From contig MFRL01000066.1 of assembly GCA_001784565.1 (NCBI GenBank), positions 1-33,458 of the forward strand: 33,458 nt of DNA, in the 5' to 3' direction. The notes under the pieces are model-generated. The model worked only from the letters and a program-made list of their open reading frames with translations. It did not search any database and had not been told where the DNA came from. Shown piece by piece: positions 1-33,458 of this stretch (position 1 is the first letter of the stretch; each line of letters starts with the position of its first letter). The stretch is from Candidatus Melainabacteria bacterium GWF2_37_15. GTDB taxonomy: Bacteria > Cyanobacteriota > Vampirovibrionia > Gastranaerophilales > UBA9971. Position numbers and translations under genes: made by a program.

Positions 1-1047
1 TATTTAATTGCGCCAGAGGTAACTATAAATCATATCAAAAAGATTATAAGCCCGTACAGTGTGAATAACTTAGCGGCACTTGCAGTATCAGCGGCACTGG
101 ATGATATTGAACATTTAAACAGCGTTGTTTCACAGGTTAAAGAATCCAAAGAACTGCTTGTTGAAGGCTTAAAACCTTTTACAAAAAAGATTTATAAAAG
201 TGATGCAAACTTTTTGCTGGCTGATTTTGGGGAAAAAGCTGATTTTGTTTATAAAAAGCTTTTGAAATCCGGCGTAAAAGTGAAGCATTTTGGCAAAACG
301 TCGCAACTGGAAAACTGTTTGCGTATTGGTTTACCTTCAGTCAAAGATACGCAGTACATTTTAGATAGTCTGGAGCAGCGGGATTTAATTATATTTGACA
401 TGGATGGGGTGCTTGTTGATACAAGCAACTCATACAGAGCAGCAATACAGGAAGTATATGAAAAATTTTCAGGCAAAACTTTAACTAAAGAACGGATCCA
501 ACAGGCAAAAAATCAGGGTGGGCTAAACAATGACTGGGATTTAACCTTTTATTTACTTGAAAAAGATGGCATCACAGTAGATTTTGATAAAATTATAGCC
601 GACTACCAAGACCTCTACTGGAATAAATATATAAATAATGAAAAATTGCTGCTTTCCCCGCAAATTATGGCGAAACTTGCTCAAAAGTACGACCTTGCAA
701 TCTTTACAGGCAGGCCAAAGCCGGAAGCCGAATTTGTACTGAAAAAATGGAATATCGAGAACTATTTCTGCCCAATAATTACTATGGATGATATGCCTAG
801 AGGCAAGCACAAACCTAGCCCATGGGGAGTTTTTGAGATTTTAAGGATAACAAACCCTAAAAAAGTTTATTATCTTGGCGATACAGTAGATGATATGTTT
901 GCTGCACGACAGGCTAATGTCACAGGCATAGGCGTGCTTCCACCGCAGGACAAGAGTGAGGAATTAAAAAGAGGGTTAAAAGCGCACGGGGCTGCTGAGA
1001 TTCTTGAAAAAACCGAGGATATAGTGCAGTTATTATGGACAAAGTAA
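1..1047 (+). CDS. hisC: Histidinol-phosphate aminotransferase fused to a HAD phosphatase (5' end outside window)
   Basis: The reading frame is open from base 1, so the start lies upstream. The first ~125 residues match the C-terminal part of a fold-type I aminotransferase of the HisC family (SPYSVNNLAA, then CLRIGLPS, where HisC proteins carry the phosphate-binding Arg). From about residue 128 a complete HAD subfamily IA phosphatase follows: motif I FDMDGVLVDT with the nucleophile Asp at nt 397, motif II LAIFTGRP, the Lys in GKHKPSP, and motif IV YYLGDTVDD. HisC makes L-histidinol phosphate; a fused phosphatase could remove that phosphate, the next step in histidine synthesis. HisB downstream lacks a phosphatase domain, which fits. 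The fusion is visible directly; the histidinol-phosphatase role is inference. The last 13 bp overlap the Nudix gene. Confidence 0.85.
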   Translation, partial: YLIAPEVTINHIKKIISPYSVNNLAALAVSAALDDIEHLNSVVSQVKESKELLVEGLKPFTKKIYKSDANFLLADFGEKADFVYKKLLKSGVKVKHFGKTSQLENCLRIGLPSVKDTQYILDSLEQRDLIIFDMDGVLVDTSNSYRAAIQEVYEKFSGKTLTKERIQQAKNQGGLNNDWDLTFYLLEKDGITVDFDKIIADYQDLYWNKYINNEKLLLSPQIMAKLAQKYDLAIFTGRPKPEAEFVLKKWNIENYFCPIITMDDMPRGKHKPSPWGVFEILRITNPKKVYYLGDTVDDMFAARQANVTGIGVLPPQDKSEELKRGLKAHGAAEILEKTEDIVQLLWTK

Positions 1048-1418
1048 CAGCTGGAATAATTGAAAAAGACGGTAAAGTTCTCATTGCCAGGCGAAAAAGC
1101 GGAAAATGCATTGGCGCTAAGTGGGAATTCCCCGGTGGAAAGCTAGAAGTTGGCGAAACACTTGAAGAATGCCTAAAAAGAGAGCTTAAGGAAGAGCTTG
1201 ATGTTGAGGTGAAAGTTGGGGAATTTGTTGCTTCAAGCAAGTTTATATGTAAAAACAGAGAAATTGAGCTGGTGGCCTTTCGGGTAGCATACATTTCCGG
1301 TGATATTGTCTTAATTGACCATGACGAGGTACAATGGGTTAAGCCGTCAGAATTAAGAAATTATGAATTCACGCTGCCGGACGTGCCAATAGTAGAAAAG
1401 TTTTTGGAGAATAAATAA
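1035..1418 (+). CDS. mutT: MutT-type Nudix hydrolase (8-oxo-dGTP diphosphatase-like)
   Basis: A 127-residue single-domain Nudix protein. The Nudix box is complete at residues ~36-58: GGKLEVGETLEECLKRELKE followed by ELDV, with the metal-binding REL-EE glutamates. The preceding WEFPGGK is characteristic of the MutT branch, which cleaves oxidised dGTP to the monophosphate to prevent mutation. Length is normal for MutT (about 130). The ATG lies 13 bp inside the end of the hisC-HAD gene and the stop overlaps the hisB start (TAATG), so translation is probably coupled. Its place between two histidine genes may be operon filler or a pathway-specific pyrophosphatase; the sequence does not decide. Family certain, substrate likely only. 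Confidence 0.88.
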   Translation: MDKVTAGIIEKDGKVLIARRKSGKCIGAKWEFPGGKLEVGETLEECLKRELKEELDVEVKVGEFVASSKFICKNREIELVAFRVAYISGDIVLIDHDEVQWVKPSELRNYEFTLPDVPIVEKFLENK

Positions 1419-2002
1419 TGCGCAAAGGTAATGCAGAGAGAAACACCCTTGAAACTGAAATTAAAGTAAGCTTAAATCTTGATGGCACAGGCATTAAAAA
1501 TATAGACACAGGAATTCTATTCCTTAATCATATGCTTGAACAGTTAGCCTCACACGGTTATTTTGACCTTGATATAAAAGCTGTTTCCAAAGATAAAGAC
1601 CCGCATCATGTAGTGGAGGACGTTGCACTCAGTCTTGGGCAGGCATTTGCAAACGCTCTTGGTGATAAAAAAGGAATTAAACGATATGGTTACACAATTG
1701 TGCCCATGGATGAGGCACTTGCATTAACTTCTATAGATATTAGCGGGCGGCCATTCTGCGGGTTTGATGTACCACTTCCAGAAGAAAAAGTTAATGATCT
1801 TGAAACCATACTGGTAAAGCATTTTTTCACAAGTTTTGCCACAACCTCAAAAATAACCTTACATATTAAATTACTCAATGGAGAAGACACCCACCACAAG
1901 ATTGAATCTGTATTTAAGTCATTTGCCCGGGCTTTGAGAATAGCCTGCAGCATAGATACAGAACATCCTGATATCGTGCCTTCAACTAAAGGAGTTATTT
2001 AA
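1418..2002 (+). CDS. hisB: Imidazoleglycerol-phosphate dehydratase
   Basis: A 194-residue monofunctional IGP dehydratase, which converts imidazoleglycerol phosphate to imidazole-acetol phosphate, the substrate of HisC encoded just upstream. Both metal-binding HHxxE signatures are present: DPHHVVED (residues ~61-68) and DTHHKIES (~157-164), followed by the family's FKSFARALR. The N-terminal R-N-T-L-E-T-E-I strand is also typical. There is no N-terminal HAD histidinol-phosphatase domain as in enteric HisB, so the HAD domain on HisC could supply that step. The ATG overlaps the stop of the Nudix gene by one base. Last gene of this histidine operon fragment. Confidence 0.95.
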   Translation: MRKGNAERNTLETEIKVSLNLDGTGIKNIDTGILFLNHMLEQLASHGYFDLDIKAVSKDKDPHHVVEDVALSLGQAFANALGDKKGIKRYGYTIVPMDEALALTSIDISGRPFCGFDVPLPEEKVNDLETILVKHFFTSFATTSKITLHIKLLNGEDTHHKIESVFKSFARALRIACSIDTEHPDIVPSTKGVI

Positions 2003-2014
2003 ACACAATAAAAA

Positions 2015-2030
2015 CTCCCTATAAAGGGAG
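2015..2030 (+). terminator. Weak hairpin after hisB
   Basis: CTCCCT (2015-2020) and AGGGAG (2025-2030) form a 6-bp stem with a 4-nt loop 13 nt after the hisB stop. No clear T-run follows, so it may only be a weak terminator or a 3'-end stabilising hairpin. Confidence 0.3.
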
Positions 2031-2080
2031 GTAAGGGGTTGTTAGAGTATAGAGTGAGTAAGGAGTTAAGGAGATAGGCA

Positions 2081-2251
2081 TTAAATTAAATAGCTAAGAT
2101 GCCTTGTCCTGTAAAAGGAGCCCCTGCATTCATGAGCTGATGGGAGCTTGCTGGTTGTTTTGTATTTTTCATGAGAACCGCTTACAGTTCTTGCAGCTAT
2201 ATAATCAGGCACCTTTATCGGCTGAGTATAATCAATTGTTTTTATGTACAT
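2081..2251 (-). CDS. Possible small protein, 56 aa
   Basis: A reverse ORF of 56 codons from ATG at 2251 to TAA at 2081-2083, beginning MYIKTIDYTQPIKVPDYIAA. An AAAAGGTG purine stretch lies about 6 nt upstream of the ATG. The protein is basic in its second half, without a membrane segment or recognised domain. It sits inside the 514-nt space between hisB and nanE, downstream of the nanE terminator, so it would need its own promoter; a TAAAAT box lies about 30 nt upstream of the start (around 2280). Not recognised. It could be a chance ORF. Confidence 0.35.
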   Translation of the reverse strand: MYIKTIDYTQPIKVPDYIAARTVSGSHEKYKTTSKLPSAHECRGSFYRTRHLSYLI

Positions 2252-2348
2252 AATCGCACCTTTTCTTTCCGCATTTACTATTTTACCACCGCACCCTTAT
2301 ATACCAGCTCTTTTTAATGTTTTTATAACTATTTTTACAATTTTAGAC

Positions 2349-2378
2349 AAAAAAAATAGCCCGGGAGGAGAGTGGGCT
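2349..2378 (-). terminator. Rho-independent terminator for nanE (minus strand)
   Basis: Read on the minus strand, AGCCC (2378-2374) and GGGCT (2362-2358) form a short GC stem directly followed by ATTTTTTTTG (2357-2348). It is placed 140 nt beyond the nanE stop and oriented to end its transcript. Between it and nanE (2383-2516) I see only AT-rich sequence and no gene. Confidence 0.65.
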
Positions 2379-2516
2379 GGAAGAGGATCAATAAAAGTAT
2401 AAACAGTAAAGAGAGTATTGTAGTATGTATAAAAAATTTTAATTTCTTCTGATCTATATAAGGATTATATCATCACAAAAACAGGTTTATTGATTCCTTA
2501 ATATTTTTATAATTTT

Positions 2517-3212
2517 TTAAACAGCTTGCACAAATCTTCTTGTAATAACTTCCGGCCTGGTTATTGCAGAACCTATCACTACCGCAAAAGCGCCCAGTTC
2601 AAATGCTTTTTTAACATCGTCCGGGGTCCAAACTCGTCCTTCAAGAATAACAGGACAATTTACATTCTTTACAAGCTCTTCAAGAAGTTTAAAATCAGGT
2701 TCGCAATTATCCCTATCCTGCGTGTATGTTGTATAACCTGAAAGCGTAGTTGAAATAATATCTGCTCCAAGCAAACTGCATGAGATTCCCTCTTCTATTG
2801 TGGAAATATCAGCCATAACAAGTTTATTCAGGTCGTGTTTTATTTTGTAAATTATTTCCGCCAGGTTTTCTTTGGGCCTTTGTCTTGAAGTTCCATCCAG
2901 TGCAATAATATCGACTCCTGCTTCAGCAATTTTAGCTGCATCCTCAAAGGTTGGAGTTATATAAACTATGTCTTTCCAGTTCTCTGACAAAGGATCAGGC
3001 TTTGTTATACCAATAATCGGTATATCTGTATAAGCTCTTGTTTCTTTAATATCTTTTACTCCTGCAAGCCGCAAGCCTGAAGCCCCTCCTTTTATAACCG
3101 ATTTAATTATAGACTGCATGCAGTTATCTTGATAAATCGGATCACCTTGGCTAGCCTGGGCGGATACTATTATTTTTTTTCTGATTCTGTTTAAAATTGT
3201 AATCATTTCCAA
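2517..3212 (-). CDS. nanE: N-acetylmannosamine-6-phosphate 2-epimerase
   Basis: A 231-residue TIM-barrel protein of the NanE family, which converts ManNAc-6-phosphate to GlcNAc-6-phosphate in sialic acid/ManNAc catabolism. Family landmarks run along the sequence: IVSAQAS near the N-terminus, GASGLRLAGVKDI, IIGITKPD, VDIIALDGTSRQRP (catalytic-region Lys/Asp segment), MADISTIEEG, STTLSGYT and C-terminal VILEGRVWTPDDVKKAFELGA followed by VVIGSAITRPE. The frame opens with TTG (3212); an in-frame ATG two codons later (3206) is an equally good start, and neither has a strong Shine-Dalgarno. It stands alone, divergent from the GH57 gene, with no nanA/nanK beside it, so it may serve amino-sugar recycling instead of a full sialic acid pathway. 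Confidence 0.92.
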   Translation of the reverse strand: MEMITILNRIRKKIIVSAQASQGDPIYQDNCMQSIIKSVIKGGASGLRLAGVKDIKETRAYTDIPIIGITKPDPLSENWKDIVYITPTFEDAAKIAEAGVDIIALDGTSRQRPKENLAEIIYKIKHDLNKLVMADISTIEEGISCSLLGADIISTTLSGYTTYTQDRDNCEPDFKLLEELVKNVNCPVILEGRVWTPDDVKKAFELGAFAVVIGSAITRPEVITRRFVQAV

Positions 3213-3340
3213 TATTAAATCTTTAAAAACATTTTTTATATTTTAGTTAACTTATGTATTGTATTTTTATCATGTTTTTATTAAATTGAGAATAATCAAA
3301 CACATTTGAATATATTGATAAAGCAATTTGGAGAAAAAAA

Positions 3341-5047
3341 ATGAGTGTAGGATCTTTCGTATTTATGCTTCACAGCCATCTGCCTTACTACAGAAAAGCA
3401 GGAATGTGGCCTTTCGGTGAAGAAAACCTCTATGAATGTATGGCACATTCTTACATCCCAATTTTAAATGCAGTAAACGAGTTATTAAATGAAGGAATAA
3501 AGGCCAAGTTAACCATTGGTTTAACTCCTATATTAGCAGAACAGCTAAATGATGAACATTTGAAACAAGGCTTTGTAAGTTATATTGATGCCAGAATTAA
3601 AGCTGCGCAGGAAGATATAAACCGCTATCCAAACGACAGTGTTGCTCATTCACAGCATCTTGAATATCTTGCAAAGTATTATTTCAACTGGTTTAGTGAA
3701 ATCAAAAACAGCTTCAATAAATATAACAGAGACCTTATAGGCGAATTCAGAAGGCTTCAGGACTTAGGAGCTATTGAAATTACCACTTCAGCAGCAACAC
3801 ACGGATTCCTTCCGCTGTTGTCAAAAGATTCTTCTCTAAACGCCCAGCTTAAAACAGGCGTGGAAGCATATAAAAAGATGTTCGGAAGAAAGCCAAGAGG
3901 CGCCTGGATGCCGGAATGCGCATATAGGCCCGGTTATGAAGCTACAGCACCGGATGGCAGCAAATACTACAGACCAGCAATAGAAGTGTCATTACAAAAT
4001 AATGAAATCGAATACGTATTTGTGGAATCACACCAGATCGAAGGCGGCGTATCAGTAGGAAGTACAAGATCAATCGGTATTTATGGAAACATCGAGTATA
4101 TTCCACTACCCGCAAGAGAATCTACCGGCCTGACAACATACGAAGCTTACTGGATGTCAGAAGCGAAAGTAGCTGTTATGGGCAGAAACCACGAAGGCGG
4201 TTACCAGGTATGGTCAGCTGCTGACGGTTATCCCGGCGACGGATGCTATAGGGAATTCCACAAAAAAGACGACAATTCAGGTTTGCATTACTGGAGAATT
4301 ACCAGCTCAGCCTCGGGTTTAGGCGAAAAAATGCTGTATGATCCCGTACTTGCTATGTCAAGAATAAATGAAAACTCAGATCATTATACAAACTTCCTTT
4401 ATCACAGATTAAATGATTATAAAAAAGCCACAGGAAAAGAAGGCCTGGTAATGGTTTCGTTTGATACTGAACTGTATGGACACTGGTGGTTTGAAGGCGT
4501 GGAATTCATCAAACAGACTATTAAAAAGATGGATAAAACCGTAAAAAGACAAACTGCAAGTGAATACCTTGATGCAAACCAGCCAACAGCCGCCGTTCAG
4601 TTACCAGAAAGCTCCTGGGGGCAAGGTGGACACTTCTGGGTATGGCAAAATCACCAGACTGAATGGATGTGGCCTATTATTCATGGCGCTGAAAGAAGAG
4701 TTGAAAGTATTGTTTCTAAATATCCGACAATACCTCAGAATAAAGTGCTGCATAGAGCTCTTAACCAGATGGTTAGAGAAAACCTGTTACTGCAAAGCAG
4801 TGACTGGCCATTCCTTGTAACAACCTGGCAGGCTCGTGATTATGCAGTGGAAAGATTCAGAAAGCATCAGGAAAACTTTGAAAACCTTGCACGTATGATC
4901 GAAACCAATTCAATTGATGAAGGATACTTACAGAATCTTGAATCTATTGATAACGCATTTGCGGACATTGATTACCGGGTTTTTACACAGATCGGTGAGG
5001 GAACCCTCCCTCAGGCTACAGAACAGTTAATGCCGCTGTATCTATAA
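3341..5047 (+). CDS. GH57 1,4-alpha-glucan branching enzyme
   Basis: A 568-residue glycoside hydrolase family 57 protein with the branching-enzyme/DUF1957 architecture. N-terminal FMLHSHLPYY is GH57 motif 1; GAWMPECAYRPGY (~187-199) carries the catalytic Glu nucleophile (~192); VSFDTELYGHWWFEG (~373-387) carries the catalytic Asp. The C-terminal helical part (WQNHQTEWMWPIIHGAERR onward) is the usual substrate-covering domain. The reaction transfers alpha-1,4 chains to alpha-1,6 positions in glycogen. GGAGA sits 9 nt before the ATG. It is monocistronic, ended by a strong terminator, and complements the debranching enzyme at 29824. GH57 amylases of other specificity share the motifs, but length and motif wording favour branching. 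Confidence 0.9.
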   Translation: MSVGSFVFMLHSHLPYYRKAGMWPFGEENLYECMAHSYIPILNAVNELLNEGIKAKLTIGLTPILAEQLNDEHLKQGFVSYIDARIKAAQEDINRYPNDSVAHSQHLEYLAKYYFNWFSEIKNSFNKYNRDLIGEFRRLQDLGAIEITTSAATHGFLPLLSKDSSLNAQLKTGVEAYKKMFGRKPRGAWMPECAYRPGYEATAPDGSKYYRPAIEVSLQNNEIEYVFVESHQIEGGVSVGSTRSIGIYGNIEYIPLPARESTGLTTYEAYWMSEAKVAVMGRNHEGGYQVWSAADGYPGDGCYREFHKKDDNSGLHYWRITSSASGLGEKMLYDPVLAMSRINENSDHYTNFLYHRLNDYKKATGKEGLVMVSFDTELYGHWWFEGVEFIKQTIKKMDKTVKRQTASEYLDANQPTAAVQLPESSWGQGGHFWVWQNHQTEWMWPIIHGAERRVESIVSKYPTIPQNKVLHRALNQMVRENLLLQSSDWPFLVTTWQARDYAVERFRKHQENFENLARMIETNSIDEGYLQNLESIDNAFADIDYRVFTQIGEGTLPQATEQLMPLYL

Positions 5048-5069
5048 ATTTTAATTATAATGTTATAAA

Positions 5070-5100
5070 ATGGCGGGCTTTGCCCGCCATTTTCGTTTTT
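5070..5100 (+). terminator. Strong rho-independent terminator after the branching enzyme
   Basis: ATGGCGGGC (5070-5078) pairs with GCCCGCCAT (5082-5090) around a TTT loop, followed by TTTCGTTTTT. It lies 22 nt after the stop codon. Confidence 0.93.
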
Positions 5101-5219
5101 AACTATTTTAGCTTGTAACAAATTAGTAATATTTCCATATAAATTAGGAAATTTTTTTATTTAGGAACTTTAAGACTAATGTGTAAATCAATAATCTAAA
5201 AAGAAAAGGAAAGAAAAAA

Positions 5220-5669
5220 ATGAATTTATTATCAGTTGGAATGTCCTCAAACAAAAATAATCGACTTACTTTCAAGGCTGATTTTCACAAATGTAATGCA
5301 GAATCTGCTGAAATAAGTGGTGAAGAAAAACTTAAAGATGGCACAAAAATACCATTTACAATTACTCCAGGAGATAGAGTCGTCATAGAACAGGATGGAG
5401 ATAAATATGTAGGTAGATTTATTGAATACGATCATCCTTCAAGCTATCTATACTCAAAGGGTATTAAAATTCGAGATGATAAAGAGGGTGAGATAAAAGT
5501 TGTTACAACACGTATAGGGGATAATGGAGAAGACAGATATGAGATACCTGTTCCTACACAAATTTTTACAGAAGAGGTATTTAATCAACATGATAAAAGT
5601 ATAGTTAGAACAGATTCAACCCAAAAAATGAGAAGAGGAATATATAACGCATTTCTACGGGATTGCTGA
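5220..5669 (+). CDS. Hypothetical protein, 149 aa, soluble
   Basis: Not recognised. A 149-residue charged, soluble protein with no signal peptide or membrane segment. After a polar lead it has NNRLTFKADFHK (~14-25), then a beta-rich middle (IPFTITPGDRVVIEQDGDKYVGRF) that reads like a small barrel with a G-D-R-V turn. The start has purine-rich AAAAGGAAAG upstream. It stands alone between two terminators, so it is its own transcription unit. The short aromatic F-K-A near the N-terminus resembles similar segments in two other proteins of this window (see findings). Existence as a gene is well supported by RBS, isolation and its terminator; function unknown. Confidence 0.7.
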   Translation: MNLLSVGMSSNKNNRLTFKADFHKCNAESAEISGEEKLKDGTKIPFTITPGDRVVIEQDGDKYVGRFIEYDHPSSYLYSKGIKIRDDKEGEIKVVTTRIGDNGEDRYEIPVPTQIFTEEVFNQHDKSIVRTDSTQKMRRGIYNAFLRDC

Positions 5670-5687
5670 TAAATTAGATCAAGTTTC

Positions 5688-5738
5688 ATACCTAAACGGG
5701 CTGTCTTGATAAGACAGCCCGTTTAGGTATTTAAATTT
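5688..5738 (+). terminator. 20-bp perfect hairpin, terminator-like
   Basis: A perfect inverted repeat, 5688-5707 against 5711-5730, with a 3-nt GAT loop, 19 nt after the preceding stop. The outer part is AT-rich and flanked by T-rich sequence (TTAAATTT), so it can work as a terminator for the unknown gene; because it is symmetric it could act in both directions. Confidence 0.75.
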
Positions 5739-5786
5739 CCAGCCAAATGCTCCTAAATAAAAATAAAGTAATTAGGAGGAACAACC

Positions 5787-6233
5787 ATGAATCTTTTAAA
5801 AATAAAAAGACCAAAGCGCTATTATCTTGAAGATTATATGCAGGATATCAGGGATGAAATGGAAAATCTGTTTAAAAGTATCTCACCAGAAGAAAAAGAA
5901 GACATTTATCGTCCGCCAGTAGAACTCAGCGAGAGAAATGGGAATTACGAGCTAAAAGCCCAGCTGCCCGGCATAAAAAAAGAAGACATAGATGTGGAAG
6001 TTTATGAAGATTCAGTAATGATTAAGGGAGAAACAAAGGAAGAAAAGAAAGAGGAAAAAGAGAACCTTTATAGAAGTGAATTCAGGTACGGAAAATTTGT
6101 GAGGAATATTCCACTGCCCTCAGAAGTAATAAGCAACGAGGCAAAAGCTGAATTTAAGGATGGAGTGCTTACTGTCACAATGCCGAAATCGAAAAAAGAA
6201 GAAAAGGAAAGGAAGAAGTTAACTGTGGAGTGA
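5787..6233 (+). CDS. Small heat-shock protein, Hsp20/alpha-crystallin family
   Basis: A 148-residue Hsp20 chaperone that holds unfolding proteins during stress in the cytoplasm. The alpha-crystallin domain spans about residues 42-140: PPVELSERNGNYELKAQLPG, then KKEDIDVEVYEDSVMIKGE, a very Lys/Glu-rich loop, RYGKFVRNIPLP, and the signature AEFKDGVLTVTMPKSK near the end. The N-terminal region (MNLLKIKRPKRYYLEDY) is short and basic. The start is clear: AGGAGG 7 nt before the ATG. It forms its own short unit; the next gene begins 45 nt later without a good ribosome binding site. Confidence 0.95.
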   Translation: MNLLKIKRPKRYYLEDYMQDIRDEMENLFKSISPEEKEDIYRPPVELSERNGNYELKAQLPGIKKEDIDVEVYEDSVMIKGETKEEKKEEKENLYRSEFRYGKFVRNIPLPSEVISNEAKAEFKDGVLTVTMPKSKKEEKERKKLTVE

Positions 6234-6278
6234 CAGCAACAAGATTGAAATAATTTAAATAATCACTACAATTAAATA

Positions 6279-7208
6279 ATGGACATAATTAACCCACAAT
6301 TTTTACGGTTAATTTTCAAAGCCCTTGAAAATACACTTCCCCCCGCAAAAGATGCAAAACAGCAAGGGGGAAGTGTCATTCAGCCGCAATTTCTGCTGAA
6401 ACCTGAAGTTACCCCGCATACTCCACTGCAAATAAACCCGCAATTACTCCTTAATCGAATAGAACAGGCTGCTATTATGAGAGAAATGCTCCAATTTCCG
6501 CAGGAATTAAAGGAACTGCTTGTGTTGTTGCAGTCGCAACATCAAAAAATTAACCCTGAAATAATAAAACAACTGCTGGAAACAAACTCAAAAGAGATTA
6601 TAGGCAAGTTAATTAAGCTAATTCAGCAGGCGCCCAATAATGAACAGAACCATGAACAGTTTAAACAATTACTGAGCTTGATAAATCATATTGTTCCTGC
6701 AAAGGATTCTTCTCCGCAGGAGGTAATGACGCATTTTCTGCTGTTATATTTGCCGTGGCTGCCGCTGTTAGACCAGCAAAAAATTGAAATACGCTTTGAA
6801 AAGAAGAAATCTGAATCTGAGGAGGAAAATGAAAATGTTGCGATGGTAGTTTTTATTTCCACTATTAATCTCGGGCGATTTAAAGTTACTATATTAGTTG
6901 ATAAAAACAGGAATCTCGACATCCTTATACAAAATATTGAAAATCAGGAAAGGGAAATACTTAAAAATATCCTGAAAGCTATTAAGTCCGGGATAAAAGC
7001 AGAAAACATAAACGCTGAAACCCAGATGTCCGTAGTTAAACAGCAGAGTTTTACGAAATCAGAAAAAAGAGAAGTCACTATTTCTCAGGTAAATAATATT
7101 TCCCCGCAGGTGTTGATAGCTGCGCAAAGGATTGCACAGATAATACTGGAATTTGATGAAAAGGCGTCTTTATTGGAAATAAGGGAGCAAAAAATTAATA
7201 AGGATTAG
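6279..7208 (+). CDS. FliK-like flagellar hook-length control protein (C-terminal Flg_hook-type domain)
   Basis: A 309-residue protein, Gln/Asn/Leu-rich in its N-terminal half (residues ~1-150) and with a compact domain at ~150-215: LLYLPWLPLLDQQKIEIRFE, an acidic loop, VAMVVFISTINLGRFKVTILVDKNRNLDILI. That pattern (LP-leader, acidic insertion, F-x-x-T-x-N-LG-x-x-x-V) is what I expect from the C-terminal domain of FliK, which switches export from hook to filament. Position just before the rod genes supports a flagellar role. Total length is shorter than many FliK proteins, and the N-terminal ruler is short, so it could be a FliK-related protein instead of the main hook ruler. No strong ribosome binding site precedes the ATG. 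Confidence 0.6.
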   Translation: MDIINPQFLRLIFKALENTLPPAKDAKQQGGSVIQPQFLLKPEVTPHTPLQINPQLLLNRIEQAAIMREMLQFPQELKELLVLLQSQHQKINPEIIKQLLETNSKEIIGKLIKLIQQAPNNEQNHEQFKQLLSLINHIVPAKDSSPQEVMTHFLLLYLPWLPLLDQQKIEIRFEKKKSESEEENENVAMVVFISTINLGRFKVTILVDKNRNLDILIQNIENQEREILKNILKAIKSGIKAENINAETQMSVVKQQSFTKSEKREVTISQVNNISPQVLIAAQRIAQIILEFDEKASLLEIREQKINKD

Positions 7209-7229
7209 CCTCTTTTTAACAAAAACAAA

Positions 7230-7253
7230 AATTTCATCCATTCAGATGAAATT
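7230..7253. other. Hairpin between FliK-like gene and rod operon
   Basis: AATTTCATC (7230-7238) and GATGAAATT (7245-7253) form a 9-bp stem with a 6-nt loop. An A-run precedes it on the plus strand, so a T-run follows it on the minus strand; no minus-strand gene ends here. It may loosely separate the two flagellar units. Confidence 0.45.
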
Positions 7254-7265
7254 CACATGGAAATT

Positions 7266-7293
7266 TAAATCATCGTCATTATAATTCCGATAA
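7266..7293 (+). promoter_or_regulatory. Candidate sigma-28 (FliA)-type promoter of the rod operon
   Basis: TAAA (7266-7269), 16 nt, then TCCGATAA (7286-7293), against the FliA consensus TAAA-N15-GCCGATAA. A sigma-70-type TATAAT (7280-7285) lies inside the same stretch but without a good -35. The start codon of the first rod gene follows 30 nt later. Confidence 0.4.
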
Positions 7294-7322
7294 TAACACC
7301 AGAGAGAAGGAGAGATAGGACT

Positions 7323-8018
7323 ATGAAGCTATACGGTCAAATTCACCTTGACGAAGGGGGAATGTATAAATCCGTCCGGGCAATGCATCTTCAGCAAAGC
7401 ATTATAGATATAACAAACCAGAATATAGTCGGATTTAACAAGGTGGGCTACCAGAAAGATGTTCCTTATGTTTCATCCTTTGCGGAATACGTAGGTTCTC
7501 ATGCACTTTCAGCTCAAAGAGATGATGAAGTGGGACGATTAAAACTTACACAAAATCCTCTGGATATGGCACTTGGATGTAAGGGGTATTTTCAGGTACA
7601 GACCCCGAACGGAGTAAAACTTACCCGTGACGGAAGATTTAAGCTTGATAAAGATGGAAACCTTCTTACTGTTGAAGATTTCAAAGTGCTTGCAACTGAT
7701 GGAGAGCCTCTTAGATTTAATAAATTACCACGGGATCTTGAAAATATAAAAATTGATAAAAATGGACATATTAAAGTAATTGATCCTGAAAATTTAAAAA
7801 TACACGATATCGGAACTATTGCCGCCGTAGACGCTCAGAGTTCTCCGCTTAAGGAAAATAGTATAAACCAGAGGTATGTAGAAGAATCAAATGTTATCTT
7901 GCACCAGGAGGCCTATAGTTTACTTACTATGAGAAGAAATTTTCAGGCAAACAGGCAACTTTTCATAATTCAAAGTGATTCCCTGACTAAAACTTTGCAA
8001 GAATTAGGAAAGGCGTAA
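7323..8018 (+). CDS. Flagellar basal-body rod protein, FlgF/FlgG family (first copy)
   Basis: A 231-residue axial rod protein. N-terminal helix with IIDITNQNIVGFNKVGYQKD is the family's axial segment (ANNxANxNTxGYK in textbook form, here degenerate). The middle shows QNPLDMALGCKGYFQVQTPNG and LTRDGRFKLDKDGNLLT, the conserved FlgF/FlgG D1 segment. The C-terminal helix has AYSLLTMRRNFQANRQLFIIQSD. Start ATG follows GGAGAG. It is the first of four consecutive axial genes (this, 8023, FlgB, FlgC) transcribed as one unit. Whether it is the proximal (FlgF) or distal (FlgG) rod protein cannot be decided from sequence alone; FlgG is usually ~260 residues, so both copies here are short. Confidence 0.85.
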   Translation: MKLYGQIHLDEGGMYKSVRAMHLQQSIIDITNQNIVGFNKVGYQKDVPYVSSFAEYVGSHALSAQRDDEVGRLKLTQNPLDMALGCKGYFQVQTPNGVKLTRDGRFKLDKDGNLLTVEDFKVLATDGEPLRFNKLPRDLENIKIDKNGHIKVIDPENLKIHDIGTIAAVDAQSSPLKENSINQRYVEESNVILHQEAYSLLTMRRNFQANRQLFIIQSDSLTKTLQELGKA

Positions 8019-8022
8019 TATT

Positions 8023-8736
8023 ATGACTACAATACAGGGCTCAATTTCCAAGCTGGTCGATAATTCAAATAATTCATTTCAATCTCTTGGCTATGTTTCC
8101 TCAAACATGGCAAACTGGAATACCACAAGCTATAAAGGCCAGCGTTTTGAAACTTTTATGGGACCGGAAAATGTCCTTAGCGGCGTTGTACGAATTGATA
8201 CCTCTCCGGGCTCAAATCTTGCAACATTCAGACAGCTTGATGTTGCGCTTGAAGGAACAGGTTATATACCAATAACCAATGAAAAAGGTGAAATTTTATA
8301 TACACGTGACGGTTCATTCGCTGTTAATTCAGATGGTTACATAGTTTCCAAACATAACGCACTGGTAGGCGGCGGAATAAAACTTCCTGCAAACTATGAA
8401 AGAATTAAAATTAGTACTGACGGCACAGTAAATATACAAAAGGAAAAATATGCGCCTTTTGAAACAATAGGCAAAATTCCTGTTGTAGTATTTCAGAATC
8501 CTGAAGGTCTGGAAATAGCAGAAGGCAATACAGTCAAGGAAACTGAAGGATCTGGAAAGCCTGAACTTCTTTTAGGTCACGCAAAAATAAGGCAAGGTAT
8601 GCTTGAAAGAGGAAATGTGGACGGTTATGCGCTTGTTAATGAAACTATTAAGCTTAACGGCAGCATTATTTCCAGCACCCGAGTAATTAAAATCCTTGAT
8701 GAAATATACAAAGAATCCATTAACTTAAGACAATAA
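8023..8736 (+). CDS. flgG: Flagellar basal-body rod protein, FlgG/FlgF family (second copy)
   Basis: A 237-residue paralogue of the preceding gene, starting 4 nt after its stop. Axial N-terminus: SLGYVSSNMANWNTTSYKGQRFE. Core: LDVALEGTGYIPITNEKGEILYTRDGSFAVNSDGY, and KLPANYERIKISTDGTVNI followed by IGKIPVVVFQNPEGLEIAEGNT, which is the FlgG-like body in order; then HAKIRQGMLERGNVDG, corresponding to the QG-xLE-SNV segment before the C-terminal helix. The wording of the middle is closer to FlgG than to FlgF, hence the tentative symbol. The N-terminal SNMANxNTxxYK is better kept than in the first copy. Confidence 0.83.
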   Translation: MTTIQGSISKLVDNSNNSFQSLGYVSSNMANWNTTSYKGQRFETFMGPENVLSGVVRIDTSPGSNLATFRQLDVALEGTGYIPITNEKGEILYTRDGSFAVNSDGYIVSKHNALVGGGIKLPANYERIKISTDGTVNIQKEKYAPFETIGKIPVVVFQNPEGLEIAEGNTVKETEGSGKPELLLGHAKIRQGMLERGNVDGYALVNETIKLNGSIISSTRVIKILDEIYKESINLRQ

Positions 8737-8747
8737 GGGAGTAAAAT

Positions 8748-9095
8748 ATGCCTTTTAACCTTAATGCCTATCTTGATAAAACGAACCTTGTACTTGATCT
8801 TGTCGGTGCAAGGCAAAAAGCTATCAGTTCAAACATGGCAAACGTAAACACACCCGGCTATGTCCGGCAGGATGTAAGTTTTGAGGAGTATCTTGATACT
8901 ATTAACAAACCTCTTCAAACACAGCTTGCAAAAAAAATGGGGCCTTCTCCTTTGCTCACAGAAAAAACTGAGCCCGTAACCCTGGGCGACGAACTTGTGG
9001 CAATGCAGAGAAACTCACTTTTATACTCCATAGCGGCCCGAAGGGCTTCAATGCTTATCCAGGAAATGAAAACCGTTGCTCAGTTAGGAAGATAA
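8748..9095 (+). CDS. flgB: Flagellar basal-body rod protein FlgB
   Basis: A 115-residue proximal rod subunit. RQKAISSNMANVNTPGYVRQDVSFEEYL (residues ~25-52) is the defining FlgB N-terminal helix and turn, and the C-terminal half has VAMQRNSLLYSIAARRASMLIQEMKTV, the family's second axial helix. Length is slightly below the usual 125-135. GGGAG lies 7 nt before the ATG. It follows the FlgF/FlgG pair and precedes FlgC with 19 nt between, so the four rod genes are an operon. Order FlgF/G before FlgB/C is reversed compared with many bacteria. Confidence 0.95.
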   Translation: MPFNLNAYLDKTNLVLDLVGARQKAISSNMANVNTPGYVRQDVSFEEYLDTINKPLQTQLAKKMGPSPLLTEKTEPVTLGDELVAMQRNSLLYSIAARRASMLIQEMKTVAQLGR

Positions 9096-9114
9096 GGAAT
9101 ATAGGGAATAGACT

Positions 9115-9558
9115 ATGAGTATATTAGAATCCTTTAATGTTGGCGAATCAGGCATGAGCGCGCACGCAAAGCGCCTGGAAGTTCACGCCAAAAACATCGC
9201 AAATATTGATACTCCATACTATGTGAGAAAAATTCCTACTTTAACAGCGCAGGATGATATTTCTTTCAGTGGTGTTCTTAATCATATGAAAGAGAGTGTA
9301 TTCCATATAGGAACAATACCTCACACATCAGGCAAGGTTTATTTTAGCGGAGTTGTTGGGGATTCCACTCCGGGGGAACTTCAATATGCACCTGACCATC
9401 CTGAAGCAGATGAAAACGGATTTATCAGACGGTCAAATGTTAATCCCATGGTAGATATGGCAGATTCCATCCTTACTTCCAGGGCTTACGAGGCTAGTCT
9501 GGCAGTTGTCACTATCGCCAAGACGATGGCACAGAAGGCTGTTGAAATAGGAAGATAA
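9115..9558 (+). CDS. flgC: Flagellar basal-body rod protein FlgC
   Basis: A 147-residue rod subunit. The axial motif AKRLEVHAKNIANIDTPYYVRK (~18-39) is at the N-terminus. The diagnostic FlgC C-terminal part is clear: YAPDHPEADENGFIRRSNVNPMVDMADSILTSRAYEASL, where FlgC proteins read DPxHPxAxxxGYVxxPNVNxxxEMxxMxxAxRxYEAN. Length fits the family (130-150). Start has AGGGAATAG upstream. It ends the rod operon; a separate promoter follows directly downstream. Confidence 0.96.
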   Translation: MSILESFNVGESGMSAHAKRLEVHAKNIANIDTPYYVRKIPTLTAQDDISFSGVLNHMKESVFHIGTIPHTSGKVYFSGVVGDSTPGELQYAPDHPEADENGFIRRSNVNPMVDMADSILTSRAYEASLAVVTIAKTMAQKAVEIGR

Positions 9559-9569
9559 TATTAACTTTT

Positions 9570-9598
9570 TTGCTCTTTAAAAAATAAGGAGGTATAAT
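9570..9598 (+). promoter_or_regulatory. Sigma-70-type promoter for the two small membrane proteins
   Basis: TTGCTC (9570-9575), exactly 17 nt, then a perfect TATAAT (9593-9598). Expected transcript start near 9605, giving a ~20-nt leader before the ATG at 9625. Confidence 0.7.
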
Positions 9599-9624
9599 AA
9601 AAAGTTGGATAAGGGAGAATAGAA

Positions 9625-9738
9625 ATGGATATATCACAAATAATAGGGCTTACAGTTGTTATAATAGTTCTAGCTTATGCAGCTTATAAATTAGTGACTA
9701 TGGACTCAAAATTTAAAAAAGAATACGATATAAAATGA
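9625..9738 (+). CDS. Small single-pass membrane protein, 37 aa
   Basis: ATG at 9625 is preceded by GGGAG (9613-9617), 7-8 nt upstream, and by a good promoter. The product starts MDISQIIGLTVVIIVLAYAA and continues to a charged tail (DSKFKKEYDIK). Residues ~5-23 form one hydrophobic helix, so it is probably an N-out/C-in bitopic peptide. Its stop overlaps the next start as ATGA, implying translational coupling to the 79-aa protein. Function unknown; inserted between rod genes and the rest of the flagellar cluster, it may be a small accessory membrane component, but that is only position-based. Confidence 0.65.
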   Translation: MDISQIIGLTVVIIVLAYAAYKLVTMDSKFKKEYDIK

Positions 9739-9974
9739 AGCTGCAAAAAGAAAAAATCAAGGAAAAATTGGCAAACTTAAGGAATAATCAGACGCATACC
9801 TGGACTGCAATGCTTGTTACTATTAGTGGTTCATTGACTCTTTTACAGTCCTTGGAAAAATTTATGAACAAAATATTGTTTTCCATTGGAATTTTATTAT
9901 TTATTATACTTTTATATATTTATCTGAATAGAAATGAATTTATCGAAAAAATTATCCAAAAAATAGAGGATTAG
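9735..9974 (+). CDS. Small membrane protein, 79 aa
   Basis: A 79-residue protein coupled to the 37-aa protein by an ATGA overlap. N-terminal ~20 residues are basic and helical (MKLQKEKIKEKLANLRNNQ). Two hydrophobic stretches follow, a weak one around TAMLVTISGSLTLLQSL (~24-40) and a strong one ILFSIGILLFIILLYIYL (~47-64), then a charged C-terminal tail. Probably a two-helix inner-membrane protein. No family recognised. It is the last gene on this strand before an opposing gene at 9987. Confidence 0.65.
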   Translation: MKLQKEKIKEKLANLRNNQTHTWTAMLVTISGSLTLLQSLEKFMNKILFSIGILLFIILLYIYLNRNEFIEKIIQKIED

Positions 9975-9986
9975 TAAAAAGCCAGG

Positions 9987-10442
9987 TTAATGCACTGTTA
10001 TTTTTTTCTCTTTAACTTTAAGTATTAATTCCTCAGTTTTTGGATCTTCTGCTACCTCAACCTGATCAAGTATCGGCATACCCACATCAATTATCACGTG
10101 TACATCCTTATCAGAGGATGGAAATTCTAAATATTTTTGTTTATCTATTGCATTATTAAATTCCTTTAAGTGTTCACCTGATACCCAATAAGGATAAGGC
10201 AAACCATCCTTATTTACATATAATATATCAGCTTTATCACAGGGATTATGTGCAAGGTCATCCCATGGATTAAGTTTGCACCATTCTATGATCTCTTGCC
10301 TCAATGGTTCCATTGCATCTTTTATGATCCTGTCTTTTGTCTTCACGGGCAGGTTATCATCTATAAAATTAACGTGAATCTGTTGCTTGGCAGCGAATGC
10401 AGGGGTTTTTTGAGGAGTGTATCCGTTATTTATTGATAACAT
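9987..10442 (-). CDS. Hypothetical protein, 151 aa, soluble
   Basis: Not recognised. The open frame extends to 10490 but I choose ATG at 10442 because AAGGAT stands about 7 nt before it and the upstream extension is low-complexity Lys-rich. The product (MLSINNGYTPQKTPAFAAKQ...) is soluble and acidic towards the end, with several Trp/Pro-containing turns (CKLNPWDDLAHNPCD; GLPYPYWVSGEH). No signal peptide or membrane helix. It is the only reverse gene within the flagellar region, convergent with the small membrane-protein pair and divergent from the transglycosylase gene. The N-terminal TPAFAAK segment resembles short F-x-A segments in two other proteins here. Confidence 0.65.
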   Translation of the reverse strand: MLSINNGYTPQKTPAFAAKQQIHVNFIDDNLPVKTKDRIIKDAMEPLRQEIIEWCKLNPWDDLAHNPCDKADILYVNKDGLPYPYWVSGEHLKEFNNAIDKQKYLEFPSSDKDVHVIIDVGMPILDQVEVAEDPKTEELILKVKEKKITVH

Positions 10443-10553
10443 TATATTTATCCTTTTTTTCTTCTGAAGTTTTAACGCTCCTGAATCCAAAAAATTGCCT
10501 TGAAAAATAAAAACATTAAAATAATTTAATATTTCATTCTTTTAAATGAGTTC

Positions 10554-10582
10554 TTGCGCAAAATTTCTTCGATAACTCTATT
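10554..10582 (+). promoter_or_regulatory. Weak candidate promoter upstream of the SLT-fliE-fliF operon
   Basis: TTGCGC (10554-10559), 17 nt, TCTATT (10577-10582; 4 of 6 match to TATAAT). The nearby TTCGATAA (10568-10575) resembles the sigma-28 -10 box but has no TAAA at the right distance. Confidence 0.3.
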
Positions 10583-10599
10583 GAGAGAGGAAGATTAGA

Positions 10600-11178
10600 A
10601 TGTTTAGCAGTTCTATTCAAAAAATGCTTGATAGCTCCAGTATGGATTCTGCGCATAAAAGAGTGGCGCAGATAGAGGCCCTTGTTGCGCAAAAAACACA
10701 ACAGGCACAGCAGGCAAATGCTCCTAAATTTGCGGAAGTTTTAAAACAGGAATTACCTGAACCTCCAAAGTTTACGCTTGTCGACTCACCAAAAGTTACA
10801 AAAGCGGAAATCCAGAAAATCGTAAATCAAACCTCACAAAAATATAATGTGGATGACAAGCTCGTAATGGCTGTCATAAAACAGGAATCGAATTTCAACC
10901 CTAATGCGGTTTCAAGTGCAGGCGCTCAGGGCTTAATGCAGCTAATGCCGGGAACTGCAAAAAAAGTGGGAGTCTTAAACCCTTTCAGTCCCGCTCAAAA
11001 TATTGAAGGAGGAGTAAGATATTTAAGACAGATGCTCGATAAATACAATGGAAACGTTATACTTGCCCTCGCTGCGTATAACGCAGGGCCGGGGAATGTG
11101 GATAAATACGGAGGAGTACCACCGTTTAGCGAAACACAAAATTATGTGAAGAATATTCTCTCGAAATACTTAGGATAA
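10600..11178 (+). CDS. Lytic transglycosylase (SLT domain), probably flagellar rod-penetrating
   Basis: A 192-residue protein. Residues ~65-192 are a family-1 (Slt70/MltC-like) soluble lytic transglycosylase domain: catalytic Glu ~96 in [20 protein letters not shown], then [29 protein letters not shown] and [18 protein letters not shown], all canonical motifs. The first ~64 residues are a Gln/Ala-rich leader without a clear signal peptide. It cleaves peptidoglycan. Being first in the fliE-fliF-fliH-flhA-fliI operon, it most likely opens the wall for the rod, the job done by FlgJ or a separate muramidase elsewhere; lack of a Sec signal would fit export by the flagellar apparatus itself. GAGGAAGA lies before the ATG. 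Confidence 0.9.
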
Positions 11179-11196
11179 ACAAACAGGAGAAGGATA

Positions 11197-11529
11197 ATGG
11201 AACAGAAGTACATTCCAAAAATTAAATTAAAAGCAGACATTTTTGAAACAAACATAGATACTATGAATAAGCCTTTCCGGCTTGAAAATGTAGCTATGTC
11301 ACAAGAAGTGCCAAAATTCAGGGATGTATTTGGAGGAATGATAAAGGCTGTTGATGATACAGTAAAGGCGCCTGATCAGGTTATGGAAGATGTTATATTA
11401 GGCAATGGCGCTGACGTTCACGATGTTATGATCGCTATGTCCAAAGCTGAACTGAGTGTAAACCTTGCCACGCAGATGACAACAAAAGTAATCCAAGCGT
11501 ATGAGAAAGTAATATCAATTCAATTGTAG
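11197..11529 (+). CDS. fliE: Flagellar hook-basal body complex protein FliE
   Basis: A 110-residue MS-ring/rod junction protein. The C-terminal ~60 residues carry the FliE pattern: VDDTVKAPDQVMEDVILGNGADVHDVMIAMSKAELSVNLATQMTTKVIQAYEKVISIQL, ending as FliE does with the K-x-x-x-A-Y-x-x-x-x-x-M/Q-x-x motif; the Asp-His-x-V-M-I-A-M segment is diagnostic. The N-terminal 40 residues are polar and not conserved. AGGAGAAGG precedes the ATG. It stands directly before fliF (9 nt), the usual pairing. Confidence 0.93.
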   Translation: MEQKYIPKIKLKADIFETNIDTMNKPFRLENVAMSQEVPKFRDVFGGMIKAVDDTVKAPDQVMEDVILGNGADVHDVMIAMSKAELSVNLATQMTTKVIQAYEKVISIQL

Positions 11530-11538
11530 AATAAGAGT

Positions 11539-13185
11539 ATGAAAGCAAATGCCCTTTTAAAAAATAAAGTTTTCTTGACAAGAGTAGGACTGGCAATTGT
11601 CGTTGTTATTGTCCTAATAGTTGTTTTTGCGGGTAATAAATCGCAAAACAGCGATTCATTAGCTCCGCGACCACAGAAAATAAAAGAAGATGTAAAACTT
11701 TTAACAACCGCTGATACCGGCAAGGCGCTTGAAATTCAGGCATTACTTGCAAGGGAAGGAATAACAGTAAGACAGGGTGGCAAAGGCAATAAAATAGACC
11801 TTATTCTTGCCAAGGACGATGATATTACCAATCTTCAAAGAGATACCGCAATTATAACAATCGTTAAAAGCGGCATAATGGATAAAAATATAGGTCTTGA
11901 AATTTTTGATAAGGGAGACTTTACTTCTTCCAGAGAAGATAAAAAGATCAGGCTTGCAAGGGCTATTAATGGCGAATTAGCAAGACTTATTAAGAAAATA
12001 CCCGGCATTGAAGACGCCTCGGTATTTGTTTCTATTCCAAAAGACACTATTTTTACTTCATTGAAGCAGCCTACTACTGCTACTGTACAAATTGTGCTTG
12101 CTCCGGGCGCTGATAAACTTGACACAGATATAATAAGAGCTGTTAAAAACTTACTTTTGGGCAGTGTGGAAGGCCTGGAAGCTGAAAATATTTCTATTTC
12201 AGATACAAACGGGAATGTCTATTCAAGTATAATGAGCGCTTCTGACGATATGATGAAGCTCCTGGAAGACAAAGACAACTACATGAAGAAAAAAATCATT
12301 GCCCAGCTTGATAAACTTGTTGGTAAAGGCAATTATGTGGTTACAGTAAGTACATACTTAAGGGAAGCACCTGCTGAAACAGCTAAATTAGTTTATAATC
12401 CAAATGATTCAACTATTGGAAATAAACAAAAGTTTAGCGAAAACCTTGGAGATTCCTCGCAGGATAAAAATAAAGTAAGCGGCGCGGTAAGTTCACATCT
12501 TCCAAACGATTTATTCGGGGGAGACTCACAATCAAACAGAAATTATAACAGAGAAGCAGAAGAATATAGCTATAAAGTAGGACAGACACAGGTTTCTGAG
12601 TATTTAAAACCTGGAATGCTTGAAGAAATATCAATTGCCGTTACTCTCAGCAAAGGCTCAGTTCCATCAGGAACCGATATCGATGGATTAAAACAACTCA
12701 TAGCAACATCTGCAAGCCCGAAAGCAAAAGCGGACAATGTAGAAATAGCGTTTTCCGATAAAATTTCACCTTATTTAAATCAGGAAAGGCCGATTCAACT
12801 GCCTGAACCTGAATCTTCAGGTAATCCATGGTGGACAGTCGCTGCTGTATTAGGAGCAATGCTATTTATCGGTCTTGCATTTATATCAGGCAGGGCAAAA
12901 GACTCTGAGAGAAAACATCAAAAAGAGATCGATTCACTTTTACAATTAGCGGAAAAGCAGGAAAAAGCTATTGAAGAAGCAAATAAAAAGGCTTTATCCC
13001 TCCAGGAAACTCAACAGCAAATGTATAAACAACTTACAGCAAATCAGCAACGCATAAATACCCAACAGCAGGTTCCTGTAGCTGTTGCACAGCCTGCACA
13101 GGAAATAAACGTAGCTATTGAAGAAGACGTGGATGAGCAAGAATTTGCAACAACCCTAAAAAGCTGGATAGAGAGTTCGGAATAA
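11539..13185 (+). CDS. fliF: Flagellar MS-ring protein FliF
   Basis: A 548-residue MS-ring subunit on which rod and export gate assemble. First transmembrane helix at ~11-32 (VGLAIVVVIVLIVVFAG). Then the YscJ/FliF ring-building motif domains: GKALEIQALLAREGITVRQG, RLARAINGELARLIKKIPGIEDASVFVSIPKD, and the second with TVQIVLAPGADKLDTDIIRAVKNLLLGSVEGLEAENISISD. A variable loop (~270-360) with many Asn/Ser follows, then the second membrane helix at ~430-451 (WWTVAAVLGAMLFIGLAFISG) and a cytoplasmic coiled Gln-rich tail ending EFATTLKSWIESSE, the FliG-binding type of C-terminus. Length is normal. The intact FliG-binding tail argues that a FliG partner exists. Confidence 0.95.
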   Translation: MKANALLKNKVFLTRVGLAIVVVIVLIVVFAGNKSQNSDSLAPRPQKIKEDVKLLTTADTGKALEIQALLAREGITVRQGGKGNKIDLILAKDDDITNLQRDTAIITIVKSGIMDKNIGLEIFDKGDFTSSREDKKIRLARAINGELARLIKKIPGIEDASVFVSIPKDTIFTSLKQPTTATVQIVLAPGADKLDTDIIRAVKNLLLGSVEGLEAENISISDTNGNVYSSIMSASDDMMKLLEDKDNYMKKKIIAQLDKLVGKGNYVVTVSTYLREAPAETAKLVYNPNDSTIGNKQKFSENLGDSSQDKNKVSGAVSSHLPNDLFGGDSQSNRNYNREAEEYSYKVGQTQVSEYLKPGMLEEISIAVTLSKGSVPSGTDIDGLKQLIATSASPKAKADNVEIAFSDKISPYLNQERPIQLPEPESSGNPWWTVAAVLGAMLFIGLAFISGRAKDSERKHQKEIDSLLQLAEKQEKAIEEANKKALSLQETQQQMYKQLTANQQRINTQQQVPVAVAQPAQEINVAIEEDVDEQEFATTLKSWIESSE

Positions 13186-13218
13186 CAATGTAGGGAGAGA
13201 AAACAGGGGGAGTAAAAA

Positions 13219-14172
13219 TTGCCAATAAAAGAATTAAATCCGCAGGAGTTTGCTAAACACCTTGCCCAACAGGCATTGTCATATGTTCCTGCGGATATTA
13301 ACGAGGAACACAAAAAATATATAACTAATAAGGTCTTCCAATTTTGCTCCATTACAGCTGAACACCTTATAAGTCAGTTTAAAGACCAATTTACTGATGA
13401 GCAGGCTGTTGTTGTTGTTCAATTTATCGGCGAATGGACATTTCATAAAGCTATTGACCTTATAAGGTCGGGGCTTAGATACGAATACTGGGACACAATC
13501 TTGCAACAGGTTGCTTTTGCTGCACTCAAGGCGGCACTTCATGCACATACCGAAAAAATGGAGCAGGCTGAAACCGCTGGTCTGATAGAAGCTCAGGTAA
13601 TGGAAGCTTATAAAGCATGTATAGACCAGCTTGTAAAATCAAAAGTTATACAGGAAGATAAGGCAGAAGAGGTACTTTCACAGTCGAATGTGGATAGAAT
13701 GGCGCAGGAATCTGCACAAAATGAAGCTGGAGCTTCCCAGGATGATGAAAAAACCCTGAAATACGTTGCGATAGCTTTAATACTAAAGAAAATGCCGCAG
13801 GAAAAAGCTAACAAAATACTTGAAAAAATGAGCGAGGAAGAAAGACAAAGAATACTGTCCTGCCTGCAAATCGAAGATATTGAATCAAAAGTGGATCCTG
13901 TAGTAATGAACAAATATATTCAAGATTTAAAGAAAAGCATTTCCCGGATTTCAAAACCTAACCAGGGTGAACTTATCAGGTCATTTAAAAAGCTTCAGGA
14001 AAAATACGGGGAAGAAGAAATAATAAACCTTACAATGTATGAAAGGCCAAAAATTCAGGAATTTCTTAGCAACTGTATTTTAGAAGATGCTTCAAATATT
14101 ACTAAAGTTGAACTTTCCACCCATATCGTTAAAATATTATATAATTACCTGAGAATTAAACTTGCGGCGTAA
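13219..14172 (+). CDS. fliG: Divergent FliG-like switch protein (position between FliF and FliH)
   Basis: A 317-residue helical protein occupying the fliG position. The start is a TTG with GGGAG 6-7 nt before it. Residues ~178-250 (KYVAIALILKKMPQEKANKILEKMSEEERQRILSCLQIEDIE followed by DPVVMNKYIQDLKKSI) align by eye with the FliG middle domain (xTIAxxLxxLxxxxAAxILxxLPEExxxxVxxRIAxLExxxPEVVxxIExxL). The EHPQ motif is absent, and I cannot find the C-terminal torque-ring pattern (F-x-F-E-D-I-x-x-L-D-D-R-x-I-Q). The N-terminal ~170 residues are also unlike textbook FliG. So it is either a highly diverged FliG or a lineage-specific replacement. Not a FliH; that gene follows 11 nt later. Confidence 0.5.
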   Translation: MPIKELNPQEFAKHLAQQALSYVPADINEEHKKYITNKVFQFCSITAEHLISQFKDQFTDEQAVVVVQFIGEWTFHKAIDLIRSGLRYEYWDTILQQVAFAALKAALHAHTEKMEQAETAGLIEAQVMEAYKACIDQLVKSKVIQEDKAEEVLSQSNVDRMAQESAQNEAGASQDDEKTLKYVAIALILKKMPQEKANKILEKMSEEERQRILSCLQIEDIESKVDPVVMNKYIQDLKKSISRISKPNQGELIRSFKKLQEKYGEEEIINLTMYERPKIQEFLSNCILEDASNITKVELSTHIVKILYNYLRIKLAA

Positions 14173-14183
14173 AAAATTACCAA

Positions 14184-14882
14184 ATGATCATTAAAGGAAA
14201 AAATAAATCCAAGATCTCACCGGAGAAAAATCCTGTTACAGGCTCAACCAACATTGTGCCCGCTAAAAAGCATGAAATAATGGATAAATCTGATCTTCGT
14301 CAGGCTGCAATCAAAGAAAGACAGGAAAGAAGAAGGGGAGATAGGCGTAGAGGTTACAGACGCCTTGATGACAGAAATATTATTTCCCGTGCACAGGAAG
14401 AAGCAAACTCTATCAAAAAAGATGCCTTTCAAGAAGGGTTGGAGCGCAGTACAACTTTTTATAAAGATGAAATAGAAAAGCTTACTGAGGCTATTAATGA
14501 GTTATTAACAGCAAAAGAAAAGATTATGCACGATGCAATTCCTGATATTGCAATTATTGCGGTAAAAGCAGCAGAAAAAATTATTAAAAAAGAAGTGGAA
14601 TTAAGTGATAAGGTCATATTAAAAATAGTGTCAGAAATTATACAGTCCGTAGGCAGGGATGAAACGGAAATAATGATAAAGACTAATGCGCAGGACGTGC
14701 AAATCGTCAGGGAAAACCTGCCTGAAATTTATCCATATCACGAAAAAACAAAAATAAATGTAATAGCAGATGAAGAAGTTGAAAGAGGAAGCTGCATCGT
14801 AGAAACCAGAAATGGAATAATAGATGCCAAATTTTCCACACAACTCCAGATACTGGAAAAAGCTCTGGAATCGGGTATGTAA
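14184..14882 (+). CDS. fliH: Flagellar export ATPase regulator FliH
   Basis: A 232-residue stator-like protein that binds FliI and holds it at the export gate. An unusual Arg-rich block (KERQERRRGDRRRGYRRLDD, ~46-66) is followed by a long Glu/Lys helix (SRAQEEANSIKKDAFQEGLE, ~70-89) that matches the FliH coiled region with A-x-x-x-G spacing, then the C-terminal alpha/beta domain (DIAIIAVKAAEKIIKKEVEL, VSEIIQSV, VIADEEVERGSCIVETRNGIIDAKFSTQLQIL). The GSCIVET-x-x-G-x-IDA segment is diagnostic for FliH/V-ATPase E-type. The ATG lacks a clear Shine-Dalgarno, so coupling from the upstream gene (11 nt gap) is likely. Confidence 0.9.
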   Translation: MIIKGKNKSKISPEKNPVTGSTNIVPAKKHEIMDKSDLRQAAIKERQERRRGDRRRGYRRLDDRNIISRAQEEANSIKKDAFQEGLERSTTFYKDEIEKLTEAINELLTAKEKIMHDAIPDIAIIAVKAAEKIIKKEVELSDKVILKIVSEIIQSVGRDETEIMIKTNAQDVQIVRENLPEIYPYHEKTKINVIADEEVERGSCIVETRNGIIDAKFSTQLQILEKALESGM

Positions 14883-14903
14883 AACACATGAAGGGTAAGT
14901 AAT

Positions 14904-17003
14904 TTGTCGCACGCTCAGGCACAAAACCAAACAGGCTTTTTAACCGAACTATTTCTCGGTATATTCGTGCTAGGACTGGTTGTAATCCTCATTATTGAGC
15001 TGCCTACACCTCTCATTGACCTGTTTATCACTATAAATATTGCTATTGGCATTGTATTAATTGCTGTTTCCCTGTATGTACAAAGACCTCTCGATCTTGC
15101 GGCCTTTCCCTCTGTTATCCTTATCGGAACGTTGTTCCGATTGGTGCTAAGTATCGCAGCAACAAGGGTTATTCTTACAAAAGCTGAAGCGGGGGCAGTA
15201 ATTCATACGTTCGGGGAATTCGTAACCGGGGGAAACATTGTTGTTGGTTTTGTAATTTTCCTTATTATAACTATCGTACAGTTCCTGGTTATTACAAAGG
15301 GTTCTGAACGTATAGCTGAAGTTGCCGCCAGGTTTGCATTAGATGCTATGCCGGGTAAACAAATGACTATTGACGCTGATTTTAACCAGGGGTTAATCGG
15401 GCCGGAAGAAGCTGTCCGAAGAAGAGAAGACCTTCAGCGGGAATCATCACTTTACGGTTCTCTCGACGGTGCAATGAAATTTGTAAAAGGTGATACCATC
15501 GCAGGTATTATTATTACAGTAATTAACATCGTCGGAGGGCTGGCGATTGGAATGCTTATGATGGGTATGTCCCTGGAAGAAGCTGTTGAAACCTTTACAA
15601 AGCTGACGATTGGTGACGGTCTTTCCGCCCAGATTCCTTCCTTGTTAATGGCCGTTGCCTGCGGTATCACAATGACAAGAACTACAGCATCAGACAAGAG
15701 TTTGGCCCGAGATATATTCGCCCAGCTTATGAATAAACCCAACAGTTTATTCTTTGCTTCCGGTTTTCTTCTTTTAATTGCTTTGACTTCCTCGATTACA
15801 GGACTTCCATGGTGGTGGTTCGGGCTTATAGCCATTATCCTTGGTGTTGCTGCGTTTACAGTTGTGCTGCAGCAGGACGTAAGATCGCAGTATTATGAAC
15901 TGGAATCCGTTAAACAAAATATGCAGGACATGGTTAACCCAAATAAAATGTACGAAAGACTTGGCGTGGACATATTAAGCCTTCAGGTCGGGGATAACCT
16001 TTTAAAAATTGCTGATCCTGAGCAGGAAGGCCACCTCCTACCTAGAATAGCAGCTCTAAGACAAAGATCAACGGATGAACTGGGCTATATTATCCCAAGC
16101 ATAAGGATTATGGATAGCGGGGCTCTGGATAAGAATGAATACCTTATATCTATAAGGAATAATTCGGTTGCAAACGGTTTTATTTACCCTGACACCTTAA
16201 TGGTAATGGCAGAACAATGGGAAAGTGCAGGAAAACCTGTTCCTCACGATGTCATAACCGGTATTGATCCTACGTACCAGCAGCCTGTGTACTGGGTAAA
16301 GCCTGATCTTATAAAAGAAGGAGAAAACATTACTGCTGTAGACCCTGCAGATGCCATTGTTTCTCACATGCAGGAATGTGTACGTAAATACGTTGATGAA
16401 ATAATGACAAAAACTGACGTCATTAAGCTTATGGAACTTGTTAAAACCCAGGACCCAACCCTGGTTAATGACCTGGTACCTGCAATTATTTCCACAAGCG
16501 ACCTGAGAAAAATATTTGTTAACCTTATAAGAGAAAAAGTTTCAATCAAGGATATTGTATTTATTTTTGAAAGACTTTGTGACTACGCAAGATTTTCAAG
16601 AGAACCTGATATCCTGTCTGAAAGGCTAAGATCTGCGCTTGGAAGGCAAATATGCCTGAGTAACGCAGGTAAGGATAAAATACTGTATGTTGTGACTCTT
16701 TCACAGGAATGGGAAAAGATGCTTGATGATTCCTGCCAGAGAACGGAACTAGGGACAATGTTCTTATTGAATCCTTTACAAGTGCAGGAATTAATTGAAT
16801 TAGCGGCAACAGTGCTTATGAGAGCACATCAAACTGTGGGATACCAGCCTACAATACTTTGCTCCCCAAGGATAAGGCTGCCTCTTTACCAACTTCTTGA
16901 AAGACATATACCAACGGTTGTAGTTATTTCTTACAGTGAACTCATTCCTGATATCAGGGTCGAGCAGGTGGATACAATTGGTGAAGAGGCTATGAGCTAT
17001 TAA
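14904..17003 (+). CDS. flhA: Flagellar biosynthesis protein FlhA
   Basis: A 699-residue FlhA, the central export-gate membrane protein. It starts with TTG at 14904 (AAGGGTAAG upstream). The N-terminal ~330 residues hold about eight hydrophobic segments; between them are the FHIPEP-family landmarks: PTPLIDLFITINIAIGIVLI, RPLDLAAFPSVILIGTLFRLVLSIAATRVIL, FVTGGNIVVGFVIFLII, and the highly conserved loop ERIAEVAARFALDAMPGKQM and GLIGPEEAVRRREDLQRESS. The cytoplasmic domain (~350-699) includes RIMDSGALDKNEYLISI and RADQTVG-type HQTVGYQPTILCSPRIRLPL. Ends one base before fliI. FlhB, its partner, is not in the window. Confidence 0.97.
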   Translation: MSHAQAQNQTGFLTELFLGIFVLGLVVILIIELPTPLIDLFITINIAIGIVLIAVSLYVQRPLDLAAFPSVILIGTLFRLVLSIAATRVILTKAEAGAVIHTFGEFVTGGNIVVGFVIFLIITIVQFLVITKGSERIAEVAARFALDAMPGKQMTIDADFNQGLIGPEEAVRRREDLQRESSLYGSLDGAMKFVKGDTIAGIIITVINIVGGLAIGMLMMGMSLEEAVETFTKLTIGDGLSAQIPSLLMAVACGITMTRTTASDKSLARDIFAQLMNKPNSLFFASGFLLLIALTSSITGLPWWWFGLIAIILGVAAFTVVLQQDVRSQYYELESVKQNMQDMVNPNKMYERLGVDILSLQVGDNLLKIADPEQEGHLLPRIAALRQRSTDELGYIIPSIRIMDSGALDKNEYLISIRNNSVANGFIYPDTLMVMAEQWESAGKPVPHDVITGIDPTYQQPVYWVKPDLIKEGENITAVDPADAIVSHMQECVRKYVDEIMTKTDVIKLMELVKTQDPTLVNDLVPAIISTSDLRKIFVNLIREKVSIKDIVFIFERLCDYARFSREPDILSERLRSALGRQICLSNAGKDKILYVVTLSQEWEKMLDDSCQRTELGTMFLLNPLQVQELIELAATVLMRAHQTVGYQPTILCSPRIRLPLYQLLERHIPTVVVISYSELIPDIRVEQVDTIGEEAMSY

Positions 17004-17004
17004 T

Positions 17005-18339
17005 ATGAGAGAACAAATAGAAGCTACGCGCGACAGAGCACTAGAAATCATAGGTAACGCAGAAATATATAAATACAAAGGAACTGTATCAAAACTTCTT
17101 GGCTTAACAGTTGAAGCTAGGCTTCCAGGGTTAAAAATAGGCGATCTATGCTACGTAGAAACAGTCAATGGAGACCAAAAACCCGCAGAAGTCGTTGCAT
17201 TCAAGGGAGACGTAGCTCAGATGCTCCTTTTGTACGACGGTTCCGGGATTGCACAGGGCAGCCTGGTAACATCAACTAACACGCCAATTATGTTCCCTAT
17301 GGGGGATTTCCTCCTGGGTAGACTCATAAACCCGCTTGGCATACCGCTGGACGGAAAGCCGCTGGATACTTCCAGGGCGAAGTATGTATCCATTGATAAA
17401 GACCCGCCTGATGCGTTTACAAGGCCAATAATTAAAAATAAATTCCAGTCAGGAGTCAGGGCTATTGATTCAATGTTAACCCTTGGAGCAGGCCAGCGTA
17501 TGGGGCTTTTTGCAGGTAGCGGTGTTGGCAAAAGTACACTGCTGGGTATGATCGCTCGTAACAGTGAAGCTGATGTCAACGTAATGGCGCTGATTGGTGA
17601 GCGGGGAAGAGAAGTTAAGGAATTTATAGAAAACAGCCTCGGGCCGGAAGGTATGAAGAGGTCTGTACTTGTTTGTTCCACAGGAGACCAGCCTCCGCTA
17701 ATCAGGATGCGGGCATTTCAATCTGCTACTGCTGTTTGTGAATACTTCCGGGATCAGGGGAAGAAAGTATTTTTAATGACAGATACGGTTACAAGATGTG
17801 CAATGGCTGGAAGGGAAGTAGGGCTTTCAATAGGGGAGCCTCCCACAATGAAAGGCTACCCGCCATCTATATTTTCCTGGCTTCAAAGAGTTCTTGAAAG
17901 GACAGGCACAAGCCCTAAAGGTTCTATTACAGCACTTTATACAGTTCTTATGGAAGGGGATGACATCAATGACCCGGTTGTTGATACTGTAAGGGGTATT
18001 GTGGACGGGCATATATTCCTTTCCCGTAAAGTTGCTGAAATGAACCATTATCCTGCCATTGATGTTTTAGGCAGTATCAGCAGACTTTTCCCTGAAATAA
18101 CTGACCTTGAACACCAGGGTGCTGTAGCAAAAATGCGTAAACTCCTGGCTATGTACAGGGAAAATAAGGATTTGATTGATGTAGGTATGTACCAGCCCGG
18201 ACAGAACCATATGTTAGATATAGCTATTAAAATGATGCCTGAAATTAACAAGTTTCTTCAGCAGGGCATTAAAGAACATGTAAGTATGGAAAGCACTTTG
18301 CGCACACTTAAACAAATGATGGTTAATGTGAATGTGTAG
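17005..18339 (+). CDS. fliI: Flagellum-specific ATP synthase FliI
   Basis: A 444-residue rotary-type ATPase energising flagellar protein export. Walker A at ~168-182 (LFAGSGVGKSTLLGM), the conserved GERGREVKEFIE after it, Walker B region VFLMTDTVTRCAMAGREVGL (~254-273), and PPSIFSWLQRVLERTG, all typical of FliI rather than F1-beta. Length is normal. It begins one base after flhA stops. The last nine codons (KQMMVNVNV, stop TAG) are duplicated 699 bp downstream, marking the left edge of an inserted or duplicated module; the gene itself appears intact. Confidence 0.97.
   Translation: MREQIEATRDRALEIIGNAEIYKYKGTVSKLLGLTVEARLPGLKIGDLCYVETVNGDQKPAEVVAFKGDVAQMLLLYDGSGIAQGSLVTSTNTPIMFPMGDFLLGRLINPLGIPLDGKPLDTSRAKYVSIDKDPPDAFTRPIIKNKFQSGVRAIDSMLTLGAGQRMGLFAGSGVGKSTLLGMIARNSEADVNVMALIGERGREVKEFIENSLGPEGMKRSVLVCSTGDQPPLIRMRAFQSATAVCEYFRDQGKKVFLMTDTVTRCAMAGREVGLSIGEPPTMKGYPPSIFSWLQRVLERTGTSPKGSITALYTVLMEGDDINDPVVDTVRGIVDGHIFLSRKVAEMNHYPAIDVLGSISRLFPEITDLEHQGAVAKMRKLLAMYRENKDLIDVGMYQPGQNHMLDIAIKMMPEINKFLQQGIKEHVSMESTLRTLKQMMVNVNV
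18310..18338 (+). repeat. Left copy of 29-bp direct repeat (fliI 3' end, attL-like)
   Basis: The last codons of fliI, 18310-18338, recur at 19009-19037 with one mismatch (T at 18329, G at 19028): 19 identical bases, one difference, nine identical bases. The two copies are 699 bp apart. Confidence 0.9.
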
Positions 18340-18356
18340 ATTAGGTAATAGTTAAA

Positions 18357-18560
18357 CTATTCAGGAATATACTCAAAAAGTTCTCCAACAGTACAATCAA
18401 GAGCTTCGCAAAGTTTTTCGATTGTGCGAAAGCTTATCATATCAGTTTTTTCATTATAAAGATTAGATAAAGAGCTTGCGCTTATGCCTGTAATCCTATG
18501 AAGTTCCGCTATGCGTATTTTTTTCCTTGCCATTAAAACGGCTAAATTATTTTTTAACAT
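18357..18560 (-). CDS. XRE/Cro-CI family helix-turn-helix regulator, 67 aa
   Basis: A 67-residue one-domain DNA-binding protein, MLKNNLAVLMARKKIRIAEL then HRITGISASSLSNLYNEKTD (helix-turn-helix at ~18-37), ISFRTIEKLCEALDCTVGELFEYIPE. This is the compact YozG-like class of phage and plasmid repressors, always read from this start. No strong Shine-Dalgarno precedes the ATG. It is divergent from the 65-aa gene with 108 bp between, in which alternating inverted repeats cover the promoter; autoregulation and control of the neighbour are likely. The gene lies within the repeat-flanked module. Confidence 0.9.
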   Translation of the reverse strand: MLKNNLAVLMARKKIRIAELHRITGISASSLSNLYNEKTDMISFRTIEKLCEALDCTVGELFEYIPE

Positions 18561-18588
18561 TATAAAATTTTAACAATTTTTATAAAAT

Positions 18589-18617
18589 TTGACTTTTCAT
18601 AGCAAATTTAATATGAT
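18589..18617 (+). promoter_or_regulatory. Sigma-70 promoter of the 65-aa gene
   Basis: TTGACT (18589-18594), 17 nt, TATGAT (18612-18617). The -10 box is inside the first operator half-site, so a bound repressor would block it. Confidence 0.75.
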
Positions 18618-18638
18618 TTATATCATATTTGATATGAT
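18611..18638. promoter_or_regulatory. Operator: three alternating ATATGAT half-sites
   Basis: ATATGAT (18611-18617), 4 nt, ATCATAT (18622-18628), 3 nt, ATATGAT (18632-18638). Each neighbouring pair is an inverted repeat, giving two overlapping palindromes sharing the middle half-site. Best candidate binding site for the divergent XRE regulator. Confidence 0.65.
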
Positions 18639-18668
18639 AATTAAAAAATTTCTTAATAAGGAGCAAAA

Positions 18669-18866
18669 ATGGGCAAAAATAGACAACTTTATAAACTTAG
18701 GGCAAGGATTTCAATAAAATCTGAGCGTGCTAAATATTTACTCGAAAATATTATAGAAAAACTGGTAGACAACGTAGAATCTCAGGTTTTTGCCGAAATG
18801 GCACTAGATGAAATCAATCGAATATCTAAAATGTCACAAAAAATAGGTATTATTCTAAAACATTAA
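18669..18866 (+). CDS. Hypothetical protein, 65 aa, controlled by the divergent XRE regulator
   Basis: A 65-residue basic, probably all-helical protein starting MGKNRQLYKLRARISIKSER. No recognised domain, no membrane segment. The start is clear: AAGGAG 7 nt before the ATG. It has a good sigma-70 promoter overlapped by operator half-sites and a rho-independent terminator, so it is a complete, regulated single-gene unit. The arrangement resembles a phage-type regulated cargo or toxin/antitoxin-like pair, but no motif supports a toxin function. It lies entirely inside the module flanked by the fliI-end repeats. Confidence 0.75.
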   Translation: MGKNRQLYKLRARISIKSERAKYLLENIIEKLVDNVESQVFAEMALDEINRISKMSQKIGIILKH

Positions 18867-18900
18867 AACAACTCCCCACATCAAGAATGACAGCCATGAT

Positions 18901-18928
18901 CATTGTTTTAAAGACAATGTTGTTTTTT
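18901..18928 (+). terminator. Rho-independent terminator of the 65-aa gene
   Basis: CATTGT (18901-18906) pairs with ACAATG (18914-18919), loop of 7, followed by TTGTTTTTT. It is 34 nt after the stop codon. Confidence 0.7.
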
Positions 18929-18944
18929 AATATTAAATTACTTG

Positions 18945-18969
18945 TTGATATCACAAATTGTGATATCAA
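18945..18969. repeat. Perfect 25-bp palindrome inside the module
   Basis: TTGATATCACAA (18945-18956) and TTGTGATATCAA (18958-18969) around one A. No T-run follows, so a protein-binding site is more likely than a terminator. Its TTGATAT core is shared with the operator region (TTGATATGAT at 18629-18638). Confidence 0.7.
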
Positions 18970-19008
18970 AATTTTCATTTTATTTTTAGTTACAATTTAA
19001 CCAGTTAC

Positions 19009-19037
19009 AAACAAATGATGGTTAATGGGAATGTGTA
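19009..19037 (+). repeat. Right copy of 29-bp direct repeat (attR-like)
   Basis: 28 of 29 bases identical to 18310-18338. In the same frame it still reads K-Q-M-M-V-N-G-N-V followed by TAA, a ghost of the fliI C-terminus with no fliI coding sequence before it. Confidence 0.9.
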
Positions 19038-19103
19038 ATTGCTATAGTTAATTTAGCATTGTACTATATTATTAATTACTTTGAGTTCAGGAGAGTTAAA
19101 GAT

Positions 19104-19349
19104 ATGGAACAAATTGTAAAAATAGCGCTTGATTTAAATGAAAAAACCGAGAATAGATATGAACTGGTTTATAAAATAGCTGAATTAGCGAAGAAGCTCA
19201 AAGACGAACAGGTTCAAAAATTCCATCACGATGAATTTGGCTATGATACAGAGCCAATGTATAATTCAGCAATTAAGAAAGAAAAGCCTGTCCAGCATGC
19301 CATAATGGTACAGTCTAGTGAGTCTGATGACAGCGGTCTCGTTGGTTAG
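19104..19349 (+). CDS. rpoZ: RNA polymerase omega subunit (RpoZ)-like
   Basis: An 81-residue protein. The segment LDLNEKTENRYELVYKIAELAKKLKDE (~8-34) matches the omega signature, where NRYELVxxAAxRAR is nearly invariant; omega binds the beta' subunit and aids RNA polymerase assembly. I use ATG at 19104, preceded by AGGAGAG, instead of the longer open frame from 19059, whose extra 15 residues lack a ribosome binding site. The second half (FHHDEFGYDTEPMYNSAIKK) is acidic and not conserved. The gene follows the right repeat by 66 bp and its 3' end overlaps rnhC by 32 bp in another frame. Confidence 0.75.
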   Translation: MEQIVKIALDLNEKTENRYELVYKIAELAKKLKDEQVQKFHHDEFGYDTEPMYNSAIKKEKPVQHAIMVQSSESDDSGLVG

Positions 19350-20211
19350 TTTAAACCTTTCTGAGCAGGAATTAAAGTCTGATCTGGAAAATAAAGGGTT
19401 TGAATTCAAGCCTGCAGAACACGCATATTGGCGGGCACAAAAAGACGGGTTAACTATTACTTTATATAAAAGTGGAAAGATTCTTGTACAGGGCAAAGGG
19501 GCAGAGGAGTTTTTTTCCCCCAACAGAATGGATTGCTTCGTCGAGCCTAAAGGCTCTCCTCGCAATGACATTTCAAAACATAACTCCTGGATTGGAACTG
19601 ATGAATCCGGCAAAGGTGATTATTTTGGCCCGCTTGTGGTTGCAGGCGTGCTGGTTGATGAAAAAAACATGAACCAGCTTATTACACTTGGAGTTCAGGA
19701 CAGCAAAAAAATTAATGATACTACAATCCACAAACTTGCGCCTAAAATAAAGGAAATCAGCACTTTTGCCGTTGTCACAATAAACCCGGCCAAATATAAT
19801 GAACTTTACAGCAAGTTTAAAAATTTGAACAACCTGCTTGCCTGGGGACACGCACGAGCAATTGAAAATATTCTTGAGAAAACGCCGTGCGAGTATGCGC
19901 TTTCAGACAAATTCGGGAATGAATCCCTTATTAAAAACGCTTTACTAAAAAACGGAAGAAATATTATTCTTGAACAAAGAACAAAAGCTGAGGATGATAT
20001 TGCGGTTGCTGCGGCTTCAGTGCTTGCGCGGGATGAATTCCTCACAAGGCTTAAAAAATTCTCAACAGAATACGGAATAAACTTGCCAAAAGGAGCTTCT
20101 GCGGAAGTATTAAAGCAGGCAGGCGTATTTGTAAGCAAATACGGAATTGAGAAGCTAAATAACGTAGCTAAAATACACTTTAAATGTACTCAGCAAATTA
20201 AAGCATTGTAA
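19318..20211 (+). CDS. rnhC: Ribonuclease HIII
   Basis: A 297-residue RNase HIII, removing RNA from RNA/DNA hybrids. Residues ~15-68 form the TBP-like substrate-binding domain (LSEQELKSDLENKGFEFKPA; LTITLYKSGKILVQGKG). The catalytic domain begins SWIGTDESGKGDYFGPLVVAGV (~92-113) with the RNase H2/H3-type Asp-Glu pair; ALSDKFGN and AEDDIAVAAASVLARDEF carry the further acidic residues. The linker (~70-86) contains a copy of a dispersed palindromic repeat. The start is uncertain: GTG 19318 and ATG 19327 both lie inside rpoZ with no Shine-Dalgarno, so translation is probably coupled. Confidence 0.93.
   Translation: MSLMTAVSLVSLNLSEQELKSDLENKGFEFKPAEHAYWRAQKDGLTITLYKSGKILVQGKGAEEFFSPNRMDCFVEPKGSPRNDISKHNSWIGTDESGKGDYFGPLVVAGVLVDEKNMNQLITLGVQDSKKINDTTIHKLAPKIKEISTFAVVTINPAKYNELYSKFKNLNNLLAWGHARAIENILEKTPCEYALSDKFGNESLIKNALLKNGRNIILEQRTKAEDDIAVAAASVLARDEFLTRLKKFSTEYGINLPKGASAEVLKQAGVFVSKYGIEKLNNVAKIHFKCTQQIKAL
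19531..19570 (-). repeat. Dispersed palindromic repeat inside the rnhC reading frame
   Basis: On the minus strand it starts TGTCATTGCGAGGAG (19570-19556) and ends CGACGAAGCAATC (19543-19531). The same ends occur at 21778-21818. It translates in frame as part of the linker of RNase HIII (DCFVEPKGSPRND). Confidence 0.8.
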
Positions 20212-20329
20212 ATAAAAGCAGATAGATAAACCCAAAGCTTAAAGTTGTTAAACCAAAACACAATTGAAGCACGGGTGGCTGATTATTCCATAATTGGCTA
20301 AAAGTGATTTTTTCTGTTTCGTTATTCAT
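20198..20329 (-). CDS. Small single-pass membrane protein, 43 aa
   Basis: A reverse ORF of 43 codons, start ATG 20329, with a GGGGGT stretch about 5 nt upstream. The product begins MNNETEKITFSQLWNNQPPV and ends in one hydrophobic helix (LQLCFGLTTLSFGFIYLLLF, ~21-40). It lies 77 nt after the TPR-protease stop on the same strand and overlaps the end of convergent rnhC by 14 bp. Unknown function. The layout (polar head, single helix, good spacing to a G-rich site) suggests a real gene, but length alone does not exclude chance. Confidence 0.45.
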   Translation of the reverse strand: MNNETEKITFSQLWNNQPPVLQLCFGLTTLSFGFIYLLLFTML

Positions 20330-20406
20330 AAAATACCCCCAGACATACCTTTCATATCTTTTATTATTTTCCGTTAATTTTATTTTTAGGGCATCATTCT
20401 GGAGGT

Positions 20407-21915
20407 TTAAATCTTATTGACATAATCCAGCAGATTCTGTATGTTTTCATCGTCTTTTGCCTGCGGGTTATACCTTAATAAATTTTGTAGAATATTTTTC
20501 GCTTCACTATACTGCTTGTTTTCCATTAAATAAAGCGCGTAATTATGCGAAAAAGCTATGTTTCTTGGCTCTTTACTTATGAGTTCCTTAAACAAATTTG
20601 ACGCTTCAGTTGTCTTCCCCATTTCTTTATAAGTAAAAGCAAGGCCTTCTATAGCGCTTGTGTAAGAAGGATCAATTTCAATGGCTTTTTTATAGCTTAT
20701 TACTGCGTTTTCATAATTTCCAAGATCAAAATAAGCTTTTCCAAGATGTGACCAGCTCAAAACATTATTCGGGTAACTTTTTGTGTATTCTACTGCTTCC
20801 TGTAATTTTTTATCAAGCAATTTGTCCTTTGAGCCCAATAATTTTTCATTCTTAGCTGAACCTGTAACTATTTTTTCATCCTTGTCAAAATTAGATATAT
20901 CCGGGTCAAGCGTATAAAGGAGCGACAAGGTATTTATATCACGTGATGAAAGCTCATTCACATCATTTACCGCAGAGTACATTATGTCTGATTTATTACT
21001 ACTGTGGCCCCTTATACCCAATGCATGGCCTAATTCGTGCAAAGCTGTAGTGTATAAATCACCCTGAGGAATAAATTTCACTTCATAATAATCGAGAATA
21101 GAGCCCTTGATATAAGGAGTTGCCAGTCCTGTTACATACCCTTTCCCGGTTTTCTTTAAAATTTCATTAACAAAATAAACCCTAATATTAGCTTCATCAG
21201 GATTATCAGTGATTTTATAACTAATTATAAGATTATTTCCCACACTGTTAACCCAATTATCCATCGCCCGTTTAATCTCGGAAAAATAAGAATCTTTGTA
21301 ACCGGGAAGTCCTGTATTGCGCTGTATATATACTTTTATAGGCATTTTTTCAGTATGCCACCTGGTAACCTGCCCGCCTTCAAGAGCGTTTTCTATGTAT
21401 GTATCCCCTGATTTGAATGCAAATTTCTGTTTTGTGCTTGCGTTGTTTTTGGTATCCAGGTCTATTCCCTTCTTAATAAGCCTGTATTTTTCAATCTCTG
21501 AAATCCCCATAAAAGCCAATCTCGCTTCATAACTAAGCGGGGATGCTTCTATTATTTTTTCATATTCCCGCTGAGCTTTCTCAAATTCATTAAGGTTAAT
21601 TAAGGTTTGAGCGTAGTAATAGCGACATTTTAAATTTGAAGGAAACTTTTCTAATGCTTTAGCGAAATAAAAGCCGGCTTTATCGTATTCACTATTATCA
21701 TAGGCTTTTTTCCCTGCTGCGTAGTAGTCATAGCAAAAAGAGGAGCTTATAAAGAGCAGGGAAATAATTATGCTTATTGTCATTGCGAGGAGCGACCGAA
21801 GGGAGCGACGCAGCAATCTATCCAGTGTGGAATGCAAGCTGTGGGGCTTCGCTCCACTTAGATAGATTCTCACGTCGGGCGAGAAAACCAATTTCTTTAA
21901 TTTATCCTTTACCAT
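20407..21915 (-). CDS. Secreted TPR protein with matrixin-like zinc metalloprotease domain
   Basis: Up to 502 residues. A hydrophobic signal segment (MTISIIISLLFISSSFC, ~45-62) is followed by TPR-like repeats (~68-130), then a matrixin/M10-like protease domain (~170-335) with HELGHALGIRGHS and the Met-turn SDIMYS, and three or more further TPR repeats (~375-500: SWSHLGKAYFDLGNYENAVI; AIEGLAFTYKEMGKTTEA). The zinc motif reads HExxHxxGxxGH, one residue longer than classic HExxHxxGxxH. The gene start is ambiguous: ATG 21915 has GAGGAGGGCGAGG before it, while ATG 21783 starts directly at the signal segment. The sequence between them is a repeat element. It lies downstream of the Maf gene on the same strand; the cysteine at the signal end (FCYDYY) could be a lipobox-like site, though weak. 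Confidence 0.85.
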   Translation of the reverse strand: MVKDKLKKLVFSPDVRIYLSGAKPHSLHSTLDRLLRRSLRSLLAMTISIIISLLFISSSFCYDYYAAGKKAYDNSEYDKAGFYFAKALEKFPSNLKCRYYYAQTLINLNEFEKAQREYEKIIEASPLSYEARLAFMGISEIEKYRLIKKGIDLDTKNNASTKQKFAFKSGDTYIENALEGGQVTRWHTEKMPIKVYIQRNTGLPGYKDSYFSEIKRAMDNWVNSVGNNLIISYKITDNPDEANIRVYFVNEILKKTGKGYVTGLATPYIKGSILDYYEVKFIPQGDLYTTALHELGHALGIRGHSSNKSDIMYSAVNDVNELSSRDINTLSLLYTLDPDISNFDKDEKIVTGSAKNEKLLGSKDKLLDKKLQEAVEYTKSYPNNVLSWSHLGKAYFDLGNYENAVISYKKAIEIDPSYTSAIEGLAFTYKEMGKTTEASNLFKELISKEPRNIAFSHNYALYLMENKQYSEAKNILQNLLRYNPQAKDDENIQNLLDYVNKI

Positions 21916-21940
21916 ATGCCTCGCCCTCCTCAGAATGACA
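21778..21940. repeat. 163-bp element with inverted termini at the 5' end of the protease gene
   Basis: Left end TGTCATTGCGAGGAG (21778-21792); right end, read inversely, TGTCATTCTGAGGAG (21940-21926), 13 of 15 matching. Internal AATCTATC / GATAGATT form a second inverted pair. The left ~40 bp match the repeat in rnhC. The element supplies the candidate ribosome binding site, start codon and about 45 N-terminal codons of the protease frame. Confidence 0.65.
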
Positions 21941-21979
21941 ATTGGGGGCAGGGATAATCCTGACTAATCATCAGTCATC

Positions 21980-23830
21980 CTAATATGATTTTACGCTTTC
22001 ACAGGGATTTTCCATACAACTTAAAATATCGGAGGAGTGCTTATAAACTCTACTGAATAATCGCCTTTCCACATTAAGGTTATTCAGGATAGTGGTCTTT
22101 TCGTGCATATTTTGAGTTTTATAGTTTTTAGTATAAATCCATAATTCACCCTGAAGAGAATTCTGAAGAATTATATTATTCATTAATCTGCTTTTTAATT
22201 CATTTAACATAAATTGTAAGTCCCCAAGACTGTCATGATCAGGCTTACATTCTGTTTCAGTTTCCAACGTTTCAATCATAACCGTAATGTCGTTTAAAGC
22301 CAGAACTGATTTTTCATTTATTTGTTTTATTTCAACGTGTTTGTCATAAATTTCTTTTGACACTTTCTGCATACATTCATGCCATACATTGCCGGTTTTG
22401 GCATTCATACCAGATATTATTTCATTAACATTAATATTTAGTTCGCTAATCTTCTTTACATAACTGTCAAAGTCTACATAATCCATTCCATTTATATAAG
22501 CGCCTCGGGTTGAAGTGTTTATAACTCTGGAAAGGCTTGTATCCTCTTCCAAAATTCCTTCAAGCTGCCTTATGAATATCATGTAGTCGTCTCTTGTGGC
22601 GAGGGTATTTCCGTCTTTATCCTTTACATATCCGACTTTCCTGTTAGATTTCTGTACATTTTTCATCTGAATATAGCCATTTTCATCTATTTTTAAAGAC
22701 TCGCCGGTTGCGTAAATTTTATTATCCGGGAAAGCAAGATCCAGACCCACGAATGCAATATTCCTGAAGCCAAGTGTCTTTGCTATAAAGTAATTTATAA
22801 TTGATATACTGCTGGCGGATTCGTAAGAACCCGGATCCAGGCTGGAATGTTTAATAAATAAATTAGTATAGGGGTCGGTTTCCGGCAAATATAAAATTTT
22901 GTTTTTTGCCTTAAGAGCGGATATTTTGCTGTCAGTTTTTATAGTCATTATAATATTGGTTTTTGCAATTACGTGTTCCAATCCTTGTACCTGGAGTTCA
23001 AGATTTCTTGCATCTGCAAAAGTTACAAAATCCGGTACAATATTGTTTTCCGCAAGCACTCTCAGCGCCTTACCTACGGCTATTGTGATAAATTTATCCT
23101 TATTTTTCTTTATTTTTTCAATATTTTCCTGTAAACTAGGCCCTGCTGCAATTATCAATGCATTTTTATCAGCAAAAGTATCCTTAAAATAGCCTAATGG
23201 CCGAAATTCAAAGAAATGGGGAAGGTTTGTTATGAAATTTTTTGTCCAGCCTTGTGCAAACCTAAATATAGTACTAACGTCCGCAGATTTTTCTTCAAGA
23301 ACTTTTACCAGCCTGGTTGTTAAATCTTGCATTATATCCTGTGTAATGGAAGCATAAGCAGGAAGAAACATAAACTCTGCTCTGTCGCCCTGGAGATACT
23401 CTGAACTTAGCTTTTCGGTTATATCTTTGACATTATCAGTAATATAAACTCTTTTATCTGTAAGTTCTGCTGAAAAGTCCACATGTTCCAGCACAAAACG
23501 CAGAACTTCCGGCATAGGCTCAAAAAGAAAGATTTTTGAGCCGGAATTTACATAAGCTCTTTTAAACAAATACCCCAATCCCAACCCAAACACGATTTGG
23601 ATATCATTTTTTTTCAATTCTGTGTGAACTGCTTTATTCCAAATTGCGTTGGCTTCTCTTATCGGGTCGATTGTACTGTGCAGGGCGAGGTCTTTATATG
23701 CAATAATTAAATCTTTGGTTTCCGCTTCCCCGACAGTTATATCCTGTACTGATTCCAGATTAATTTTTTCAAGTTTTTCAGCGAGTTGCGGGTTTTTTGA
23801 CCTTATGGCGTCTATATTTTTTTGAAACAT
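21980..23830 (-). CDS. Motility-associated Maf-type glycosyltransferase (DUF115, 6-hydroxymethylpterin diphosphokinase MptE-like fold)
   Basis: A 616-residue protein of the Maf family, which attaches nonulosonic acids such as pseudaminic or legionaminic acid to flagellin in the cytoplasm. The N-terminal part includes IVFGLGLGYLFKRAYVNSGS followed by IFLFEPMPEVLR. The DUF115 core (~210-385) shows FADKNALIIAAGPSLQENIE, ITIAVGKALRVLAENNIVPDFVTFADA and IAFVGLDLAFPDNKIYATGE, all characteristic. The C-terminal 200 residues are helical. GGGGAA stands before the ATG. Flagellin is not in the window, but the flagellar operon 3.6 kb away makes flagellin modification a reasonable role. It leads the minus-strand unit with the TPR protease. 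Confidence 0.85.
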   Translation of the reverse strand: MFQKNIDAIRSKNPQLAEKLEKINLESVQDITVGEAETKDLIIAYKDLALHSTIDPIREANAIWNKAVHTELKKNDIQIVFGLGLGYLFKRAYVNSGSKIFLFEPMPEVLRFVLEHVDFSAELTDKRVYITDNVKDITEKLSSEYLQGDRAEFMFLPAYASITQDIMQDLTTRLVKVLEEKSADVSTIFRFAQGWTKNFITNLPHFFEFRPLGYFKDTFADKNALIIAAGPSLQENIEKIKKNKDKFITIAVGKALRVLAENNIVPDFVTFADARNLELQVQGLEHVIAKTNIIMTIKTDSKISALKAKNKILYLPETDPYTNLFIKHSSLDPGSYESASSISIINYFIAKTLGFRNIAFVGLDLAFPDNKIYATGESLKIDENGYIQMKNVQKSNRKVGYVKDKDGNTLATRDDYMIFIRQLEGILEEDTSLSRVINTSTRGAYINGMDYVDFDSYVKKISELNINVNEIISGMNAKTGNVWHECMQKVSKEIYDKHVEIKQINEKSVLALNDITVMIETLETETECKPDHDSLGDLQFMLNELKSRLMNNIILQNSLQGELWIYTKNYKTQNMHEKTTILNNLNVERRLFSRVYKHSSDILSCMENPCESVKSY

Positions 23831-23909
23831 GCGTAATTCCCCAGCTATTATAACAATTCAATTATTATAGCAAATTTTAATCTTTTAAAATACCAGCATA
23901 TAACCTACT

Positions 23910-24485
23910 TTATAGACAGGTGGTACTATCATTTATATCACAGGCAGTGTTAACTTCACCGTCAATGCAGCAGGCATTATCCACAGCCGTCACAATGTTT
24001 GTGTTATGAAGACCGTACCACGGCTTTGTTATATCTCTTATTTTCATCCTGCCTATATCACCAACGTTTTTTGCCATCATAAGGTAATGATGCAGATCGT
24101 ATTCCGAATCAGCTATATCACATTTTTCTAAATCTTTTCTACACGATTCCACCAGGTAGCTACACGTATCTAACCCACCCTCGTCACAGGCCTGGCGGAT
24201 AGCTTTTCTTGCAGCTTCCTGTTCAGCGGTGTTGCCGTGCTCTGCAAAGTAAAACATGGTTTTATGGGCGTTCAATTTCTGGTATTTGGCAAATTTTAAT
24301 GCAGTCTGGCAGGCTGTAGAGTTTAAATCAGCAGCCAACTCGCTTTTTATGCACTTTACAGCATTGTTTTCAAAGTTTTTACCCTGTTGCTGACTAGAAA
24401 TCATAGGAACTGTTGCTGCAGCGATTACGCCAATAATTAATATAACTGACAGCATTTCACCCAAAGAAAAACCTTTTTTTTGCAT
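23910..24485 (-). CDS. Type IV pilin-like (pseudopilin) protein
   Basis: A 191-residue protein with a classic prepilin N-terminus: MQKKG followed by FSLGEMLSVILIIGVIAAAT; a prepilin peptidase would cut after Gly5 to leave Phe1 and Glu5 of the mature protein. The rest is a globular domain unusually rich in cysteine (about a dozen, e.g. QACDEGGLDTCSYLVESCRKDLEKCD and the CxxxxC-containing end). GGAAAAGG lies before the ATG. It is divergent from the TadE-like gene with a 92-bp gap between starts. A minor pilin or type II secretion pseudopilin; no assembly ATPase is present here. Confidence 0.85.
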   Translation of the reverse strand: MQKKGFSLGEMLSVILIIGVIAAATVPMISSQQQGKNFENNAVKCIKSELAADLNSTACQTALKFAKYQKLNAHKTMFYFAEHGNTAEQEAARKAIRQACDEGGLDTCSYLVESCRKDLEKCDIADSEYDLHHYLMMAKNVGDIGRMKIRDITKPWYGLHNTNIVTAVDNACCIDGEVNTACDINDSTTCL

Positions 24486-24577
24486 ATATATGCCTTTTCC
24501 TTACTTAATTTTTCAGTTTGTATATAAATATTATATCATTTTTTAAAGTTTTTAACATTTTTAACGAAATAAATATT

Positions 24578-26617
24578 ATGAGAAGAAGATTTTTTTTAAA
24601 AAGCAGGCAAGCTCAACAGCTTGTCGAATTTGCTATTGTTGTCCCAATTTTGATGATCATAATTTTTATTGTAGTAGAATTTGGCGCTGCAATAAACGCA
24701 CGATTAACGGTTTCCGAAGCTGTCAAAATGAGCCTCATGGAAGTCAATAAACTTAACAGCATTAACGGGGATACTGCTACAAAAGAAGCTTTTGTGTCAG
24801 ATTTTATAAAAAATAAGGTTATTGAATACCTTATAATGCATAACATTCCTAATTCTGGCAGTATTAGCGCCAAGGTCAAGTATAATGCAACTAGTAATAC
24901 CGCTGTTGCCTTTGTGTATTATGAATATACTCCTTATTTTCTACTTGCGGGTATGGCAGGATCTAATTTTTCTGCTATACCGTTTAGCAGCTCTCAAACC
25001 GTAAACCCACATATTTTCCAATCAAACAACGTCCCTGTAACCCCTACAACTGAACACTTATCAAAATTTTTTACAGACGGTGCCGGTAATTTTATTGATT
25101 CGGGCGCACTTGTTGATACTACACCGTATAATTATGATCCCGCTTCAGCATTTAATGTCAGGGAACATATAGCTTTTTTGCTCCGCCTTTATGAGGGCCC
25201 CGGAACACATCCTTCTCTTGAATATGATATTGCCCATGCGCGACTAGTGGACTGGGTAGGAAACGACCTACTTCCTCCAAACCTTAGAGTAAACCTAAGA
25301 ACAGGGACTTTAGAGGCCAGATCACCTTATTATCAACCTGGTGGATGGTTTAATACCAATATTCCCTATGTATGGGTCGCCTCTGCCATGGGTTTTACTC
25401 ACCTTATTTATGTGAAATATAATACGGATTTATTATTCATTTCTGAAGGGGCGAACCCAAATTTCAGGTTGCGTTTTAATGATACAAATCTCTTTTACAC
25501 TAAAAGGATTCTTTTTTGCGGTACAGGCGGGACAACTGGCCTTTGTGAAGGTGATCAGCGAGATACTGCCTCGGTTAATGAAAGAGCACTCAGGATGAAC
25601 CCTAGACTGGGGGACTTTCCTACTACGCCATGGAATGATTCTTATATTATGGGAGCAACTGAGCCTGTTATTATTACCAATAATTCTGGCACAGTTTTAA
25701 CTGATCACGACTTCCAACATGTTAATGGGTTTTATTTTTCATATACCACGGCCTACAATAGCTGGGGTGCTGGAAACTGGGATAATCAATACTTTATAAG
25801 CACACAATCCCCGCAAGTTATGACCATGGCAGACTCTATTTACCATACTAATCAAAGTGATGTCGCAATTAACCCGTTTTACAGGCCATATATGTATAGG
25901 TTTAGATTATTCGAACACGACCAGGGGGCGAACGCAGGAGTATATGATAGCAGCGCAACTGCAGTTTTTGCTAATGATGAAGACCCTGATAATGGAGATG
26001 GAAATAATTTTTTCCAGGTAGATATTATAGATGTTTATATAGATAGTGATGGCGATGGAATATCGGATGCATGGGACAGGGATCCAGAATATTTTGATGT
26101 GAATATTAACGGGAACCTTGACGGCAATGAACTTGGAGTGTTAGTTGATTTCTGGAATCTCGCTAATAAATGCGGCAATGGGGGCACATCTATTAATTGT
26201 CCTAGCTTTTCTGATGATATAACAGCAGCAGGGCTGCCAGCGTTTTATGCATCTGGTACAAATCGTTATATCATTTCCACTCCATACCAAAGTAATGACC
26301 CCATAGAACCAAGTCGTACAGCACGATATTTGCCCCTATTTAAAGACGCAATGTTTGTTACTTATGATAATGCAGGAAATAAAGCACTTTATTATGATGT
26401 AGACGGAACTAACTACACCAGGAAATATCCTACCTGGTGGGAACATGCTGGTAGTGCAGCAGCAAGAAGAGCAATAAAAAAAGATTTTATCCATGGAGCC
26501 GAAAGCGGACAAGATTTAGCTCTCGATCCATCTCCAGAATTTGACTACCTTAAAAACAGTAATACATTCAGCAATAGTTCCTATGTAACACGCACTCCGC
26601 CTACGGTTTGGCCTTAA
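24578..26617 (+). CDS. TadE-like surface protein with a large external domain
   Basis: A 679-residue protein if started at ATG 24578, where the open frame from 24518 only adds 20 low-complexity residues. Residues 1-60 are a TadE-like pseudopilin N-terminus: basic MRRRFFLKSRQAQQLVEFAI, a membrane helix (VVPILMIIIFIVVEFGAAINA), then RLTVSEAVKMSLMEV. TadE proteins are normally ~150-200 residues; the following 600 residues are an unrecognised external domain, rich in Asn/Tyr/Trp, with DSDGDGISDAWDRDPEYFDV near the C-terminus, a calcium-binding thrombospondin-3/EF-like repeat. It is followed 11 nt later by a TadG-like gene. Ribosome binding site weak. Confidence 0.75.
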   Translation: MRRRFFLKSRQAQQLVEFAIVVPILMIIIFIVVEFGAAINARLTVSEAVKMSLMEVNKLNSINGDTATKEAFVSDFIKNKVIEYLIMHNIPNSGSISAKVKYNATSNTAVAFVYYEYTPYFLLAGMAGSNFSAIPFSSSQTVNPHIFQSNNVPVTPTTEHLSKFFTDGAGNFIDSGALVDTTPYNYDPASAFNVREHIAFLLRLYEGPGTHPSLEYDIAHARLVDWVGNDLLPPNLRVNLRTGTLEARSPYYQPGGWFNTNIPYVWVASAMGFTHLIYVKYNTDLLFISEGANPNFRLRFNDTNLFYTKRILFCGTGGTTGLCEGDQRDTASVNERALRMNPRLGDFPTTPWNDSYIMGATEPVIITNNSGTVLTDHDFQHVNGFYFSYTTAYNSWGAGNWDNQYFISTQSPQVMTMADSIYHTNQSDVAINPFYRPYMYRFRLFEHDQGANAGVYDSSATAVFANDEDPDNGDGNNFFQVDIIDVYIDSDGDGISDAWDRDPEYFDVNINGNLDGNELGVLVDFWNLANKCGNGGTSINCPSFSDDITAAGLPAFYASGTNRYIISTPYQSNDPIEPSRTARYLPLFKDAMFVTYDNAGNKALYYDVDGTNYTRKYPTWWEHAGSAAARRAIKKDFIHGAESGQDLALDPSPEFDYLKNSNTFSNSSYVTRTPPTVWP

Positions 26618-26628
26618 GGAGCAATAAA

Positions 26629-28023
26629 ATGAGAAACAAAAAAGGTTCATCAATAATAATTCTTGTTTTCAGCATAATGGCTCTTTTAGGCCTGTGTACA
26701 TTTGCGCTGGATTTGGGACTTATATTAAACCAGAGGTATGAACTACAAAAAGCAGTAGAATCCGCCGCTCTGCTCGCTGCTTCCGAATATGAAATATATG
26801 AAACAGGCGGCACTTTTATTATGCCAACCCAGGCCCAAATTACCACTAATGCAACTTCACATTATGATGCTTTAGTAAATAGTAACCAATTTATCACCGG
26901 ATTTGGAGGAACTCCTACAATTAACGTAAATCCTACTTCCAGGGCTGTAAGCATAACTGCAGATGCTACAGTTCCAACCTACTTATTAGCTGTTCTTGGC
27001 GTTAAAGAAATTAATATACAAGCAGCAGCCGCAGCTGTTAATCTGCCTGTTTATTTAAGCAGTACTTTCCCGAAGCCCGGAGGAAGTATTTTGCAAGGAG
27101 CAGGAGCAACATTTAAGGACATGGATATAAAGCAGCCTCTTGGTTCTGTTACTCCAAATACAGGAACTATAACTGTATATAACCAAAATACCGACATAAA
27201 AAAGCTTTATGGCCAGCCTGATGGAAAAGTTTTATCATTAGGACCCGGAGGCTATATAACTTTAAGACTTCCGACTACTCTGGTAAATGGTAATGGCTTT
27301 GATTTTGCGATTTATGAAAGGGGCCATGCTGAAGGATATTTTGTTTATGCAGGAATAGATACTAATCCTAATGACCCTTACGTCGATGCATCCGACCCTG
27401 GAGGCGGGATTAGCTGGGTAAATATAAGCTGCACAGGCACACCGCTCTATGTAAATATAAATACCATTGAAATGATCGGAAGCCATATGGTAGATGTTCC
27501 CTACAGCGGAGCAACATTAACTACGCATAAATTTTACGGCAGCGGGCTTTTTGATTTAGGAGCTAAGTGTACTAATGGAGGAGTTACAGTATATGATGGA
27601 ACCGATCCGGCTGCTGCCGCTCCCAAAATAAGTAATGTGAAGTATATAAGGATAATTGATGATAACAAAGAAGATGGCTTTTTCATCCAGCCGCCATTTG
27701 GAGGAATTACCCCTTCAGCAATCCCAACCCTTTTACCTGGCGAGCATTCCACAATTACTCCCGGCGCTGATATAGATGGAGTGGAAATATACCACCATTC
27801 GCGGTTGATTAGTCTTACGGATTATGCAACTGATACTGACACGGACGGGCTTATTGATGTACTGGAAAGAATGCTTGGATTTGATCCTAATGATGATAAT
27901 ACTGACGGGGATACGATTAATGATAATGTGGAATACATAGGAACAGTTGGATCATCAGTTTTATATAAAGATTATCCTACATGGACTGAAGTCCCACCGA
28001 CTATGGAGGTTCAATTACCTTAA
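26629..28023 (+). CDS. TadG-like surface protein with calcium-binding-type repeats
   Basis: A 464-residue protein; AAGGAG at 26616-26621 fixes ATG 26629. The N-terminus MRNKKGSSIIILVFSIMALL and helix through LGLCTFALDLGLILNQRYELQKAVESAALLAASEYE match TadG/Flp-associated pseudopilins. The middle has SLGPGGYITLRLPTTLVNGNGFDFAIYE, similar in wording to a beta-sandwich cell-surface domain (LGxGGxITLxF...GxDFxVFE) I know from other bacteria. The C-terminus has DTDTDGLIDVLERMLGFDPNDDNTDGDTINDN, a pair of calcium-binding thrombospondin type 3-like repeats. Paired with the TadE-like protein upstream. The stop overlaps the convergent NIF3 gene. Confidence 0.75.
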   Translation: MRNKKGSSIIILVFSIMALLGLCTFALDLGLILNQRYELQKAVESAALLAASEYEIYETGGTFIMPTQAQITTNATSHYDALVNSNQFITGFGGTPTINVNPTSRAVSITADATVPTYLLAVLGVKEINIQAAAAAVNLPVYLSSTFPKPGGSILQGAGATFKDMDIKQPLGSVTPNTGTITVYNQNTDIKKLYGQPDGKVLSLGPGGYITLRLPTTLVNGNGFDFAIYERGHAEGYFVYAGIDTNPNDPYVDASDPGGGISWVNISCTGTPLYVNINTIEMIGSHMVDVPYSGATLTTHKFYGSGLFDLGAKCTNGGVTVYDGTDPAAAAPKISNVKYIRIIDDNKEDGFFIQPPFGGITPSAIPTLLPGEHSTITPGADIDGVEIYHHSRLISLTDYATDTDTDGLIDVLERMLGFDPNDDNTDGDTINDNVEYIGTVGSSVLYKDYPTWTEVPPTMEVQLP

Positions 28024-28673
28024 ACAAACTCCCAGGGAGGTTTTTCTTCCGCAATAAATACCTGGACATCGAATTCCTTTAATAAATCCCTGAGTACAGG
28101 TAAAATAATTCTTTCAGTTTCAAAGTGCCCTGCATCAATAACTGCAAAGTTTTTTACCTCAATGGCATCATGATATTTAACATCTCCGGTAATATATAAA
28201 TCAATATCTTTTAAGCTCGGAATTAAACTTCCTCCGCTGCCCGGCATAACACCTATTTTTCTTATTTTTTGAATATTTGAAGGGTTTATAAGTTTTATTG
28301 TTTTGACATTTAGATTCTCTTTCACCTTATTTACAATATGCGAAAGAGTTTCCTCTTTCTCCAGCTTAAACATCTTCATCAGCCGCTCAGCAATACCCCT
28401 CGGTGCAAAATCAAGGTTTGTATGTGCAGCGTAAACTTGAAGGTTTCTATGGTTTAAGCTTGTATAAAACATAGGATGATGTGTTATTAAAAGCTCACAG
28501 CCTTTATTAACAGCACTTTCAATAACATCTTCAGTAGGAGATAAAGCCAGCATTATTTTGGTGATGTTTTTATTCCCCAGAAAAACCTGCCAGCCTGAAT
28601 TATCCCATTCTTCTGCCAATTCAGGCGGGGCAAAAGTTTCGAGTTTAGAAATTATAGAATCCAGATTAGTCAT
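28020..28673 (-). CDS. NIF3/GTP cyclohydrolase I type 2-like metal-binding protein
   Basis: A 217-residue NIF3-family protein: PPELAEEWDNSGWQVF near the N-terminus, metal ligands in LLITHHPMFY (~61-70) and HTNLDFAPRGIAERL (~84-98), and the C-terminal VIDAGHFETERIILPVLRDLL that supplies a second metal cluster. The family forms toroidal hexamers; the molecular function remains unsettled despite the GTP cyclohydrolase label. Shorter than full Bacillus YqfO (no inserted PII-like domain). Its start overlaps the trmL stop by ATGA and its end overlaps the convergent TadG-like gene by 3 bp. Confidence 0.92.
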   Translation of the reverse strand: MTNLDSIISKLETFAPPELAEEWDNSGWQVFLGNKNITKIMLALSPTEDVIESAVNKGCELLITHHPMFYTSLNHRNLQVYAAHTNLDFAPRGIAERLMKMFKLEKEETLSHIVNKVKENLNVKTIKLINPSNIQKIRKIGVMPGSGGSLIPSLKDIDLYITGDVKYHDAIEVKNFAVIDAGHFETERIILPVLRDLLKEFDVQVFIAEEKPPWEFV

Positions 28674-29134
28674 AATATGCTAAATCCATTCTGTCTTAAT
28701 GCTTCATAAACAACTATGGATACTGAATTAGCAAGGTTAAGGCTTCTTTTATCACTAGACATGGGTATTTTAAGGGCTTTTTCGGGATTCTGAAATACTA
28801 TTTCTTCTGGAAGTCCTCTTGTTTCGCTCCCAAAAACCAGAAAATCCCCGGATTTAAAGCATACTTCTGTATACAGCCTTTGAGCTTTTGTACTCAGGTA
28901 ATAGAAATTATTTTCAGGAAAATTTTCTTCAAGTTCTTTTATGGTAGGAATTTTATGTATTTCCACGTCCTGCCAGTAATCAAGCCCCGCCCTTTTCATG
29001 TGTTTGTCGGTAATATGAAACCCAAGTTTTCCTACCAGATAAAGCGTACAGCCTGTACATGCGCACAAACGGATTATATTGCCTGTGTTTTGCGGGATAT
29101 CAGGTTCATGGAGAACTATATTCATAGTTTTCAT
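28670..29134 (-). CDS. trmL: tRNA (cytidine/uridine-34 2'-O)-methyltransferase TrmL
   Basis: A 154-residue SPOUT methyltransferase of the TrmL/YibK class modifying the wobble ribose of tRNA-Leu. N-terminal MNIVLHEPDIPQNTGNIIRL and CTLYLVGKLGF, then KRAGLDYWQDV, and the knot region FLVFGSETRGLPEEIV with IPMSSDKRSLNLANSVSIVVYEALRQ carry the S-adenosylmethionine and substrate motifs. Length is exactly typical. Overlaps both neighbours by ATGA (pgsA-like upstream, NIF3 downstream), so the three form one coupled operon. Confidence 0.96.
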   Translation of the reverse strand: MKTMNIVLHEPDIPQNTGNIIRLCACTGCTLYLVGKLGFHITDKHMKRAGLDYWQDVEIHKIPTIKELEENFPENNFYYLSTKAQRLYTEVCFKSGDFLVFGSETRGLPEEIVFQNPEKALKIPMSSDKRSLNLANSVSIVVYEALRQNGFSIL

Positions 29135-29703
29135 TTAACCAGAAATCTTTTGCTCTCGATAATTACCGGCAATCCCCGTACTACACAGAAAAATACCGAC
29201 GCATAAGCACTAATATATGCTATCAGGGAAACTTCCAACCTAATTTGTGCAACAATAAGCAATGCAAAAGCTATTGCTTTAAAAACAGCATAGGAAAACC
29301 TGCTAAAATTTGATGCTACAATAAATTTTCCGATTTTGCTTTGCATCATGGTGGTCTGCCCAAAAGCTGTGTACCCCTGCTCAAGCGCCAAGCTTCTTAA
29401 ACCGTCCGTAATAATCCCCCTTGTTAAAACAACTAGCGGAACCCACAGCGGCAGCCAACCAAGAACTGCAAACGTAATCCAGTAAACATTTTCTACTATT
29501 CTATCGCTTAATATGTCAAGAACTGCACCAAACTTAGAGGTTTCATTAAATTTCCTGGCAACATACCCGTCCAGCCCGTCCATCCATATTACTAAAATAG
29601 TAAGAACAAAAGCTGTCCAGTAAACAGTATCACTCTGTATAAACAGTAACCCGGCCACCACAAAAGATAAAAGCGTTCTAAATATTGAAATAAAATTTGC
29701 CAT
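29131..29703 (-). CDS. CDP-alcohol phosphatidyltransferase (PgsA-like)
   Basis: A 190-residue integral membrane enzyme with five or six hydrophobic segments. The catalytic CDP-alcohol phosphotransferase motif DGx2ARx8Gx3Dx3D is complete: DGYVARKFNETSKFGAVLDI, then LSD (residues ~45-66). It moves a phosphatidyl group from CDP-diacylglycerol to an alcohol, usually glycerol-3-phosphate (PgsA). The last Asp segment reads DILSDR where PgsA normally has DPLADK, so a different acceptor (inositol, glycerol or a head group of a related lipid) is possible. First gene of the trmL-NIF3 operon, coupled by ATGA; no clear ribosome binding site. Confidence 0.85.
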   Translation of the reverse strand: MANFISIFRTLLSFVVAGLLFIQSDTVYWTAFVLTILVIWMDGLDGYVARKFNETSKFGAVLDILSDRIVENVYWITFAVLGWLPLWVPLVVLTRGIITDGLRSLALEQGYTAFGQTTMMQSKIGKFIVASNFSRFSYAVFKAIAFALLIVAQIRLEVSLIAYISAYASVFFCVVRGLPVIIESKRFLVK

Positions 29704-29823
29704 AAGTGCATTTTACCAGAATCTGTTAATTTTTGTAAAAAAAATTTTTTTAAATGTCATTTTTTTTTATTCAGGCTCTTTTAGCATTTTAGAACAAGGA
29801 AATTCTGGGGAATTTGAGTAAGT

Positions 29824-32800
29824 ATGGAAATTAAAGACTCTGCTATCATATCGAAGCTGGATAATCTTCAAAAATTTCAATGTGTAACTAATAGATCAGC
29901 GCTTAAAAGCCCGTCCTTAACGTATGACATAAAGGACAGTTTTGTCCGTAACAATGCCAAAGTTTTGAGTTTTGGTGCTGGTGTTACTAAAATTGAGCGG
30001 GCTAATAAGGATTTTGATAACATAAAAATGGGCTCCCATTATAATCCGCTGACAAAATCCCTTGATTTTGGAATTTTTTCCATTGGAACAAGAATGGAAC
30101 TTTGTCTTTTCAGAAAACCTAACGGTGAGCAGGAAATAGCAAGGATTCCAATGATCCCAACAAAAAGTGACAGATGGGTACATTCTATTTCTAAAGATAA
30201 AATACAGGAATTATTAAACATAAATCTTGAAAGTAAACAGGACAAAGATAAACCTGTTTATTACGGGTACAGGGTATGGGGGTCTAACTGGGATTATCAG
30301 GATAACTGGCAGCCGGGAACAGAAATTGGTTCACATACCATTTATGATAATAACTGGAACCCGATTATATTAAAGCAGGCTCTGGATCCTCAAAAAGGGC
30401 GCTCTGTCGATGTAACAACAGGTACTTATGACATTATCTTTGATTATAAGAGAACACCCGTCATAATAAATCAGAATAACAACCAAATTAAATACAGCGT
30501 AGAAAACGGCAATTTAATAGAAGAAATTAACAACCAAAAGAATGTAGTTAAAACAAATTCTGGGGAAAATATTAAAGTAGACTCTGTCTGGGATAAAGAA
30601 CAAAATAAATGGATTGAAGCCAAGGAAGGCAAGTATCCTGTATTTTATGATGAAAAAGGGTTTCCTGTTTTAGATAAGAGTAACCAACACACAGGCTTTA
30701 TTTTAAAGGACGGCAAATTAAAGGGACATGGTGTCCGGGATAGAGATGTTATAGGAAATCGTTTCAATCCTAATAAACTGCTTTCTGATTATTATTCATA
30801 CGAAACCAGCCATGATACTCTTACACCTGGAGTTTCAGAAAACGGTTATGACTTTATGTCAGGAGAAGGTAACAGACAAAAAGACAGCGCCAAAGTAGCA
30901 TCAAAAAGTATTTATACAAGAGAGCTTGAAAAAATTTCCGAAGAAGGAACACTAAAATCAGTACCAGATTTATCGAAACCGTTTACGGACCAGGTTTATT
31001 ATGAAGCCCAGGTCTGGGGACTTACAAAAAATTTAAATAAAGATGTTCTCAAAAGACTTTATAAAAAAGAATTAAAAGAAGAAGAAGGAAAACCTGAAAA
31101 AGAGCAAAAAATAACAACACTTGTAAATAGCTGGAAGGATGAGTATGCTGGTACCTATAAAGGTGCAGCCTTCCTTGCCAGACATCTTAAAAACCTGGGT
31201 ATAACTACAGTAGAATTTATGCCAATAATGTCATTCCAGAATGCTATGCCAGGAGAAGAAGGTGGCTGGGGATATATGACTGATTCATTTATGGCACCTG
31301 ACAGGGAACTTGCATATGACAGCAAGACTCCTGGTGGGCCAACAAAAGAATTCAAACAAATGGTTGAAGCCTTTAATAAAGAAGGTGTGGAAGTGTGTAT
31401 GGATGTAGTATACAACCATACAGGAGAAGGCGGAGTCGATGGAAAAAATCCCGACGCTACAACTATTACCTCTTTGAAAGGATATGCAAATCCTCACTTT
31501 TATTTAATGCCAAAAGATAGAAGATATTATCACAACGCATCAGGATGCGGAAATGACACAAATTCTCTTGCTCCAAGGTTCCAGAACCTTGTGGTAGACT
31601 CACTTAAACGTTGGGCAAAACTTGGAGTAAGCGCATTCAGATTTGATCTTGCTCCTCTTCTGGCTAATGGGAACCCAAATGGGGATGGAGTCTGGTTTGA
31701 CCGTAATCATCTCCTGTTAAAGAAAATTGAAAAAGAACTTCCTGTGAGATCAAAAGAAAACAAGGACGGGGTAGTGCTGATTGCAGAACCCTGGGCCGCT
31801 GATGGAACAGTTGTTCAGGGAGGATTCCCGGAAAACTGGAAAGAATGGAACGGGCTACACTTCCGTGATTCTATAAGAGAATCAATTAACCATATTCATG
31901 ATGATTCTTCAAGGCCTGCTGCTGTTAATATAATCAGAAACCTTGCCGGTTCCAAGGAAGGATTGGGAGGCACAAACCCAAGATCAGTTAACTTTATTAC
32001 CTGCCACGACGGCTTTACCCTTTACGACCTTTTTGCCTACAATAATAAACATAATCCTAAAGACCCTCTCAGTGGAGATAGTCATAATAGATCCTGGAAT
32101 CAATATGATGGAATATATGATACAAAAGAAAAAGCATTCACAGAAAGGGGGAAAGCTGTACAAACAGCACTTGGATTATTAATGACGTCTGTGGGTGCGC
32201 CTATGCTGCTGTATGGAGATGAAAGATTCAACACAAAGGATGGATGTAATAATTCTTATAACGAACATGAAAAAAATGCCTTAAAATGGGATAGTATAGT
32301 AAAAAACACAGATGAAAAAGGAAATGAACAGGTTTTAAATGCTGATAATTTGTCAGAATTCACTAAAAGGCTTATAAATTTCAGGCATAACCACAATGCC
32401 TTGCATCCTGATAGATATTTTTACGGTGAAGATAAGAACGGAAAAAATGGAAAAGATGTAACCTGGCTTGATCGACATGGGAATGATATGTGGGATAACC
32501 GTGATTTCTTGTTTGGAAAGAAATTTTTCGAGTGGCAGGATGTTGTAGCATACAAGATTGATGGGACAGAAGAACATCTTAATGACAAATCCCCTTCAAT
32601 TTACGTTGCTTATAACAGAGGTATAGAGGCACTGGATGTGAAAATGCCTGCTCATCAGAAAGGCGGGGGCAAAAGCTGGCATAAAGTTCTTGATACATCT
32701 ATTCCTGTAACTGATCCGAATAATCCGGAAAAAGAACTGGAAAAACTCAAAAAACAGTCTATTTGTAGAGAAGGCGAAGAAATTCCTGTTAAAGGTGATT

Positions 32801-32847
32801 CTTTAAAACTTGAACCAAGAAGTTTTGTTGTTTTAATAGAAAAATAA
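29824..32847 (+). CDS. GlgX/pullulanase-type glycogen debranching enzyme (GH13)
   Basis: A 1007-residue GH13 enzyme cleaving alpha-1,6 branches of glycogen. N-terminal ~1-60 is a polar lead; ~60-205 contains a CBM48-like domain leading to YYGYRVWGSNWDYQDNW and GSHTIYDNNWNPIILKQALDP, the isoamylase/GlgX pattern. A ~110-residue low-complexity Lys/Asn insertion (~210-320) follows. The catalytic barrel shows DVVYNH (527-532), nucleophile Asp608 in AFRFDLAP, acid/base Glu655 in VLIAEPWA, and Asp729 in FITCHDGFTLYDLF followed by AYNNKHN, characteristic of GlgX. GlgX is normally 650-750 residues, so this is long. It complements the GH57 branching enzyme at 3341. Ribosome binding site weak. Confidence 0.9.
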   Translation: MEIKDSAIISKLDNLQKFQCVTNRSALKSPSLTYDIKDSFVRNNAKVLSFGAGVTKIERANKDFDNIKMGSHYNPLTKSLDFGIFSIGTRMELCLFRKPNGEQEIARIPMIPTKSDRWVHSISKDKIQELLNINLESKQDKDKPVYYGYRVWGSNWDYQDNWQPGTEIGSHTIYDNNWNPIILKQALDPQKGRSVDVTTGTYDIIFDYKRTPVIINQNNNQIKYSVENGNLIEEINNQKNVVKTNSGENIKVDSVWDKEQNKWIEAKEGKYPVFYDEKGFPVLDKSNQHTGFILKDGKLKGHGVRDRDVIGNRFNPNKLLSDYYSYETSHDTLTPGVSENGYDFMSGEGNRQKDSAKVASKSIYTRELEKISEEGTLKSVPDLSKPFTDQVYYEAQVWGLTKNLNKDVLKRLYKKELKEEEGKPEKEQKITTLVNSWKDEYAGTYKGAAFLARHLKNLGITTVEFMPIMSFQNAMPGEEGGWGYMTDSFMAPDRELAYDSKTPGGPTKEFKQMVEAFNKEGVEVCMDVVYNHTGEGGVDGKNPDATTITSLKGYANPHFYLMPKDRRYYHNASGCGNDTNSLAPRFQNLVVDSLKRWAKLGVSAFRFDLAPLLANGNPNGDGVWFDRNHLLLKKIEKELPVRSKENKDGVVLIAEPWAADGTVVQGGFPENWKEWNGLHFRDSIRESINHIHDDSSRPAAVNIIRNLAGSKEGLGGTNPRSVNFITCHDGFTLYDLFAYNNKHNPKDPLSGDSHNRSWNQYDGIYDTKEKAFTERGKAVQTALGLLMTSVGAPMLLYGDERFNTKDGCNNSYNEHEKNALKWDSIVKNTDEKGNEQVLNADNLSEFTKRLINFRHNHNALHPDRYFYGEDKNGKNGKDVTWLDRHGNDMWDNRDFLFGKKFFEWQDVVAYKIDGTEEHLNDKSPSIYVAYNRGIEALDVKMPAHQKGGGKSWHKVLDTSIPVTDPNNPEKELEKLKKQSICREGEEIPVKGDSLKLEPRSFVVLIEK

Positions 32848-32857
32848 AACCATAAAC

Positions 32858-32885
32858 TTGTAAATTATCATGTTCCATGTAGAAT
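32858..32885 (+). promoter_or_regulatory. Candidate sigma-70 promoter for infA
   Basis: TTGTAA (32858-32863), 16 nt, TAGAAT (32880-32885), 41 nt before the infA start. A modest match; it would make infA the head of the ribosomal protein operon here. Confidence 0.4.
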
Positions 32886-32926
32886 CATTATAAGGGTAGT
32901 ACTTGCCATGCTTTTTTTGAGGTAAA

Positions 32927-33142
32927 ATGTCTAAGGAAACAATAGAATTCGAAGGAACAATAATAGAATCATTGCCGAATGCCATGTTTAAGGTAAAATT
33001 GGAAAATGACCACATGGTTCTTGCGCATATATCAGGGAAAATAAGGAAAAATTTCATAAAAATACTTCCCGGGGACAAAGTTAAGGTCGAATTAACACCC
33101 TACGACCTTACCAGAGGAAGAATAATATATAGATTAAAGTAA
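32927..33142 (+). CDS. infA: Translation initiation factor IF-1
   Basis: A 71-residue OB-fold protein, one residue from the usual 72. [46 protein letters not shown] followed by [25 protein letters not shown] has all the IF-1 hallmarks. Binds the A site during initiation. GAGG stands before the ATG. Followed by rpmJ and rpsM in the conserved order; the usual secY-adk-map upstream genes are absent, the debranching enzyme stands there. Confidence 0.98.
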
Positions 33143-33164
33143 AAAATCAGGAAAGGGCATAAAA

Positions 33165-33278
33165 GTGAAAGTAAGAACATCTGTAAAAACAATGTGCGAT
33201 AAATGCAAAATAATTAGAAGAAGAGGAAGAGTCGCAGTAATTTGCGAGAATCCAAAACATAAACAAAGACAAGGTTAA
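33165..33278 (+). CDS. rpmJ: 50S ribosomal protein L36
   Basis: A 37-residue protein starting with GTG at 33165 (AGGAAAGG about 9 nt upstream): [20 protein letters not shown] then [17 protein letters not shown]. The zinc-binding C-x2-C...C-x4-H set is complete, so it is the zinc-containing L36 form. It lies between infA and rpsM in the standard order. Confidence 0.98.
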
Positions 33279-33355
33279 TAAAATTAGTTGAAATTATTTC
33301 ATGTTTTGGGTAATTTATCCTTTACTTACATATATACAAAAGGAGAAGACAATTA

Positions 33356-33458
33356 ATGGCCAGAATAGCCGGTGTAGATTTACCAAGAAATAAAAGAATG
33401 GTTATTGCATTAACCTATATATACGGAATTGGCAACACCCTTTCCGCAGAAATACTTG
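33356..33458 (+). CDS. rpsM: 30S ribosomal protein S13 (3' end outside window)
   Basis: The first 34 codons are present: [20 protein letters not shown] then [14 protein letters not shown], the invariant S13 N-terminus; a truncated gene only because the window ends. AGGAGAAG lies 7-8 nt before the ATG. The 77-nt gap after rpmJ is AT-rich without a clear hairpin. Confidence 0.97.

Follow-up and report, generated by a model that had tools for sequence, protein, structure and literature searches.

The DNA between fliI and an rpoZ-like gene of Candidatus Melainabacteria bacterium GWF2_37_15 contains a recently acquired cassette of an XRE gene and a gene for a 65-aa protein. The cassette belongs to a lineage-restricted, multicopy and recombinase-free set, and it was inserted by a target-duplicating event that was probably one of illegitimate repair. 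We put the probability of this reading at roughly 0.6. The window, meaning the whole stretch of 33,458 nucleotides analysed (contig MFRL01000066.1), comes from a draft genome of 102 contigs, here called G000, and the repeat described below was read from this assembly alone. FliI was searched in 60 genomes, and the nearest by FliI was G002 (90% amino acid identity). The features in question are as follows.

17005–18339, plus strand: fliI (Pfam ATP-synt_ab and T3SS_ATPase_C; 90% amino acid identity to G002 FliI), its 3ʹ end being the duplicated target
18310–18338, plus strand: direct repeat copy 1, the fliI end in use
18339–19008, no strand: inserted segment, 670 bp, 26.9% GC, missing from the G002 site
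18357–18560, minus strand: XRE/HTH_26 regulator, 67 aa (Pfam PF13443, E 1.8e-22; 79% identical to the XRE of the speE-speB cassette of G007)
18589–18617, plus strand: predicted sigma-70 promoter of the 65-aa gene, TTGACT-17-TATGAT, not above shuffles at this locus alone
18610–18639, no strand: a pair of overlapping inverted repeats, AATATGATTTATATCATATT and TATCATATTTGATATGATA, covering and adjoining the -10 box, likely XRE operators
18669–18866, plus strand: 65-aa protein, a predicted two-helix hairpin, here called family S1
18945–18969, plus strand: hairpin TTGATATCACAAATTGTGATATCAA, probable terminator (z -4.5)
19009–19037, plus strand: direct repeat copy 2, ghost of the fliI end, joined to the ancestral fliI-rpoZ spacer
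19104–19349, plus strand: rpoZ-like gene, right flank (Pfam Rpb6 5e-5, below its cut-off; the G002 orthologue lies directly after fliI)
19318–20211, plus strand: rnhC, RNase HIII, right flank (Pfam RNase_HII and DUF3378)

We also observed that the linker of rnhC (window 19500–19590) contains a peptide resembling translated dispersed repeat DNA, VEPKGSPRNDIS, and that a different one, CHSELDPESHEIPAQGR, occupies the same region in G002.

As the first-pass annotation had noticed, the final 29 bp of fliI are found again 699 bp away, counted from start to start, with 28 of 29 bases identical; for a 29-bp pair with one mismatch within 2 kb, the chance expectation in the window was about 1e-7. The second copy translates as K-Q-M-M-V-N-G-N-V-stop, which agrees with its earlier description as a ghost of the FliI C-terminus. 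A search of the whole genome allowing up to three mismatches found the 29-mer only at these two places. The insert was described as AT-rich, and its GC content is indeed 26.9%, compared with 44.4% for fliI and 37.6% for the window. The stop codon of the XRE gene lies 18 bp from repeat copy 1. Beyond both repeat copies, at a distance of 7–10 bp, there is an 8-bp identity (P 0.014), so that more than 29 bp may have been duplicated originally.

In G002, fliI, rpoZ and rnhC follow each other in the same order as in the window, without the module, and the region of the 29-mer is single-copy. A comparison of the fliI-rpoZ junction across relatives, which the first-pass annotation had proposed as a check on mobility, thereby gave an empty site with one copy of the 29-mer. 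With the window flanks joined at the repeat, the alignment to G002 ran uninterrupted across rpoZ and into rnhC. Copy 2 thus adjoins the old spacer directly, and the target was duplicated by the insertion. The possibility that copy 2 is a conserved leader of rpoZ, raised earlier as an objection to mobility, was rejected because G002 is without the second copy. The empty site at fliI is represented by one genome, because the fliI-rpoZ order was found in G002 only among the sisters; other relatives examined have different genes after fliI, and no repeat was found after fliI in the 16 other relatives with a scannable fliI end.

The two repeat copies differ at 1 of 29 positions, whereas the fliI genes of G000 and G002 differ at 8 of 29 over the same stretch. 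Since the ghost is non-coding, the duplication is therefore younger than the split of G000 and G002, and a deletion in G002 is unlikely. Had the module been ancestral at fliI-rpoZ and been lost from G002 via recombination between the repeats, an identical empty site would have been produced; an old ghost, however, should differ from the fliI end at about 8 of 29 positions, as G000 differs from G002, and not at the 1 of 29 found. The different neighbours of fliI in the other relatives and the location of the nearest cassettes elsewhere also speak against such a loss, and we regard it as very improbable. The sequence comparison supports the view that the segment was recently inserted at the end of a gene and that this end was duplicated in the process.

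The gene annotated as XRE within the insert matched HTH_26 with high significance. ATATGAT inverted repeats overlap the predicted promoter in front of the 65-aa gene, and this layout recurs in several cassettes; at most single loci, the promoter and operator predictions were not above shuffles. From this layout, the XRE protein most likely represses the divergent 65-aa gene via its promoter. The insert had also been credited with a terminator and a palindrome. The palindrome at 18945–18969 proved to be a real hairpin (z -4.5) and was the sole terminator-like site found, but the stem just 3ʹ of the 65-aa gene (about 18900–18920) was weak (z -0.94). The palindrome core, TCRCAAATTGYGA, occurs five times in the genome, compared with zero in the reversed control. 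We noticed that, besides the window site, these occurrences are on contigs C15, C21, C50 and C93 of G000, and that two are at the outer edge of 65-aa cassettes. Rfam gave no match in the window.

Comparison of the 65-aa gene of the window (C66) with its copy on C21 gave dN 0.09 and dS 1.59 (dN/dS about 0.06), indicating that the protein is under strong purifying selection. AlphaFold2 predicted a helical hairpin with a pLDDT of 93.8; fold matches were uninformative, because hairpins resemble many unrelated proteins. No family match to the protein was found in Pfam, NCBIfam, PADLOC, PHROG or PDB. It had no relatives in viral contigs, phage or plasmid records either, and the earlier idea of a very small satellite, read as a phage satellite, has no support.

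Relatives of the 65-aa protein were found in 7 of the 60 genomes, all of one family of Gastranaerophilales, at 20 places (4 in G000 and 16 in the six others). In G000, the relatives of the window gene are on C21 (82% amino acid identity), C81 (with a frameshift) and C15 (lacking the N-terminal half). When 383 genomes of the order were searched with a profile, 16 gave matches, and the strong ones come from this family and from a small number of genomes of a second family; a narrower profile search of contigs gave nine loci in three MAGs; named records with 65-aa relatives were MAGs of Candidatus Gastranaerophilales and Melainabacteria. Where flanks could be read, the XRE gene is divergent from the 65-aa gene in most relatives. 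Ordinary chromosomal genes, which vary from place to place, flank the cassettes, and the sites are unrelated.

Three more empty sites were found: nth|pgmB (in G002 and G008), speE|speB (in G009) and accA|prmA (in G004, G005, G009 and G000). At accA|prmA, the two genes overlap by ATGA in relatives, and both are intact around the cassette. No further empty sites were readable, because relatives lack synteny at most of the other cassette sites. The pair G001:C145 and C226 was considered as an empty site and rejected, as it looks like a repeated region. In G008:C29 (L041, L266:6617), an XRE/65-aa cassette was observed to be duplicated in tandem, with a 189-bp repeat, 442 bp apart, and with one copy broken.

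The 65-aa proteins have XRE partners of at least four dissimilar kinds. The closest 65-aa protein to that of the window is the C21 copy, at 82% identity, although the XREs of the two are 26% identical; the closest XRE is that of G007:C47, at 79%, and the 65-aa proteins of these two are 62% identical. At the DNA level, similarity between C66 and C21 extends little beyond the ribosome-binding site and the gene. On C101, an XRE similar to that of the window is beside an unrelated 72-aa gene, and other XRE genes of G000 are divergent from 66-aa and 108-aa genes, both multicopy in relatives. These sequence comparisons demonstrate that the cassettes exchange their XRE and small-protein partners. Three further multicopy small-protein families (66, 108 and 72 aa) were thus seen divergent from XRE genes, on C53, C97, C81 and C101 of G000.

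Repeats were also found at other XRE cassettes, and the duplication lengths, with that of the window included, are 29, 29, 22, 64 and 66 bp. On C53 of G000, a pair of XRE and 66-aa genes is associated with a 29-bp repeat with one mismatch, corresponding to the 5ʹ end of pncC. The ghost exceeds 29 bp and reaches as far as the pncC start codon, and the final codons of the 66-aa gene read into it. The protein ends in EKLVKEADQ at C53 and in EKLVKADNS in the relative on G008:C91; from this comparison, the junction lies within a short shared stretch (TAAAAG). In G006:C140, there are two repeats, a perfect one of 22 bp and another of 66 bp, and G008:C85 (L269:4492 and 5090) has a 64-bp repeat (63/64) of the 5ʹ end of a small gene around two XRE genes. 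On C21, what remains of an nth 5ʹ end, 19 bp long, is at the expected ancestral nth start, as placed by synteny with G002 and G008; this ghost is not significant by alignment score alone. Gapped alignment of the cassette flanks gave no other convincing ghosts, and clear flanking repeats are absent from the other 65-aa loci, save the internal tandem duplication of G008:C29. Target duplication is thus not shown to be general to the cassettes, and old events may have decayed.

Several arrangements around these repeats were recorded as separate observations. In G006:C140 (L241:1296 and 1782), the 66 bp that recur are the 5ʹ end of an AbrB-like gene, fused in frame to a second XRE gene, possibly a chimeric gene made by duplication. 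At G008:C85, a third XRE-like gene lies beyond the repeat, which looks like serial insertion of regulator partners. On C53 (L277:2284 and 3220), next to the 29-bp pncC repeat, a 250-aa gene lies between two copies of the 3ʹ end of a PIN-toxin gene (64 bp, 60 identical).

The frequency of such repeats was estimated from stretches totalling 556 kb of G000, composed of the window and contigs taken in numerical order regardless of XRE genes; besides those described, this sample yielded no more than one or two comparable repeats that were unique and near-perfect. The association of the repeats with XRE cassettes is suggestive, the samples being small and some stretches having been chosen for holding XRE genes. 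Unique, near-perfect repeats are present elsewhere as well, which weakens the case: on C16 (L259:5960 and 6684), a 74-bp repeat with one mismatch was observed, with copies 724 bp apart; it ends in a terminator-like stem and T run and has no Rfam match.

Genomic islands integrate at the 3ʹ ends of genes via tyrosine recombinases, and the gene end is duplicated and stays functional. The fliI end was likewise duplicated and kept functional, so that the cassette could be a site-specific element or its remnant, moved by a tyrosine recombinase in trans with a 29-bp att core at the fliI end. The location at a gene end that was regenerated and the 28/29 repeat fit this view, as do four tyrosine-recombinase (PF00589) matches in the genome, all on other contigs. 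However, the 29-mer is nowhere else in the genome, related cassettes are at other sites without it, the 16 other scannable relatives have no repeat after fliI, and the repeats at other XRE cassettes are unrelated in sequence and range from 22 to 66 bp. As the first-pass annotation had stated, no integrase or recombinase was found within the 670-bp insert or beside the module. Unlike islands of this type, the cassettes have neither an integrase nor a shared att core, and their repeats differ from one to another. We therefore retain from the earlier proposal of site-specific gene-end integration the recent insertion that duplicated a gene end, as read from the empty site in G002, but not its att-type mechanism, which is quite improbable.

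An undescribed transposase acting in trans, which makes target duplications of about 29 bp and moves non-autonomous XRE cassettes, also seems rather unlikely. The cassettes of the window and C53, with different genes in the same genome, both have 29-bp repeats with one mismatch, and the target is directly duplicated and single in the empty site (G002), as for an IS or MITE with long duplications. Duplications of 16–28 bp are known in one subgroup of the IS1202 family (PMC10132070); elements of that family, however, have a transposase and terminal inverted repeats, and the fliI cassette is without both. No inverted repeat pairing the module ends was found, and the outer ends of the window, G007:C47 and G007:C140 cassettes were not alike by eye. 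Moreover, the C53 ghost exceeds 29 bp, weak similarity continues past the window repeat (P 0.014), and other repeats are 22, 64 and 66 bp, so that the duplication length may not be constant. Repeats that differ in sequence and length, together with the lack of conserved ends, argue against one att core or one transposon. We also considered a dedicated, undescribed mobility mechanism that would spread recombinase-free XRE/small-protein cassettes of 0.5–0.7 kb through these genomes; each insertion at a gene end would regenerate the gene by duplicating some 29 bp or more. This is unlikely; if true, two-gene regulatory modules would be shuffled like cards.

The insertion event copied 29 bp or more from the 3ʹ end of fliI, and we favour illegitimate repair as its cause. 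The probable route would be fill-in of a staggered break or template switching, which would fit the variable duplications and the junctional microhomology; an enzyme acting in trans would be a less likely route. Selection would then retain the insertions that leave both neighbours working. Only insertions sparing both neighbouring genes are seen, which gives the cassettes the look of gene-end integrations.

The XRE/65-aa pair may be compared with a type II toxin-antitoxin system, in which the XRE would be the antitoxin and the 65-aa protein the toxin. XRE antitoxins are common, and such systems share with the cassette two small genes, an XRE regulator and a patchy, mobile-like distribution; the copies of the cassette are multicopy, patchy and decaying (the C81 frameshift, the C15 truncation and an internal deletion in G007:C74), and other toxin-antitoxin genes are nearby (RelB/RelE-like at C81 and PIN-type at C53). 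Unlike in these systems, the two genes are divergent and not co-operonic at the fliI locus and in most relatives, and the 65-aa protein has no toxin fold or match to a known toxin family. Searches for toxin and antitoxin families in Pfam, NCBIfam and PADLOC gave no convincing match, Epsilon_antitox having an E of 0.01, below its cut-off. The truncated copy on C15 is beside an intact XRE gene, so at least one copy is dispensable. The toxin-antitoxin reading is conceivable, but we consider it doubtful.

In layout, the cassette is closest to two other kinds of pair and is a member of neither. The TF-smORF modules of phages consist of a transcription factor beside a divergent small protein without homologues, varied in sequence and common in layout (Silpe et al. 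2023, PMC10432266). The cassette resembles them as a divergent transcription factor and small ORF without homologues in known families. In those modules, however, the transcription factor activates and the small protein inactivates cI (PMC10432266), whereas the XRE here is probably a repressor, the cassettes are scattered in the bacterial chromosome, and no phage genes or cI were recognised beside the modules examined. The XRE-DUF397 pairs of Streptomyces likewise combine an XRE with a small protein and have expanded within their lineage, so that a genome has many of them (PMC10364602, PMC6262351); they were predicted as toxin-antitoxin systems (PMC2701414). There the small gene comes after the XRE gene, but here the 65-aa gene is divergent and has no Pfam match, with no DUF397 match at the window cassette, the XRE types are swapped, and the insertion is recent.

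With regard to function, we infer that the XRE and the small protein form a selfish or regulatory pair; the target of the hairpin protein would be either its XRE or a component of the cell. No description of the 65-aa family was found in the libraries searched, and the family is under strong selection. The fliI cassette represents a dated and cleanly bounded entry of a tiny regulator/small-protein pair, without a recognisable recombinase and without harm to the neighbouring genes. As there are many sister cassettes, several with empty sites, their spread and partner swapping would be directly testable in this lineage.
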